This document shows, piece by piece, positions 1-64,000 of a DNA stretch of 64,000 nt. Both the position numbers and the translations under genes were made by a program. Under the pieces are notes generated by a model, which saw only the letters and a program-made list of their open reading frames with translations, was not told where the DNA came from and did no database searches. Numbering within the stretch: the first letter of the stretch is position 1; each line of letters starts with the position of its first letter. Source of the stretch: Stenotrophomonas cyclobalanopsidis (GTDB lineage: Bacteria; Pseudomonadota; Gammaproteobacteria; Xanthomonadales; Xanthomonadaceae); contig NZ_VYKI01000003.1 in the NCBI RefSeq assembly GCF_008710035.1, forward strand, positions 62,001 to 126,000, read 5' to 3'.

Positions 1-213
1 CGCCACTTCCGGCACCGCCTGACGGTGTCGCTGGGCGACTACTGGCAGGAAGGGTTCGGCAGTTCGCTCATCCCCACGGTGGCCTATCGCCACGAGTGGC
101 AGTTCGGCCAGGGCAGGATCTTCGAATACGGCGTGAGCTGGTCGCGGCCGGTCTACGACGGCCAACGTGAACGTCACATCGGCTTCGATGCCGCGCTGCG
201 CTGGGGAGAGTGA
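1..213 (+). CDS. pgaA: PgaA outer-membrane PNAG export porin, C-terminal end only (partial)
   Basis: The last 70 codons of a gene that begins before the window. PgaA (HmsH) is a TPR-plus-beta-barrel protein that exports partially deacetylated poly-beta-1,6-N-acetylglucosamine through the outer membrane. The visible stretch alternates hydrophobic and aromatic/charged residues and has a short, strand-rich end, as expected for the last barrel strands, although it ends in Trp-Gly-Glu rather than the usual terminal Phe. The identification rests mainly on position: the stop codon lies one base before pgaB and the order pgaA-B-C-D is the known operon order. Confidence 0.85.
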   Translation, partial: RHFRHRLTVSLGDYWQEGFGSSLIPTVAYRHEWQFGQGRIFEYGVSWSRPVYDGQRERHIGFDAALRWGE

Positions 214-214
214 G

Positions 215-2110
215 ATGGAACGGATGCTTCGAAACCTGATGACCGTGCTGCTGCTGGGGCTGGTGCTGCTGGCCCTGCCGGCCGCTGCCCAGGAGCGCGA
301 CCTGGATTCGGCCGACAACGGCCTGCTGGTGCTGAGCTACCACGACATCCGCGACGATGTGCGTGAGAAGGGCGATGCCGATGCCTACGCGGTCAGCACG
401 CAGAACTTCGCTGCGCACCTGGACTGGCTCAGCGCGCACGGCTACCACCCGATCGCGCTGTCGCAGCTGATCAAGGCCTCGCGCGGCGAAGCCCAGCTGC
501 CGCCGCGGCCGGTCCTGCTGACCTTCGATGATGGCCTGCGCAGCGTCTACAGCCGCGTCTACCCGCTGCTGCGCGCCTACAACTACCCGGCGCTGGTGGC
601 GGTGATCACCGACTACGTCGACATGGCCCCGGGCCGCACCATCGACTACGGCTACCGCCCGTTCGGCCACGATGATTTCCTGACCTGGCACCAGCTGCGG
701 GAGATGCAGTCCAGCGGCCTGATCGAACTGGCCAGCCATACCGACAACCAGCACCATGGCGTGCAGTCCAACCCGCAGGGCAACCAGACCCCGGCGGTGA
801 TCACCCGCGCCTACGATCCGCAGACCCAGCACTATGAGACCGCGCAACAATACGAAAAGCGCCTGCGCGACGATCTCGCGCTGAGCGTCAAGCGCATCCA
901 GAAGGAACTCGGCGTCACCCCGAAGGCAATCGTTTGGCCGTATGCGGCCTACAACAAGCTGAGCAACGACATCGCCGAACAACTGGGCATGCCGGTGTCG
1001 TTCGACCTGGAAGGCCGCAGCACGCCGGTCACCTCGGACCTGCACGGCCTGGCCCGCCTGCTGGTGACGAACAATCCGAACGTCAGCTCGTTGGCCTTCG
1101 AACTGCGCCGCAATGTCAGCCTGGATGGCACGCGTGCGCTGCAGATCGACATGGATGCGGTCTACGACCCGGACCCGGCACAGCTGGCCCGCAACCTCGA
1201 CAGGCTGATCGACCGCGTCAAGAAGGTGGGCCCGACCCACGTCTATCTGCAGGCCTTCGCCGACCCCGATGGCAACAACACGGCCGACGCGCTGTACTTC
1301 CCCAACCGGCACATGCCGATGCGCGCGGACCTGTTCAACCGCGTGGCCTGGCAGCTGAAGACCCGTGCCGGGGTGAAGGTCTATGCCTGGCTGCCGGTGC
1401 TCGGCTATGAGCTGCCGGATGCGGCGCAGCGCACCGCGCTGGGCATCGCCAGCCCGGAACGCGACGGCATGTACCGGCTGGACTTCACCAAGCCGCAGGC
1501 GCGGCAGATCATCAAGGATATCTACGAAGACCTGGCGATCAATTCGTACTTCGAAGGCCTGCTGTTCCATGACGACGCCTACGTGCGCGACACCGAACTG
1601 GCCCAGCTGCCGCAGGAAGGCGCCGATGGCGGCCGTACCCAGGCGCTGATCGACTTCACCCTGGAGCTGCGCGACACCGCCCAGCGCTGGCGGCCGAAGC
1701 TGGGCACCGTGCGCAACCTGTACGCGCAGCCGGTACTGGAGCCGCAGAGCGCCAGCTGGTTCGCCCAGCGCCTGGACCTGTTCAACCAGGCCTATGACCG
1801 CACCGCGCTGATGGCGATGCCGTGGATGGAAGGCAGCAAGCACCCCGAGCGTTGGCTGGACCGGCTGGTCACGGCGGTGCGCGCGCACGATCCCGACCTG
1901 AAGCACACGATGTTCGAGCTGCAGACCGTGGACTGGCGCACGCAGACGCCGATCAGCGGCCAGCGCCTGCGCGCGCAGGTCCGCCGGCTGCAGGCACAGG
2001 GCGTGCGCCATTTCGCGTGGTACCCGGACGATTTCATCGCCGACAAGCCATCGACCACGGACGCGCGCGCCGCGATGTCCGCGCGCAACTTCCCGTACCC
2101 GGAGAAGTGA
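215..2110 (+). CDS. pgaB: Poly-beta-1,6-N-acetyl-D-glucosamine N-deacetylase PgaB
   Basis: A 631-aa periplasmic enzyme that removes some acetyl groups from PNAG so that the polymer can leave through PgaA. An N-terminal signal segment (about residues 8-25) is followed by a polysaccharide-deacetylase (CE4) domain with TFDDG at about 103-107 and metal-ligand histidines near 175-181. The second half is the C-terminal glycoside-hydrolase-type domain of PgaB/HmsF. The start at 215 is preceded by a GGGGAG ribosome site and lies next to the pgaA stop; an in-frame ATG at 167 lies inside pgaA and was not used. Unlike E. coli PgaB, no lipobox cysteine is present in the first 30 residues, so this form is probably soluble or anchored differently. 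Confidence 0.95.
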   Translation: MERMLRNLMTVLLLGLVLLALPAAAQERDLDSADNGLLVLSYHDIRDDVREKGDADAYAVSTQNFAAHLDWLSAHGYHPIALSQLIKASRGEAQLPPRPVLLTFDDGLRSVYSRVYPLLRAYNYPALVAVITDYVDMAPGRTIDYGYRPFGHDDFLTWHQLREMQSSGLIELASHTDNQHHGVQSNPQGNQTPAVITRAYDPQTQHYETAQQYEKRLRDDLALSVKRIQKELGVTPKAIVWPYAAYNKLSNDIAEQLGMPVSFDLEGRSTPVTSDLHGLARLLVTNNPNVSSLAFELRRNVSLDGTRALQIDMDAVYDPDPAQLARNLDRLIDRVKKVGPTHVYLQAFADPDGNNTADALYFPNRHMPMRADLFNRVAWQLKTRAGVKVYAWLPVLGYELPDAAQRTALGIASPERDGMYRLDFTKPQARQIIKDIYEDLAINSYFEGLLFHDDAYVRDTELAQLPQEGADGGRTQALIDFTLELRDTAQRWRPKLGTVRNLYAQPVLEPQSASWFAQRLDLFNQAYDRTALMAMPWMEGSKHPERWLDRLVTAVRAHDPDLKHTMFELQTVDWRTQTPISGQRLRAQVRRLQAQGVRHFAWYPDDFIADKPSTTDARAAMSARNFPYPEK

Positions 2111-2111
2111 C

Positions 2112-3365
2112 ATGGACATGAGCCCCTGGCTGTATGCCCTGTTCCAGTTCGCCTTCTTCTACCCGATGGTGATGGCGTTCTTCTGGATGTCAGGCGGCCT
2201 GTACTACTTCTTCCGTCGCGAGCGGAAGTCGCGACCGCGCAACGATCCGCCGCCGATGGACAGCTACCCGTTCGCCACGCTGCTGATTCCCTGTCACAAC
2301 GAAACGGACAACCTGGACGACACTATCGGCGCGGCACTGGCGCAGCGCTATCCGGATTTCGAAGTGATCGCCATCAATGATGGCAGCAGCGACGACACCG
2401 GCGCCCGCCTGGACGCGCTGGCCGCCCTGCACCCGCGCCTGCGCGTGGTGCACCTGGACCGCAACCTGGGCAAGGCCAACGCGCTGCGCATGGGCGCCCT
2501 CGCCTCTCGCTCGGAGTACCTGGTGTGCATCGACGGCGATGCGATGCTGGAAGAGTTCGCCATGCACTGGATGGTCTGGCACCTGACCAGCGGCCCGCGC
2601 GTGGGCGCGGTGACCGGCAACCCGCGCATCCGCAACCGCTCCACCCTGCTCGGCCGCCTGCAGGTGGCCGAGTTCTCCTCGATCATCGGCATGATCAAGC
2701 GCGCGCAGCGCGTGTACGGGCGCATCTTCACCGTGTCCGGGGTGATCGCCGCATTCCGCCGCACGGCCCTGCACCGCATCGGCTACTGGGCCGACGACAT
2801 GGTGACCGAGGACATCGACATCAGCTGGCGCCTGCAGCTGGACCACTGGGACATCCGCTACGAACCCAACGCGCTGTGCTTCATCCTGATGCCGGAAACG
2901 CTGAAGGGACTGTGGCGGCAGCGCCTGCGCTGGGCGCAGGGCGGCGTGGAAGTGCTGCTGCGGCACGGCGCATCGTTGTTCAGCTGGCGCAAGCGACGCA
3001 TGTGGGGCGTGCTGCTGGAGTACATCCTCAGCGTGTTCTGGGCGTACACCATGCTGCTGATCGTGGTGCTGTGGGCGCTGGGCAAGTTCATGCCGCTGCC
3101 GGCCCCGCTGTACATCGAGACGCTGCTGCCGCAATGGCACGGCGTGATCCTGGCGCTGGTCTGCCTGCTGCAGTTCGCCAGCAGCCTGATCATCGACCGC
3201 CGTTACGAAACCCACATTGGACGCAACTACTTCTGGGTCATCTGGTACCCGATGGCGTACTGGTTGATCAGCCTGTTCACCACCCTGGTGGCGCTGCCGA
3301 AGACGCTGTTCAAGCACCGCGGCAAGCGTGCCACCTGGGTCAGCCCTGACAGGGGGATCCGATGA
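2112..3365 (+). CDS. pgaC: Poly-beta-1,6-N-acetylglucosamine synthase PgaC (GT2)
   Basis: A 417-aa inner-membrane family-2 glycosyltransferase that polymerises UDP-GlcNAc into PNAG. There is one N-terminal membrane span. The cytoplasmic GT2 domain shows the NDGSSDD substrate motif, the DGDA (DxD-type) motif, TEDID, and the QRLRWAQGG (QxxRW) processivity motif; several C-terminal membrane spans follow. The gene starts one base after the pgaB stop, and a second ATG two codons downstream is a possible start. Its TGA overlaps the pgaD ATG (ATGA), consistent with coupled synthesis of the PgaC-PgaD synthase. Confidence 0.96.
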   Translation: MDMSPWLYALFQFAFFYPMVMAFFWMSGGLYYFFRRERKSRPRNDPPPMDSYPFATLLIPCHNETDNLDDTIGAALAQRYPDFEVIAINDGSSDDTGARLDALAALHPRLRVVHLDRNLGKANALRMGALASRSEYLVCIDGDAMLEEFAMHWMVWHLTSGPRVGAVTGNPRIRNRSTLLGRLQVAEFSSIIGMIKRAQRVYGRIFTVSGVIAAFRRTALHRIGYWADDMVTEDIDISWRLQLDHWDIRYEPNALCFILMPETLKGLWRQRLRWAQGGVEVLLRHGASLFSWRKRRMWGVLLEYILSVFWAYTMLLIVVLWALGKFMPLPAPLYIETLLPQWHGVILALVCLLQFASSLIIDRRYETHIGRNYFWVIWYPMAYWLISLFTTLVALPKTLFKHRGKRATWVSPDRGIR

Positions 3366-3850
3366 ACGCCGTACGTGACACGACCGGGAAGAAGTCGTCC
3401 AGCCGCTTTGATTCGCGGTTGATCCAGAAGTCGCGCCAGCAGCCGCGCCTGCAGCGCACGGCCTGGGGCTTCGTGACCCTGGCGTTCTGGGGTTTCTACT
3501 TCTACCTGTGGGCACCGCTGGTGACCCTGGTGTCCTGGCTGCTGGGCGGGCACCTGGCCTACGTGCAGCTATACCAGCACAGCCAGCACGTGGATCCGTT
3601 CGTGATGATCGCGCTGCCGGTCATCCTGGTCTGCTGCTCGCTGCTGCTGATCGCCTGGGCGGAATACAACCGCTACCGGTTTGGCGGCAAGGAACGGCGC
3701 GCACCGCGCGAGGATTCCAGCCGCGAGGACATCGCCCGCGCACTGGGTGCGAGCGATGCGCTGGCCGAGCAGCTGATGCATGCGAAGGCAGTGACACTGC
3801 ACATGGATGACAACGCACGGCCGGTGGGGATGACGCGGCAGCCGCTGTAG
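3362..3850 (+). CDS. pgaD: PNAG synthase accessory subunit PgaD
   Basis: A 162-aa protein with two central hydrophobic spans (roughly residues 38-60 and 78-100) separated by a short loop, and a charged C-terminal tail, matching PgaD/HmsS. In E. coli, PgaC and PgaD together form the active synthase, which responds allosterically to cyclic di-GMP. The gene overlaps the pgaC stop by 4 nt and is the last gene of the operon. No clear T-tract terminator follows; the downstream gap is filled with hairpin repeats. Confidence 0.9.
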   Translation: MNAVRDTTGKKSSSRFDSRLIQKSRQQPRLQRTAWGFVTLAFWGFYFYLWAPLVTLVSWLLGGHLAYVQLYQHSQHVDPFVMIALPVILVCCSLLLIAWAEYNRYRFGGKERRAPREDSSREDIARALGASDALAEQLMHAKAVTLHMDDNARPVGMTRQPL

Positions 3851-4386
3851 TAAGGGCCAGGTATTTTTTGCAGGGCTTGCAGCCCTGCACCTGCGGTAGT
3901 GCCGGCCGCTGGCCGGCAACCTCACGATCAAGAGCAGCATTCCTTGGGATGGCGGGGCGGTGGCTGCCGGTGGGTGCCGACCGTTGGTCGGCACATCTGT
4001 CAGATATCGAATGAATTCATACGTGTCGACCAAGGTCGACACCTACCAAAGCAGAACGCCGTTCCGACAACTCGCAGGAAACTGTCGAAGGCGGGGTGGG
4101 TCCGGTTGAGGCGGCGTGAGCCGCATGGATGCGGCGACCGAGCTTACATGGGTGAGGGCGCTTTGCTTGCGAAGCACTGCTTCGCAAGCGCCCGAACGCA
4201 CAGCCGCCAGCGGCTGGGCCGGGCCCCGGAGGGGGACTTGCAGCGTCCCCCTCAACTGGACCCACCCCGCCATCCCACGGAATGCCAGCTGTTGCTGTTG
4301 CTTTTGCCGGCCAGCGGCCGGCACTACCGGCAGGTGCAGGGCTGCAAGCCCTGCAAACAAGACCCTCATCCACGCATGGCGTTGAT
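3851..4386. repeat. Non-coding repeat region between pgaD and the LysR gene
   Basis: 536 bp without a credible gene. It contains an 8-bp-stem hairpin at 3870-3888 (GCAGGGCT/AGCCCTGC), a forward GTAG-headed SMAG hairpin at 3896-3920, one with a GTGG head at 3970-3994, and reverse ones at 4023-4046, 4306-4327 and 4368-4390. A second copy of the GCAGGGCT hairpin lies at 4336-4354 in opposite orientation. A 12-bp perfect inverted repeat with a 1-nt loop lies at 4165-4189. Most of the region (4023-4354) is one copy of a composite element described separately. Predicted ORFs here are products of the repeat. Confidence 0.85.
4023..4354 (+). repeat. Composite SMAG-flanked repeat element, copy A
   Basis: A long modular repeat. 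In order it has a reverse SMAG (4023-4046), ACCTACCAAAGCAGA, a CGCAG...TGTCGAAGGCGGGGTGGGTCCGG arm (about 4073-4107), GTGAGCCGCATGGATGCGGC, a variable middle, an inverted arm CCCCCTCAACTGGACCCACC (about 4247-4266), a GCTGTTGCT segment, and the GCAGGGCTGCAAGCCCTGC hairpin. The same modules in the same order occur at 31839-32079 on the other strand. The inverted arms could fold into a long cruciform. Confidence 0.75.
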
Positions 4387-4390
4387 CTAC
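4368..4390 (-). repeat. SMAG hairpin that supplies the LysR stop codon
   Basis: A reverse GTAG-headed hairpin with arms ATCCACGC and GCGTTGAT. Its GTAG head occupies 4390-4387 on the minus strand, and the TAG within it (4389-4387) is the stop codon of the LysR gene. Confidence 0.75.
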
Positions 4391-5301
4391 CCCATCGCCT
4401 GCCACCACTGCGCCAGCAGCTCCGGCCTGCGCAACCGCTCGCGCCACCAGCGCAATGCCGCACCATCCTCACCCGTGCGCCACGCCAGCCAGAACGTCTC
4501 CTCCGGCTTCGGCTCCTCCACCTCGCGGATGACCAGCTGGCCGCGCGCCACCGCTGCGCGCGCGCAGGGCCCGGGCAGGAAACCGAATCCAACACCCTCG
4601 CACTGCAGCTTCAGCTTGCTGGCCATGTCCGGCACCGTCAGCATTTCCTGGCCCATCAACAGGCCCACCGTGCGTGGCAGCAAGCGGCGCGCGGAATCGG
4701 ACACGGCGATGGCGCAGTGCTCAGCCAGCTGCTCGCGGCCCAGTGCGCCCGGCACCTGCGCCAGCGGATGATCCGGTGCCACCGCGAACACGAAATCGAC
4801 GCTGCCCAGCGGCTCCACCACATAGCCGCCACCACTGGGCCCCTCGCCCGCTGCCGCCACCAACAGGTCGGCGCGACGGTCCAGCAGCGCCTCCCAGGTG
4901 CCCGACAGCGCTTCGCCGAACAGACGCAGGCGCGTCGGCGCTTCGATGCCACGGAACGCAGCAATGTCCGGACCAAGCAGCCAGGTCGGGAACATCGAAT
5001 CCACCGCCAGGCTCAGCTCGGCCTCCCAGCCGGAGGCCACCCGGCGCACCCGCAGCTCCAGATCGCGGGCGGCGCGCAGCAGGTGGCGACCTTCGTCCAA
5101 CAGGGCGCGACCGGCCTCGGTCAGCTCGGCGCGGGGGCCGACCCGGTCGAACAGCTGCACGCCCAGGTCCTCTTCCAGCTTGGCCACGGTGTAGGAGATG
5201 GTCGAGGGCACCTTGTGCAGGGCCTTGCCGGCGGCGGCAAACGAGCCGCGGCGGTCGATGGCATCCAGGATCTGCAGGGCATCGAGGCTGAGCTTGAGCA
5301 T
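4387..5301 (-). CDS. LysR-family transcriptional regulator
   Basis: A 304-aa regulator with an N-terminal winged helix-turn-helix (about residues 5-62: SLDALQILDAIDRRGSFAAA, then PSTISYTVAKLEEDLGVQLF) and a LysR substrate-binding domain from about residue 90. It is divergent from the pirin gene and probably controls it; this is an inference from the divergent arrangement. A 13-bp palindrome of the LysR T-N11-A form lies just upstream of its start. The stop codon lies inside a SMAG repeat, so the C-terminal end may vary between strains. The ligand is unknown. Confidence 0.92.
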   Translation of the reverse strand: MLKLSLDALQILDAIDRRGSFAAAGKALHKVPSTISYTVAKLEEDLGVQLFDRVGPRAELTEAGRALLDEGRHLLRAARDLELRVRRVASGWEAELSLAVDSMFPTWLLGPDIAAFRGIEAPTRLRLFGEALSGTWEALLDRRADLLVAAAGEGPSGGGYVVEPLGSVDFVFAVAPDHPLAQVPGALGREQLAEHCAIAVSDSARRLLPRTVGLLMGQEMLTVPDMASKLKLQCEGVGFGFLPGPCARAAVARGQLVIREVEEPKPEETFWLAWRTGEDGAALRWWRERLRRPELLAQWWQAMG

Positions 5302-5314
5302 TCGAAATTTTCGA
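5302..5314. promoter_or_regulatory. Candidate LysR operator (T-N11-A palindrome)
   Basis: TCGAAATTTTCGA is a perfect 13-bp palindrome around a single central base and fits the LysR T-N11-A rule. It touches the first base of the LysR start codon and lies in the 139-bp gap shared with the pirin gene, so it could serve autoregulation. Its role is inferred from position and symmetry only. Confidence 0.4.
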
Positions 5315-5440
5315 TGATGACTTTCAGAACTATCCGTTTTTCAAACCCGGGGGGCAAGCGGATACTTCTCTCCAACGCGGAAACACAGCTGCCACCGGCC
5401 CACCCCGCCCATCGAAACCATCGAACAAGGAGAAATCATC

Positions 5441-6142
5441 ATGCTGCAGATCCGCAAGAGCGCTACCCGTGGCCTGGCCGAGCATGGCTGGCTGTCTTCC
5501 CGCCACACCTTCTCCTTCGCCGGCTACTACGATCCGCGCTACGTCAGCTTCGGCCCGCTGCGCGTCATCAACGAAGACAAGGTCATCGGCGGCCAGGGCT
5601 TCGGCACCCACAGCCACAGCAACATGGAAATCATTTCCTACGTGCTGGGCGGTGCGCTGGAGCACAAGGACTCGATGGGCACCGGTTCGGTGCTGCGCTA
5701 CGGCGACGTGCAGGTGATGAGCGCCGGCAGCGGCGTCAGCCACAGCGAGTTCAACCACTCGGCCGCCGATCCGGTGCACTTCCTGCAGATCTGGGTCTTC
5801 CCGGACAGCGAGAACATCGAACCCTCCTACCGCGAGACCCACTTCGCGCCGGAGACCAAGCGCGGCCAGCTGCGCCTGATCGCCTCGCCGGACGGTGCCG
5901 ACGGTTCGCTGCGCATCCAGCAGGATGCCCGCATCTACGCCACCATCCTCGATGGCAGCCAGAAGCTGCACCACGCCCTCGGCAACGGTCGTGGCGCCTA
6001 CGTGCAGGTCGCCCGTGGCCAGCTGCAGGTCAACGGCATCACCCTCGATGCCGGCGATGCACTGCAGGTCAGCGCCGAAGCACAGCTGACCCTGGAGAAC
6101 GGCAACGACGCGGAAGTGCTGGTGTTCGACCTGCCGCTGTAA
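5441..6142 (+). CDS. Pirin family protein (YhhW-type cupin)
   Basis: A 233-aa bicupin. The N-terminal pirin domain carries the metal-ligand pattern GTHSHSNMEII (about residues 55-65), and the later SGVSHSEFNHS stretch (about 95-105) supplies the other histidine and glutamate ligands. Members bind one metal ion, and some, such as E. coli YhhW, cleave quercetin in vitro; the natural substrate is uncertain. A strong AAGGAGAAATCATC ribosome site precedes the ATG. The gene is divergent from a LysR regulator, a common arrangement for pirins. Confidence 0.92.
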   Translation: MLQIRKSATRGLAEHGWLSSRHTFSFAGYYDPRYVSFGPLRVINEDKVIGGQGFGTHSHSNMEIISYVLGGALEHKDSMGTGSVLRYGDVQVMSAGSGVSHSEFNHSAADPVHFLQIWVFPDSENIEPSYRETHFAPETKRGQLRLIASPDGADGSLRIQQDARIYATILDGSQKLHHALGNGRGAYVQVARGQLQVNGITLDAGDALQVSAEAQLTLENGNDAEVLVFDLPL

Positions 6143-6152
6143 GCGCTGCGCC

Positions 6153-6204
6153 GTAGCATGCAGCGAGGCCCGCGATGCCCACCGGTATCGCGGGCCTCTG
6201 CATG
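6153..6204 (+). terminator. Long hairpin after the pirin gene, possible terminator
   Basis: Eleven bases after the pirin stop, a GTAG is followed by an extended inverted repeat: GAGGCCCGCGAT (6165-6176) pairs with ATCGCGGGCCTC (6187-6198), extended outward by ATGCAG/TGCAT. Only GTTT follows, so termination is plausible but not certain. The GTAG head suggests that it may be a long SMAG relative. Confidence 0.5.
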
Positions 6205-6315
6205 TTTGGCGGGCGGGCCTGCATTCGTATTCGCTGCGGGATCACACGAATGGCACTTGCCCAAGCCAACTGAAAACGTTTCCATAGCATGGATTCTCCG
6301 GAGCCTCCCCCGCGC

Positions 6316-7455
6316 ATGACGCCCTCTTCCCCGCGTGCCCAGCAGCACGCCACCCGCGCCGCCTTCCTCATTCCCGGTTTTGCCACCGCCGCCTGGGCAC
6401 CGATGGTGCCCTATGCCAAGGCCAAGGCCGGCCTGTCCGATGCCAGTCTGGGCGCTGTGCTGCTGTGCCTGGGCCTGGGCTCGCTGCTGGCCATGCCGCT
6501 GGCCGGCGCATTGAGCGGACGCCTGGGCTGCCGCCGCCTGATGGTCATCACCACCGCGCTGATCCTGCTGGCGCTGCCGCTGCTGTCGCTCGCGCCCACA
6601 CCGTTGGCACTGGGCGCGGCGCTGTTCCTGTTCGGCGCCGGTGTGGGCGCGATGGACTGCACGATGAACATGCAGGCAGTCGCGGTCGAACGCGATGCCG
6701 GCCGCGCGATGATGTCCGGCTTCCACGCGTTCTACAGCATCGGCGGCTTCATCGGTGCCGGCTGCATGACCGGCCTGCTGTTGCTGGGCACGCCGCTGTG
6801 GATGGCGGCCCTGCTCTCGGTGGCCGCACTGCTGGTGGTGACGCTTCTGGCGGCACCGCACTGGCGTGCGCAGCGCATTGCCCATGACGGCCCGATGCTG
6901 GCCATTCCGCATGGCGTGGTGCTGTTCATCAGCGTGCTGGCCTTCATCGTGTTCCTGGCCGAAGGCTCGATGCTCGACTGGAGCGCGGTGTTCCTGGCCG
7001 ACGTGCGGCAGGTGCCGCGCGACCAGGCCGGTGCCGGCTTCGCGGTATTCACGCTGGCGATGACCGCCATGCGCTTGTTCGGCGATGGCATCGTCGAGCG
7101 CCTCGGCCGCACGCCGACGATCGTCATCGGCGGCATCACCGCGGCGACGGGCTTCGTGCTGGCCACGCTGGTGCCCTCCTTCGCGGTGGCACTGGTCGGC
7201 TACGTGATGGTCGGCCTAGGCTGCGCCAACATCGTACCGGCGCTGTTCTCGATGGCCGGCCAGCAGCGCGCGATGCCGGAGAGCATCGCCATCACCGCGG
7301 TCACCACGCTGGGCTACGCCGGCATCCTCGCCGGCCCGGCGGCCATCGGGGGGCTGGCCCATCTCACCACTCTGGGCATCGCGTTCCTGTGCGTGGCCGC
7401 GCTGCTGCTCGGCGTCGCCGCCTCGGCCCGCGCCCTCGCCCGCCGCCTGCCGTAA
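6316..7455 (+). CDS. MFS transporter, YbjJ-like
   Basis: A 379-aa inner-membrane protein with about 12 hydrophobic spans, characteristic of a major facilitator. The early motif of small and charged residues after span 2 (GALSGRLGCRRLM) matches the conserved MFS loop 2-3 element, and the overall pattern resembles the YbjJ/fucose-permease-like branch. The substrate cannot be predicted. The start at 6316 was chosen because GGAG lies 12 nt upstream; an in-frame ATG at 6289 has no visible ribosome site. It converges with the lipoprotein hydrolase gene, only 15 bp apart. Confidence 0.85.
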   Translation: MTPSSPRAQQHATRAAFLIPGFATAAWAPMVPYAKAKAGLSDASLGAVLLCLGLGSLLAMPLAGALSGRLGCRRLMVITTALILLALPLLSLAPTPLALGAALFLFGAGVGAMDCTMNMQAVAVERDAGRAMMSGFHAFYSIGGFIGAGCMTGLLLLGTPLWMAALLSVAALLVVTLLAAPHWRAQRIAHDGPMLAIPHGVVLFISVLAFIVFLAEGSMLDWSAVFLADVRQVPRDQAGAGFAVFTLAMTAMRLFGDGIVERLGRTPTIVIGGITAATGFVLATLVPSFAVALVGYVMVGLGCANIVPALFSMAGQQRAMPESIAITAVTTLGYAGILAGPAAIGGLAHLTTLGIAFLCVAALLLGVAASARALARRLP

Positions 7456-7470
7456 ACAGGAAGAATACGG

Positions 7471-8616
7471 TCAGCTGCGGCTGGGCGCAGCCGCAGCGGT
7501 GTCGCGCACCAGCCACTCGGCCTGGGCGGGCAGCTGCGGTGCCGGGCAGGTCGCGCGCGGGTGGTGTTCGTCCTGCGCCATCCAGTCATCGACCACCCCG
7601 GCCAGCAGATCCAGGCGCAGCGGCAGGGTGATGTGGTCTTCGCCGCGCATCTCGATGTAGTGCGCGCGCGGATTGGCCTGGGCCAGTTCGCGGCCCTGGC
7701 TGACCGGAATGTGCTGGTCGCCCTGGCCGTGCAGCAGCAGCACGCAGGCGCGGGTGTCGGCCAGCGCGCGGGCCACGTCCACCTGGTCCAGGTCGACATC
7801 GATGCGGCGGCTGGCCGCGGCGATCACCTGGTTGATGTCCTGACCGCCGTAGCGCCAGCGCGCGTAGGACGCGACCGCCTGCGCCTTCAGGCCTTGCGGC
7901 TGCAGCGCCATCAGGTGCGGGATCATCGTGCGGATCGCCACGCCGGCATTGGCGAAAGATTCCATCGCCACCACGCCGGCCACCTGGTCGCCCAGCTTGT
8001 CGGCGGTGAACACTGCGGTGGCCGCGCCGTAGGAGACGCCGAACAGATACAGCGGCCCGGTCACTTCGCCACTCGCGCGCAGTTCGCCGATCACATCGAC
8101 CACGTCGTCCGATTCGTAGGTGCCGTAGCCGGACGGGCCATGCCCGGACTGGCCATGGTTGCGCAGGTCCAGGGTGACCACGCGGTAGCCCGATTCGGCC
8201 AGCTGCAGCGACCACGGCAGCATCGAATCACCATTCATCATCCAGCCGTGCAGCAGCACCACGGTGCCGCGCGGCGCCTGTGCACGGAACGGCTGCGGCA
8301 CGGTGAGGCTCAGCCCGGTATCCAGCGGCTGGCCGTTTTCATGGCGCTGCGGCAGGTAGTGGTAGCGGGCGCCGTAGTCGCCCGGGTCGAACGCACGCCA
8401 GAAGATCGGCACGCCATCGCGGCCCGGCAGGAAACCGTGGCGGTTGGGAAGCTCGGCGATGGCCGCGGCGATGCGCGGCTGGTCCAGCAACGTGGACACG
8501 CCACCGGGCGCGATCAGCTGGTCGCTGAGCGAGGTGGACGAGGCGGTGATCGAAGATGAGCATGCAGCCAGCCACAGGCCGGCGCACGCCAGCAACAGCA
8601 CTAGCGGGCGCTTCAT
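7471..8616 (-). CDS. Alpha/beta-hydrolase lipoprotein
   Basis: A 381-aa protein beginning MKRPLVLLLACAGLWLAAC; the LAAC lipobox places the lipidated cysteine at residue 19, so it is anchored to the envelope. An alpha/beta-hydrolase domain follows, with the oxyanion-region HGWMMNG, the nucleophile elbow GVSYGA (GxSxG), an acid region near LLHGQGDQH and a late histidine in GEDHITLP. The start at 8616 gives the signal peptide; the frame stays open far upstream but lacks coding character there. The substrate is unknown; an esterase or lipase-like activity is likely. Confidence 0.88.
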   Translation of the reverse strand: MKRPLVLLLACAGLWLAACSSSITASSTSLSDQLIAPGGVSTLLDQPRIAAAIAELPNRHGFLPGRDGVPIFWRAFDPGDYGARYHYLPQRHENGQPLDTGLSLTVPQPFRAQAPRGTVVLLHGWMMNGDSMLPWSLQLAESGYRVVTLDLRNHGQSGHGPSGYGTYESDDVVDVIGELRASGEVTGPLYLFGVSYGAATAVFTADKLGDQVAGVVAMESFANAGVAIRTMIPHLMALQPQGLKAQAVASYARWRYGGQDINQVIAAASRRIDVDLDQVDVARALADTRACVLLLHGQGDQHIPVSQGRELAQANPRAHYIEMRGEDHITLPLRLDLLAGVVDDWMAQDEHHPRATCPAPQLPAQAEWLVRDTAAAAPSRS

Positions 8617-8799
8617 GGGCAATCGGGGAAAAAGTGCGACAGCGTGGCAGGTTAGCGGCCGCGACCGGCGCCATCTATCGCAGATCGATGACGGGTTGAT
8701 GACACGCCGGGATCGATTCAGCTTCGTTCGATGTCGCCTATGGACAAAGCATTGATCCGGATCGAGGAACACGCCGGCGCGTTTGCCGACAGTGCGGCC

Positions 8800-9262
8800 A
8801 TGCGCACCGCGCTCAGGTTCATCCTTGTCCTGGCCGCCGCGACCGGTGCGGCCTGGGCCATTGCCCACAGCACGCCGTACTGGTTCGCGCCGCGCCAGCA
8901 TGCCGTGGTCGACATCCACGATCCAGCCTTGATCGCGCGCGGCCAGTACCTGTCGCGTGCGGCCGACTGCGCCGCCTGCCACACGGCTCCCGTCGGCAAA
9001 GCCTTTGCCGGCGGGCTGGGAATGCAGACGCCGATGGGCACGATCCATTCCAGCAACATCACCCCGGACCCGGAGCGCGCAGTCCGCCGCGGCACCCGCC
9101 ATGACGGCCAGCCGCGAACCACCACTGGCCCACCAGGTGATGCCCGAGCAGGATGCGGTGGACATCGCCGACTACTTCATCCACCAGCCTCGACCGGATT
9201 CCGCCGGCAAGGGCAAAGACTGGCCGCGCGACCCGAAGCCGAAGGACGCACGTTACCGAGCG
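8800..9262 (+). pseudogene. Broken c-type cytochrome gene (chimeric remnant)
   Basis: The first frame encodes an N-terminal membrane segment (MRTALRFILV...) and a haem-binding CAACH, then TPMGTIHSSNITPDPE, typical of alcohol-dehydrogenase-type cytochrome c subunits. At about 9075-9110 homology-like sequence continues in another frame (MPEQDAVDIADYFIHQPRPD, then KDWPRDPKPKDARY), which resembles the C-terminal end of TsdA-type dihaem cytochromes. The second haem site, the axial methionine region and a proper stop are missing, and the second frame runs into the SMAG cluster. This suggests a large deletion that fused parts of one or two cytochrome genes. An upstream in-frame ATG exists at 8731. 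Confidence 0.7.
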
Positions 9263-9286
9263 CTTCGAGCATGGCTGAGGGATTCT

Positions 9287-9431
9287 GTAGAGCCGAGCCC
9301 ACGCTCGGCTGCGCGGTCCCGTAGAGCCGAGCCCACGCTCGGCTGCGCGGTCCTGTAGAGCCGAGCCCACGCTCGGCTAAGTCGAGCAAGCTCGACTCTA
9401 CGCATGCAGCCGAGCGTGGGCTCGGCTCTAC
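9287..9431. repeat. Cluster of five SMAG hairpins
   Basis: Three direct copies of GTAGAGCCGAGCCCACGCTC start at 9287, 9321 and 9355, exactly 34 bp apart, followed by two reverse copies at 9381-9401 (GTCGAG core) and 9406-9431. The outer forward and reverse copies could pair into a long hairpin. The cluster fills the gap between the cytochrome remnant and the 3' end of lhr. Confidence 0.9.
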
Positions 9432-9456
9432 AAAGGCGGTCGCGCGTGAATCGACG

Positions 9457-12400
9457 TCAGCCGTTCCAGCCCAGCCCGCGCGGCTCATTGCTGAATCCCG
9501 CCGCGCGCAGCGCATCGACGGCGGGCCCGCGATGGACGGGCTCGTCGTTGATCCGCTCCAAGGTGAAGGACAGCCGCCGGCCACGCCGCAGGCCCACGGC
9601 TAGCGCCTGCGCCGCCGCTGCCCAGCGCGTTGCCGCGTCGCCTGCCGTGCCGTCGATCCAACTGGTCAGCTGGCGGCCGCCCTGCGGCAGATACAGCTGC
9701 AGGCGGCCTTCGCCGATCACCACCATCGCACCGGCCCGGCGCACCGGACGCGGCCCGGCGATCGGCTGGGGCCACGGCAGCAGGCTGCCGAAGGGATTGG
9801 CGGGATCCAGCGCCGACAGCGCAACCCGGACGCCATCTCCGCCATCCCGCTCGGCGCTGGCACGCAGGCGGTCGATGTCGTCGCGCTGGGCGAACTGGGC
9901 GCCGCCCATGCCTTCCACGAAGCGACCACGCAGTAGCTGGCCTGCATCTTCCATGCTGCGCAGCACCGGGCGAAGTGCCGGGAATCCACCGGCCACGCCT
10001 TCGCTCATCGCTGCGCTGCGGGTGACCACCGTGTAGCGGTCCAGCAGCGCCTCGGTCTGCGCCAGCGCGCGCAGCGTGTCACTGGCCCGCTCCCGCGGCA
10101 GCAGCGACCAGCGTCCCGCCAGCGTCGGCCCCGTGCTGCTGGCCAGCTCCAGTCCGACGGTGCCCGTCGTCAATGGAACGAAGGCAAAGCCGCGGCGGCG
10201 GCGCGACACCGGCGTCGGCCGCGCCCGAGCGGGCCGCGCTCCACCCAGCGCGCGCAGCGGCGCCCACAGGTCACTGCTGATCTGTCCGCGCCAAGCCAGC
10301 TGCCACAGCGCCGTCTGGAAATCCTCACCCGTCGTGTCCACACCAACCAGTCGTGGCTGTACCTGCATCGCCAGTTGCCGGGCGAAGAACGCACCACCGT
10401 CGGCCAGCACCTGCAGGATGGCCTGCTGCATCGGTGAGTCTTCTCCCTGCGCCGGTGTGACCGGCAAAGTTTCAGCGGCACGCTCGCGCAGGTGCAGCGA
10501 CACCAGTCCATCGTCGTCGCCCAGCCGGCCATGGCCAAGCCAGATCACCGTGCCGGTGGCCAGCAGTTCATCCAGCAGCGCAGGCGTGTAGCCGGGCACG
10601 CGCGCGGGCAGTACCTGCTGTTCCCACAGCGATGCCGGCAGTGGCAGCCCCGCCAGTTGTTCGATCACCTGCAGCACGCCGTCGCTGTCGCTGGCGCGCG
10701 CGGCCCCAGGCAGCACACCCTGCCCCTGCAGCAGCAGACCGACATAGGCCTGCACCGGAACCGGGCGGGTCGCCTCGCGGGCGGCCTGCAAGGAGCGCAA
10801 CCGCAGCCGCTGCAGCACCTCCGTGCTTACCCACTCATGCCCTGCACGCGGTGGCGCCGCCGCTGCGTTCTCGTCGGCGGCGCGACGATCCAGGCCGAAC
10901 CGGCCGCGTACGACCCGATCCTGTTCCTGCAGCGCGTGCAGCGCAGCATCCACCACCGCCACGCCAAGGCCGAAACGGGCGGCCACGCTGCCACTGCTGA
11001 AAGGCCCATGGGTGCGCGCGTGGCGGCCAAGCAGATCGCCCAACGGATCCGGCACCGGGGCCAGGAATACCTCGGCCACGTCCGCAGGCGGGATGATGCC
11101 CAGAGCATCGCGCAGGCGCGCGGCATCCTCCACCGCCGCCCACTGCTGGGCCCCTGCAACGGGGACGCGGATCGCACGACCCGCCGCGCGCAGCGCCAGC
11201 AGCCAGGCATCCGCCTGCGCAGGCTCGGTGATGCGCTGCGCGACCTCCACCGCCGGCAGCGGGCCCAGCTCACGCAGCAGGTCGGCCACGCCTTCGCTGC
11301 CACGTGCGTGGCGGGCCGGATCCAGGCGTTGCAACTCGCGCTCCACGGTGGTCACCACGGCATCGTCCAGCAGTTCGCCCAGATCCACCTCGCCGAGCAG
11401 TTCCGCCAGCAGGCCACTGTCGAGCGACAACACTGATGCGCGCCGTTCGGCCAGCGGTACATCGGCTTCGTACATGAACTCGGCGACATAGCCGAACAGC
11501 AGGTTGGCCGCAAACGGCGATGGCACGGCCGTATCCACCTCGACCACCTGGACCCGGCCTGCCTGCACGCGCAGCATCAGTGCATCCAGTGCATCCAGGT
11601 CGTAGACGTCCTGGAGGCACTCGCGTGCGGTCTCGACCAGGATCGGGAACTCATCGTGGCCACGGGCGATCTCCAGCAGCTGCCCCGCACGCAGGCGCTG
11701 CTGCCACAACGGCGAGCGCTTGCCCGGCGTGCGCCGCGGCAGCAGCAGCGCGCGCGAGGCACATTCACGGAAACGTGCGGCGAACAACGCAGAACCGGCG
11801 ACCGAGCGGTTGATGACCTGGCGCAGGTGGGACGCATCGAACAGGAAGAGTTCCGCGCCCGGCGGCGTGCCGGTGCGGTCGGGCATGCGGACGATGATGC
11901 CGTCGTCGCTGGCCACTACGGCCGGATCGATGCCGGCCTGCTCGCGCAGGCGCGCGGCCACTGCCAGCGCCCAGGGATCGTGCACGCGGCGCCCATAGGG
12001 CGAATGCAGCATCACCCGCCAGTCGCCGAGTTCATCACGGCAGCGCTCGACGACCAGGCGCAGGTCGGTCGGCAGCACACCGGTGGCCAGCTGCTGTTCG
12101 GCCACAAGCGCCAGCATGTTGCTGATCGCGCTTACATCCAGGCCGCGATCGCGCAGCCGGGCGAGCAGTGCCGGCGACGGCTCGCCAGCGCCGCCCGGAT
12201 CGGCTTCGAGTTCCGCCAGGAAGGCGCCGGTGGCCTGCCCCAGCTCGGCCGGGCGGCCGATACCTTCGCCCCGCCAGAACGGCAGCCGCGCCGAGCGCCC
12301 CGGCGCTGGCGTGACCACGACCTGGTCAAGGGTGATCTGGTCGATGCGCCAGGACGTGGCGCCGAGGGTGATCACATCATTCACGCGCGACTCGTGGACC

Positions 12401-14142
12401 ATCTCTTCATCCAGTTCGCCGACACGGCGCGATCCCGCCTGTTCTTCACCCTCGGGCAGGACAACGGCATACATGCCACGGTCGGGAATGGTGCCGCCGC
12501 TGGTCACCGCCAGCTGGCGGGCACCAGGACGCGCAGTCAACGTACCGGCCTTTCTGTCCCACACCAAGCGCGGGCGGAAAGCGGCGAACTCATCGGATGG
12601 ATAGCGGCCGGCCAGCATGTCCAGCACCGCGTCGAATGCACTGCGCGGCAGCGTGCGGTACGGCGCAGCCCGGCGCACGCGTGCAAACCAGGCCTCCACA
12701 TCGAGTGGCTCCATCGCTACCGCAGCCACGGTCTGCTGGGCCAGCACATCGAGCGGATTGCGCGGCGGATCGAGCGCTTCGATGCGTCCATCCAGCATGC
12801 TGTCGACGACCACCGCGGCATCGACCAGGTCACGGCGCGTACGCGGATACAGCAGGCCACGCGACAGGCCGCCCACCTGGTGGCCGGCACGGCCCACCCG
12901 CTGCAGTGCACTGGATACCGAGGGCGGCGCCGCGACCTGGATCACCAGATCCACCAGGCCCATGTCGATGCCCAGCTCAAGACTGGAGGTGGCGACAACG
13001 CAGCGGAGCTCGCCGGACTTCAGCGCCTGCTCGATGGCGGCGCGCTGTTCCTTGGATACCGAACCGTGGTGCGAGCGGGCGATCACCGAGGCCGGCGCGG
13101 TGACACGGTTCACCGTGCTGCCGGTGAACGATCCGTAGGCGGCTGTACTCGCGGTATCCGCTTCGCCCGCAGGCTCGACGCCCGTGCGCTCGGCATGCAG
13201 CTCGTTGAGTCGTGCGGTCAGCCGTTCCGCCACCCCGCGCGAATTGGCAAACACAATCGTGGAGCGATGCCGCATCACGTTGTCGAGAATGCTGGCCTCC
13301 ACATGCGGCCAGATCGAACCGGTGCGCGCGCCGGCGCCGCGTTCTTCCGCTGGGCCGTGCACGGCCAGGTCGGTCATGTCCTCCACCGGCACCACGATCT
13401 TCAGTTCCAGCTGCCGCTGCGAAGGCGGCTGCACCACCTGCACCGGGCGATCACCGCCGAGGAAGGCCGCAACGCCCTCGACCGGGCGGACCGTGGCCGA
13501 CAGGCCGATGCGCTGTGCGGGCGCCTGCAGCAGCCCGTCGAGCCGTTCCAGGCTCAGCGCCAGGTGCGAGCCACGCTTGCCGCCCGCCACCGCATGGATC
13601 TCATCGAGGATCACCGTGTGCACATCGCGCAGGATCTCCCGCGCCTGCGAGGTCAGCATCAGGTACAGCGACTCGGGCGTGGTGATCAGGATGTCCGGCG
13701 GGCGCCGCACCAGGCGTGAGCGGTCACTGCTGCTGGTATCGCCGGTGCGCATGGCCACGGTCAGGGCGACGGCCGTATCCCCACGTTCGCTGCGCCGCGC
13801 ACTGATGCCCTGCAGGGGTACCTGCAGATTGCGTTGCACATCGCTGCCCAGCGCCTTGATCGGCGACAGGTACAGCACGCGCGTGCGCGCCACCGGCTTG
13901 GCCGCCGGGTCGCGGCGGGCGTCGCCATCGCGCTCGGCAAACACCTGGTCGATTGCATGCAGGAACGCGGCCAGCGTCTTGCCCGACCCGGTTGGGGCCA
14001 CCACCAGGGTGTGTTGGCCTGCGGCGATCGACGCCCACGCCTCATCCTGCACCGGCGTCGATGCTGCGAACGCGGAACGGAACCAGTCACGGGTGGCGGG
14101 ATGGAAGTGCTGCAGGGAATCCAAGGCAGGGCCGGTCGCCAT
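9457..14142 (-). CDS. lhr: Large ATP-dependent helicase Lhr
   Basis: A 1561-aa superfamily-2 helicase, close to the length of E. coli Lhr (about 1538 aa). The N-terminal region has Walker A APTGSGKT (about residues 48-55), DEIH motif II, and the LSATVRP and helicase-C motifs; Lhr-specific winged-helix and beta-barrel domains and a long C-terminal extension follow. Lhr proteins move 3' to 5' on DNA and act on DNA:RNA or uracil-containing damage; the cellular role is not settled. It is divergent from a TonB receptor gene and converges with a repeat cluster. The ATG at 14142 fits the usual start shortly before the Q-motif region. Confidence 0.95.
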   Translation of the reverse strand: MATGPALDSLQHFHPATRDWFRSAFAASTPVQDEAWASIAAGQHTLVVAPTGSGKTLAAFLHAIDQVFAERDGDARRDPAAKPVARTRVLYLSPIKALGSDVQRNLQVPLQGISARRSERGDTAVALTVAMRTGDTSSSDRSRLVRRPPDILITTPESLYLMLTSQAREILRDVHTVILDEIHAVAGGKRGSHLALSLERLDGLLQAPAQRIGLSATVRPVEGVAAFLGGDRPVQVVQPPSQRQLELKIVVPVEDMTDLAVHGPAEERGAGARTGSIWPHVEASILDNVMRHRSTIVFANSRGVAERLTARLNELHAERTGVEPAGEADTASTAAYGSFTGSTVNRVTAPASVIARSHHGSVSKEQRAAIEQALKSGELRCVVATSSLELGIDMGLVDLVIQVAAPPSVSSALQRVGRAGHQVGGLSRGLLYPRTRRDLVDAAVVVDSMLDGRIEALDPPRNPLDVLAQQTVAAVAMEPLDVEAWFARVRRAAPYRTLPRSAFDAVLDMLAGRYPSDEFAAFRPRLVWDRKAGTLTARPGARQLAVTSGGTIPDRGMYAVVLPEGEEQAGSRRVGELDEEMVHESRVNDVITLGATSWRIDQITLDQVVVTPAPGRSARLPFWRGEGIGRPAELGQATGAFLAELEADPGGAGEPSPALLARLRDRGLDVSAISNMLALVAEQQLATGVLPTDLRLVVERCRDELGDWRVMLHSPYGRRVHDPWALAVAARLREQAGIDPAVVASDDGIIVRMPDRTGTPPGAELFLFDASHLRQVINRSVAGSALFAARFRECASRALLLPRRTPGKRSPLWQQRLRAGQLLEIARGHDEFPILVETARECLQDVYDLDALDALMLRVQAGRVQVVEVDTAVPSPFAANLLFGYVAEFMYEADVPLAERRASVLSLDSGLLAELLGEVDLGELLDDAVVTTVERELQRLDPARHARGSEGVADLLRELGPLPAVEVAQRITEPAQADAWLLALRAAGRAIRVPVAGAQQWAAVEDAARLRDALGIIPPADVAEVFLAPVPDPLGDLLGRHARTHGPFSSGSVAARFGLGVAVVDAALHALQEQDRVVRGRFGLDRRAADENAAAAPPRAGHEWVSTEVLQRLRLRSLQAAREATRPVPVQAYVGLLLQGQGVLPGAARASDSDGVLQVIEQLAGLPLPASLWEQQVLPARVPGYTPALLDELLATGTVIWLGHGRLGDDDGLVSLHLRERAAETLPVTPAQGEDSPMQQAILQVLADGGAFFARQLAMQVQPRLVGVDTTGEDFQTALWQLAWRGQISSDLWAPLRALGGARPARARPTPVSRRRRGFAFVPLTTGTVGLELASSTGPTLAGRWSLLPRERASDTLRALAQTEALLDRYTVVTRSAAMSEGVAGGFPALRPVLRSMEDAGQLLRGRFVEGMGGAQFAQRDDIDRLRASAERDGGDGVRVALSALDPANPFGSLLPWPQPIAGPRPVRRAGAMVVIGEGRLQLYLPQGGRQLTSWIDGTAGDAATRWAAAAQALAVGLRRGRRLSFTLERINDEPVHRGPAVDALRAAGFSNEPRGLGWNG

Positions 14143-14178
14143 CGATGATGGCTTCGATGATACGGCGAAGAAATCGTT

Positions 14179-14210
14179 TGTCGTTACTAATAGTTACGTT
14201 ATAACATTTC
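14179..14210 (+). promoter_or_regulatory. Promoter with overlapping Zur-like operator
   Basis: TTGTCG (14179-14184) and TAACAT (14202-14207) are 17 bp apart and form a sigma-70-like promoter. Overlapping it, 14188-14210 resembles the Zur box: the right half TATAACATTTC is identical to the gammaproteobacterial consensus half-site, and the left half (TAATAGTTACG) keeps the AA and GTTA core. The local AT-richness contrasts with the surroundings. If it is bound, zinc-loaded Zur would block transcription of the TonB receptor that starts at 14234. Confidence 0.55.
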
Positions 14211-14233
14211 ACATTGCCTTTACGGAGCGTGTC

Positions 14234-16579
14234 ATGCGTCGCCACCTGCTAGCTGCAGCCATCCCCCTCGCCCTTCAATCCGTTGCACTCCATTCCGCCC
14301 GGGCGTCGGACACGCCGACCCTTCCCACCCTGCAGGTGGAAGCCAGCCAGCCCTCGCGCATCGACAGCCGGGTCACCGTCGACAACCCGCAGGCCCAGAA
14401 CCGCACCCTCGGCGGCCTGCTCGAGCATGTCTCCGGCGTGCAGAACAGCGCCTTCGGGCCCAACGCCGGCGCGCCGGTCATCCGCAGCCTCAGCGGCAAC
14501 CGCGTGCAGATCCTGCAGGACGGCCAGTCCATCCTCGGCATGAACGCGATCAGCGGCGACATCAACATTCCGTTCGACCCGCTGTTCGTGCGCAGCGTTA
14601 CCGTCAACAAATCCTCAGACACGGTGCGCTACGGCGGCAACGCCATCGGCGGCAGCGTCGAGGTCGATTCCGGGTTGATCCCGCGCACGATGGAAGACCA
14701 GGACCAGTCGATGGAACTGGTGCTGCGCAAGGGTTTCAACGCGGCCGATGCGCAGGGCTTCCGCATGAACTTCAACAACCAGCGCAACGTCTCCACCAAC
14801 CTGCAGGTCTCGCGGCAGCGCACCTCGCACTACGACATCCCCGGCCACAGCAAGGCGGCCGCCTGCAACACGCAGCTGTTCCCGGCCGCCGGTGGTGTGA
14901 ACTCGGCGCTGGCCGATGCCTGCCAGAAGGAAGCCCGCGTGCAGCAGGTCTACAACAAGGCCTCGCAGCCCTACATCGACCAGTTCATGACCGAGAACCC
15001 GGACTGGGCCGATGGCGAGTTCTCCTTCTACACCAACAACCCGACCTCGGTCTGGCAGCGCCAGACCTACGTCAATCCGGTCAACCCGGATTACGTCGCC
15101 GGCACGCCGTCCTATGTGCAGAAGCGGATCAACAACGACGTCACCCCGGACTACCACCACCGCCTGGGCAACAGCTACTCACGCAGTTCGCAGGTCGCGC
15201 TGGGTTCCACACGCTTCTTTGATCGCGGCTACGTGGGCGTCAGCATCGATGCCAAGGACAGCGAGTACGGGGTGCCGGGCTTCTCGATGCAGAACCTGTC
15301 CTTCGGTTCCAACTATGCCGACGGCCTGCCGGTGGGCGTGGTCATCAAGCAGGAGCGCTATGCGCTGGAAGCCCTGCTGCGCGACCCGGTGCCGGGCGTC
15401 GAGCGCGCCGAGCTGCGCGTCTCGCAGCTGGACAACACCTCCGGCGAACGCCTGGGTGCCCGCAAGGCCAACGATTACGACTTCGAAAGCACCCAGGCCG
15501 AACTGCTGCTGGCCCACCGCCGCGTGGGCCCGCTGAGCGGCCTGCTCGGTCTCAGCCAGCAGTCGCGCGAGGTCACCGGCAGCGGGTCGCTGCGCTACCT
15601 GCCCAACGTCGATACGCGCAACCAGGCGGTGTTCCTGAAGGAGACACTGGACTTCGACTGGGCCTCCTTCGATGCCGGCGTGCGCCATGAACGCGTGGAC
15701 CACACGTTGCGGCCGAGCAGCTTCAAGACCGCGCGCAATTCGGCCAACACCACGCTGCAGGACCGCGACTTCCGACTCAACAGTTACAGCATCGGCTCCT
15801 ACGTTGAACTCGGCCCCCTGTTCGCTGCCAAGCTGCGTTACTCCTCCTCGCAGCGCGCACCGGAGATCAATGAACTCTACGCCAGCAACGCGCATTACTC
15901 GGTGATGACCCAGGAAGAAGGCGACCAGAACCTGGAGCCGGAACGTGCGAAGAACCTTGAGCTGACCGGCCTGTTCCACCTGGGCAACTTCCAGCTGTCG
16001 GCCACCGCCTACCGCATGCGTTACGAAAACTACCTCTACCTGGGCTACTCCGGCCTGCAGACCGCCAACCGCCTGCCGCTGAAGTACTGGAAGCAGACCG
16101 ACACCACGGTGAAGGGCTTCGAGGTCGACGCCTCGCAGTCACTGACGCTCGGTCGCTTCGGCAGCCTGGAGCTGTCCGCCTTTGCCGACCTGGTGAAGAA
16201 CAAGGCCGACCATCCCGATGCGCTGCGCGCCCACAACGATGGCGAGTACCTGCCGAACATGCCGACCAACCGCTACGGCGCCACCGTGCAATGGAAGCGC
16301 GAGGGCTGGAAGGCGCAGCTGTCGGGCACCTACTACGACACGCAGAAGTACCTGGGCCGCAACGTCAGCGAAGAAATACCGCTGGATGCGTTCACCCTGG
16401 TCGACCTGCAGCTGAGCCGGGAGATTCCCCTGCGCACGACCGCTGTGGCCGGCATGGAAGTCTTCATCAATGGCAGCAACCTGCTCAACGAAGAGGCGCG
16501 CCCGCACAACTCGCCGCTGAAGTACATCGCACCGCTGCCGGGGCGTGGCTTCCAGGTGGGTGTGACCGTGCGGCTGTAA
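14234..16579 (+). CDS. TonB-dependent outer-membrane receptor, possibly for zinc
   Basis: A 781-aa receptor. A signal peptide (MRRHLLAAAIPLALQSVALH then SARASD) is followed by a plug domain (about residues 45-150, with NAGAPVIRSLSGNRVQILQD and GGNAIGGSVEVDSG) and a 22-strand-type barrel with SQRAPEINELY and a C-terminal strand ending GVTVRL. Motifs such as EYGVPGFSMQ and SRxxPEINELYA recall the ZnuD/HmbR-like group, and the promoter carries a Zur-like site, so zinc or a zinc complex is the best guess. GGAG lies 6 nt before the ATG; the frame is open far upstream through the lhr antisense but that part is not used. Confidence 0.85.
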   Translation: MRRHLLAAAIPLALQSVALHSARASDTPTLPTLQVEASQPSRIDSRVTVDNPQAQNRTLGGLLEHVSGVQNSAFGPNAGAPVIRSLSGNRVQILQDGQSILGMNAISGDINIPFDPLFVRSVTVNKSSDTVRYGGNAIGGSVEVDSGLIPRTMEDQDQSMELVLRKGFNAADAQGFRMNFNNQRNVSTNLQVSRQRTSHYDIPGHSKAAACNTQLFPAAGGVNSALADACQKEARVQQVYNKASQPYIDQFMTENPDWADGEFSFYTNNPTSVWQRQTYVNPVNPDYVAGTPSYVQKRINNDVTPDYHHRLGNSYSRSSQVALGSTRFFDRGYVGVSIDAKDSEYGVPGFSMQNLSFGSNYADGLPVGVVIKQERYALEALLRDPVPGVERAELRVSQLDNTSGERLGARKANDYDFESTQAELLLAHRRVGPLSGLLGLSQQSREVTGSGSLRYLPNVDTRNQAVFLKETLDFDWASFDAGVRHERVDHTLRPSSFKTARNSANTTLQDRDFRLNSYSIGSYVELGPLFAAKLRYSSSQRAPEINELYASNAHYSVMTQEEGDQNLEPERAKNLELTGLFHLGNFQLSATAYRMRYENYLYLGYSGLQTANRLPLKYWKQTDTTVKGFEVDASQSLTLGRFGSLELSAFADLVKNKADHPDALRAHNDGEYLPNMPTNRYGATVQWKREGWKAQLSGTYYDTQKYLGRNVSEEIPLDAFTLVDLQLSREIPLRTTAVAGMEVFINGSNLLNEEARPHNSPLKYIAPLPGRGFQVGVTVRL

Positions 16580-16692
16580 ACGCGCGCCCGCCATCCCGCG
16601 CATATGGGAATGGCCAAGCGTTATTTAGTGGTGGCGATGCGACGTGAAACAGTGGGCACTCGTTCATGTTGCCCTTGGAGCCCATTCCTTCC

Positions 16693-17883
16693 ATGTCCAT
16701 CGCCCGCCCCCGGACCGCGTTGACGTTCATTGGCGCCACCGCGCTGTCCTCCCTGCTGTTGCTGTCCGCGCCCGGCGCGCGTGCCGCTGAAGATTCGACC
16801 TCTCAGCTGCGCGCGTATGTCGCCGCCAAGCGCACGGCCATCGAAGCGCAGTCAGCGCAGCCTGCCGTCCCGACCACCATCCATGCCAAGGTGACTGCCG
16901 AGAGCCGCTCAGGGGTCAGGCGTTTGCGCATCGGGCCAACCGGCGAGTTCCAGTACATCAGTGACAGCGGCCGGGACTACGCCGGCTACAACCTGGGTGC
17001 CGGCTCCTGGGACTCGCTGGTCGGCACGCTCGCCAGCTCGGTGGCTGACGAGTACGTTGTGCAGGCGGCGGTGCAGGACATTCCGCTGGATGCGCTGGAT
17101 GTGGTGTTCACCAGCATTCCCGAGCGCAAGAGCGCAAGCCTTGCCTATCCCAACAACCTCTCCTATGTCGTCTACATCGATTCGCCGGCAACTGATGCAC
17201 AGCTGCAGGCGCTGAAGCGCGCGGTGCACGAGAATTCCTCGGCGATCGATCTGGTGACGCGACCACAGCAGGTCAGCCACGCCGACGTGGACTACGTCCA
17301 CAGCTCATCCACGCGCGATCCGAAGCTGCCCCCCGGCCTGCGCGATTTCATCGCCGAGGAAAAGCGCCCGGCGGTACTCGCCCGGCATGCCCCACGCGAT
17401 CCGAGGGATGCACCGAGGGAACCCGAGACTCTGGTCGCCCGCGCCCACGTCGAACCCCGCACCGGCCTGCGCCACGTTTTCCTGGGCAAGGATGGCTACC
17501 ACCAGCAGCTGCATGACAGTGCGCCAGGGCTGCTTGGCTACGGCCTGGCACCCACGGTGGAGGAACACCTGCTGGGCGTCACCGGCACCTGCCTGACCCA
17601 CATCTTCGAAGTGCAGGCAGCTTCCCGCAACGTGTTGCTGGACTCCCTGGAGCTGACCGTTGATGGTCAACTGAGCCCGCGCTTCGGCAAGGGCGTCACC
17701 ACACCGGCACGCTACAGCGGCATCCGCTATCGCGTGCGCATCGAATCGCCTGCATCAGCGCAGGAGATCGATGCGCTCCGTCAGTCGGTCGAGGCCACCT
17801 GCCCGCTCTACAACCTGGTGAAAGACGAGCAGAAGCTCGAAGGCCGCATCGTTCGTGGCTCCTATGCAGACGCCGCGCAGTAG
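16693..17883 (+). CDS. Exported tandem OsmC-domain protein
   Basis: A 396-aa protein with a signal peptide (about residues 1-31) and two OsmC-like domains (about 60-200 and 245-390). The second domain keeps both OsmC redox cysteines (C300 in GTCLTH and C370 in ATCPLYN). At the equivalent places the first domain has serines (S115/116 and S182/183), so it is probably structural or a binding domain. OsmC/Ohr proteins reduce peroxides using these cysteines, but they are normally single-domain and cytoplasmic. The start at 16693 has GGAG 12 nt upstream and gives the best signal peptide; 16666 is an alternative. It lies 108 bp upstream of a TonB receptor in the same direction. Confidence 0.8.
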   Translation: MSIARPRTALTFIGATALSSLLLLSAPGARAAEDSTSQLRAYVAAKRTAIEAQSAQPAVPTTIHAKVTAESRSGVRRLRIGPTGEFQYISDSGRDYAGYNLGAGSWDSLVGTLASSVADEYVVQAAVQDIPLDALDVVFTSIPERKSASLAYPNNLSYVVYIDSPATDAQLQALKRAVHENSSAIDLVTRPQQVSHADVDYVHSSSTRDPKLPPGLRDFIAEEKRPAVLARHAPRDPRDAPREPETLVARAHVEPRTGLRHVFLGKDGYHQQLHDSAPGLLGYGLAPTVEEHLLGVTGTCLTHIFEVQAASRNVLLDSLELTVDGQLSPRFGKGVTTPARYSGIRYRVRIESPASAQEIDALRQSVEATCPLYNLVKDEQKLEGRIVRGSYADAAQ

Positions 17884-17991
17884 CCGCAGACGCTGCATGG
17901 GTTGACCTTGCAGTGGCGATCCCCCCCGGCCCGAAGCGGCCCGGGAGACGCCCCTTCACTCCGGTTGTCAGCATCTCTCTGGGGATATTCG

Positions 17992-20900
17992 ATGAAGCTC
18001 GCCCTGCGCTCGCATTCGAGCGTGCAACGCCCGTGGTACAACCTGCGCCCGCAGCGAGCGCGCCGCCGCCACCTGGCACTGGCGCTGTGCACCCTGCTTG
18101 CGCCCGCGGCAGAGGCCGCCGAGGAGAAGCAGACATCGGCCGCGCACGCGCATGAGGGCAATGCACGCCTGCTCGACAAGGTCTCCGTACTCGGCTCGCA
18201 GATTGCCGGCGGTGGCGCCCAGGCAGCGCTGCCGGTGGTGGCGGTGGACCGCGAACAGATCGAATCGACCGGCGCCACCAACGGCAACGAGCTGTTCCGC
18301 AGCCTGCCGCAGTTTGGCGACGTCGCCGTCACCGAGAAAGGCACCACCAACGCCGGGCGCAATTCGAATGTCGCCCGTGGCGACGTCGGCTCCATCAATC
18401 TGCGCAACCTCGGTGCGAAGTACACGCTGCTGCTGGTCAACGGCCGGCGCACCGTCCAGCACCCCATCAGCAACAGCGGCGACGATACGACCTACAACGC
18501 CAATGCCATCCCGACCTTCGGCCTGGAGCGCATCAACCTGCTGCTTGACGGCGCAGCCTCCATCTACGGCTCCGACGCGGTCGCGGGCGTGGTCGACCTC
18601 GTAACGCCGGCCAACCTGCAGAACGGCGGCGGCGTCCGCCTGGACTACGGCAAGGTGTCCGATGGCCATCGTGAAGACGTCTCGCTGGATGGCTACCTGG
18701 GCAGCGACTTCGCCGATGGACGCGGCAACATCTCGCTGCTGTACGGATTCTCCACGCGGACGGCGCAGCGCAACTCCGACGCCTGGTTCACGGCGACCGA
18801 TGGTCGTCGGCCGCTGGGAAATGGCACCAGCGTGCCCGATCCGGACGGCAGCACCGGCTTCAGCACGCGGACGCCGTGGGGCCACTTCGATACCTATGCC
18901 AACGGCAGGCGCACCGGCAGTTGGAGTATCGATCCTGCGACCGGCGCACTCGTCTCCGGTACGGTGCCGACGCGTTACCACTATGACTCGGCCGCCGAGC
19001 CGGGCATCACCTCGGCGCCGGCCATCCGCAAGGGCAATGTGTTCGCCAGCGGCCGGTTCGACATCAACGACTCGCTGCAGCTGTTCAGCGAGCTGGCCTA
19101 CTACCGGGCCAGGTCCGAGTCATGGGTGAGCAGTGAGTCCGGCTTCGGCGGCGAGGGCTTCCTGCTGCATATCCGTCCCGATGCCTACTGGGTGCCGGAA
19201 GCGCTGCGTGGTGCCGATGCGATTCGACTGCTGAATTATCAGTTCGCGGATTCGGGGATCCGCCGCGTCACGGTCGACAACGAGCAGTCGCGCGTCCTGC
19301 TGGGCGTGCGTGGCTGGACCGAAGGCGGCTGGAACTGGGAAAGCGCACTGCTGTACTCACGCGCACGCAGCACCGATGTGCAGCAGGGCGGACTCACCGA
19401 TGCCTTCATCGAGGCGGTGAACCGCACCGATGCCAGTGCCTACAATCCGTTCAGCGGCGGTGATCCCGCCAGCATCCGGGTTGGTGATGCCACGCCCTCT
19501 GACACCTCCTCGTTCATTGGCGAGGCGACGCGCGTAGGCACCAGCGAGCTGGCGTTGTGGGACTTCAAGATCGACCGTTCCGATCTGCTGACGTGGTATG
19601 CCGGCGACATCGGCGCGGCGGCGGGCGTGGAGTACCGTTACGAAAGCCGCAGCGATGACCGCGATGGGAACATCGATGGCAGCCACCCCTATACCGACTG
19701 GTACACCGGAACGGTGGCGCCCAGCAATTTCTTCACCCACAGCCCGCGGCCTGACGTGCATGGCAGTCGCAGCGTCACCTCCGCGCTGGTCGAACTGGCC
19801 ATCCCACTGGTGTCAGCCGCGCAGGGCGTGCCGCTGGTGCAATCGCTGGACCTGCAGGTGGCCGCGCGCTGGGAGGACTACAGCGATGCCGGCAAAGTCG
19901 CCAAGCCGAAGCTGGCCGCTGCCTGGAAGGTCAATGACAGCCTGCTGCTGCGCGGCTCGGTCAGTGGAGGCTTCCGCGCGCCTGGGCTGGAGCTGGTCAA
20001 TTCACCTCCCACCTACGGGTTCGGCTTCAACAACGATGCCATCCGCTGCCATGCACTCATCGCCAAGGGTGCACAGCCGAACTACAGCGCCTGCCTCAAC
20101 GCTAACAGCAGTGGTTCGGCGGTCAAGCCATCGGTCAGCTCGGTGACCTCCTACGGCGATGACGTCAAACCGGAAACGACACGACAGTCTTCCTGGGGCG
20201 CCGTGTTCGAGCCACGCTTCCTGCCCGAACGCTTCGGCTCGATCAGCTTGAGCGTGGACACGTGGCGGGTGAAGGTCGAGAACCCGATCAGCACCATGGG
20301 CGAGGAACTGCTCTACGACGCCTATCTGCGTGTCGTCGAAGGCACCAGCAATCCCAACGTCGTGCGTGCGCAGGCAACTGCCGAAGACATCGCCCTGTTC
20401 GCGGGCACCGGGCTTGAACCGGCCGGCGTGGTCACCAACATCTACAACCGCTACCAGAACCGCAGTCCGCTGACGGCCTCCGGCATGGATTACAACTTCA
20501 ACTGGCGGTTGCCGGACACCGCATGGGGTCGCTTCGCGCTGCTGGTCAGCGTCAGCCAGCTGAAGGAGTACACCCAGCAGAAGCCTGCTGAAGTGCAGGA
20601 GGTCGCCGCGGCGATCGCCCGCGGCGCGTTGAACATCATCGCGCCCGACCTTGGTGCGGCCAACGAAGTCGGCATCAACGGGGCAAAGCCGGAGTGGCGG
20701 GCCAGCGCCACCTTGATCTGGAACCTGCAGGACTGGACCGTGCGGCTGCGCGACGACTACATCGACAGTGTCAGGGCCGGGGCGTACGCCGATGGCCGGC
20801 CGTACGTGGTCGCTGCCACGCAGCGCTGGGCATTGTCGGTGAAAAAAGAGTTCCACGTGGGGCTGCTGCAGGGCACTGCCGTGGAAGTGGGAGCGCGCAA

Positions 20901-21006
20901 CGTGTTCAACAAAGACCCGCCCCTCAACGCCTCCGGCAATTACCTGAGCGCGCTGCACGAGGCCTACGGGCGCTACATCCACCTCGGCATTTCAAAGAAC
21001 TGGTGA
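17992..21006 (+). CDS. TonB-dependent receptor, large xanthomonad type
   Basis: A 1004-aa outer-membrane receptor. An arginine-rich N-terminus and hydrophobic signal segment (LALALCTLLAPAAEAAEE) precede a plug domain with VNGRRT, the NANAIPTFGLERI stretch, and DGAASIYGSDAVAGVVDLVT, which are hallmarks of the large TonB receptors abundant in Xanthomonas and Stenotrophomonas. The C-terminus (YIHLGISKNW) ends in an aromatic residue as expected for barrel proteins. The ligand is unknown. The ATG has GGGGAT nearby. The DUF1684 lipoprotein starts 5 bp later, so these two are almost certainly co-transcribed. Confidence 0.92.
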   Translation: MKLALRSHSSVQRPWYNLRPQRARRRHLALALCTLLAPAAEAAEEKQTSAAHAHEGNARLLDKVSVLGSQIAGGGAQAALPVVAVDREQIESTGATNGNELFRSLPQFGDVAVTEKGTTNAGRNSNVARGDVGSINLRNLGAKYTLLLVNGRRTVQHPISNSGDDTTYNANAIPTFGLERINLLLDGAASIYGSDAVAGVVDLVTPANLQNGGGVRLDYGKVSDGHREDVSLDGYLGSDFADGRGNISLLYGFSTRTAQRNSDAWFTATDGRRPLGNGTSVPDPDGSTGFSTRTPWGHFDTYANGRRTGSWSIDPATGALVSGTVPTRYHYDSAAEPGITSAPAIRKGNVFASGRFDINDSLQLFSELAYYRARSESWVSSESGFGGEGFLLHIRPDAYWVPEALRGADAIRLLNYQFADSGIRRVTVDNEQSRVLLGVRGWTEGGWNWESALLYSRARSTDVQQGGLTDAFIEAVNRTDASAYNPFSGGDPASIRVGDATPSDTSSFIGEATRVGTSELALWDFKIDRSDLLTWYAGDIGAAAGVEYRYESRSDDRDGNIDGSHPYTDWYTGTVAPSNFFTHSPRPDVHGSRSVTSALVELAIPLVSAAQGVPLVQSLDLQVAARWEDYSDAGKVAKPKLAAAWKVNDSLLLRGSVSGGFRAPGLELVNSPPTYGFGFNNDAIRCHALIAKGAQPNYSACLNANSSGSAVKPSVSSVTSYGDDVKPETTRQSSWGAVFEPRFLPERFGSISLSVDTWRVKVENPISTMGEELLYDAYLRVVEGTSNPNVVRAQATAEDIALFAGTGLEPAGVVTNIYNRYQNRSPLTASGMDYNFNWRLPDTAWGRFALLVSVSQLKEYTQQKPAEVQEVAAAIARGALNIIAPDLGAANEVGINGAKPEWRASATLIWNLQDWTVRLRDDYIDSVRAGAYADGRPYVVAATQRWALSVKKEFHVGLLQGTAVEVGARNVFNKDPPLNASGNYLSALHEAYGRYIHLGISKNW

Positions 21007-21011
21007 ACCGC

Positions 21012-21980
21012 ATGAAGAGACTGCCCCTCGCGTTCCTGCTTGCGGCGACCCTGGGCGTTGCCGCGTGCAGCCCACGGCAACCCGTGGATGCGCAGGCCGC
21101 GACTGGAACGCTGGCAGCGTCGGCGTTCGAGACACAGCACGCCGAGTGGGTGCGTCGGCGCGCCGCGGACCTGGGCAAGCCGGATGGCTGGACCAGCCTC
21201 ACCGGGCTGCACTGGCTGGAAGCCGGGACAAAACGCGTGGGAGGAAGCGAGGACAACGACATCCGGCTGGCCATTGCACCCGCTCGCCTGGGCCAGATCG
21301 AGCAACGTGGCGACGCCGTGTTCTTCCAGCCTGCCGATGGCGTGGCCGTTACCACGGAAGGTGCACCGGTGCTGGACAGCACTCGCCTGACACCGGAAGG
21401 CCCTGGCGGCGGCACCACGCTCACCTATGACGACGGCAAGGGAAAAATCAGTGTGATCCGCCGTGGCCAACGCCTTGCGCTGCGGGTCCGGCATGCCGAT
21501 GCGCCCGCTCGCCTGGCCTTTTCCGGTCTCCACTTCTTCCCGGCAGACGAGGGCTGGCGGCTGCAGGCGCGCTTCGTGCCACACCCTGCCGGCAGGACGC
21601 TGCCCATCGCCAGTGTCATCGGCGAGGTCACCGACACGCCCAATCCTGGGTACGTCCTCTTTGAAAAAGAGGGTCGACAATGGAGGCTGGAAGCATTGGG
21701 CGATCCTGCCAAGGGGTTGAACCTGATGTTCCAGGATCAGACGACGGGCCGGCAGACCTATGGTGTGGGCCGCTACCTGCGCACCGATGCGGTCGCCGTG
21801 GATGGTTCGGTCACGCTCGATTTCAATCGCGCCTACAACCCACCGTGCGCGTACACCGAATTCGCGACGTGCCCTCTGCCACCGCCGGAGAACCGGCTCG
21901 CGCAGCAGGATGCAGACCGCACGCTCGTTCGGCTGGCAGTGCTTTCTGGCGAACGGAAATATTCCGCGTCCCACGATTGA
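21012..21980 (+). CDS. DUF1684 lipoprotein
   Basis: A 322-aa lipoprotein with LGVAAC near residues 14-19 (MKRLPLAFLLAATLGVAAC). The DUF1684 signature is clear at the C-terminal end: DFNRAYNPPCAYTEFATCPL, followed by PPPENRL. Another conserved stretch is WTSLTGLHWLEAG. The family has no established activity. Its location directly behind a TonB receptor suggests a role in handling the same ligand at the envelope; this is inference. A bidirectional-looking terminator lies 36 bp downstream. Confidence 0.9.
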   Translation: MKRLPLAFLLAATLGVAACSPRQPVDAQAATGTLAASAFETQHAEWVRRRAADLGKPDGWTSLTGLHWLEAGTKRVGGSEDNDIRLAIAPARLGQIEQRGDAVFFQPADGVAVTTEGAPVLDSTRLTPEGPGGGTTLTYDDGKGKISVIRRGQRLALRVRHADAPARLAFSGLHFFPADEGWRLQARFVPHPAGRTLPIASVIGEVTDTPNPGYVLFEKEGRQWRLEALGDPAKGLNLMFQDQTTGRQTYGVGRYLRTDAVAVDGSVTLDFNRAYNPPCAYTEFATCPLPPPENRLAQQDADRTLVRLAVLSGERKYSASHD

Positions 21981-22015
21981 TCGGCGCCTGCAGTTCCGCA
22001 TCGATCACGCACAAC

Positions 22016-22050
22016 GAAAAACGCCCGCAAATCCAGGATCTGCGGGCGCT
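22016..22050 (-). terminator. Intrinsic terminator of tRNA-Ser, possibly bidirectional
   Basis: Stem CGCCCGCA (22022-22029) pairs with TGCGGGCG (22041-22048). On the minus strand the stem is followed by TTTTT (22021-22017), as expected for the tRNA transcript. On the plus strand a weaker CTTTCTT follows, which could stop the DUF1684 transcript. Confidence 0.8.
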
Positions 22051-22060
22051 TTCTTGTATC

Positions 22061-22153
22061 TGGCGGAGCGAGAGGGATTCGAACCCTCGATAGAGCTTTT
22101 GACCCTATACTCCCTTAGCAGGGGAGCCCCTTCAGCCACTCGGGCATCGCTCC
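22061..22153 (-). tRNA. tRNA-Ser (anticodon GCT)
   Basis: A 93-nt tRNA on the minus strand. The acceptor stem GGAGCGA pairs with TCGCTCC, followed by G and an encoded CCA. The anticodon stem-loop is CTCCC-CTGCTAA-GGGAG with anticodon GCT. A long variable arm typical of class II tRNA-Ser lies between it and the T arm, which contains GGGTTCGAATCCC. Location next to csrA and alaS matches the conserved gammaproteobacterial order. Confidence 0.97.
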
Positions 22154-22232
22154 GGGGTTTTCTCCGCGTCTGGTGCGGTGCACCTCAGCGGGGCGTGAAT
22201 CATAACGTTAATCAGACGCGAAGGTAAAGCTT

Positions 22233-22436
22233 TTATTCGCCGGAATTTTCACTTCCGGTGCTGCCGGCTTCATCACCACGCTGGATGCGCTGGTAGATCT
22301 CTTCGCGATGCACAGCAACGTCCTTCGGCGCGGTGATACCGATGCGCACCTGGTTGCCCTTGACGCCGAGCACGGTGACGCTCACCGAGTCTCCGATCAT
22401 CAGGGTTTCGCCGACGCGGCGAGTCAAGATCAACAT
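22233..22436 (-). CDS. csrA: Carbon storage regulator CsrA
   Basis: A 67-aa RNA-binding dimer that controls translation and stability of many mRNAs by binding GGA motifs; in E. coli it represses pgaA. The protein starts [20 protein letters not shown] and keeps the RNA-contact residues in LTRR and the [10 protein letters not shown] stretch (R44 region). The ATG has GGAG 9 nt upstream. It ends in a variable acidic tail ([10 protein letters not shown]) like other xanthomonad versions. It follows alaS and precedes tRNA-Ser. Confidence 0.98.
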
Positions 22437-22482
22437 TTTAGTAAGTCTCCATGGAACCGTGTGGAAGGGTATCCCCCACCGG

Positions 22483-22499
22483 CTTGACGCTCCGTCAAG
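22483..22499 (-). promoter_or_regulatory. Inverted repeat with -35-like element upstream of csrA
   Basis: CTTGACG-CTC-CGTCAAG is a perfect 7-bp inverted repeat in the alaS-csrA gap. On the minus strand it supplies TTGACG, and GGATAC lies 18 bp further, a weak sigma-70 match that could give csrA its own promoter. Confidence 0.35.
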
Positions 22500-22545
22500 A
22501 AGCGTCCCCACGACAAAGGGAAAAGATTTCGCAATGGTACCGTCA

Positions 22546-22576
22546 GCCGTCCCGCTCCTACAAGGAGGGGGACGGC
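22546..22576 (-). terminator. Hairpin at the alaS 3' end
   Basis: GCCGTCCC-G-CTCCT pairs with AGGAG-G-GGGACGGC around a 3-nt loop. The stem is very stable but has no T-tract on the minus strand, so it may slow transcription or protect the alaS 3' end rather than stop transcription into csrA. Confidence 0.4.
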
Positions 22577-22587
22577 AGGGGTTCACA

Positions 22588-25236
22588 TCACAGGCGGGGG
22601 CTGACCCATTCGACAACCGCGGCAAGAGCGGTAGCAAGGGCGGGCCCGTCCTCGCCACCACCCTGGGCGAGGTCCGGGCGTCCGCCGCCCTTGCCCCCGA
22701 TCTGACTGGCGATATGGGACAACAGTTCCCCGGCCTTGACCTTGCCCATTGCACTGCCGTTCACGCCCGCGACCAGGGCGGCCTTGCCGTCCTGGGTGCC
22801 GGCCAGCAGGATCACGGCGTTGCCCAGCTGCTGCTTCAGGCGGTCCATGGCATCACGCAGGGCCTTGGCGTCGAAGCCTTCCAGGCGGGCGGCCAGCACC
22901 TTCACACCGGCGACCTCGACGGCCTGGCCGGAAAGATCGGCGGTGGCGCCGGCGGCGACCTTGGCCTTCACGGCCTCCAGCTCACGCTCCAGCTGTTTCT
23001 GGCGCAGGCCCAGGGCGCGGATCTTCTCGACCACGTCAGCGGCGCTGCCACCCAGCAGTTCCGCCGCTTCGGCCAGGCGGGCCTCTTCGGCCGCCACATA
23101 GTCCAGGGCGCCCTGGCCGGTGACCGCCTCGATGCGGCGCACGCCGGCCGAGACACCGCCTTCGGAGGTGATCTTGAACAGACCGATGTCGCCGGTGCGG
23201 CTGACGTGGGTACCGCCACACAGTTCGGTGGAGTAGTCACCCATCTTCAGCACGCGCACGTTCTCGCCGTACTTCTCGCCGAACAGGGCCATCGCGCCGA
23301 AATCCAGCGCTTCCTGCATGCCCATGGTGTGCACTTCGGCGGCGTTGTTGGCGCGCACCTGCTGGTTGACCTTGCGCTCGATCACGGCCAGTTCTTCGGC
23401 GCTGATCGACTGGAAGTGCGAGAAGTCGAAACGCAGGCGGTCCGGTGCGACCAGCGAACCCTTCTGCTGCACGTGGGTGCCGAGCACTTCGCGCAGGGCG
23501 GCATGCAGCAGGTGGGTGGCCGAGTGGTTGAGGATGGTGGCGCCGCGGCGCTCGCCATCGACCTGGCCGGACAGCACGTCGCCGACCTTCAGGCCGCCTT
23601 CGGACAGGGTGCCGACGTGGCCATGGAACTGGCCCGCGAACTTCTGGGTATCGCTGACCGGCAGGCGCACGCCGTTGCCGGTAAGCACGCCGGTGTCACC
23701 GACCTGGCCGCCGGATTCGGCGTAGAACGGGGTCTGGTTGGTGATGACGATCACGGCGTCGCCGGCCTCGGCCGACTGCACCGGACGGCCGTCCTTGAGC
23801 AGGGCCAGTACGGTCAGGCCATCGGCTTGCAGGCGGTCGTAGCCCAGGAACAGGGTCGGGGTCAGGGTCGCCACCAGTTCGGCGGGCAGGGTCACGCCGC
23901 CACCGAACTTGCCGGCGGCACGCGCGGTCTCGCGCTGCTGCTCCATCGCCGCATCGAAACCGTCGGTATCAACGGTCAGCTCGCGCTCGCGGGCGATGTC
24001 CTGGGTCAGGTCCAGCGGGAAGCCGTAGGTGTCGTACAGGCGGAACGCGTCGACGCCGGGGATCACGCCATTGCTGGCCTTGGCTGCCACGTCCTCGAAG
24101 ATCTTCATGCCGGCGTCGAGGGTTTCAGCGAAACGCTCCTCTTCGGCCTGCAGCGCACGGACCACGGTATCGGCCTGGGCCGGCAGTTCCGGATAGGCCT
24201 CGCCCATCAGCTCGACCAGGGTCGGCACCAGCTTGCTGAAGAACGGCTGGCGCACGCCCAGCATCCAGCCGTGGCGCAGGGCGCGGCGGATGATACGGCG
24301 CAGCACGTAGCCGCGACCTTCGTTGGACGGCAGCACGCCGTCGACGATCAGGAAGGAGCAGGCGCGGATGTGATCGGCGATCACGCGCAGCGACTTGTTC
24401 TCCAGATCGGCCATGCCGGTCAGCTCGGACGCCTTGCGGATCAACGCCTGGAACAGGTCGATCTCGTAGTTGGTGTGCACGTGCTGCAGGATCGCCGCCA
24501 GGCGCTCCAGGCCCATGCCGGTATCCACGCACGGTGCCGGCAGCGGCACCAGGGTGCCGTCGGTCTGGCGGTCGAACTGCATGAACACCAGGTTCCAGAT
24601 CTCGATGAAGCGGTCACCGTCTTCATCCGGCGAACCAGGGGGGCCGCCTGCGATGTGGTCGCCGTGGTCGTAGAAGATCTCGGTGCACGGGCCGCAGGGA
24701 CCGGTGTCGGCCATCTGCCAGAAGTTGTCTGAGGCGTACGGGGCGCCCTTGTTGTCGCCGATGCGCACGATGCGCTCTTCCGGGATGCCGACCATGTCGC
24801 GCCACAGCGCGTAGGCCTCGTCATCGGTCTGGTAGACGGTGACCAGCAGGCGCTCGGCCGGCAGTTTCCAGACCTGGGTCAGCAGTTCCCATGCCCAGGC
24901 GATGGCGTCCTTCTTGAAGTAGTCACCGAAGGACCAGTTGCCCAGCATTTCGAAGAAGGTGTGGTGACGCGCGGTGTAGCCGACCTGGTCGAGATCGTTG
25001 TGCTTGCCACCGGCGCGCAGGCAGCGCTGGACGTCGGCCGCGCGCACGTAGCTGCGCTTTTCCGCGCCCAGGAACACGTCCTTGAACTGGACCATGCCCG
25101 AGTTGGTGAACAGCAGGGTCGGATCATTGCCCGGCACCAGCGGCGCCGACGGCACGATGGTGTGGCCTTTGCCCTTGAAGAACTCAAGGAAATCGCTACG
25201 GATCTGGGAGGTCGTGAATTTGGCGGGTGCGTTCAT
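22588..25236 (-). CDS. alaS: Alanine--tRNA ligase
   Basis: An 882-aa class II synthetase, close to E. coli AlaRS (876 aa). The catalytic domain starts [17 protein letters not shown], motif 2 surrounds [20 protein letters not shown]-type residues, and the editing domain has [12 protein letters not shown] (HxxxH) and CGGTHV (CxxxH) zinc ligands. The C-terminal [11 protein letters not shown] glycine-rich motif follows. An in-frame upstream methionine at 25287 is not conserved-looking; 25236 is preferred. It sits in the conserved recA-recX-alaS-csrA order. Confidence 0.98.
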
Positions 25237-25348
25237 TGAGGGGGCTGGCAGTGTGCGGGCCGGCAGCCCCCGAACCGCCGGCCTCACTGGCCAGGGTCGT
25301 AACGGACCGCCGAAAACCTAAAGGGTATCAGGCCCGGCGCCGTCAGTC

Positions 25349-25837
25349 TCAGTCATCCGGGTCGAAGCGGGTCGCGCGACGGATGGTGTCCCCGTCGAAG
25401 CCCCGCCGGGCCAGCAGATCGGCGGCCTTGCGCCGCTGTGCCAGGTCCTGCGGGCCGTCCTCTCCGAAACGGCGGCGGACCAGATCGCGGGCGTTTTCCT
25501 GCCAGTCGCCTTCGTAGGTGTCCATTGCGGCGGCGATCGCCACGCTGTCCAGCCCATGGGTGCCGAGCTCGGCACGGACGTGGATGGGCCCATAGCCGGT
25601 GTTGGCACGCATCCGGACGAGATTCTCCGCAAAACGGGTGTCGTCCTGCCAGCCGGCCTCGGTCAGCTTGGCCACGGCGGCCTCGGCCGCCTCGCCCTCG
25701 ATGCCACGGGCGGTCAGCTTGCGGGTCAGCTCCTTGCGCGAATGCTCACGCCGCACCAGCAGGCCCAGGGCACGCTGTACGGGGGTCTGTTCGCGCGGCC
25801 GGCGCTTGCGGCCGGTGGGGGCGTCGGCATCGGACAT
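25349..25837 (-). CDS. recX: RecA regulatory protein RecX
   Basis: A 162-aa all-helical protein that binds inside the RecA filament groove and limits RecA activity. Characteristic stretches are [37 protein letters not shown], and [11 protein letters not shown]. It lies 111 bp downstream of recA on the same strand; GC-rich dyads in that gap may reduce read-through, as described for recA-recX in other bacteria, though I see no T-tract. Confidence 0.95.
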
Positions 25838-25948
25838 TGCTTACTCCAAGGGTGGCGCCGTCCCTGGCACCCTGCCCGTCCGTGGGCGGTTCGAACCTGC
25901 GGGACAGGGCGACGTCACTGACGGCGCCGCCCTGCCCCACAGCAAGTC

Positions 25949-26986
25949 TTACTCGTCGTCGCCGTCGTCGTCGCCTTCCTCACGGGCGGCTTCGGACGGC
26001 TGGAACTTCTCGCGCAGCTCGGCTTCGAGCTTGGCGGCGACGGTCGGGTTGTCGCGCAGGTAGCCTCGGGCGTTGTCCTTGCCCTGGCCGATGCGCTCTT
26101 CACCGTAGCTGTACCAGGCACCGGCCTTCTCGACCAGCTTGGCTTCCACACCCATGTCGATCAGCTCGCCTTCGCGGCTGATGCCTTCGCCGTACAGGAT
26201 CTCGGTGATGACCTGCTTGAACGGCGGTGCCAGCTTGTTCTTGACGACCTTGATCTTGGTCTGGTTGCCGATGATCTCGTCGCCCTTCTTGATCGCGCCG
26301 ATACGGCGGATGTCCAGGCGCACCGAGGCGTAGAACTTCAGCGCGTTGCCGCCGGTGGTCACTTCCGGGCTCTGGCCCGGCATCATCACGCCGATCTTCA
26401 TGCGCAGCTGGTTGATGAAGACCACCAGGGTGTTGGAGCGCTTGATGTTGCCGGTCAGCTTGCGCAGGGCCTGGCTCATCAGGCGGGCCTGCAGGCCCGG
26501 CAGCTGGTCACCCATTTCGCCTTCGATTTCGGCCTTGGGGGTCAGTGCGGCGACCGAGTCGACCACCAGGATGTCCACCGAACCCGAACGAACCAGCATG
26601 TCGGCGATTTCCAGCGCCTGCTCACCGGTATCCGGCTGCGACAGGAGCAGGTCGTCCACGTTCACGCCCAGCTTGGCGGCGTAGATCGGATCCAGCGCGT
26701 GCTCGGCGTCGATGAAGGCAGCGGTGCCGCCCATCTTCTGGCATTCGGCGATGGCCTGCAGGGTCAGGGTGGTCTTGCCCGACGACTCCGGACCGTAGAT
26801 TTCAACGACACGACCCTTCGGCAGGCCACCGATGCCCAGTGCGATGTCGAGCATCAGCGAGCCGGTCGGGATGGCTTCGACGGGTTCGACCACACGGTCG
26901 CCCATCCGCATCACCGAGCCCTTGCCGAACTGCTTCTCGATCTGGCCCAGAGCAGCAGCCAATGCGCGCTTTTTGTTCTCGTCCAT
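25949..26986 (-). CDS. recA: Recombinase RecA
   Basis: A 345-aa ATP-dependent strand-exchange protein and coprotease for LexA. Walker A GPESSGKT lies at residues 65-72; [22 protein letters not shown] and loop-2 sequence [13 protein letters not shown] are present; the tail is acidic ([10 protein letters not shown]). The start at 26986 has AGGAGC 8 nt upstream. A further in-frame ATG at 27049 would add 21 low-complexity residues and is not favoured. Confidence 0.98.
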
Positions 26987-27204
26987 CGTGTTGCTCCTAG
27001 CAGAGGTCATGTCGTTGGGGGTGCTGTCTTTGGGGGTCTTCTTTGCCATGGGTTCACTTTAAGTCGGATGTATCGCACAGGCTGAGATTCTGCCCGGCGC
27101 TCAGAAAAGAATTATCGGACATCCGTACCAACCTCAGTGGAACCAGAGAATCGCCACAAAAGACCGCGGGGTAATGCTGGTGGAACAGGGCTGCTGCCAG
27201 TGGC

Positions 27205-27840
27205 TCAGCGGTTGGGCCGCAGCAGGCCGCAATACAGGCCCTCGATCGCGAAATCCTGGTCGGGCAGGACCTCGATCGGCTTGTAGTCGGGGTTGCGCGG
27301 CAACAGGCGGATGCGGTCCTTGGCGATCTTCAGCAGCTTGACGGTGATCTCGTCGTCGATGCGGGCCACCACGATCTGCCCGGAGTGGGCGTCGCGGGTG
27401 CGGTGCACGCCGATCAGATCACCGTCGAAAATGCCCTCGTCGATCATCGAATCGCCCTGCACCTTCAGCAGGTAATCCGGCGCCGGCGAGAAGAACACCC
27501 GGTCCAGCACCACGAAATCGTCCGACCCGATGTCGGCGCCGATCGGCAGGCCGGCGGCGACACGGCCCAGCACCGGCAGCCGCAGGACGCTGTCGGGCAG
27601 GCCCGGCTCGGCCAGCTTCTCGATCGGCGGCGCCTGCACCAGGCGGATGCCGCGGGCCTGACCGGGGATGCGACGGATCGCACCGGCCTGCTCGAGGGCC
27701 TCCAGATGGTATTGGGCCGCGCGCACGCCCTTGAAGCCAAACGCGCGGGCGATTTCAGTCTGCGACGGCGGTGCGCCTTCGCTCTCGATACGCTCGGCGA
27801 TCAACTGCAGGATCGCCTGCTGGGTGTCGGTCAGGTCCAT
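27205..27840 (-). CDS. lexA: SOS repressor LexA
   Basis: A 211-aa repressor. The winged helix DNA-binding domain (about 1-65) is followed by the autocleavage site AAGLPIG (A96-G97) and the S24 peptidase dyad S131 (GDSMID) and K168 (TVKLL). RecA filaments on single-stranded DNA trigger self-cleavage, inducing SOS genes. A perfect operator lies directly upstream. The order lexA-recA-recX is the xanthomonad arrangement. Confidence 0.98.
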   Translation of the reverse strand: MDLTDTQQAILQLIAERIESEGAPPSQTEIARAFGFKGVRAAQYHLEALEQAGAIRRIPGQARGIRLVQAPPIEKLAEPGLPDSVLRLPVLGRVAAGLPIGADIGSDDFVVLDRVFFSPAPDYLLKVQGDSMIDEGIFDGDLIGVHRTRDAHSGQIVVARIDDEITVKLLKIAKDRIRLLPRNPDYKPIEVLPDQDFAIEGLYCGLLRPNR

Positions 27841-27842
27841 GC

Positions 27843-27861
27843 TTAGTAGTATTACTACTAA
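27843..27861 (-). promoter_or_regulatory. LexA operator
   Basis: On the minus strand this reads TTAGTAGTAATACTACTAA, a perfect 19-bp palindrome except for the central base. It is identical to the LexA box reported for Xanthomonas. It ends 2 bp before the lexA start codon, so LexA would repress its own gene by covering the promoter or start region. Confidence 0.92.
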
Positions 27862-27910
27862 CGAGTGGGTGTGCAAGTGCCCCGGGCGGCACGGGGAACG
27901 GGGAACCGCC

Positions 27911-28060
27911 GCCGGGCATGGCCCGGCGCTACCGGCTGTAGTGCCGAGCCCATGCTCGGCACTCGGCAATCGTCGCCGGGCATGGCCCGGCGCTACCGGC
28001 TGTAGTGCCGAGCCCATGCTCGGCACTCGGCAATCGTCGCCGGGCATGGCCCGGCGCTAC
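27911..28060. repeat. 64-bp tandem array built of alternating SMAG hairpins
   Basis: Reverse SMAGs (GCCGGGCATGGCCCGGCGCT followed by AC) lie at 27911-27932, 27975-27996 and 28039-28060. Forward SMAGs (GTAGTGCCGAGCCCATGCTC core) lie at 27938-27962 and 28002-28026. The spacing is exactly 64 bp, making about 2.3 tandem units including the non-palindromic linker CGGCAATCGT. The array lies between the lexA operator and the 3' end of ubiB. Confidence 0.93.
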
Positions 28061-28100
28061 CAGAATCGCTTCGCAATTCTGCGCTTCCTTCGGAACCGCG

Positions 28101-28127
28101 ACAGGTGCACTTCGTGCACCTGCCTAC
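28101..28127 (-). repeat. SMAG hairpin that supplies the ubiB stop codon
   Basis: CAGGTGCAC-TTC-GTGCACCTG is a perfect 9-bp stem. On the minus strand the GTAG head is 28127-28124, and its TAG (28126-28124) ends the ubiB reading frame after Lys-His-Ala. Confidence 0.75.
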
Positions 28128-29806
28128 GCGTGCTTACCGCTTCTCCATATCGAGAACAGGATCCACACGCCGCAGAAGCCGGCGCCGACGAAGCCGCATA
28201 CGCCCAGGGCCAGCAGCCAGCGGCTGGAGATGCCGCCCACGCTGTGCATCACGATGGACGAGCCGATGATCAGCGCGGCGGTGACGATGCCCATCACCAG
28301 CCGGTTGGCGGCGCGGTTCACCTGGTCGCCAAAGCCCTGCAGCGCGCTGGTTTCCACCTTCAGCTGCAGGCGTCCGCGGCGCGCGGCCTGGACCAGCTTG
28401 CGCAGGTCGCGCGGAAGTTCACCGGCGAAGTCGATCATCCCCAACAGGCTGCGCCGACCGCGCTTGAGCAGCGCACGTGGGGCGTAGCGCTGCAGCACCA
28501 CCCGCTCCAGGAACGGGCGGGCGACGCTGGCCATGTCGAAATCGGGGTCGAGTTGTCGGCCCATGCCCTCCAGGGTCAGGAACGCCTTGATCATCAGCGC
28601 CAGGTCGGCAGGCAGGGTCAGGCTGTAGCTGCGCAGCAGCTGGGTGATGTCGCCCAGCATCAGGCCGATGCGCAGGTCCTTCAGCGGCACGCCGCGGTAC
28701 TGGTCCACGAACTGGCTGATGTCGTGCTGCAGCCGGTTCTCATCGACCTCCACGCCACCGGCCCAGTCCAGCAGCACGTCGGCCACGCCCTGCGGGTCCT
28801 GTTCGACCAGGCCATGCAGCAGCTGTGCGACCTGGAAGCGGCGCACTTCGGACAGCGCGCCGACCATGCCGAAATCGATGACGCCGATGCGGCCGTCGCG
28901 CAGGTAGATGATGTTGCCGGGGTGCGGATCGGCGTGGAAGCTGCCGTCCTCCAGCACCATCTTCAGCACGATGTCGGCACCGCGCCGGGCCAGCTCACGG
29001 CGGTCCAGCCCAGCCGCATCCACCCCCGCCAGATCGCGACCTGGAATGCCTTCGACGAAATCCTGGACGTTCAGGCTCTCGCAGGTCCACTGCCAGTGCA
29101 CTCCGGGAATCAGGATGTCGTCGCGGGCCTGGAAATTACGGCTGATGCGCTCGGCGTTGCGGCATTCGGCGGCGAAATCCAGCTCGCGGCGCAGTGACAC
29201 GGTGAACTGCTGGACCACTTCGGCCGGCCGGTAGCGGCGCAGGTCCGGCAGCCGCGCCTCGACGATCTCGGCCAGCCGCGCGAGCAGGCGAAGGTCGGCT
29301 TCCACCACGTCGCGGATGCCGGGCCGACGCACTTTCAGCACCACCTCGCGGCCGTCATGCAGGCGCGCGCGATGGGCCTGCGCCAGCGAGGCGGCGGCCA
29401 TCGGGGTTTCATCAAGGAAGGCGAACACCTGCGATGGCGATGCACCGAGGTCGGATTCCAGCTGCTCGCGGATGGCTGCATACGGCAGCGCAGGCACCGC
29501 GTTCTGCAGCTCGGACAGCTCGGAAATCCACTCAGGCGGCAGCAGGTCGACGCGGGTGGCCAGCACCTGGCCCAGCTTCACGAAGGTCGGGCCGAGATCC
29601 TGCAGAGCACTGCGCACGCGCACCGGCGCGGTCATGCGCAGCATCTGCTGGCTTTCCTCATTCCAGTGCAGCAGGCGGCCCGCGCGCTCGAGCACGGTGG
29701 CCAGGCCGATGCGCCGGACCACGTCGCCGAAGCCGTAACGGATCAGGACGGCGGCGATCTCCTGCAGCCGGCCCAGGTCACGGACGGTACCCAGCGTCTC
29801 CCACAT
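28124..29806 (-). CDS. ubiB: UbiB/ABC1-family atypical kinase (ubiquinone biosynthesis)
   Basis: A 560-aa membrane-associated protein, similar in length to E. coli UbiB (546 aa). The diagnostic KxGQ motif is present as FVKLGQVLATR, followed by the alanine-rich loop region (PMAAASLAQAHRA), the ExD-like ADLR segment, HADPHPGN and the DFG-like VIDFGMVG. Two transmembrane helices close the C-terminus. The family supports ubiquinone synthesis, probably through ATPase activity. It is not in a ubi operon here. The stop codon lies inside a SMAG repeat. Confidence 0.92.
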   Translation of the reverse strand: MWETLGTVRDLGRLQEIAAVLIRYGFGDVVRRIGLATVLERAGRLLHWNEESQQMLRMTAPVRVRSALQDLGPTFVKLGQVLATRVDLLPPEWISELSELQNAVPALPYAAIREQLESDLGASPSQVFAFLDETPMAAASLAQAHRARLHDGREVVLKVRRPGIRDVVEADLRLLARLAEIVEARLPDLRRYRPAEVVQQFTVSLRRELDFAAECRNAERISRNFQARDDILIPGVHWQWTCESLNVQDFVEGIPGRDLAGVDAAGLDRRELARRGADIVLKMVLEDGSFHADPHPGNIIYLRDGRIGVIDFGMVGALSEVRRFQVAQLLHGLVEQDPQGVADVLLDWAGGVEVDENRLQHDISQFVDQYRGVPLKDLRIGLMLGDITQLLRSYSLTLPADLALMIKAFLTLEGMGRQLDPDFDMASVARPFLERVVLQRYAPRALLKRGRRSLLGMIDFAGELPRDLRKLVQAARRGRLQLKVETSALQGFGDQVNRAANRLVMGIVTAALIIGSSIVMHSVGGISSRWLLALGVCGFVGAGFCGVWILFSIWRSGKHA

Positions 29807-29841
29807 CGTTACCTACTCCGGTTTGGTACCGGGCCAGCATG

Positions 29842-30342
29842 TCACAGCTGGGCGTCGATACCGTGCAGGGCGGCTGCGACGGTCTGCCGCCGTATGGCTT
29901 CGCGGTCGCCGTCGAACTGGAACAGCTCGGCACGTGCGTAGCCGCCGCGGCGCTTCCAGCCAATCCAGACGCTGCCGACCGGCTTGTCCGGGCTGCCGCC
30001 GCCCGGGCCGGCGATGCCGGTCACGGCCACGGCGATACCGGCGCCGGAATTGATCAGCGCGCCGGACACCATTTCCAGCACGGCCTCGCGGCTGACCGCA
30101 CCGAACTGCTCCAGGGTCTGCGCGCGCACGCCCAGCAGGCGCTGCTTGGCTTCATAGCTGTAGACCACCATGCCGCAGTCGAAGAACGCCGAGGAACCGG
30201 CGATATCGGTCATGCACTTGGCGATCCAGCCACCGCTGCAGCTTTCAGCGGTGACCAGTTGCAGCGAGGCCTGCTGCAGGCGCTGCCCAAGCGCGGCGGC
30301 GTGGGCATGGAGATCGGCGTCGGAGGGGAAGGACATCGGCAT
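29842..30342 (-). CDS. pncC: Nicotinamide-nucleotide amidase (CinA C-terminal domain)
   Basis: A 166-aa single-domain CinA-C protein matching E. coli PncC in length. It shows the TAESCSGGWIAKCMTD active-site region with the nucleophilic serine, VTGIAGPGGG, and KPVGSVWIGW. It deamidates nicotinamide mononucleotide to nicotinate mononucleotide for NAD recycling. The N-terminal CinA domain is absent. Starts at 30342 or 30336 are both possible; a TTG at 30357 is less likely. Confidence 0.93.
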   Translation of the reverse strand: MPMSFPSDADLHAHAAALGQRLQQASLQLVTAESCSGGWIAKCMTDIAGSSAFFDCGMVVYSYEAKQRLLGVRAQTLEQFGAVSREAVLEMVSGALINSGAGIAVAVTGIAGPGGGSPDKPVGSVWIGWKRRGGYARAELFQFDGDREAIRRQTVAAALHGIDAQL

Positions 30343-30403
30343 GGATCGAGGTAGCAACGGTCATCTTGTACCGCAGAACAGCGGCGCTGTCCTCCCCTGC
30401 CCC

Positions 30404-31711
30404 TCAGTGGTCGTGGTGCAGGTAACGGGCCTGGCGCGGCAGGCGCAGGCTGACCAGGAACGCCACCACCATCATCACCGTGACGTACCAGAAGAACAGC
30501 TGCTCATGGCCCAGGCTCTTCAGGCCCAGCGCGGCGTATTCGGCGCTGCCGCCGAAGATCGCGTTGCCGATGGCGTAGGCCAGGCCCACGCCGAGCGCGC
30601 GCACCTGCGGCGGGAACATCTCGGCCTTCACGATGCCGGAAATCGACGTGTAGAAGCTGACGATGGCCAGCGCCAGCACGATCAGCCCGAAGGCCGCCCA
30701 CGGGCTGGTGACGTGCTGCAGGGTGATAAGGATCGGCACGGTGGTGAGCGCGCCCAGCGCGCCGAACAGCATCATGCTGGTGCGGCGGCCGATGCGGTCG
30801 GACAGCATGCCGAACAGCGGCTGCATGCACATGTACAGGAACAGCGCGCCGGTCATCACGTAACTGGCGGTCTTGATGGGCAGGTGCACCGTGTTGACCA
30901 GGAACTTCTGCATGTAGGTGGTGAAGGTGTAGAAGATCAGCGAGCCGCCGGCGGTATAGCCGAGCACGGTGAAGAAGGCGGCCTTGTGGTCACGGAACAG
31001 CGCCGACAGGCTGCCGGCATCCTTGTCGCCACGGTCGGCCTCGCTCTGCGTTTCATGCAGGGTACGGCGCAGCAGCAGCGCGACCACGGCGGCGACGGCA
31101 CCAAGCACGAACGGGATGCGCCAGCCCCAGGCGCGGATCTCCGCTTCGCTCAGCAGGGCTTCCATGATGACGATGACCAGCACCGCCAGCAGCTGGCCGC
31201 CAATGAGGGTGACGTACTGGAACGAGGAGAAGAAGCCGCGCTGGCCGCGCAGGGCAACCTCGCTCATGTAGGTGGCCGTGGTGCCGTACTCGCCGCCGAC
31301 CGACAGGCCCTGGATCAGGCGCGCGACCAGCAGCAGGACCGGCGCCATCGCACCGATGCTGGCGTAGGTCGGCAGGCAGGCGACCATCAGCGAGCCGCCG
31401 CACATCATGCTGACCGAGATCAGCAGCGACTTCTTGCGGCCAAGACGATCAGCGATGCGACCGAACAGCCAGCCACCGATGGGCCGCATCAGGAAGCCGG
31501 CGGCGAACACGCCGGCGGTGTTGAGCAGCTGCACGGTCGGGTTGGACGCCGGGAAGAAGGCGCCGGCGAAGTAGATGGCGCAGAACGCGTAGACGTAGAA
31601 GTCGAACCACTCCACCAGGTTGCCGGACGAGGCCGACATGATGGCGAACACGCGGTGGCGCTTCTCCGCCGCGGTGTACTGGGGGAGTGCGTCGGTGCTG
31701 ACGTGGGACAT
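30404..31711 (-). CDS. kgtP: MFS dicarboxylate/alpha-ketoglutarate permease (KgtP-like)
   Basis: A 435-aa proton symporter of the metabolite:H+ symporter group with 12 spans; E. coli KgtP has 432 aa. Matching stretches are [31 protein letters not shown] and [20 protein letters not shown]. The ligand assignment to 2-oxoglutarate rests on resemblance only; related citrate or proline/betaine permeases are alternatives. A repeat-rich gap lies upstream. Confidence 0.85.
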
Positions 31712-31838
31712 GGAAGGGACTCCGGGGGTGCCGTGGGGGCAGACCCTCGGATCATCCGCCCGGCGGGCGTGAGCGGATGTGCACTATCGGGCGGCTGGAG
31801 TGCGGTAATCGGCCGGTAGTGCGGGATGGAGTGTTCCA

Positions 31839-32079
31839 GCAGGGCTTGCAGCCCTGCACCCGCAGAAGCCGACGCCAGAGCAACAGCAGAAGCTGGTTTC
31901 CTGACGAGAGGCGGGGTGGGCCCGGATGAGGGGGACGCCGTAAACCCGTCCTTGGGGGCTTGGTCGCCGCATCCATGCGGCTCACCCCCCCTCAACCGGA
32001 CCCACCCCGCCTTCGACACATTTCTGCGGGCTGTCGGAAAGGCGCTCTGCTTTGGTAGGTGCCGACCGTTGGTCGGCAC
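31839..32079 (-). repeat. Composite SMAG-flanked repeat element, copy B
   Basis: Read on the minus strand it repeats the module order of copy A: SMAG, ACCTACCAAAGCAGA, TTCCGACA, CGCAG, TGTCGAAGGCGGGGTGGGTC, GTGAGCCGCATGGATGCGGC, GACC, a shorter variable middle, CCCCCTCA with a CCCACCCCGCC arm, GCTGTTGCT and the GCAGGGCTGCAAGCCCTGC hairpin. The middle is about 80 bp shorter than in copy A. Confidence 0.75.
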
Positions 32080-32089
32080 GGGGTCGGCA

Positions 32090-32130
32090 CGGGGTCAGAT
32101 CCCTTTGCGCAGCAAAGGGCTCTGGCCCCG
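32090..32130. repeat. GGGGTCAGA-type long hairpin, copy 1
   Basis: GGGGTCAGA pairs with TCTGGCCCC, and inside it CCCTTTGC pairs with GCAAAGGG. It sits 11 bp from the hflX stop codon. A diverged copy in the other orientation is at 63559-63596. No T-tract follows on the minus strand, so terminator function for hflX is uncertain. Confidence 0.8.
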
Positions 32131-32141
32131 CCCGTCGTGGT

Positions 32142-33452
32142 TTACCACTCGGGCAGTTTTTCCGGCAGCAGGGCGCGGATCGGGCCGCCGTCGGGGCTGG
32201 CGGCCAGCTTCTCCGCCTCGGCGATCGGGATGTCGACCTGCAGCAGCCAGCCGTCTTCGTCGGCCGCTTCGCTGCGGATCACCTCCAGCTGGTGCAGGCG
32301 CGCGCGCAGGCGGCCGGCGCTGGGCGGCAGGCGCAGTTCGCCGCTGACGTGCTGCAGGCCCAGGCGCTTGCCCAGCACGCTCTGCAGCAGTTCCAGACCT
32401 TCGCCGTCACGGGCGGAGATCCAGACCCGCTCGCGGCGCGACGGATCGGGGATGCCGTCCTGGCCGTCGTGGCGCACTTCAGCACCCTCGATGCGGTCGA
32501 TCTTGTTGAACACCAGCAGCTGCGGCAGGTCACCGGCACCGACGGCGGTCAGGACTTCGTCGACCTGGGCGATGCGCTCCTCGCGGTGCGAATCGGCAGC
32601 GTCGACCAGGTGCAGCAGGAAGTCGGCCTCGCGCGCTTCGGAGAGGGTCGAGCGGAACGCGGCGACCAGGTCATGCGGCAGATCGCGCACGAAGCCCACG
32701 GTATCGGCCAACACGACGCTGCCACCGGGCACGGCGATGCGGCGCACCGTCGGGTCCAGGGTGGCAAACAGCTGGTCGGCAGCGTACGCCTCGGCACCGG
32801 TCAGGGCATTGAACAGGGTCGACTTGCCGGCATTGGTATAGCCGACCAGGGCCACGCGCGGCAGCTCGCTGCGCAGGCGCGCGCGGCGCATCTGGGTGCG
32901 CTGCGTTTCAACCTTTTCCAGCCGCTTCTGCAACTGCTCCACCCGCTTCTGCAGCAGGCGGCGATCGGTTTCCAGCTGGGTTTCACCCGGGCCGCGCAGG
33001 CCGATCGAACCGCCGCGCTGACGCTCAAGGTGGGTCCAGCCGCGCACCAGCCGCGTGGCCAGGTGGCGCAGCTGCGCCAGCTCGACCTGCAGCTTGCCTT
33101 CGTGGCTGTGCGCACGCTGGGCAAAGATGTCCAGGATCAGGCCGGTACGGTCGATCACCCGGCGCTCCAGGAACCGTTCCAGGTTGCGTTCCTGGCCCGG
33201 GCTCAGCGAATGGTTGACCAGGATCAGGTCCGCGCCGGTTGCGTCAGCCGCAGCCTTGATCTCGTCCAGCTTGCCGCTGCCGATCAGGGTCGACGGGTTG
33301 GGACGGTCCAGGCGCGCGGTGATGGTGGCGGCGATGCTGGCCCCTGCCGAGCGGGCCAGATCACCGAACTCTTCCAGCACGTCTTCTTCCAGCTTGCCGA
33401 AATGGGGCTGGATCAACAGGGCGTTTTCGCCCTTTTTCGAGCGGTCAAACAT
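32142..33452 (-). CDS. hflX: Ribosome-associated GTPase HflX
   Basis: A 436-aa GTPase that splits stalled ribosomes under stress. The N-terminal HflX domain contains LDRPNPSTLIGSGKLDEIK, then a coiled linker, and the G domain with GYTNAGKST (G1), DTVGFVRDLPH (G3) and NKIDRIEG (G4). It begins 14 bp after hfq, forming the conserved miaA-hfq-hflX order. Confidence 0.97.
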   Translation of the reverse strand: MFDRSKKGENALLIQPHFGKLEEDVLEEFGDLARSAGASIAATITARLDRPNPSTLIGSGKLDEIKAAADATGADLILVNHSLSPGQERNLERFLERRVIDRTGLILDIFAQRAHSHEGKLQVELAQLRHLATRLVRGWTHLERQRGGSIGLRGPGETQLETDRRLLQKRVEQLQKRLEKVETQRTQMRRARLRSELPRVALVGYTNAGKSTLFNALTGAEAYAADQLFATLDPTVRRIAVPGGSVVLADTVGFVRDLPHDLVAAFRSTLSEAREADFLLHLVDAADSHREERIAQVDEVLTAVGAGDLPQLLVFNKIDRIEGAEVRHDGQDGIPDPSRRERVWISARDGEGLELLQSVLGKRLGLQHVSGELRLPPSAGRLRARLHQLEVIRSEAADEDGWLLQVDIPIAEAEKLAASPDGGPIRALLPEKLPEW

Positions 33453-33466
33453 TCACCGCTCCGGAA

Positions 33467-33745
33467 TCATTCGTCTGCTTCATCACCCGCCTGACCATCA
33501 TTGTCACCTGACTGCACGTAGCCACCACCCGGCCCGACCTTCACGTTACGCGCCGGCACGACGGTGGAAATGGCGTGCTTGTAGACCATCTGGCTCACGG
33601 TGTTGCGCAGCAGGACCACGAACTGATCGAACGATTCGATCGTGCCCTGCAGCTTGATGCCGTTGACCAGGTACACCGAAACCGGCACGCGTTCGCGCCG
33701 CAGTGCGTTCAAGAAAGGATCCTGCAGCGATTGCCCCTTGGACAT
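33467..33745 (-). CDS. hfq: RNA chaperone Hfq
   Basis: A 92-aa Sm-like protein. Sm1 includes [20 protein letters not shown] with the proximal-face QD pair, and Sm2 includes [10 protein letters not shown]. The protein forms a hexamer that pairs small RNAs with mRNAs. The C-terminal tail is short, glycine-rich then acidic ([12 protein letters not shown]). Confidence 0.98.
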
Positions 33746-33841
33746 TGCTAACTCCTGATTATTGTTCTTATTGGGTTGCCGACGGATGCCACGGCCCCCG
33801 AGCCGCCCGCCGACCCATGATGGTACACGGCCGGCGGTGGT

Positions 33842-34795
33842 TCAGCGTGCGACGAAGGTCGACACCGCGCTGGCCAGGCGCTCGTGGTCGATATGGGGGT
33901 CGAACCAGCGGGCATCAAGCTCGCCACGCAGCCAGGTCAGCTGGCGCTTGGCCAGCTGCCGGGTGGCGAAAATGGCCTTGTCACGGAAGCGGGCGGCGTC
34001 GCCCTGCGCGTCCAGGAATTCCCAGGCCTGGCGGTAGCCGACCGCGCGCACCGCCGGCAGGTCCAACGGCGCGGGCACGGCCGCCATCTGCGGCAGCGCC
34101 CGCAGGGCGCGCACCTCGTCCAAGAAGCCCTGCCCCAGCATGGCGTCGAAGCGGGCCTCGATACGCTGGTGCAGCACCGCCCGGTCGCGCGGCGCCAGGA
34201 TCAGCTTCAGGGTCCGCACCGGCAACCGCGCCACCCCGGGGCGGCGCTGCCATTCGGTGATCGGGGTGCCGGTCAGCCGGTAGACCTCCAGCGCCCGCTG
34301 GATCCGCTGCGGGTCGGTGGCGTGGATGCGTGCGGCGGCGGCAGGGTCGACCTGGGCCAGCTCGGCGTGCAGGGCAGCCCAGCCTCGCTCGGCGGCCTCG
34401 GCACTGAGCACCTCGCGCATTGCCGGGTCGGCCTCAGGCATCGGCGAGAGCCCCTGCAACAGGGCGCGGAAATACAGCCCGGTGCCGCCAGCCAGGATCG
34501 GGGTCTTGCCGCGGGCGACGATGTCGGCCACCACGCGGCCGGCATCGGCGGCGAACTCGGCCGCCGAATAGGTCTGCCAGGGATCGCGCAGATCCAGCAG
34601 ATGGTGCGGCGCCTGCGCGCGCTCAGCGGCGTCGGGCTTGGCCGAACCGATGTCCAGGCCGCGGTAGACCAGCGCCGAATCGACGCTGACGATCTCGCCG
34701 TCCAACGCCTGGGCCAGGCGGATCGCCGTGGCGGTCTTGCCACTGGCGGTCGGGCCCATCACCGCGATCGCCAGCGGACGCTGGTCGACAGCCAT
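33842..34795 (-). CDS. miaA: tRNA dimethylallyltransferase MiaA
   Basis: A 317-aa enzyme that adds a dimethylallyl group to N6 of A37 in tRNAs reading UNN codons. The P-loop GPTASGKT is at residues 14-21, followed by [18 protein letters not shown] and the [14 protein letters not shown] region. Its ATG overlaps the folP stop by one base (TGATG), so translation is probably coupled. Confidence 0.97.
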
Positions 34796-35691
34796 CAGTC
34801 TTCGTCCGGCCAGCGGATCGACGGGCCGGCATCGGCGTGGAGCGCGGGGACCGCATCCACGGCCTCCCAGATCTTCAATGCATCGACTGTGGCGGCCACG
34901 TCGTGCACGCGCACGATGCGGGCGCCGCGCTGGACGGCGATCAGGTGCGCAGCCACCGACGACGCCACGCGCTCGGTCGCCACCGCACGGCCAGTGAGCT
35001 CGCCCAAGCTGCGCTTGCGCGACAGGCCGGCCAGCATCGGCACGCCCAGTTCCAAGAAACGCTCGGACCGGGCCAGCAGGGTCATGTTGTGGGCCGTTGT
35101 CTTGCCGAAACCGAAGCCCAGGTCGATCAGCAGATTCTTCCTGGCGATGCCGGCCATTTCGGCGGCGAACAGGCGCTGCACGAGGAAGCCATGGACCTCG
35201 GCCACCACGTCGTCGTAATGCGGGTCGGCCTGCATGTGTCCCGGTTCGCCCTGCATGTGCATCAGCACCACCGGCACGCCGGTGTCGGCAGCCGCGGCGA
35301 GCGCGCCGTCCTGGCGCAGGCCGAAGATGTCGTTGATCATGCCGGCGCCGGCCGCCACGGCCGCGCGCATCACCTCCGGCTTGAAGGTGTCGATGCTGAT
35401 CGGCACGGTGGTGCGGGCAGCGAGCTGTTCGATCACCGGCAGCACGCGCTGCAGTTCTTCTTCCACCGACACCGGCGCGGCGCCCGGGCGGGTGGACTCG
35501 CCACCGATGTCGAGCAGGTCGGCGCCCTCCTCCACCAGCTTCAGGCCATGGGCCACGGCCGCGTCGGTGCTGTCATGGGCGCCACCATCGGAGAACGAAT
35601 CCGGGGTGACATTGAGGATGCCCATGACCCGGGCACGGTCCAGGCGCAGGATGCGGCCGGCGCAGTCGAGCTGGGGGGAGATATCGAACAT
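34795..35691 (-). CDS. folP: Dihydropteroate synthase FolP
   Basis: A 298-aa TIM-barrel enzyme that joins p-aminobenzoate to dihydropterin pyrophosphate in folate synthesis and is the target of sulfonamides. Conserved segments are [34 protein letters not shown] and [14 protein letters not shown]. The start at 35691 follows AGGATC; a methionine six codons upstream is possible. FtsH and FolP are neighbours in many proteobacteria, here separated by two small genes. Confidence 0.97.
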
Positions 35692-35806
35692 GGGTGATCC
35701 TGCGGGCAACGGCGGTTAGTTTAAGTCCGCAGGGCCGCACGCTGCATCCAGGGGTGGTGCCGGCTGGGCGCCGGCACCGAAACCGGATACGGCAGTTCCG
35801 CCCCGA

Positions 35807-36310
35807 TCAGAAGTCGCCCAGGCGCGCGTTGTCCGTCGGTGCAGCCAGCCAGGCGGCCAGATCTTCGCCGATCGCATTGACGGTGCGGTCGAGCACCGTG
35901 CACGAGCCCTTGAAGCCAGCAAAGGCGCCCCCGCGGGAGATCCGCCTTGCGGTGACCGTCGCAACCTGGTGGCCATCCTCGAACAGGACACCACGCACCG
36001 CGGCAGACTTGAAGTGCCCGACAAAGGCGTTGCCTGCGCTCTGCGCTTCGACCAGCTCCAGCCTCAACGAGCGCCCATTGCCGCTGTCGGCGCCCACCGG
36101 CCCGGACACCAGGGTGCTGCCGTGGCGGGCGGCATTGCTGGCGAGCGACTGCGCCAATGTGGCACCGATGGTGCATTCGCTCTTGATGGCGTCGGCGATG
36201 ATCGCTGATTCAGCGAAAGGCACCGGCTGCACGACGCGGATCTCAGCGGCGGCAGCGGGCAGGACAACGGTCGCCAGCCCTGCGAGGGCAAGCGGAAGCA
36301 GCAGTTTCAT
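35807..36310 (-). CDS. Conserved secreted protein of unknown function
   Basis: A 167-aa protein with a clear signal peptide (MKLLLPLALAGLATVVLPAA, cleavage near AAA-AE), so it is probably periplasmic. It contains two cysteines (SECTIGA and KGSCTVLD) that could form a disulphide. I do not recognise a family. It sits between ftsH and folP with its own flanking gaps, and the stop lies in a short non-repeat region of 115 bp upstream of folP's end of the operon. Confidence 0.75.
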   Translation of the reverse strand: MKLLLPLALAGLATVVLPAAAAEIRVVQPVPFAESAIIADAIKSECTIGATLAQSLASNAARHGSTLVSGPVGADSGNGRSLRLELVEAQSAGNAFVGHFKSAAVRGVLFEDGHQVATVTARRISRGGAFAGFKGSCTVLDRTVNAIGEDLAAWLAAPTDNARLGDF

Positions 36311-36396
36311 GGCGTTCCCCCTGTAAACCCGGCCTCCCCCTATGGCGGCCGTGGTGGCGCATCCTGACGCGCAACAGAGGCATCGCGCAAGGCCTC

Positions 36397-36510
36397 ATCC
36401 ACGCATGGCGTGGATCTACCGTGTCGACCAAGATCGACACCTACCGAAAGCCGTGCCGACCAACGGTCGGCACCCACCAACAGTTGCAGGAATCTGTCAG
36501 AGGCAGGGCG
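36397..36510. repeat. SMAG cluster and partial composite element
   Basis: Three reverse SMAGs follow one another: 36397-36419 (ATCCACGC arms), 36421-36444 (GTGTCGAC arms) and 36453-36477 (GTGCCGAC arms, with a degenerate CCAC instead of CTAC). The following bases, GCAGGAATCTGTCAGAGGC (about 36485-36503), resemble the second module of the composite element, so this is probably a truncated copy. Confidence 0.75.
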
Positions 36511-36532
36511 CAGCCTTGCCGAGAGAAAACCC

Positions 36533-36721
36533 TCAACGCAGCCGGCGGCGCTTCCGGTCCACGTACAGCGTCTTGATGATGCTCAGCAGGATGCCGACGG
36601 CGATGCCGACGCCACAGCCCAGCAGCAGGTTGTCCACGCTCAGGCCCACGGCGACACCGACGATGGTCGCGATGACCATTTCAACGGTATGGGAGATCGG
36701 TTGCGGCGGGGGAACGGACAT
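36533..36721 (-). CDS. Small membrane protein of unknown function
   Basis: A 62-aa protein with two hydrophobic helices (about residues 13-30 and 33-47) separated by DN and ending in a strongly basic tail (DRKRRRLR), so the C-terminus is expected in the cytoplasm. I recognise no family. The start at 36721 avoids an 18-residue polar extension present if 36775 is used. It lies downstream of ftsH beyond a terminator. Confidence 0.65.
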   Translation of the reverse strand: MSVPPPQPISHTVEMVIATIVGVAVGLSVDNLLLGCGVGIAVGILLSIIKTLYVDRKRRRLR

Positions 36722-36769
36722 GCGGGCTCCAGCGTAAGGCGGTGAATTCAGTGGGGCCTCGCGGCCCGC

Positions 36770-36800
36770 AAACAACGAGGCCGGGTTTCCCCGGCCTCGT
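36770..36800 (-). terminator. Intrinsic terminator of ftsH
   Basis: ACGAGGCCGGG pairs with CCCGGCCTCGT with a short T/C loop. On the minus strand the stem is followed by TGTTTG, a modest U-rich tract, 24 bp after the ftsH stop. Confidence 0.75.
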
Positions 36801-36823
36801 CTGCGATCAGCAATGGCGGGCCG

Positions 36824-38761
36824 TCAGTGCGACTCGGCCGGGCCGGCGATGGGCGGCAGCGGGCGGGCGTCGCCGCCCTTGTCGTTGCCACCACCGTCTT
36901 TGTTGGACTTGTTCCAGCCCGCCGGCGGCGGCGGATCGCGGCCTTCCATGATGGCGTCGATCTGCGGCGCGTCGATGGTCTCGTACTGCAGCAGCAGCTG
37001 CGACATCGCGTGCAGCTTGTCCAGGTTGGCGGTCATCAGCTCGGTGGTGCGTGCGTAGGCCTCGTCGAGGATGTTGCGCACTTCCTCGTCGATGCGGCGC
37101 GCGGTGTCGTTGGACACGCTCTTGTGCTGGGTGACCGAACGGCCCAGGAACACCTCGTCATCCTCTTCGCCATAGGCGATCGGGCCGAGCTGATCCGACA
37201 GACCCCACTTGGTGACCATGTTGCGGGCCATCTTGGTGGCACGCTCGATGTCGTTGGACGCACCGGTGGTGACCTTGTCAGCGCCGAAGATCAGCTCCTC
37301 GGCGACCCGACCGCCGTACAGCGAGCACAGCTGCGACTTGATCGCCACGCGGTTCATCGAGTATTTGTCACCTTCCGGCAGATACATGGTCACACCCAGC
37401 GCACGACCGCGCGGAATGATCGTCACTTTGTAAACCGGGTCGTGCTCGGGCACCAGACGGCCAACGATGGCGTGGCCTGCCTCGTGGTAAGCGGTCAGGG
37501 TCTTCTCTTCCTCGCTCATGGCCATCGAGCGGCGCTCGGCCCCCATCAGGATCTTGTCGCGCGCACGGTCGAAGTGGTCCATGCGGACTTCCTTCTCGTT
37601 GCCACGCGCGGCGAACAGGGCCGCCTCGTTGCAGAGGTTGGCCAGGTCGGCGCCGGAGAAGCCCGGCGTACCACGCGCGATCACCATCGGCTCGACGTCG
37701 TCGGCCAGCGGCAGCTTGCGCATGTGCACCTTCAGGATGTGCTCGCGGCCCTTCACGTCCGGCAGGCCGACCACGACCTGGCGGTCGAAACGGCCCGGGC
37801 GCAGCAGCGCCGGGTCCAGCACGTCCGGACGGTTGGTCGCGGCGATGACGATCACGCCCTCACCACCCTCGAAGCCGTCCATTTCAACCAGCAGCTGGTT
37901 CAGGGTCTGCTCGCGTTCGTCATGACCGCCGCCCAGGCCGGCGCCACGGTGGCGACCGACGGCGTCGATTTCGTCGATGAAGATGATGCACGGCGCGTGC
38001 TTCTTGGCCTGCTCGAACATGTCGCGGACGCGGCTGGCGCCGACGCCGACGAACATCTCCACGAAGTCCGAACCGGAGATCGAGAAGAACGGCACCTTGG
38101 CTTCGCCGGCGATGGCCTTGGCCAGCAGCGTCTTGCCGGTACCCGGCGGGCCCACCATCAGCACGCCGCGCGGAATCTTGCCACCCAGCTTGGTGAACTT
38201 GGACGGGTCGCGCAGGAAGTCGACCAGTTCGCCCACTTCTTCCTTGGCCTCGTCGCAGCCGGCGACGTCGGCGAAGGTGACCTTGATCTGGTCCTCGCCC
38301 TGCAGCTTGGCGCGCGACTTGCCGAAGGACATCGCGCCCTTGGCACCGCCGCCACCGCCCTGCATCTGGCGCATGATGAACAGCCAGAAGCCGATGATCA
38401 GGATGACCGGCAGGAAGTTCATCAGGATGGCCGCGAAGGAAATGCCGCTGGACGGCTCTTCCTGCACGATGTCCACGTTCTTGGTGCGCAGCACGTTGAT
38501 CAGGTCGCGATCAGCCGGCGCGGCGATGGTGGCCGTCTGGCCGCCACGGGTGGTGTAGGTGAGCTGGTTGGTCAGGCCGCGCGAATCGCCACCGAAGGTG
38601 ACCTTCTGCACGTTGCCGCTGTCCACCTGGTCCAGGAACTGCGAATAGGTCGCGCCCTGCGCCCCGGCCCCGGAGGACTTGGGCGAGAAGCTCTGGAAGA
38701 CCACCATCAGCACGACGGCGACGACCACCCATAGCAGGAGGTTCTTGGTCAAGTCGTTCAT
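36824..38761 (-). CDS. ftsH: ATP-dependent zinc metalloprotease FtsH
   Basis: A 645-aa membrane-anchored AAA+ protease that degrades unneeded or misassembled membrane and cytoplasmic proteins. Two N-terminal spans flank a periplasmic domain. Walker A GPPGTGKT is at 204-211, Walker B IIFIDEID near 260, the second region of homology ends in RPGRFDRQV, and the zinc site HEAGH is at 426-430. The start at 38761 has GGAG 9 nt upstream; an ATG at 38767 is two codons earlier. Confidence 0.98.
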
Positions 38762-38826
38762 CCTCATTGGCTCCGGCGTTCCTCTCAGTGCGGGTCTTGC
38801 GTTGGGGTCGAGCGTGCTCGGCGAGC

Positions 38827-39459
38827 TTACTTCATGTGGGCGCGTTTTCCCTGTCCCAAGGCATACACCTCGGGCGAGCGCTTGCGCGATGCTTCCGGCT
38901 TGCGGATGGAAACCTTGTCGTACCGGCGGCGCATCTCGCGCACGTAGTCGTCAAAGCCTTCACCCTGGAACAGCTTGATCAGGAACGCCCCACCGGTCTT
39001 GAGGTGGTTGTCGGCGAAGTCCAGCGCAAGCTCGGCCAGGTGCATCATCCGCGGCTGGTCGACCGCGCCCACACCACTCTTATTGGGGGCCATGTCCGAC
39101 AGCACAAGGTCTACCGGCTGATCCCCGAGCATGGCTTCAAACTGCGATAGGACGGTTTCTTCCCTGAAGTCACCGTGAAGGAACTCCACGCCGGCCAACG
39201 GCGGCATGTCCAGGATATCCAGCGCGAGCACGCGGCCGGTGTCGCCCATCTGTCTCCGGACCTGCTGAGACCAACCACCTGGGGCCGCGCCGAGGTCGAC
39301 GACCGCCATGTGCGGCTTCAGCAGACGGTCACGTTCGAGCAGCTCCTCGAGCTTGTAGGCCGCGCGCGAGCGCATGCCTTCGGCCTGCGCCTTCTTCACG
39401 AAGGGGTCGGAGAAGTGTTCCTTGAGCCAGCGCTGGCTGCTTTTGCTACGGGTGGCCAT
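38827..39459 (-). CDS. rlmE: 23S rRNA 2'-O-ribose methyltransferase RlmE
   Basis: A 210-aa SAM-dependent enzyme (FtsJ/RrmJ) that methylates U2552 of 23S rRNA. It shows the SAM motif [12 protein letters not shown], the K-D-K-E catalytic set (K in [10 protein letters not shown] in LSDMAPN, K in FLIKLFQG, E in SRKRSPEVY). It is 65 bp upstream of ftsH and divergent from yhbY, the standard arrangement. Confidence 0.97.
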
Positions 39460-39524
39460 TGGAAATAGGGGCTGATGGGGTCGTCATGATACCCTGATCG
39501 CCCCATTCAACCGCCTTTTACTGC

Positions 39525-39830
39525 ATGTCCATCGCACTGACCGCCTCCCAGACCCGTTTCCTGCGCGGCCACGCCCACGACCTCAAGGCCCTGCTGCAGA
39601 CCGGCGGCAAGGGCATCACGCCGGCCTTCATCGCCGAGCTGAACGAAGTCCTGGAACGCCACGAACTGGTCAAGGTGAAGGTTGCCGCCGAGGACCGCGA
39701 CGCCCGTGACGCGATGATCGCCGAGATCGTCGAAGCCACCGAGGCGGCGCTGGTGCAGCGCATCGGCCACGTTGCCGTGCTGTACCGCCCGAGCAGGGAA
39801 CAGCGCCAGATCGTGCTGCCGCGCGGCTGA
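39525..39830 (+). CDS. yhbY: Ribosome assembly RNA-binding protein YhbY
   Basis: A 101-aa CRM-domain protein. It shows the GxxG-like KGITPAFIAELNEVL stretch, KVKVAAEDRDAR and HVAVLYRPSREQRQIVLP. YhbY associates with pre-50S particles. Divergence from rlmE-ftsH is conserved in gammaproteobacteria. Confidence 0.96.
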   Translation: MSIALTASQTRFLRGHAHDLKALLQTGGKGITPAFIAELNEVLERHELVKVKVAAEDRDARDAMIAEIVEATEAALVQRIGHVAVLYRPSREQRQIVLPRG

Positions 39831-39843
39831 TCGCCCTGCCCCC

Positions 39844-40218
39844 ATGCAGCTGAACCACGAACCGCCCGATTACGCCTACAGCCTGCGCGCAGCCGACGGC
39901 CGCTCGGCCAAGGTCAACGACCAGGTGCTGGGGCAGAGCTTCTTCCTGACCCCCGACCAGCTGGTCGCGCAGTGGCCGGTGCGCCAGGCCGCCGACCTGC
40001 AGCTGGCCGACATCGAAGCGATTCTTGCGCTGAATCCGGCGCTGATCGTACTGGGCACCGGCGACCGCCAGGTGTTTCCGCCGGCCGCTGTGATGGCCGC
40101 CTGCCTGTCGCGTGGCATCGGCCTGGAAGTGATGAACAACCCGGCCGCCGCGCGCACGTTCAACATCCTTGCCGGCGAAGGCCGCAAGGTCGCCGCCGCC
40201 TTCATTCTGGAAGGTTGA
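39844..40218 (+). CDS. Mth938-like domain protein (DUF498)
   Basis: A 124-aa protein with the Mth938/NDUFAF3-like fold signature: IEAILALNPALIVLGTGDRQ, then FPPA and LEVMNNPAAARTFNILAGEG. Relatives assist respiratory complex I assembly in mitochondria, but the bacterial role is not established. It starts 13 bp after yhbY and is likely co-transcribed. A SMAG-derived terminator candidate lies about 50 bp downstream. Confidence 0.85.
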   Translation: MQLNHEPPDYAYSLRAADGRSAKVNDQVLGQSFFLTPDQLVAQWPVRQAADLQLADIEAILALNPALIVLGTGDRQVFPPAAVMAACLSRGIGLEVMNNPAAARTFNILAGEGRKVAAAFILEG

Positions 40219-40228
40219 GACAATAGCC

Positions 40229-40440
40229 GCCGGGCGTGGCCCGGTGCTACCGTGGTTTGCAGGTTGCCTGTAGCGCCCGAGCCGATGCTCGGGCGTTTTT
40301 GTTTGCCCGCGAAGCGCAGCCGAGCATCGGCTCGGCTCTACAGGTGAAGGATTGCAGTCTGTCTGTAGCGCCCGAGCCGATGCTCGGGCGGCGCCGCATC
40401 GCGGCGCAAATCCATCCCGCCGGGCGTGGCCCGGCGCTAC
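40229..40440. repeat. SMAG cluster between the Mth938 gene and nlpD
   Basis: Five elements: reverse 40229-40250, forward 40270-40295, reverse 40319-40341, forward 40365-40390 and reverse 40419-40440. Cores vary (GCCCGAGC/GCTCGGGC, GCCGAGC, GCCGGGC), so they do not derive from one recent duplication. Confidence 0.9.
40270..40304 (+). terminator. SMAG hairpin followed by a T-tract, likely terminator
   Basis: The forward SMAG at 40270 has stem CGCCCGAGC/GCTCGGGCG directly followed by TTTTTGTTTG. This is a textbook intrinsic terminator placed 50 bp after the yhbY-DUF498 pair and appears to be its transcription end. Confidence 0.7.
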
Positions 40441-40442
40441 CC

Positions 40443-40474
40443 GTATCTGCCTGCGCTAGCGCGCAGGCAGATAC
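40443..40474. repeat. Perfect 14-bp inverted repeat spanning the nlpD stop codon
   Basis: GTATCTGCCTGCGC and its exact reverse complement GCGCAGGCAGATAC are separated by four bases that contain part of the nlpD stop codon. There is no T-tract; the hairpin may stabilise the 3' end of the surE-pcm-nlpD mRNA. Confidence 0.8.
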
Positions 40475-41247
40475 TGCTGCGGGTCGACCGGCTTGCCGTT
40501 GTAGCGGATCTCGAAGTGCAGCATGTCGCGGTCGGCGCCGGTACGACCCATCTCGGCGATCTGCTCGCCCGCCTTGACGTTCTGCCCTTCATTGACCAGG
40601 CGCTTGCGGTTGTGGCCATAGGCCGACAGCCACTGGTCGCTGTGCTTGATGATGATCAGCTCGCCGTAGCCGACCAGGCCGGCACCGGAATACACCACCA
40701 CGCCGTTGGCGGTGGCGCGCACGGCCGCGCCGCTGGTGCCGGCGATGTCCACGCCCTGCTTGGTCGCGTCACCGGCCACGTAGCGGCCGATGATCGCGCC
40801 ATCGACCGGCCAGCGCCAGTCGATGTTGCTCTTCACCGGGCCGACCGGGGCGGTCGCCACCGGCGCAGGTGCCGGGGTTGCCGTGCCTGCGGTGCCGCGC
40901 GGCGGGGTCACTACCGTGGTCGGCGCGCGGCCGCCGGTGGCACCGGCCGGGTACAGGCGGATCACCTGGCCCGGATAGATCTGCGACGGGTTGTCCAGGC
41001 GGTTCCAGGCGATCAGGTCGGCCGGAGTGATGTCATGGATGCGGGCCAGCGCATAGATCGTGTCGCCCTTGCGCACGACCACGGTCTGCCCGGGCTTGGG
41101 CACCGAGGCCTTCGGCGTTCTGACAGTGCTGCCACCGCTGCTGCCGCCGGGGCGGACGACGGTGGCGGTGCCACAGGCGGCCAGGGTGGATACCAGCAAC
41201 GCCAGCGCGCCGATGCGCACTCCCTTGCTCAGACGATCTGCACTCAT
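40456..41247 (-). CDS. nlpD: NlpD-like LysM/LytM lipoprotein (amidase activator)
   Basis: A 263-aa lipoprotein with lipobox LAAC (C25), a LysM peptidoglycan-binding domain (about 57-105: VVVRKGDTIYALARIHDITP...PGQVIRLYP), a Pro/Thr/Ala-rich linker, and a LytM (M23) domain. Two metal ligands are replaced: the HxGxD histidine is Lys in KQGVD, and the first histidine of HLHFE is Met in MLHFE. This fits NlpD/EnvC-type proteins that activate cell-separation amidases rather than cut peptidoglycan. The start at 41247 has GGAGG 11 nt upstream and overlaps the preceding gene by 4 nt. No rpoS follows. Confidence 0.92.
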   Translation of the reverse strand: MSADRLSKGVRIGALALLVSTLAACGTATVVRPGGSSGGSTVRTPKASVPKPGQTVVVRKGDTIYALARIHDITPADLIAWNRLDNPSQIYPGQVIRLYPAGATGGRAPTTVVTPPRGTAGTATPAPAPVATAPVGPVKSNIDWRWPVDGAIIGRYVAGDATKQGVDIAGTSGAAVRATANGVVVYSGAGLVGYGELIIIKHSDQWLSAYGHNRKRLVNEGQNVKAGEQIAEMGRTGADRDMLHFEIRYNGKPVDPQQYLPAR

Positions 41248-41858
41248 GCGAACTTCGACCTCCATACAAGCCAGGCAACCAGCCCCACCACCAGCACGGT
41301 GGCGATCCAGCCCAGCGGTTCAATCCAGCGACGCAGCGCCGCTTCGGCACGCGCACCGCCGATGCGGATGACCGCGGCCAGCACGTACACGCGCTTGCCG
41401 CGGCCGATCAACATGCTCAGCAGGTACTGTGGCATCGGCACGCCGACGATACCCGAAGCCCACGTGAAGACCTTCATCGGGATGGGCATGAAGCCGCCCA
41501 GCACCAGGAAGGTGAACACCGCCCACGGCGACTCGGCCATCTTGGCCTGCACCGTGGCGATGCCCTGCTCGATGGCCGGCAGCATCCCCAGCGCCTCGAA
41601 CAGCGGCTTGATCGCTTCGAACGCGAAATGACCCAGCGCATAGCCGACCACCGCACCGACCATGGAGCCGGCCAGGCTGAGCGTGGCGAACCACCAGCCG
41701 CGCTTGGGCTGGGCCACGCACATCGGCGCCAGCATCACTTCCGGCATGACCGGGAAGATGATGGCTTCGAAGAAACTCAATACCGTGAGGTAGGTCGGCG
41801 CGCGTTCGTGCGCCGCCCACTTCATCGCCCGCTCGTACAGCGGCCCGAAAATCTTCAT
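41244..41858 (-). CDS. YqaA-type VTT/DedA-like membrane protein
   Basis: A 204-aa inner-membrane protein with a SNARE-associated/VTT-type region: FFEAIIFPVMPEVMLAPM, AGSMVGAVVGYALGHFA, and GGFMPIPMKVFTWASG. Related DedA proteins move lipid carriers or maintain membrane potential; no precise function is known for this branch. It overlaps nlpD by 4 nt (ATGA) and follows pcm by 19 bp, so it belongs to the surE operon. Confidence 0.88.
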   Translation of the reverse strand: MKIFGPLYERAMKWAAHERAPTYLTVLSFFEAIIFPVMPEVMLAPMCVAQPKRGWWFATLSLAGSMVGAVVGYALGHFAFEAIKPLFEALGMLPAIEQGIATVQAKMAESPWAVFTFLVLGGFMPIPMKVFTWASGIVGVPMPQYLLSMLIGRGKRVYVLAAVIRIGGARAEAALRRWIEPLGWIATVLVVGLVAWLVWRSKFA

Positions 41859-41877
41859 GCAACCCTGCTCCGTGGAT

Positions 41878-42555
41878 TCAATCGAGCATGCCAGACAGCA
41901 GCGGCACGAACGTGACCGGTGCCAGCACGCGTTGTTCGATGCTGCCGTCTTCCCTGCGGTCCAGCTGCACCAGCGACTGGCCGCCCGGGCCACCCACCGG
42001 CGCCACCAGGCGCCCGCCGACCGCCAGCTGCTCGACCAGGGCATCGACCAGGGCCGGTGCCGCGGCAGTGACCACCAGCGCATCGAAGGGACCGTGTTCG
42101 GCCCAGCCGACCCGGCCGTCGTCATGCTTGGTGCGGATGTTCATGCCCAGCGCACGGAAGCGCTTGCGCGCCTGCCGCAGCAGATCGCCGATGCGCTCGA
42201 CGGTGTAGACCTCCAGGCCCACGGCGCCGAGCACGGCGGCCTGGTAGCCCGAACCGGTGCCTACTTCCAGCACCTTCTTCGGCGCGACCTGCAGCACCGC
42301 TTCGGTCATCCGCGCCACCACCCACGGCTGGGAGATGGTCTGGCCATGGCCGATCGGCAGCGCGGTGTCTTCGTAGGCGCGCGAGGCCAGGGCCTCGTCG
42401 ATGAACAGATGGCGCGGCACCACCCGGATCGCGTTCAGCGTGGACTCGTCGACGATGCCGGCTTCGCGCAGGCGGTCGACCAGGCGGTCGCGCACGCGCT
42501 GCGAAGTCATGCCGATGCCGACGGCTTCCGGTTGCAGGCGCAGGCGCGGGCTCAT
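41878..42555 (-). CDS. pcm: Protein-L-isoaspartate O-methyltransferase Pcm
   Basis: A 225-aa SAM-dependent repair enzyme that methylates isoaspartyl residues so that they can revert to aspartate. Motif I is [15 protein letters not shown], with [16 protein letters not shown] upstream and the family DDGRVGW segment. Its ATG overlaps the surE stop by 4 nt. Confidence 0.97.
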
Positions 42556-43331
42556 GCCGGCTGGTCCAGCGCGGCGCTGAGGCCACCGACCCAGCTGGCC
42601 ACCTTCTCCAGGGCCTGGTAGCGGGTAAGGTCGACCTGGATGGGGGTGATCGAGATATGGCCGGTGCGGACCGCATGGAAATCGGTGCCGGGGCCGGAAT
42701 CCTGCTCGCGGCCAGCCGGGCCGATCCAGTACACCTCGTTGCCGCGCGGGTCCTTCTGCGCGATGCAGCCTTCGGCGCGATGGCGGTTGCCCAGGCGGGT
42801 CACTTCGAAGCCCTTGACCTCACTCCACGGCAGGTCGGGCACGTTGACGTTGAGGATGGTGTCGGCCGGCAGCGGATCGGCCTTCAGCCGGGCGACGATC
42901 TCCACCGCGGCACGCGCGGCGGTCTCAAAGTGCTTCGGGTCGTGGTTGCGGGTGACCAGCGACACGGCCACCGCCGGCAGGCCAAGGAAGCGACCTTCCA
43001 TCGCCGCCGAGACGGTGCCCGAATAGATGACGTCATCGCCAAGGTTGGCGGCGTTGTTGATGCCGGAAACGACAATGTCGGGCTCGAATTCGAGCAGGCC
43101 GGTCAGTGCCAGGTGCACGCAGTCGGTCGGTGTACCGGCCACCGAGACGGTGTAGTGGTCGATGCGCTTGAGCCGGATCGGCAGGTCCAGCGTCAATGAA
43201 TTGCTGGCACCGGAACGATCGCGGTCGGGGGCGACCACCGTCACTTCATGGCCGGCCTCGCGCAGCACAGCGGCAAGCATCCGGATGCCTGCGGCGTCGA
43301 CGCCATCATCGTTACTGACCAGGATGCGCAT
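42552..43331 (-). CDS. surE: 5'/3'-nucleotidase SurE
   Basis: A 259-aa metal-dependent phosphatase acting on nucleoside monophosphates. Metal ligands are visible as D8-D9 ([10 protein letters not shown]), the serine in SGASNSLT and the asparagine in [10 protein letters not shown]. It heads the surE-pcm-yqaA-nlpD run. The 209-bp gap upstream is shared with the divergent smr gene; I see no repeats in it. Confidence 0.97.
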
Positions 43332-43540
43332 CTTCGATTTAACCGCTTGATTTTCCAAGAATTCGATTCCGTCACCTTGTCGCGTGGGCGGGACCGGCCG
43401 CGCCCCTCTCGGGAACCGGCGATCGCGCAAGTGCGTCGGGTATTGTGCCGCAAGCGGGCCGCCGGTCCTACCCTGCCCGTGGTGATGCGCGTCATCGAAT
43501 CGACATAGGCAGACCCGCGCGGGCGGTTTACCCTGTGCGC

Positions 43541-44080
43541 ATGTCGCACCCTGAAGATGAAGATCCGGCCGCCCTGTTCCGCTCGGCCATCGGCGAAGTG
43601 AAGCCGCTGCGCAAGGAGGTCGAGCCGGCACCGTCCGCGCCGAAACCGAAGCCGCGCGCGCGCATGGCCGAACGCGACGAAGCCGAGGCCGCGGGCGAGT
43701 TCGCCCGCCTGCTGCGCGACAGCAGCCCGCTGGAGGCCGGCGACACCGCCAGCTACCGCCGCGACAACCTGCCGCCGCGGATGTTCCAGCGCCTGAAGCG
43801 CGGCCAGTATTCGGTACAGGACGAGCTGGACCTGCACGGCGCCACCGCCGCGCAGGCCGAAACGCTGCTGCGCCAGTTCCTGCTGGAAGCACACGCGCAC
43901 GAGTACGGCTGCGTGCGCATCATCCACGGCAAGGGCCTGCAGTCCGATGGCGGCGCACCGGTGTTGAAGAACCTGGTCGACCGACTGCTGCGGCTGCGTA
44001 ACGACGTGCTCGCGTTCCACTCGGCACCGACCGGCCAGGGCGGCACCGGCGCAGTGCTGGTGCTGCTGGCACGGCGTTGA
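43541..44080 (+). CDS. Smr-domain protein (SmrB/YfcN-like)
   Basis: A 179-aa protein with a polar, proline/lysine-rich N-terminus and a C-terminal Smr domain (about residues 95-177) showing [14 protein letters not shown] and [19 protein letters not shown]. In E. coli, SmrB cleaves mRNA at collided ribosomes; the DLHG and HGKG motifs needed for nuclease activity are retained. It is inserted, in opposite orientation, into the surE-truD neighbourhood that is otherwise conserved. Confidence 0.88.
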
Positions 44081-44136
44081 CGAACCCGGCGGCGACCAAC
44101 CCGGCGTTGACCAACCCGGCGGCGACCGGCCCGGTA
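44077..44136. repeat. Four 15-bp tandem repeats overlapping the smr stop
   Basis: Units at 44077, 44092, 44107 and 44122 share GACCAACCCGGCG with small changes; the first unit includes the smr TGA and the last runs into the GTAG of a SMAG. Lengths are multiples of three, typical of slippage. Confidence 0.8.
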
Positions 44137-44221
44137 GAGTCGACTGTTAGTCGACTGCTTCTAGCGGCAGCGCGCGAAAAGCCCGCGTTGCGCGCGATAG
44201 TCGACTGACAGTCGACTCTAC
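44134..44221. repeat. Facing pair of SMAG hairpins
   Basis: A forward element at 44134-44158 (GTAGAGTCGACTGTTAGTCG core) and a reverse one at 44196-44221 are mirror images around a central GCGCGC-rich segment, so the whole region can fold as one long stem. It lies between the convergent smr and truD genes. Confidence 0.88.
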
Positions 44222-44246
44222 CCCCCCCCGCCCCGAACCTGTCCCG

Positions 44247-45278
44247 TCAGGCCTGCGAGGCGTCTTCGACAGGGCCGAGTTCGTGCAGCACGGCGGTGGC
44301 GTAGCAGCCCGGTGGCAGAGCGAACGACAGCTCCAGCACGTCCGTGGCCAGCCACTGGTGCTGCAGCAGGGCCGGACGCAGGCGCAGGGCGCGGCGTTCC
44401 TGCTTCAGGCGCGCGCCCTCCAGGCCGGTGCGCAGCGCGTGCGATTCCTCATCGTCCAGCGCGGCCAGTTCCAGCGCGCGGGCGGCGTCGGTGCTGCGCA
44501 GCTCGCCCTCGCCCCACAGCGGCGCGCTGGGGTGGATGTCGAAGCGGGCCAGGCGCTCGGCCAGAACATCGGTGTACGGCTCGGGACCGAACACGCTGCG
44601 GCTGCCATCGAGCATCCACACCTCGCCGTCCAGCGGCTGGTCCCAGCTGCCCTGCTCCACCCGCGCGGCCAGCACGCGGTTGAACAGCTCCGAGCGGGCA
44701 GCCGACAGCAGCAGCGAACGCTGGTCCTGGCGCATGCGCCGGCCACCGAACATCGCCAACGCCGCCGGCACGTTGCCACCGTCGCGACCGAAACGCTGTT
44801 CGCCGAACCAGTTCGGCAGGCCGCGCGTGGCGATCTGCTGCAGGCGCTCATCGATGGCCGCGGCATCGCCCTGCACGTCGCGCAGCACCAGCTTGAAGCG
44901 GTTGCCGGCCAGCGCACCGCGCTGCAGCTTGCGGTTGTGCCAGGTGGCCTCGAGCACTTCGATCTCGTCGCTGGCCAGCGTGGCCAGGTCCGGGGCGATG
45001 CGCTTGGGCAGGTGCACGCTGAAACGCTGGGTGGTGACCGCGTTGCGGTCCTTCATGCCGGCGTAGCTGACGCCCATTTCCGGCAGGCCGGCCCACTTCG
45101 CCAGCACCTTGGCCACGTGCACCGTATTGGCGCCGCGCTTGCGGATGTGCAGCAGCAGGTGCTCGCCTTCACCAGTAGCTTCGAAGGACGGCAGTTCGTC
45201 GACCTGGAAATCCTCCGGGGTGGCGCGGATGCGCGCGCTCAGCAGCGGCGCACCAAAGGCCAGCGGCAACGGAATCAT
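44247..45278 (-). CDS. truD: tRNA pseudouridine(13) synthase TruD
   Basis: A 343-aa enzyme that converts U13 of tRNA-Glu to pseudouridine. The catalytic aspartate is D77 in [11 protein letters not shown]; other TruD stretches are [28 protein letters not shown] and the inserted TRUD domain. It overlaps ispF by 4 nt. It is the last gene of the pyrG-to-truD run. Confidence 0.97.
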
Positions 45279-45772
45279 GCCGCCACCAGCAGGACCACGG
45301 CCTGCGCGGCAATGCCTTCGCCACGGCCGGTGAAGCCGAGCTTCTCCGAGGTGGTAGCCTTGACGCTGACCGCGTCCAGCGGCAGCTGCAGCAGGCCGCC
45401 GATGCGCTCGCGCATCGCCAGTGCATGTGGGCCGACCTTGGGCCGCTCGCAGATGACCGTGATGTCGGTATTGCCGACGCGCCAGCCACGCTCGCGCAGC
45501 AGGCTGTCGCAATGGCGGACGAAATCACTGCTGTCCGCGCCCTTCCAGCGGTCGTCGCTGGGCGGGAAATGCTGGCCGATGTCGCCCAGTGCGATCGCAC
45601 CGAGCATGGCATCGCACAGTGCGTGCAGTATGACGTCGCCATCGCTGTGCGCAAGCACGCCGCAGCTGTGCGCCACGCGGATGCCGCCGAGCATGATGTG
45701 GTCGCCTTCACCGAAGGCATGGACGTCGTAGCCCTGGCCGATACGGACGGGCGGGAACGGAGCTGTGCTCAT
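45275..45772 (-). CDS. ispF: 2-C-methyl-D-erythritol 2,4-cyclodiphosphate synthase
   Basis: A 165-aa trimeric zinc enzyme of the MEP isoprenoid pathway. Zinc ligands are in GYDVHAF (DxH) and AHSDGDV. The C-terminal [16 protein letters not shown] is typical. ispD lies 34 bp upstream and truD overlaps its end. Confidence 0.98.
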
Positions 45773-45806
45773 GGATGCAACCCTTGCAGCAGGGCCGCGC
45801 GGGCGA

Positions 45807-46505
45807 TCAGCCGGCGCGGCGGGAAAGTACGAATTCGAAACGGTCGAGGTCGGCCGGGGTGGTGACCTTGAAATTGTCCTCGCTGCCTTCCACCAGCAGC
45901 GGTCGCTGGCCCTGGCGCTCCATGGCCATGGCTTCGTCGGTGACCTCGACACCGCTGGCGGCCGCAGCGGCCAGCGCGCGGACCAGCTGGTGGCGGCGGA
46001 ACAGCTGAGGGGTCAACGCACGCCAGAGGCGCTCGCGCGGCTCGGTGCCATCAATGCCACCATCGTCACCGGCTCGCTTGAGGGTGTCGCGCACGGGCGC
46101 AGCGAGAATCGCGCCGACCGGGTCGGCACGCCCCACTTCCAGCAGGCGGCCCAGATCGGCCAGCGACAGGTTGGGCCGCGCGGCATCGTGCACCAGCACG
46201 AACTCGTCGGCACGCACGCTGTCCGGCAGGGCCTGCAGACCGGCCAGCACCGAGGCGGCGCGGGTCGCACCGCCGATGCAGGTCAGCACCGGCTTGCCGG
46301 ACCACTCGGTCCAGCCCGGCCAATCCGCATCGTCCTCGCCGATGACCACCATCGCCCCGGCCACCGTCGGGTGCGCCAGCAGCGCATCCAGGGCGTGGGC
46401 AAGCAGGATCTGCCCGCCCGCCTGCAGGTACTGCTTGGGCAGCGGCGCGCCGAAACGGGTGCCGCGCCCAGCAGCCGGGACGACCGCCCAGATGGCCGCG
46501 CTCAC
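45807..46505 (-). CDS. ispD: 2-C-methyl-D-erythritol 4-phosphate cytidylyltransferase
   Basis: A 232-aa nucleotidyltransferase of the MEP pathway. The CTP-binding loop is [30 protein letters not shown] and [13 protein letters not shown] are also conserved. It overlaps ftsB by 4 nt, the arrangement seen in E. coli. Confidence 0.97.
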
Positions 46506-46852
46506 GGCACGTCCGCCGGGTGGTCGCCAACCTGCGCCGCGACCGGTGCAGCCTGCGCCGGACGGACCGGCGCATCCTCCACCACGCGGTAGAACTTCTC
46601 GCCGGGCTTGATCATGCCCAGCTCGCTGCGCGCGCGTTCTTCGATGGCGGCCTGGCCTTCCTTCAGGTCCTTCACTTCAGCAGCCAGCGCATCGTTGCGC
46701 TGCTGCAGACCTTCATTGTCCCGCTCCTGGTTGGCGACCTGGGCTTCGAGCATCATCACTTCACCCGAATTGCCCGGGCCGAACCAGAAACGGTACTGCA
46801 GCCATGCCAGCAGCAGGGCCAGCAGCAACAGCAGCCAGCGCCAGTCGCGCAT
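46502..46852 (-). CDS. ftsB: Cell division protein FtsB
   Basis: A 116-aa bitopic divisome protein with one N-terminal span ([19 protein letters not shown]) and a coiled coil (about residues 30-72). With FtsL and FtsQ it activates septal peptidoglycan synthesis. The tail after EKFYRVV is longer and Ala/Pro-rich than in E. coli (103 aa). It begins 4 bp after eno. Confidence 0.95.
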
Positions 46853-46856
46853 GGGC

Positions 46857-48593
<1,737 letters not shown>

Positions 48594-48594
<1 letters not shown>

Positions 48595-48938
48595 CAGAAC
48601 AGGTCGTGCAACAGCGTGCCGACCCACAGCGACAGCAGCACCAGTGCCAGCGCAGCGGTGACCTTGCCACGGTTCAAGCGCCAGGCCAGTACCGATGCGA
48701 TGACACCCGCACTGACCGTGACCAGTTCGGCAAGCGCCAGCGCGATCACATAGGGCTTCAGATCGAGGTGCTCACCATCGCCGGGCGGACGCATGGCTGC
48801 ACCCACCAGCATGAAGATGAAGAAGGCGCCGGACAGCGACAGCAACGCCATGCCGAGCGCGATCGGCCCCCACGGCCACTGCCGCCAGGAGCGCCGGCGA
48901 CGCTGGGCTTCCAGCGCCGCCCACGGGTCAAGACTCAC
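48594..48938 (-). CDS. Small membrane protein, paralogue 1 of a tandem pair
   Basis: A 114-aa protein starting with a GTG that overlaps the kdsA stop by 4 nt (GTGA). An N-terminal basic stretch ([13 protein letters not shown]) is followed by three spans; PPGDGEH and VLAWRLNRG correspond to PGDGNH and VLAWRLRRG in the next gene. No known family. The earlier ATG at 49025 lies within kdsA and was not used. Confidence 0.72.
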
Positions 48939-49765
48939 GCGAAGCGCGAGAAACCGTGCTTCTTGGTCACCGCGTCGAGCTCCATCAGGGTCTCGAGCAG
49001 GGCTTCCATCTGGTCCAGCGGCCACGCGTTGGGGCCATCGGACAGCGCCTTGGACGGATCCGGGTGGGTCTCGGCGAACAGGCCGGAGATGCCCACCGCC
49101 ACTGCGGCACGCGCCAGCACCGGCACGTGTTCGCGCTGGCCGCCGGAACTGGTGCCCTGCCCGCCCGGCAGCTGCACCGAATGGGTGGCGTCGAACACTA
49201 CCGGGCAGCCGGTGTCACGCATCACCGCCAGCGAACGCATGTCGCTGACCAGGTTGTTGTAGCCGAAGCTGGCACCACGCTCGCAGACCATGATCTGCTC
49301 GTTGCCGGTGGACTTGGCCTTCTCGACGACCGGCTTCATGTCCCACGGCGCCAGGAACTGGCCCTTCTTGATGTTGACCGGCTTGCCGGCCGCACACACC
49401 TTGCGGATGAAGTCGGTCTGGCGGACCAGGAACGCCGGGGTCTGCAGCACGTCCACCACCGAGGCCACTTCGTCCATCGGGGTGTATTCGTGCACGTCGG
49501 TCAGCACCGGCACGCCGATCTGCTTCTTCACTTCGGCCAGCACCTTGAGGCCTTCTTCCATGCCCGGGCCGCGGAAGGCGGTGCCCGAAGTACGGTTGGC
49601 CTTGTCGAAGCTCGACTTGAAGATGAAGTTGACGCCGAGGCGATCGGTGATCTCCTTCAGCTTGCCGGCGGTATCGAGCTGCAGCTGCATCGACTCGATC
49701 ACGCAGGGGCCGGCGATCAGGAACAGGGGCTGGTCCAGCCCGACCTCGAATCCACACAGTTTCAT
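48935..49765 (-). CDS. kdsA: 2-dehydro-3-deoxyphosphooctonate aldolase (KDO-8-P synthase)
   Basis: A 276-aa TIM-barrel enzyme that makes KDO-8-phosphate from phosphoenolpyruvate and arabinose-5-phosphate for lipopolysaccharide. Conserved stretches are [43 protein letters not shown] and [11 protein letters not shown]. It follows pyrG by 88 bp. Confidence 0.98.
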
Positions 49766-49813
49766 GGCGTTTCCTTGTTGTCCGCTACGCCGGCAGGACC
49801 GGCGTGCTGGGGT

Positions 49814-49851
49814 TGAAGCATCCAGGATGGGGGCCGAAGCCCCCCTTCACA
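49814..49851. other. UUCG-type hairpin in the pyrG-kdsA gap
   Basis: GGGGGC-CGAA-GCCCCC (TTCG loop on the minus strand) lies just after the pyrG stop. No T-tract follows, so it is more likely a processing or stability element within the operon than a terminator. Confidence 0.4.
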
Positions 49852-49853
49852 AG

Positions 49854-51873
<2,020 letters not shown>

Positions 51874-51916
51874 CAGGGGACAGAGCCTTGCGCCAGAAGC
51901 CCCGGCGGCGAAAGCC

Positions 51917-52153
51917 TTACTTCTTCTTCCGCGCTTCCTCTTCTTCTTCCTGCTGCGGGACCGGCTGGCCCTTCGCCTTCATTTCGGCATTGGCCTGGGC
52001 GCGGCGCTTGGCCTTGGCATCTGCCTCGGACTGCGCGGCCTTGTCCGCCTGGTCACCCTGCTGCGGGGCCGACGGGCCTGCGTTCTGCGCCATCACCAGC
52101 GGCACTGCAACGGCGGCAGCGGCCAGGATCGCAATGGTCAGCAACTTCTTCAT
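51917..52153 (-). CDS. Small secreted charged protein
   Basis: A 78-aa protein with a signal peptide (MKKLLTIAILAAAAVAVPLV then MAQNA). The mature part is low-complexity and charged: Gln/Asp/Ala/Lys-rich, a probable helix with KAKRRAQANAEMKAKG, and the tail EEEEEARKKK. AGGAGG precedes the ATG and a strong terminator follows, so it is a genuine monocistronic gene. The family is not recognised. Confidence 0.75.
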   Translation of the reverse strand: MKKLLTIAILAAAAVAVPLVMAQNAGPSAPQQGDQADKAAQSEADAKAKRRAQANAEMKAKGQPVPQQEEEEEARKKK

Positions 52154-52311
52154 GGAGTCCTCCTCGCGTATGGCTAGGACATGGGGGCGCCGGCGTTCAG
52201 ATTCCAGCGGCTGTCATTTTACTCCCTCCCCGGCGCCGAGGCTGAACCGCAGGCGTGCAAAATTCCCGTCCACGCCGCACACTTGCGCGTCGCTCCGCGC
52301 TTTGAAGATAG

Positions 52312-54201
52312 ATGAACGCACGCTATAACGCCGCCGATATTGAAGTCCTGTCCGGCCTTGACCCGGTCAAGCGCCGTCCTGGCATGTACACCGACACCGC
52401 GCGCCCGAACCACCTGGCGCAGGAAGTGATCGACAACTCGGTGGACGAGGCCCTCGCCGGCCACGCCCGCTCGATCGAGATCACCCTGTACAAGGACGGC
52501 AGCGTGGAGGTCAGCGATGACGGTCGCGGCATGCCGGTGGACATCCATCCGGAAGAGAAGATCCCGGGCGTCGAACTGATCCTGACCCGCCTGCATGCGG
52601 GCGGCAAGTTCAACAACAACAACTACACCTTCTCCGGCGGCCTGCACGGCGTGGGCGTCAGCGTGGTCAACGCACTGTCCACGCTGGTGGAAATCCACAT
52701 CAAGCGCGACGGTGCCGAGCATCGCATCACCTTCCGCGATGGCGACCGCGCCTCGCCGCTGGAAGTGGTCGGCACGGTCGGCAAGAAGAACACCGGCACC
52801 CGCCTGCGCTTCTGGCCGGACCCGAAGTACTTCGATACGCCCAAGTTCGCCGTGCGTGCGCTCAAGCACCTGCTGCGCGCCAAGGCCGTGCTGTGCCCGG
52901 GCCTGACCGTGAAGCTGACCGACGAAGCCACCGGCGAAGTCGACACCTGGCATTACGAAGACGGCCTGCGCGATTACCTGAAGATGGAGCTGGGCGACCG
53001 AGAGTCGCTGCCGGCCGATCTGTTTGTCGGCAACCTGAAGAAGGATACGGAGATCGTTGACTGGGCCGTGGCCTGGCTGCCGGAAGGCGAGCTGGTGCAG
53101 GAAAGCTACGTCAACCTGATTCCCACCGCCCAGCACGGCACCCACGCCAACGGCCTGCGTACCGGCCTGACCGAAGCGCTGCGCGAGTTCTGCGACTTCC
53201 GAAACCTGCTGCCGCGCGGCGTCAAGCTGGCCCCGGAAGACGTGTGGGATCGCGTGTCGTTCGTGCTGTCGCTGAAGATGACCGACCCACAGTTCAGTGG
53301 CCAGACCAAGGAACGCCTGTCCTCGCGCCAGGCCGCCGGTTTCGTCGAAGGCGCCGCCCACGATGCCTTCAGCCTGCTGCTGAACCAGAACGTGGAGCTG
53401 GGCGAGAAGATCGCGCAGATCGCCATCGAGCGCGCCAGTGCGCGCCTGAAGACCGAGAAGCTGGTCGTCCGCAAGAAGGTCACCCAGGGCCCGGCCCTGC
53501 CCGGCAAGCTGGCCGACTGCATCAGCCAGGACCTGTCGCGCACCGAGCTGTTCCTGGTGGAAGGTGACTCGGCAGGCGGCAGCGCCAAGCAGGCGCGCGA
53601 CAAGGACTTCCAGGCGATCCTGCCGCTGCGCGGCAAGATCCTCAACACCTGGGAAGTCTCGTCCAACAGCGTGCTGGCCTCGGAAGAAGTGCACAACCTG
53701 GCCGTGGCCATCGGTTGCGACCCGGGCAAGGAAGACATCGCCGGCCTGCGTTACGGCAAGGTCGTCATCCTCGCCGATGCCGACTCGGACGGCCTGCACA
53801 TCGCTACCCTGCTGACCGCGCTGTTCCTCAAGCACTTCCCGGCGCTGGTCGATGCCGGCCATGTGTTCGTGGCGATGCCGCCGCTGTTCCGCGTCGACGT
53901 GGGCAAGCAGGTGTTCTACGCCCTGGACGAGGAAGAGAAGCGCTCGATCCTGGACAAGATCGAACGCGAGAAGATCAAGGGCGCGGTCAACGTCACCCGT
54001 TTCAAGGGCCTGGGCGAAATGAATCCGCCGCAGCTGCGCGAGTCGACCATCCACCCCGATACGCGCCGCCTGGTGCAGCTGACGGTGGATGACGGCGAAC
54101 AGACCCGTTCGCTGATGGACATGCTGCTGGCCAAGAAGCGTGCGTCTGATCGCAAGGGCTGGCTGGAGAGCAAGGGCGACCTGGCTTCGCTGGAAGCCTG
54201 A
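52312..54201 (+). CDS. parE: DNA topoisomerase IV subunit B
   Basis: A 629-aa GHKL ATPase subunit of the decatenating topoisomerase. ATP-site motifs are EVIDNSVDEAL, DDGRGMPVDIH and GGLHGVGVSVVNALS; the TOPRIM domain has EGDSAGGSAKQARD and DADSDG. It is slightly smaller than gyrase B and lacks its insert, which distinguishes it from GyrB. Quinolone-resistance positions lie near the EGDSAGG and DADSDG regions. It is divergent from the small secreted protein gene. Confidence 0.96.
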   Translation: MNARYNAADIEVLSGLDPVKRRPGMYTDTARPNHLAQEVIDNSVDEALAGHARSIEITLYKDGSVEVSDDGRGMPVDIHPEEKIPGVELILTRLHAGGKFNNNNYTFSGGLHGVGVSVVNALSTLVEIHIKRDGAEHRITFRDGDRASPLEVVGTVGKKNTGTRLRFWPDPKYFDTPKFAVRALKHLLRAKAVLCPGLTVKLTDEATGEVDTWHYEDGLRDYLKMELGDRESLPADLFVGNLKKDTEIVDWAVAWLPEGELVQESYVNLIPTAQHGTHANGLRTGLTEALREFCDFRNLLPRGVKLAPEDVWDRVSFVLSLKMTDPQFSGQTKERLSSRQAAGFVEGAAHDAFSLLLNQNVELGEKIAQIAIERASARLKTEKLVVRKKVTQGPALPGKLADCISQDLSRTELFLVEGDSAGGSAKQARDKDFQAILPLRGKILNTWEVSSNSVLASEEVHNLAVAIGCDPGKEDIAGLRYGKVVILADADSDGLHIATLLTALFLKHFPALVDAGHVFVAMPPLFRVDVGKQVFYALDEEEKRSILDKIEREKIKGAVNVTRFKGLGEMNPPQLRESTIHPDTRRLVQLTVDDGEQTRSLMDMLLAKKRASDRKGWLESKGDLASLEA

Positions 54202-54217
54202 CGCTCGCAGCCCTTCT

Positions 54218-54286
54218 GTAGAGCCGAGCCCACGCTCGGCTGCATGTCGCACCGTGCCGGGCAGCCGAGCATCGGCTCGGCTCTAC
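54218..54286. repeat. Facing pair of SMAG hairpins after parE
   Basis: A forward element at 54218-54241 and a reverse one at 54264-54286 (GCCGAGC/GCTCGGC cores), 22 bp apart, begin 16 bp after the parE stop. Confidence 0.9.
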
Positions 54287-54354
54287 AGACATCACGCCCG
54301 CATCGGCAAACCCAGCGGCGCCATAATGCGCGTCTCTCTGCGTGGACCCTCGTA

Positions 54355-54933
54355 TTGGCCAGCCACTCGCTGCTGTTCCCGGGATTGCCGCTGCACAGCG
54401 CGCGCCTTGTATTGAGCCCGATCCGTCGCGATGATGCGGCCGCTCTGTTCGCCCTGCAGTCCGATCCGGAGGTGATGCGCTTCTGGAACCATCCGGCATG
54501 GACGCGGCCGACCGAGGCCCGCGCGCAGATCGACGACGACCTCGCCGCGCACACCACCGGCACCCAGCTCAAGCTTGCGGTGCGTGAATCACTGGACGGC
54601 CCGCTGCTGGGCATCTGCGTGGTGTTCGCCCTGGACCGTGACGCGGCCCGCGCCGAGATCGGCTACCTGCTGGCCCCGGGCAAGCAGGGCCAGGGCTACA
54701 TGCACGAGGCGCTGCAGCAGGTGGTTGCCTATCTGTTCGACACGCTGGGCCTGCACCGGCTTGAAGCGGAGATCGACCCGCGCAACCGCCCGTCCGCGCA
54801 CGTGCTCGACCGCCTCGGCTTCCATCTGGAAGGCGTGCTGCGCCAGCGCTGGCGCATCCAGGGGGAACTGTCCGATTCGGCGGTGTACGGCCTGCTGGCC
54901 GACGATGGCGACCGCAGCGCCCTGCCCGCTTGA
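54355..54933 (+). CDS. GNAT-family N-acetyltransferase (RimJ/RimL-like)
   Basis: A 192-aa acetyltransferase. RLVLSPIRRDDAAALFALQ is the typical first strand and helix; the acetyl-CoA loop is YLLAPGKQGQGYMHEAL (Q/RxxGxG/A-like), followed by RLEAEIDPRNRPSAHVLDRL, typical of RimJ/RimL-type enzymes. The substrate is unknown. The start is uncertain: no in-frame ATG lies near the domain except inside the upstream repeats, so a TTG at 54355 is proposed. Confidence 0.82.
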   Translation: MASHSLLFPGLPLHSARLVLSPIRRDDAAALFALQSDPEVMRFWNHPAWTRPTEARAQIDDDLAAHTTGTQLKLAVRESLDGPLLGICVVFALDRDAARAEIGYLLAPGKQGQGYMHEALQQVVAYLFDTLGLHRLEAEIDPRNRPSAHVLDRLGFHLEGVLRQRWRIQGELSDSAVYGLLADDGDRSALPA

Positions 54934-55042
54934 CCGAATCTGGCTGCAGCCCGCCATCCGCCGCGGCCATGCCTTTGGACACATCCGGCACGCGCGGCAG
55001 CGGCCTAGCATCAGGGCCCTCTTCCGCTACCGTCCTGGTGCC

Positions 55043-56539
55043 ATGAAGTCCCTGCTGCACATCGCCGCGCTCTGCGTCGGCCTGCTCGTTGCCCCCGCCT
55101 CCGTCGTCACTGCGTCGGCCGCCGAAACCAAGTCCGACACGAAGGGCGACCCGACCGAGGCGCCCGCGCTGCCGGCCGATGCCTCCGCCCGCCAGAGCAT
55201 CCGCCTGGCCGGCCGCACCCTCGACTACACCGCCACCGTCGGCACCCTGCCGGTGCGCGATGACAAGGGCAAGGTGATCGCCGACGTGGTGTTCACCGCC
55301 TACACCATGCCCGGCAAGGACCGGCCGGTGACCTTCGCCCTCAACGGCGGCCCCGGCGCATCGTCGGTCTACCTCAACATGGGCGCGATCGGGCCCAAAG
55401 TGGTCACCTTCGGTTCGGAAGGCGACAGCGCCTCGGCACCGGCCACCCTGCACGACAACCCCGGCACCTGGCTGGACTTCACCGACCTGGTGTTCATCGA
55501 TCCGGTCGGCACCGGCTTCAGCCGCGCACGCATCGGCGATGACGAAGCGAAGAAGCAGCTGTACAACCCCAGCGCCGACATCGAGTACCTGTCGCGCAGC
55601 ATCTACGACTGGCTGCTGCGCAACCAGCGCATGGGCGCGCGCAAGTACCTGACCGGCGAAAGCTACGGCGGCTACCGCGGCCCGCGCATCACCCACTACC
55701 TGCAGACGCGCCTGGGCGTGGCAATGAACGGCCTGGTGCTGGTGTCGCCGTACCTGAGCCCGACCCTGGAAGACAACGCCGACGTCTCGCCGATGGCGTG
55801 GATGCAGACGCTGCCGTCGATCGCGGCGGCGCACCTGGAGCGCCAGGGCAAGCTGACCGATGCGGCGATGCGCGAGGTGGTCGAATACACCCGTGGCGAC
55901 TACGCCACCGCGCTGATGAAGGGCCGCAGCGATCCGCAGGCAACCGAGGCGATGCTGCGCCGGGTGACCGAGCTGACCGGGCTGGACCCGCAGTTCGTGC
56001 GCCGCGCCGGTGGCCGCCTGGAAACCCAGGCCTACCTGCGCGAGGTATTCCGCGACAAGGGCACGCTGGGCAGCCGCTACGATTCGAACGTGACCGCGTT
56101 CGATCCGTTCCCGAACGATCCGGAGCAGCGCGCCAACGATCCGCTGCTGGACAGCATCATCGCGCCGACGACCACGGCGATGGTTGACTTCGTGACCCGC
56201 GTGGTCGGCTGGAAGGTCGATGCGCGCTACCAGGCGCTGAACTACGACGTGAACCGGCTGTGGGACCGCGGTGGCGAGCTGCGCCAGGGGGCGGTGACCC
56301 AGCTGCGCCAGGCGGTGGCGATCGACCCGCACCTGCAGGTGCTGATCGTGCATGGTTGGAACGACCTGTCGTGCCCGTTCATGGGTTCGATCCTGACCGT
56401 GGACCAGATGCCGACGATGGGCAGCAACCCGGATCGTGTGCAGGTGCGCAGCTATCCGGGTGGGCATATGTTCTACAGCCGGGCGGACAGCCAGGCGGCG
56501 TTCCGGAATGACGTGAAGGCGCTGTTCCAGCGCAACTGA
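55043..56539 (+). CDS. Secreted S10-family serine carboxypeptidase
   Basis: A 498-aa protein with a signal peptide (MKSLLHIAALCVGLLVAPAS). The S10 fold is marked by NGGPGASS (oxyanion region), DPVGTGFS, the nucleophile GESYGG, an aspartate in HGWNDLSCPF and a histidine in YPGGHMFY. S10 peptidases remove C-terminal residues at acidic pH; bacterial members are periplasmic or secreted. A degenerate SMAG lies just after the stop. Confidence 0.92.
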   Translation: MKSLLHIAALCVGLLVAPASVVTASAAETKSDTKGDPTEAPALPADASARQSIRLAGRTLDYTATVGTLPVRDDKGKVIADVVFTAYTMPGKDRPVTFALNGGPGASSVYLNMGAIGPKVVTFGSEGDSASAPATLHDNPGTWLDFTDLVFIDPVGTGFSRARIGDDEAKKQLYNPSADIEYLSRSIYDWLLRNQRMGARKYLTGESYGGYRGPRITHYLQTRLGVAMNGLVLVSPYLSPTLEDNADVSPMAWMQTLPSIAAAHLERQGKLTDAAMREVVEYTRGDYATALMKGRSDPQATEAMLRRVTELTGLDPQFVRRAGGRLETQAYLREVFRDKGTLGSRYDSNVTAFDPFPNDPEQRANDPLLDSIIAPTTTAMVDFVTRVVGWKVDARYQALNYDVNRLWDRGGELRQGAVTQLRQAVAIDPHLQVLIVHGWNDLSCPFMGSILTVDQMPTMGSNPDRVQVRSYPGGHMFYSRADSQAAFRNDVKALFQRN

Positions 56540-56546
56540 GTGGTGG

Positions 56547-56722
56547 TGGCGGCCGGGCCTGCGGCCCGGCACCCGCTGGATCAACTGCAACGGCAATGGC
56601 AACCGCAGAAGCCGGGGTTCCGTGGGATGGCGGGGTTCCGGGCGCTGATGGTGGGTGCCGACCGTTGGTCGGCACGGGCTCTGACCCTGACTGCTCTGGT
56701 AGGTGTCGACCTTGGTCGACAC
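56547..56722. repeat. Repeat-rich gap between the peptidase and pit genes
   Basis: Degenerate hairpin GCCGGGC/GGCCCGGC at 56547-56572; a fragment of the composite element at about 56581-56640 (GCAGAAGCCGGGGTTCCGTG, then GGATGGCGGGGT); a GTGG-headed SMAG at 56651-56675; and a forward SMAG at 56699-56722 (GTAGGTGTCGACC core). No gene is credible here. Confidence 0.8.
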
Positions 56723-56751
56723 GATGGGTGCAGAAAAATTGTTTGTCTCAT

Positions 56752-56786
56752 GAAAAAAGCCCGCCGGAATCCGGCGGGCTATTTTG
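56752..56786 (-). terminator. Intrinsic terminator of the pit operon
   Basis: AGCCCGCCGGA pairs with TCCGGCGGGCT around a 2-nt loop. On the minus strand the stem is followed by TTTTTTCATG; on the plus strand by ATTTTGTTT, so it may work in both directions and also stop the peptidase transcript. Confidence 0.85.
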
Positions 56787-56804
56787 TTTACCGGGCCGCT
56801 GGCA

Positions 56805-57926
56805 TCAGGTCCAGCCGAACAGCTCGAACAGCTTCAGGATCAGGTACGCACAGCCGCCGGCGGCGGGGATGGTCAGGATCCAGGCCCAGACGATGCGCTC
56901 GATCACGCCGAACCTCAGCGAGCGCGGGTTCTTGGCGAAGCCCACGCCCATGATGGCGGTGGAGATGCTGTGGGTGGTCGAGACCGGCATGCCGAAGTGG
57001 GCCGCCAGGGTCAGGATCGTGGCCGAGCTGGTCTCCGCGGCGAAGCCGTGGATCGGGTGCAGCTTGACCATCTTGTGGCCCAGGGTCTTGATGATCTTCC
57101 AGCCGCCCGAGGCGGTGCCGGCGGCCATCACCACCGCGCAGGTCAGCACGATCCACATCGCGATGCCGTCACCGGCGTGCGCATCCGGGTGCATGAAGGC
57201 CAGCCACGACGGCAGGTCGTTCAACGCGCCGGTGGCTTCGGCACCGATCAGGGTCATGGCGATGATGCCCATGGTCTTCTGCGCGTCGTTGTGGCCGTGG
57301 GCGAAGCCCATGTAGGCCGCCGAGGCGATCTGGGCCTTGCCGAAGAAGGCGTTGACGATGCGCGGGCGCGCCAGGCGGCCGATGGCACCACCGATCTTGG
57401 CCAGGCCGGCGATCACGGCCCACAGCAGTACCATCACTACGATGCCGAGCAGGAAACCGGCGATCGGCGAGGTGATCATCGGCACGAACACCTTCCACAG
57501 CAGGCCCTTGTTCTGCGCCCAGCTGCCCAGGCGCTCGGACCAGATCAGTGCATCCCAGTTGTTGTGGGCCGCGGCCAGGCCGGCGCCGCACAGACCACCG
57601 ATGAGAGCGTGCGAGGAGGAGGACGGCAGGCCCTTCCACCAGGTGATCAGGTTCCAGATGATGCCGCCCAGCAGCGCGCAGAGGATCACCTGCGGGGTGA
57701 CATCCACGACGTTGGTGTTGAGCAGGCCCGAGGCGATGGTCAGCGCAACCGCGGTGCCGGTGAGCGCGCCGAGCAGGTTCATGCCGGCCGCCAGTATCAC
57801 CGCCCAGCCGGGCGAGAGCACTTTGGTCGCCACCACGGTGGCAATGGAATTGGCAGTGTCGTGGAAGCCGTTGATGAACTCGAAGACGAGCGCGGCCAGG
57901 ATCACTACCAGGACAAGGGTCAACAT
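56805..57926 (-). CDS. pit: Inorganic phosphate transporter, Pit family
   Basis: A 373-aa inner-membrane transporter that imports phosphate as a metal-phosphate complex with protons. The duplicated PHO4 signature is visible: GFHDTANSIATVVATK near the N-terminus and GFAHGHNDAQKTMG in the middle; PSSSSHALIGGLCG and PVSTTHSISTAIMG form the matching pair. It follows the DUF47 gene by 13 bp, a conserved pairing. Confidence 0.94.
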   Translation of the reverse strand: MLTLVLVVILAALVFEFINGFHDTANSIATVVATKVLSPGWAVILAAGMNLLGALTGTAVALTIASGLLNTNVVDVTPQVILCALLGGIIWNLITWWKGLPSSSSHALIGGLCGAGLAAAHNNWDALIWSERLGSWAQNKGLLWKVFVPMITSPIAGFLLGIVVMVLLWAVIAGLAKIGGAIGRLARPRIVNAFFGKAQIASAAYMGFAHGHNDAQKTMGIIAMTLIGAEATGALNDLPSWLAFMHPDAHAGDGIAMWIVLTCAVVMAAGTASGGWKIIKTLGHKMVKLHPIHGFAAETSSATILTLAAHFGMPVSTTHSISTAIMGVGFAKNPRSLRFGVIERIVWAWILTIPAAGGCAYLILKLFELFGWT

Positions 57927-57939
57927 GCGGCGGCGTCCG

Positions 57940-58566
57940 TCAGCTGTTCTTCAACACGATCTGGTAGGCAACGACGCCCGCCTCGCGGCAGCGGTCGATG
58001 GCCTTTTCCAGGATCTCGAAGAATTCCTTCAGCAGGAACATCTGCAGGTTGTCCAGGCGGCCCGAGTAGATGTCGCGGTACAGCTCGAGCATCAGGCGGT
58101 CGGCCTCGTTCTCCAGCGAGCGCAGCTTCTCGTTCAGCGCGGTCATCCGGTCCAGGTTCATGTGGCGCAGGTCGGCCACCATCTCCACCACCACGCCGGC
58201 CGCCTGTTCCAGCATCGCCGCGCGCGGCGCGAAGTCGATGTGCTCCAGGTGGGTCGTGGCCAGCGAGTAGCGATCGGCGAACTTCTCGATCTGCTTCGGA
58301 ATCTTGTACAGGGCCGAACCCAGCGCCTCGATGTCCTCGCGCTCGATCGGGGTCATGAAGCTGTCCACCAGCGCCTGGCTGATCTTGTCCGAGGCCGCGC
58401 GCTCGCGCAGGCGGGCCAGCTTGAAGGCGTCCAGCGCCGGCTGGCGGTCGGCCTCGCGCAACATCGAATGCAGTGCCTTGGCGGCGTCGTTGGCCGCGAC
58501 GGCGGCCTCATCAAGCAGGGTGTAGAACTGTTTGCCGGAACCGAAAATGGTCTGCAGAGAGAACAT
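57940..58566 (-). CDS. DUF47 (PhoU-like) Pit accessory protein
   Basis: A 208-aa all-helical protein of the TIGR00153/DUF47 family (FGSGKQFYTLLDEAA, FMTPIEREDIEALGSALYKI, RDIYSGRLDNLQMFLLKEFF). Such proteins resemble PhoU and accompany Pit transporters, probably regulating them. The start at 58566 is the family start; an ATG at 58602 would add 12 residues. Confidence 0.9.
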   Translation of the reverse strand: MFSLQTIFGSGKQFYTLLDEAAVAANDAAKALHSMLREADRQPALDAFKLARLRERAASDKISQALVDSFMTPIEREDIEALGSALYKIPKQIEKFADRYSLATTHLEHIDFAPRAAMLEQAAGVVVEMVADLRHMNLDRMTALNEKLRSLENEADRLMLELYRDIYSGRLDNLQMFLLKEFFEILEKAIDRCREAGVVAYQIVLKNS

Positions 58567-58647
58567 TGAGAAACCTGTCAGCCGTCGCGGGAAGGACGGC
58601 ACCAGGACGAATTATGACGGCTAGATGACCATTCCGGGTATCCCCGC

Positions 58648-58684
58648 CCCCCAAGAGGGGGTGAAAACCCCGAACCTGAACAGG
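58648..58684. promoter_or_regulatory. Candidate switching hairpins upstream of the CNNM gene and of DUF47-pit
   Basis: Two stems compete for the same G-run: CCCCC (58648-58652)/GGGGG (58657-58661), and GGGG (58658-58661)/CCCC (58668-58671). A third small stem CCTG/CAGG lies at 58675-58684. Mutually exclusive stems suggest attenuation, but no known riboswitch fits. Confidence 0.35.
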
Positions 58685-58687
58685 TAG

Positions 58688-58718
58688 TTGCCACCCTGCC
58701 ATGGGCCTTTGCTAAGAT
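58688..58718 (+). promoter_or_regulatory. Candidate promoter of the CNNM-exoD pair
   Basis: TTGCCA (58688-58693) and extended -10 TGCTAAGAT (TGC at 58710, TAAGAT at 58713-58718) are 19 bp apart. The extended -10 may compensate for the wide spacing. It would give a leader of about 115 nt. Confidence 0.4.
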
Positions 58719-58840
58719 GCCAGCGCGCCCCCGGGCGCACCTTATGGACGACGACCCTTACCCCCCTGCGCCGCGCCGGACCCCGTTCCTGAGCGCCTGC
58801 CGCCACTGCAAGCACCCGCCCTCCCTGCCACCAACCGGGG

Positions 58841-60163
58841 ATGATGCCCGTGTTTGAAATGATCCTGATTGTTTTCGCGCTTGTTCTGCTGAACGGCTTC
58901 TTCGCCATGTCCGAGATGTCGGTCATGACCTCGCGCAAGAGCCGCCTGAAGCAGATGGCGGCCACCTCCAAGCGCGCAGCCAAGGCACTGGAGCTCTCCG
59001 AGAAGCCCGAAAGCTTCCTGTCCACCGTCCAGATCGGCATTACCGTCATCGGCGTCCTGACCGGCTATCTGGGCGGTGAAGCGCTGGGCGAAGCGTTCGG
59101 CGGCTGGATCGAGGGCCTGATGCCCGGCTTCGCCTATGCCGGCAAGATCGGCACGGTGCTGGCCGTCAGCCTGATCACCTTCATCACCCTGATCTTCGGC
59201 GAGCTGGTGCCCAAGCGTCTGGCCCTGACCCGGTCGGAGGCCATCGCCGGCCTGGTGGCCATGCCGATGAGCTGGCTGGCCAAGCTGGCCCTGCCCTTCG
59301 TCTGGCTGCTGTCCAAGACCACCCAGCTGATGCTGAAGGTGATGGGCCTGGGCCAGGACGAGGCTGCCCAGGTGACTGAAGAAGAGATCCGCATGCTGGT
59401 GGCCGAGAGCCACGAGGCCGGCGTGATCGACACCCATGAGCGCGACATGATGAACCGTGTCATGCGCCTGGGCGACCGCACCGCCGACAGCCTGATGACC
59501 CCGCGCAACCGCATCGCCTGGCTGGACACCCAGGCCGGCCTGGAGCGCAACCTGGAAATCATGGCCGAGCACGAGTTCTCGCGGTACCCGGTGCTGCGCG
59601 ACAACGACATGGACGTGGTCGGCATCCTGGAACTGAAGTCGCTGGCCACGCGCATGGCGCGCGGGGACAACGCGCTGTTCCAGACCCTGCGCGAGCCGCT
59701 CTACGTTTCCGAATCGACCCACGCGATGAAGCTGCTGGAGATCTTCCGCGAGGAACAGCAGTCGATGGCGCTGGTGGTGGACGAGTACGGCGAGATCCAG
59801 GGCCTGGTCACCATCAGCGACCTGATGGGCGCGGTGGTCGGCCGCCTGCAGGCGGTGGAGAACGCCGACGAAGACGCGCTGGTGGTGACCCGTGAAGACG
59901 GCTCGCTGCTGGTGGACGGCTCGCTGCCGATCGAAGACCTGCGCGAACTGATCGGCAGCAACGAGCTGCCCGACGCCGAAGACGGCGACTACTACACGCT
60001 GGCTGGCATGTGCATCCATTACTTCGGCCGCATCCCGCATGCGGGCGAATACTTCGACTGGGCCGGCTGGCGCTTCGAGGTGGTCGATCTGGATGGCGCG
60101 CGCGTGGACAAGCTGCTGCTGCGCACCCTGTCCGACGAGCAGGCCGATGAGCTCACCGCCTGA
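58841..60163 (+). CDS. CNNM/CorC-type membrane protein with CBS domains
   Basis: A 440-aa protein of the hemolysin-C/CNNM family. The N-terminal DUF21 membrane domain (about residues 1-185) contains LLNGFFAMSEMSVMTSRKSR and TLIFGELVPKRLAL; two CBS domains follow (about 205-325: DSLMTPRNRIAWLD, SMALVVDEYGEIQGLVTI), and a C-terminal CorC_HlyC domain (about 345-435). Relatives export Mg2+ or Co2+, or protect the membrane. ATGATG gives two possible starts; GGGG precedes them. Confidence 0.92.
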   Translation: MMPVFEMILIVFALVLLNGFFAMSEMSVMTSRKSRLKQMAATSKRAAKALELSEKPESFLSTVQIGITVIGVLTGYLGGEALGEAFGGWIEGLMPGFAYAGKIGTVLAVSLITFITLIFGELVPKRLALTRSEAIAGLVAMPMSWLAKLALPFVWLLSKTTQLMLKVMGLGQDEAAQVTEEEIRMLVAESHEAGVIDTHERDMMNRVMRLGDRTADSLMTPRNRIAWLDTQAGLERNLEIMAEHEFSRYPVLRDNDMDVVGILELKSLATRMARGDNALFQTLREPLYVSESTHAMKLLEIFREEQQSMALVVDEYGEIQGLVTISDLMGAVVGRLQAVENADEDALVVTREDGSLLVDGSLPIEDLRELIGSNELPDAEDGDYYTLAGMCIHYFGRIPHAGEYFDWAGWRFEVVDLDGARVDKLLLRTLSDEQADELTA

Positions 60164-60818
60164 GTCCAACCAGGCGCCGCACGATGGATCGGGCGAGGAG
60201 CGCCCGGTCTACCGCAACGAGGGCATCCGCACCCTGCTGGCGATGTTCGCTTCGGGCGACCCGGGCGAGCACATGCCACTGGGGCAGATCCTGAAGGACC
60301 TGCAGCAGAGCGCCTTCGGCGTATTCCTGTTCGTGGCCATCCTGCCGTCCTTCATTCCGATCCCGGGCATGGGCGGCGCGGTCAGCGGGCCGCTGGTGGT
60401 GCTGATCGGGCTGCAGATGCTGTTCTGTCGGCGCAAGCCGTGGCTGCCGGGCTTCATTGCCCGCCGCGGCCCCAAACGCGGGACCATGCAGAAGTTCCTG
60501 CGCCGTATTGATCGGCCATTGCGTCGACTGGACCGCATGCTCTCGCCGCGCATGCCGTCGCTGCTGGTTCCTCTGCCCGCGCATGCGTTCACCGGCCTGC
60601 TGCTGGTGCTGTTGGGAGTGATGCTCTCACTGCCAATCCCGTTCACCAACTTCCTGTTCGGCTTCCAGCTGCTGCTGTTCGCGCTGGCACTGCTGGAACG
60701 CGATGGCGCGTTGATGCTGTTCAACTGGGTTGCCGCGCTGGTGGCGATCGCCTTCTTCGGCTTCAGTTCCGGGCAGCTGGTGGGGTATACGGTGGAGCTG
60801 TTCCAGCGCTGGTTCTGA
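60147..60818 (+). CDS. ExoD-family membrane protein
   Basis: A 223-aa protein of the exopolysaccharide synthesis ExoD family: ILKDLQQSAFGVFLFVAILP, IPIPGMGGAVSGPLVVLIGLQM, then PWLPGFIARR and several spans at the C-terminus. ExoD mutants in Rhizobium show altered exopolysaccharide and alkali sensitivity; the mechanism is unknown. It overlaps the CNNM gene by 17 nt, so the two form an operon. Confidence 0.88.
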   Translation: MSSPPESNQAPHDGSGEERPVYRNEGIRTLLAMFASGDPGEHMPLGQILKDLQQSAFGVFLFVAILPSFIPIPGMGGAVSGPLVVLIGLQMLFCRRKPWLPGFIARRGPKRGTMQKFLRRIDRPLRRLDRMLSPRMPSLLVPLPAHAFTGLLLVLLGVMLSLPIPFTNFLFGFQLLLFALALLERDGALMLFNWVAALVAIAFFGFSSGQLVGYTVELFQRWF

Positions 60819-60836
60819 GTGCTGGCCGCTGCGCTC

Positions 60837-60963
60837 GCCGGGCATGGCCCGGCGCTACCCTCCACACGACATGATCATCCACGCACGGCGTGGACCTACG
60901 CGGAAGCAGTAGATCCACGCCATGCGCGGATGAAGCAGCGGTAGCGTCGGGCCATGCCCGGCG
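60837..60963. repeat. SMAG cluster between exoD and the FMN stress gene
   Basis: Four elements: reverse at 60837-60858 and 60877-60899, forward at 60909-60931 and 60941-60963. Cores are GCCGGGC or ATCCACGC. The inner pair and the outer pair each face one another and can form nested stems. Confidence 0.9.
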
Positions 60964-60970
60964 GAATTGC

Positions 60971-61468
60971 TCACCGCAGGTCGATGAACCCGTTGTCGCC
61001 CAGCTGCGCCGGCTCATCCTGCACTGCCGACAGCACAAAGCTCAGCGCCTTGCCCAGCAGGGTGCCGGGGCCATCCCAGTATTCGGCCGAATCGGCGCGC
61101 ACGTGGATCAGCCGCAGGTTCGGGTCATCCTTGCCGCCCGGGAAGAACAGCTTCATCGGCGACGACCACAGCTCCTCGATCTTTGCGCGGTCATTGACGA
61201 TGCGCGCACGTCCGGCCACCGATACATAGGTGTTCTTCGATGGCGAGGCGTAGGCCACGTTGACCCGCGGATTGAGCGCGATCTCGGCCACCTTCGGGCT
61301 GTCGGCGGCGGTGGCGAACCAGAGGTCGCCATCGAAGGCGACCTGCTGGGTGCCTAGCGGGCGGCTGTACAGGCGGCCATCGACGCCGACGGTGGTGAAC
61401 ATCGCCACCTCCACGTCCTTGATCAGTTCGGCCAGCTGGGCAATGTGTTCGGCGCGGGAATCGGCCAT
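60971..61468 (-). CDS. General stress protein 26-like FMN-binding protein
   Basis: A 165-aa split-barrel protein of the pyridoxamine-5'-phosphate-oxidase-like superfamily: VAMFTTVGVDGRLYSRPLGT, LWFATAADSPKVAEI, NVAYASPSKNTYVSVAGRAR and LIHVRADSAEYWDGP. Similar Xanthomonas proteins bind FMN or FAD but lack oxidase activity. Role inferred to be stress-related. It is convergent with exoD. Confidence 0.85.
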   Translation of the reverse strand: MADSRAEHIAQLAELIKDVEVAMFTTVGVDGRLYSRPLGTQQVAFDGDLWFATAADSPKVAEIALNPRVNVAYASPSKNTYVSVAGRARIVNDRAKIEELWSSPMKLFFPGGKDDPNLRLIHVRADSAEYWDGPGTLLGKALSFVLSAVQDEPAQLGDNGFIDLR

Positions 61469-61539
61469 GGTGGGGGCTCCGGGGAATGAGGAGCCCCCAT
61501 CAGACCCGGCGCGGGTGCAATGCGCCGTGATGCAGATGT

Positions 61540-62535
<996 letters not shown>

Positions 62536-62630
62536 CAGGCGTACTCCGTCACAGGATGCCCCCTTTCATGGGGTCGGGACGGGGCCACGGCCAGTGACGG
62601 TGGCAGGATGCTGATTCCTGCGGGGCGGGT

Positions 62631-62738
62631 GTAGAGCCGAGCCGATGCCCGGCTGCTGTTGGACCACGAAAGGCAGCCGATCGTGGGCTCGGCTCTACAG
62701 AGGCGGCGGAAAGCAGCCGAGCATTGGCTCGGCTCTAC
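62631..62738. repeat. SMAG cluster upstream of the LLM gene
   Basis: A forward element at 62631-62654 and two reverse ones at 62676-62698 and 62716-62738, with GCCGAGC-type cores. They end 12 bp before the trhO stop codon. Confidence 0.9.
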
Positions 62739-62750
62739 ACAGTCGCGCGG

Positions 62751-63518
62751 TCAGAACGCACTGGGGCGCGGCTCGGCCAGCGGTTCGTCGACCATCGGCC
62801 GCAGCGCCGCATCCAGCGCCACGCGTTCATCGAACACGAAGCAGCGGCCTTCGTAGCCCTCGCCGCCCACTTCCTCGAAGTAACCGAGGATGCCGCCGTC
62901 GAGCTGCAGCACGTTGTCCATGCCGTCGTTGACCATCCACAGCGCCGCCTTCTCGCAGCGGATGCCACCGGTGCAGAAGCTGACCACGGTGCTGCCCTTC
63001 AGCGCCTCGCGGTGCGGCGCCAGGGCCTCGGGCAAGTCGGTAAACTTGTGGATGGGCAGTACCAGCGCGTCCTTGAACGTGCCGTACTCCACTTCCTGCA
63101 GGTTGCGCGTATCGAGCATCACCACTGGCTTGCCGGCATCGTCGTGGCCCTGGCGCAGCCAGCGCTGCACGGTGGCCGGGTCCACGGCCGGTGCGCGCGG
63201 ATACTCCAGCGGCTGGCCGTCATCGCGGCGGAAGCTGATGATCTCGTCCTTGACCTTGGCCTTCAGCCGCGCAAACGGCTGGTGCTCGCTGAAGCTGGTC
63301 TTGACCCGCATGTCGGCAAAACGCGCATCGGCATGCAGGGCGGCATAGAAGTCCTTGATCGACTCCGGCGCGCCGGCCAGGAACAGGTTCAGGCCCTCGC
63401 TCGCCACCAGGATGGTTCCGCGCAGCTCCGCGGCCTCGGCGCGCGCCAGCAGCTGGTCGCACAGGACCTGGGGGGCGTCGATGACGGCGAAGTGGTAGGT
63501 AGCGGTATTGGCGATCAT
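62751..63518 (-). CDS. trhO: Oxygen-dependent tRNA uridine(34) hydroxylase TrhO
   Basis: A 255-aa rhodanese-containing protein (YceA family) that hydroxylates U34 of certain tRNAs using oxygen, towards cmo5U or mo5U. The N-terminal domain has EGLNLFLAGAPESI; the rhodanese domain has VVMLDTRNLQEVEYGTF and the active-site loop CTGGIRCE. It is shorter than E. coli YceA (350 aa), as in other xanthomonads, lacking the extra C-terminal region. Confidence 0.92.
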   Translation of the reverse strand: MIANTATYHFAVIDAPQVLCDQLLARAEAAELRGTILVASEGLNLFLAGAPESIKDFYAALHADARFADMRVKTSFSEHQPFARLKAKVKDEIISFRRDDGQPLEYPRAPAVDPATVQRWLRQGHDDAGKPVVMLDTRNLQEVEYGTFKDALVLPIHKFTDLPEALAPHREALKGSTVVSFCTGGIRCEKAALWMVNDGMDNVLQLDGGILGYFEEVGGEGYEGRCFVFDERVALDAALRPMVDEPLAEPRPSAF

Positions 63519-63558
63519 CCCGCCATTTTAGCGCCTCGCGCCCGCACAGGCAGATTCA

Positions 63559-63621
63559 GGGGTCAGAGCCCTCCGCGCGGCAGAGGGATCCGACCCATTG
63601 CCGGCCAGAGGCCGGCACTAC
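63559..63621. repeat. GGGGTCAGA-type hairpin copy 2 plus SMAG
   Basis: GGGGTCAGAGCCCT with AGGGATCCGACCC (63559-63596) is a diverged, oppositely oriented copy of the hairpin at 32090-32130. A reverse SMAG follows at 63600-63621 (GCCGGCC/GGCCGGC). Confidence 0.82.
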
Positions 63622-63629
63622 CACGGGGT

Positions 63630-63995
63630 CTAGCCCCGCAACAGCACGAACGGCAGCAGCACCAGCGCCGCGGCCACCACCATGCCCAGCAGCACCAGCA
63701 CCACGAACACCGGCCGCCGCCGCAGCAGGCTGCCGAACGTCTCGGCCGTTCCCTCGCGCAGCGCCTGCTCGCGCTCGGCACGCACGCACGCCCCGCGCGC
63801 CTTCTGGTACTCGGCCATCAGCGCCTTCGCCCGCGGCTGGTCGGCATCCTCGCTCAGCCACAGGCCGCCGTTGGAAATGCCCCACGGGCTGGGTTCGGTG
63901 CGGTACCAGGCGATGCCGTGCTGGTCCAGCAACGTGCAGACATCGGCGTATTCGTCGTCACCGACATTGCGGAGATTGAGCAGGAGTTTGGCCAT
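63630..63995 (-). CDS. DUF6164 family membrane protein
   Basis: A 121-aa protein with an N-terminal soluble domain (MAKLLLNLRNVGDDEYADVC; YRTEPSPWGISNGGLWLSED) and one C-terminal span (about residues 95-118). The combination matches the family named DUF6164, common in gammaproteobacteria, with no known function. Its stop codon sits in a CGGGG/CCCCG dyad. Confidence 0.85.
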   Translation of the reverse strand: MAKLLLNLRNVGDDEYADVCTLLDQHGIAWYRTEPSPWGISNGGLWLSEDADQPRAKALMAEYQKARGACVRAEREQALREGTAETFGSLLRRRPVFVVLVLLGMVVAAALVLLPFVLLRG

Positions 63996-64000
63996 GCGAC

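Follow-up and report, generated by a model that had tools for sequence, protein, structure and literature searches.

A TwoAYGGAY-related hairpin element amplified in a Stenotrophomonas genome and its candidate role as a dispersed RsmA decoy

The TwoAYGGAY RNA class (Rfam RF01731) has CsrA motifs and a tandem GA, its external stem is poorly conserved (excerpt of PMC4333381), and its reported occurrence covers the human gut, Gammaproteobacteria and Clostridiales (excerpt of PMC2864571). Because CsrA motifs had been given for the class in PMC4333381, its binding by CsrA is a prior prediction. The SELEX consensus for CsrA is RUACARGGAUGU, with six-nucleotide loops and AC/GU pairing in 44 of 55 ligands and no more than four contiguous pairs in most hairpins (excerpt of PMC7652899). 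For Xanthomonas, a 2014 paper reported no rsmB homologue and spoke of an "as-yet-undiscovered mechanism" of RsmA antagonism (excerpt of PMC3937308). RsmU, found in that genus in 2020, is an RsmA-sequestering RNA of Xanthomonas campestris with several GGA motifs; it comes from a single locus, where it is processed from the 3' end of one mRNA, and is reported to be limited to Xanthomonas (excerpt of PMC7694677).

The element described here is a diverged, amplified relative of TwoAYGGAY. It is a 102-bp hairpin with a 62-nt core, and its consensus is a three-way junction composed of a 25-bp outer stem (P1), two hairpins (P2 and P3) and a 26-51/27-50 pairing at the base of P2. The loops of P2 and P3 are ANGGAN closed by C-G, the CsrA/RsmA consensus. 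By covariation it resembles TwoAYGGAY in having two hairpins with loops of the A-Y-GGA-Y type, although energy folds rarely show both. It shares with that class the tandem G-A, the poorly conserved external stem and, in the alignment, the AG that precedes the second hairpin and the CGG..CGUC that follows it. It differs in that the second loop is ANGGAN rather than AYGGAY, in being present in tens of copies per genome, paired and REP-framed, and in scoring below the family cut-off here. Like CsrB, RsmY and RsmZ, it has, by motif and covariation, GGA-loop hairpins that would be capable of binding a CsrA dimer, but it offers two sites at each of about 90 loci rather than many sites on one RNA, and, unlike for those RNAs, we know of no promoter or GacA control for it. 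RsmU and the element both have several GGA motifs and occur in the same bacterial order. The SMAG/REP/BIME repeats of S. maltophilia are intergenic, high-copy and mosaic, and REPs frame many units of the element; REPs, however, are 20–40 bp long with a GTAG/GTGG tag, whereas the 62-nt core lies in a tagless 102-bp hairpin, and the element is not itself a REP (SMAG) member, as no such tag was seen by eye at the core ends. Among MITE features, inverted ends are present; by eye, the empty sites that were read gave no sign of a target duplication, and no cognate enzyme was identified. In the open-licence literature, as far as its text was available, no paper linking CsrA with such repeats was found.

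Two copies of a composite unit in the window

The window is the 64-kb stretch of DNA that was analyzed (contig 23, positions 62001-126000), and the genome searched comprises 4.22 Mb in 53 contigs. Cores were scored with a 62-column model, R1. The features are as follows, in window coordinates.

4023-4354, plus strand: copy A, a REP-to-REP composite unit
4023-4042, no strand assigned: REP, GTGTCGACC..GGTCGACAC, at the 5' end of copy A
4090-4271, plus strand: hairpin element of copy A, 182 bp (5' arm 4090-4114, 3' arm 4247-4271)
4110-4167, plus strand: match of copy A to core model R1, 42.8 bits
4120-4135, plus strand: P2 sequence of copy A, with AUGGAU at 4125-4130, unformed in the minimum-energy fold of copy A
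4152-4235, plus strand: 84-nt palindromic insert that replaces 4 nt and splits P3 of copy A, from by-eye comparison with canonical copies
4336-4354, no strand assigned: terminal palindrome GCAGGGC..GCCCTGC of copy A
3870-3957, minus strand: decayed inverted partner of copy A
31839-32079, minus strand: copy B, a REP-to-REP composite unit
31910-32011, minus strand: hairpin element of copy B, the canonical 102 bp
31930-31991, minus strand: core of copy B, R1 88.2 bits, with P2 loop AUGGAU (31971-31976) and P3 loop AAGGAC (31948-31953)
31839-31857, no strand assigned: terminal palindrome GCAGGGC..GCCCTGC of copy B
32059-32079, no strand assigned: SM1-class REP of copy B (class sequence from an excerpt of PMC3686654)
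56552-56636, minus strand: remnant with the tail module and the start of the outer stem, without core
36397-36519, no strand assigned: REP cluster without core
22281-22436, minus strand: csrA/rsmA domain, the presumed binding protein and the single match in the genome

The initial annotation had described two copies on opposite strands with a common module order and inverted GGCGGGGTGGG arms, and this description was borne out; the ends that it gave for both copies fall exactly on REP-like palindromes. The R1 search finds copies A and B as the only core matches in the window, and the 11-mer arm alone, with up to two mismatches, is not enriched there (61 found versus 75.4 expected). In canonical copies the 5' flank often has a REP followed by a GACAG..CTGTC inverted repeat, and the 3' flank has ATCCCACGGAATGCC followed by a TTGACG-rich tail that frequently ends in GCAGGGC..GCCCTGC. 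The two centres, taken at first to be different, are related: copy B is intact, and copy A departs from the canonical element in its second loop, where 84 nt replace 4 nt. The suggested loss of cargo is a poor fit, since copy A gained an insert. Copy A is probably damaged and defective, because its energy fold has no ANGGA loop. Among the fragments that had been proposed, 3870-3957 is a decayed inverted partner (88% identity to the 3' part of copy A), and 56552-56636 is a similar remnant, which adjoins REPs at 56655-56675 and 56703-56722. The REP cluster at 36397-36519 contains, by eye, no more than a short segment like the 5' flank. RNA folding against shuffles gave z scores of -7.61 for copy A and -7.08 for copy B, which, together with 92 core matches genome-wide, upholds the view that the arrangement goes beyond chance adjacency.

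Both copies have identifiable neighbors. Copy B sits in sense orientation 3' of hfq-hflX (window 32142-33745), and copy A sits in sense orientation 3' of pgaB-pgaC-pgaD (window 167-3850), the genes being NCBIfam matches above cut-off (equivalogs in the case of pga). Like pga, hfq is a CsrA target in E. coli. A main target of CsrA in that organism is pgaABCD (excerpt of PMC7652899).

Covariation of the fold and conservation of the GGA loops

Alignment A1 holds 36 of 46 pattern matches from the host genome; left outside were three without the element structure, three with an indel, two affected by assembly noise and two duplicates (L010, L020). In A1, 98.7% of cells are paired and 23 of 36 pairs show two-sided change, with a covariation of 0.527 versus 0.131 for shuffled alignments, and structures slid along the alignment are only 43-51% paired. 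Run without guidance, RNAalifold gives identical branching plus one A-U pair within the P2 loop; given this inner pair, the unbound P2 loop may be a UGGA tetraloop. The fold extends to other genomes (108 matches at 77 loci), where 98.6% of cells are paired and two-sided change is seen in 17 of 18 pairs. P3 alone has a covariation of 0.451 in the host and 0.378 in other genomes (shuffles 0.156 and 0.136), with two of five measures for P3 on A1 not above shuffles (180 and 499 of 500); the same number of measures was not above shuffles for the shorter alignment A2, which consists of 31 of the 36 A1 copies (136 and 467 of 500).

Covariation of P1 by itself could stem from copying of the arms at the DNA level. 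A process of this kind, quasi-palindrome correction by replication template switching, would keep the arms complementary and make the covariation uninformative about RNA, and the long, near-perfect, copy-specific arms agree with it. We regard it as quite improbable, as it gives no reason for two separate loops each to keep AxGGA while N varies freely, and it equally fails to predict covarying short P2, P3 and 26-51 pairs in a branched fold; these pairs covary, and not P1 alone.

Single-sequence folding of 35 own copies (A1 minus one gapped row) gave a probability above 0.5 for P2 in 23 and for P3 in 1. The minimum-energy folds of 36 own copies have two GGA loops in 4, one in 19 and none in 13, and when two-motif cores from other genomes were folded alone, 72 of 99 formed loop 1 only, 17 both loops and 10 neither. 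When the first copy is folded by energy, the second-loop sequence GGACGU forms a helix with GCGUCC (columns 61-66 with 74-79). This rival helix was rejected as a conserved feature, with values of 0.027 versus 0.042 shuffled in the host and 0.163 versus 0.159 in other genomes. Because P3 covaries and the rival helix does not, P3 is trusted as the conserved form; a switch between the two is possible.

The loop of P2 is AUGGAU in 36/36 own copies, a conservation that is partly built in because the search pattern contained that loop. P3 played no part in choosing these copies, and its loop is ANGGAN in 35 of 36, position by position A (36/36), N (T26 G6 A3 C1), G (35/36), G (36/36), A (36/36) and N (C32 T2 G1 A1), with a Y at the first N in 27/36. 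P3 fits the SELEX form, having three pairs, e.g. UAC/GUA, around ANGGAN above a bulge. Outside the genus, 85 matches at 63 loci read A84 N G85 G83 A85 in loop 1 and A84 N G84 G85 A85 in loop 2, so that the AxGGA letters are near-invariant and the N positions vary; some bias attaches to these counts because R1 includes both loops, and further unpaired positions are likewise conserved in the 85 rows. Two CANGGANG motifs are present in 73/92 own matches, one or both being missing in 19/92, and GCGCAGGACAGCGC occurs in five further matches. Nested palindromic inserts were seen in element loops at L003, L004, L006, L007 and L212. Five copies with a P2 insert were folded, and these have two extra hairpins with AGGAC and AGGACA loops, or with GGAC/GGAU closed by A-U. 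Other insert hairpins lack GGA in the A-GGA context, and the inserts disrupt the original loops.

We hold with high confidence that this structured element is related to TwoAYGGAY. RF01731 gives five hits in the genome at E ≤ 1, all on R1 matches and on the same strand, the best at 36.1 bits (E 8e-4) against a gathering cut-off of 43. One locus, L157, reached 44.0 bits with permissive filters and was unlisted in gathering mode, and none of the remaining loci of the 40 tested passes the gathering score. The tandem G-A (G29 A30 / G47 A48) is invariant in the 36 own copies and varies in other genera. At the curated Rfam thresholds the window yields only one tRNA, and L003, L004, L006, L212 and L167-L169 yield no match. 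Sub-threshold matches to several microRNA families, Ysr224, isrG and others were set aside as reflecting a GC-rich hairpin. On the strand opposite the element, Ysr224, a Yersinia sRNA, matches below threshold (24-30 bits versus a cut-off of 70) at 8 of 18 loci (L111, L112, L119, L120, L142, L145, L147, L150); it may be a relative of the element whose annotation was placed on the reverse strand.

Copy number, mobility and genomic arrangement

R1 finds 92 core matches in the host genome (E ≤ 0.001; 150 of 4615 first-look candidates scored), and the copy A hairpin, used as a DNA query, has 108 matching pieces there. In censuses run under tighter filters, with only a small number of candidates scored in each genome, the carriers amount to 71/299 genomes and 23/85 genera of the order, and to 57/369 genomes and 50/271 genera of the class. 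Two congeneric genomes gave 117 and 112 matches, and in the order census, with its stricter filters, four members of the genus to which the host belongs had no match. Counts from draft genomes may be too low, because host contigs end in or beside hairpins (C8:15, C12:303503, C16:8, C21:17, C24:16, C25:7, C41:12), and C/G runs with N10 adjoin some copies (C9:4389, C13:51117, C24:26436). A record titled Bacillus subtilis SK7B5 (L212) has a pgaD 78% identical to that of the window plus a divergent element pair, which probably points to a wrong name or to contamination of the assembly.

Species differ in the presence or absence of whole blocks. At the copy B site, 267 bp of the window, both terminal palindromes included, correspond to 25 bp in G668. 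A divergent pair of the host (L269) occupies 575 bp versus 63 bp in G664, 567 versus 77 in G671 and 642 versus 308 in G013, and a second pair occupies 641-724 bp versus 167-296 bp in six genomes. R1 finds no match in those nine shorter stretches or in L246. At the site of the first pair, G667 (L285) likewise has no match, G668 and G040 each have one element, and G228 has two. The flanks of these sites have diverged, and the data do not separate gain from loss. The copy A site is unusable as a clean empty site, because the downstream sequence differs in other pgaD loci, and only L212 of 27 such loci has core matches.

With many copies, REP framing and whole blocks present or absent, the proposal of a duplicated or mobilized non-coding unit is supported. 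The modules are not in random order, since copies that have stems of the GGCGGGG type show a constant succession of flanks and core, and chance adjacency of REP hairpins is ruled out by the fixed order in the main stem classes together with the covarying centre. A single core type is borne by several outer stems, some with differing flanks. As to REP framing, counted in the 79 of 92 copies that have both 160-bp flanks, a REP-like palindrome lies within 160 bp upstream in 52/79 and downstream in 43/79; it frames many copies, but the data do not support it as the essence of the unit, 24/79 having neither. What is conserved is the core, which also occurs in other genera. The suggested linkage to RAYT transposases is circumstantial: the genome has seven Y1_Tnp-family matches, one with a stop, and two of the seven, at L032 and L037, have flanking REPs (SM1 and SM4, respectively) whose classes also occur upstream of the element.

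These observations bear on a second alternative, a mobile palindrome acting at the DNA level (REP/BIME- or MITE-like), the single-stranded hairpins of which are recognized by an enzyme such as a RAYT, with no RNA role. Block presence and absence, the REP framing and the RAYT-family genes beside SM1 and SM4 REPs speak for it, as do the random orientation to genes, the weakness of P3 in energy folds and the arrangement of neighbors, which in the host are divergent in 21/21 cases less than 600 bp apart (42/92 matches) and in other loci in 26/31. We consider it rather unlikely, however, given that the core has no REP tag, that the loops fit a known RNA-protein consensus down to its variable positions and that other genera have the core with different flanks. 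One canonical 102-bp copy had no blastn match (E ≤ 1e-5) in phage and plasmid collections, so there is no sign of carriage by phages or plasmids.

The stems differ between copies to a degree that the cores do not. The comparison covers 40 copies taken as best-scoring rows, a selection that inflates core identity. In G604, ten cores have a mean identity of 96%, whereas their ten stems, 22-27 bp long with 22-26 paired, have a mean identity of 44%. The stems and cores are 45% and 88% identical in G617, where 3/10 are stemless by gap-free count, 59% and 87% identical in G380, and 88% and 96% identical in G523; private stems are thus not universal. In stem shuffles the mean was 1 bp, the 95th percentile 5 and the maximum 25 in 2000. 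Outside the genus, 67 of 82 elements have at least 12 bp beyond the core, with a median of 23 over all 82, and the 67 elements with such stems in the host fall into 11 groups, the largest of 24, 23 and 10. Possible origins of private stems are insertion into palindromes, building of the stem at insertion and gene conversion of the core.

Gene contexts were called with a codon-usage script. Of the 92 own matches, 85 lie outside called genes, and orientation was counted for 73, leaving aside 7 that overlap a called gene and 12 without a called gene on one side. A third alternative holds that the long stem ends or protects transcripts and that the GGA loops tune this effect locally through RsmA. 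Intergenic location and the position of both window copies 3' of an operon in sense favor it, as does the share of sites between convergent genes, 22/73 versus 7/46 adjacent gene pairs in the window. Sites between divergent genes (8/73 versus 6/46) are not depleted, so that convergent sites look favored without avoidance of divergent ones, and between tandem genes 21 cores read in sense and 22 in antisense, with no orientation bias. These last two counts, and the absence by eye of a T-run after the stems in 30 copies, argue against it, and we judge this explanation decidedly unlikely. A promoter between divergent pairs was also considered and is unlikely as a general rule, as core-to-core gaps are 52-72 bp in three loci of other genera. 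Tandem same-strand cores 10 or 44 bp apart (L104, L141, other genera) could form RNAs with four or six GGA loops.

A candidate dispersed decoy of RsmA

The element is real, covarying, strongly amplified and akin to an RNA family already described, and it may plausibly act as a decoy. Data back its covarying structure, its near-invariant AxGGA across genera, its high copy number, its divergent pairs and its presence or absence in blocks. As its best reading we tentatively favor a REP-framed TwoAYGGAY-type RNA element that would act as a dispersed decoy of RsmA. On the core strand, the outer stem of the consensus is free in sequence and fairly fixed in length, and the two hairpins each present a C-G-closed ANGGAN, which CsrA/RsmA prefers. 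Transcripts of the dispersed copies would bind RsmA dimers and jointly titrate RsmA, and the Stenotrophomonas element would spread within larger REP-framed units. Against this reading stand the lack of orientation bias towards neighboring genes, the rarity of both loops in single-sequence folds, the absence of an ANGGA loop from the fold of copy A, the own matches that lack one or both motifs and the weak association with csrA. That the element binds RsmA seems to us somewhat probable, a judgment lowered slightly in view of the energy folds; that a dispersed decoy is its main role is possible but doubtful.

Across genomes the association of csrA with the element is weak. csrA is present in 52/57 carriers versus 261/312 other genomes of the class (p 0.16) and, among well-complete genomes only, in 48/49 versus 232/265 (p 0.04). 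In one carrier (G492, 98% complete) no csrA was found.

A broader and bolder proposal, which we think unlikely, is that a self-spreading RNA element in many Gammaproteobacteria, including Stenotrophomonas, doubles as a dispersed CsrA/RsmA decoy. New copies would reuse a near-identical 62-nt core and gain a near-perfect stem of their own, about 25 bp long, perhaps because host sequence is duplicated as an inverted repeat at insertion, and the summed copies, rather than a dedicated Rsm sRNA, would set RsmA activity.

With about 90 copies of a twin GGA loop, the bacterium may therefore hold many dispersed CsrA/RsmA decoys. A repeat with two CsrA-type motifs at about 90 loci is a concrete further candidate for an RsmA antagonist in xanthomonads. 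The element ties an RNA family of unknown function to the biology of repeats, and its copy-specific stems pose the question of how a conserved core enters new perfect palindromes.
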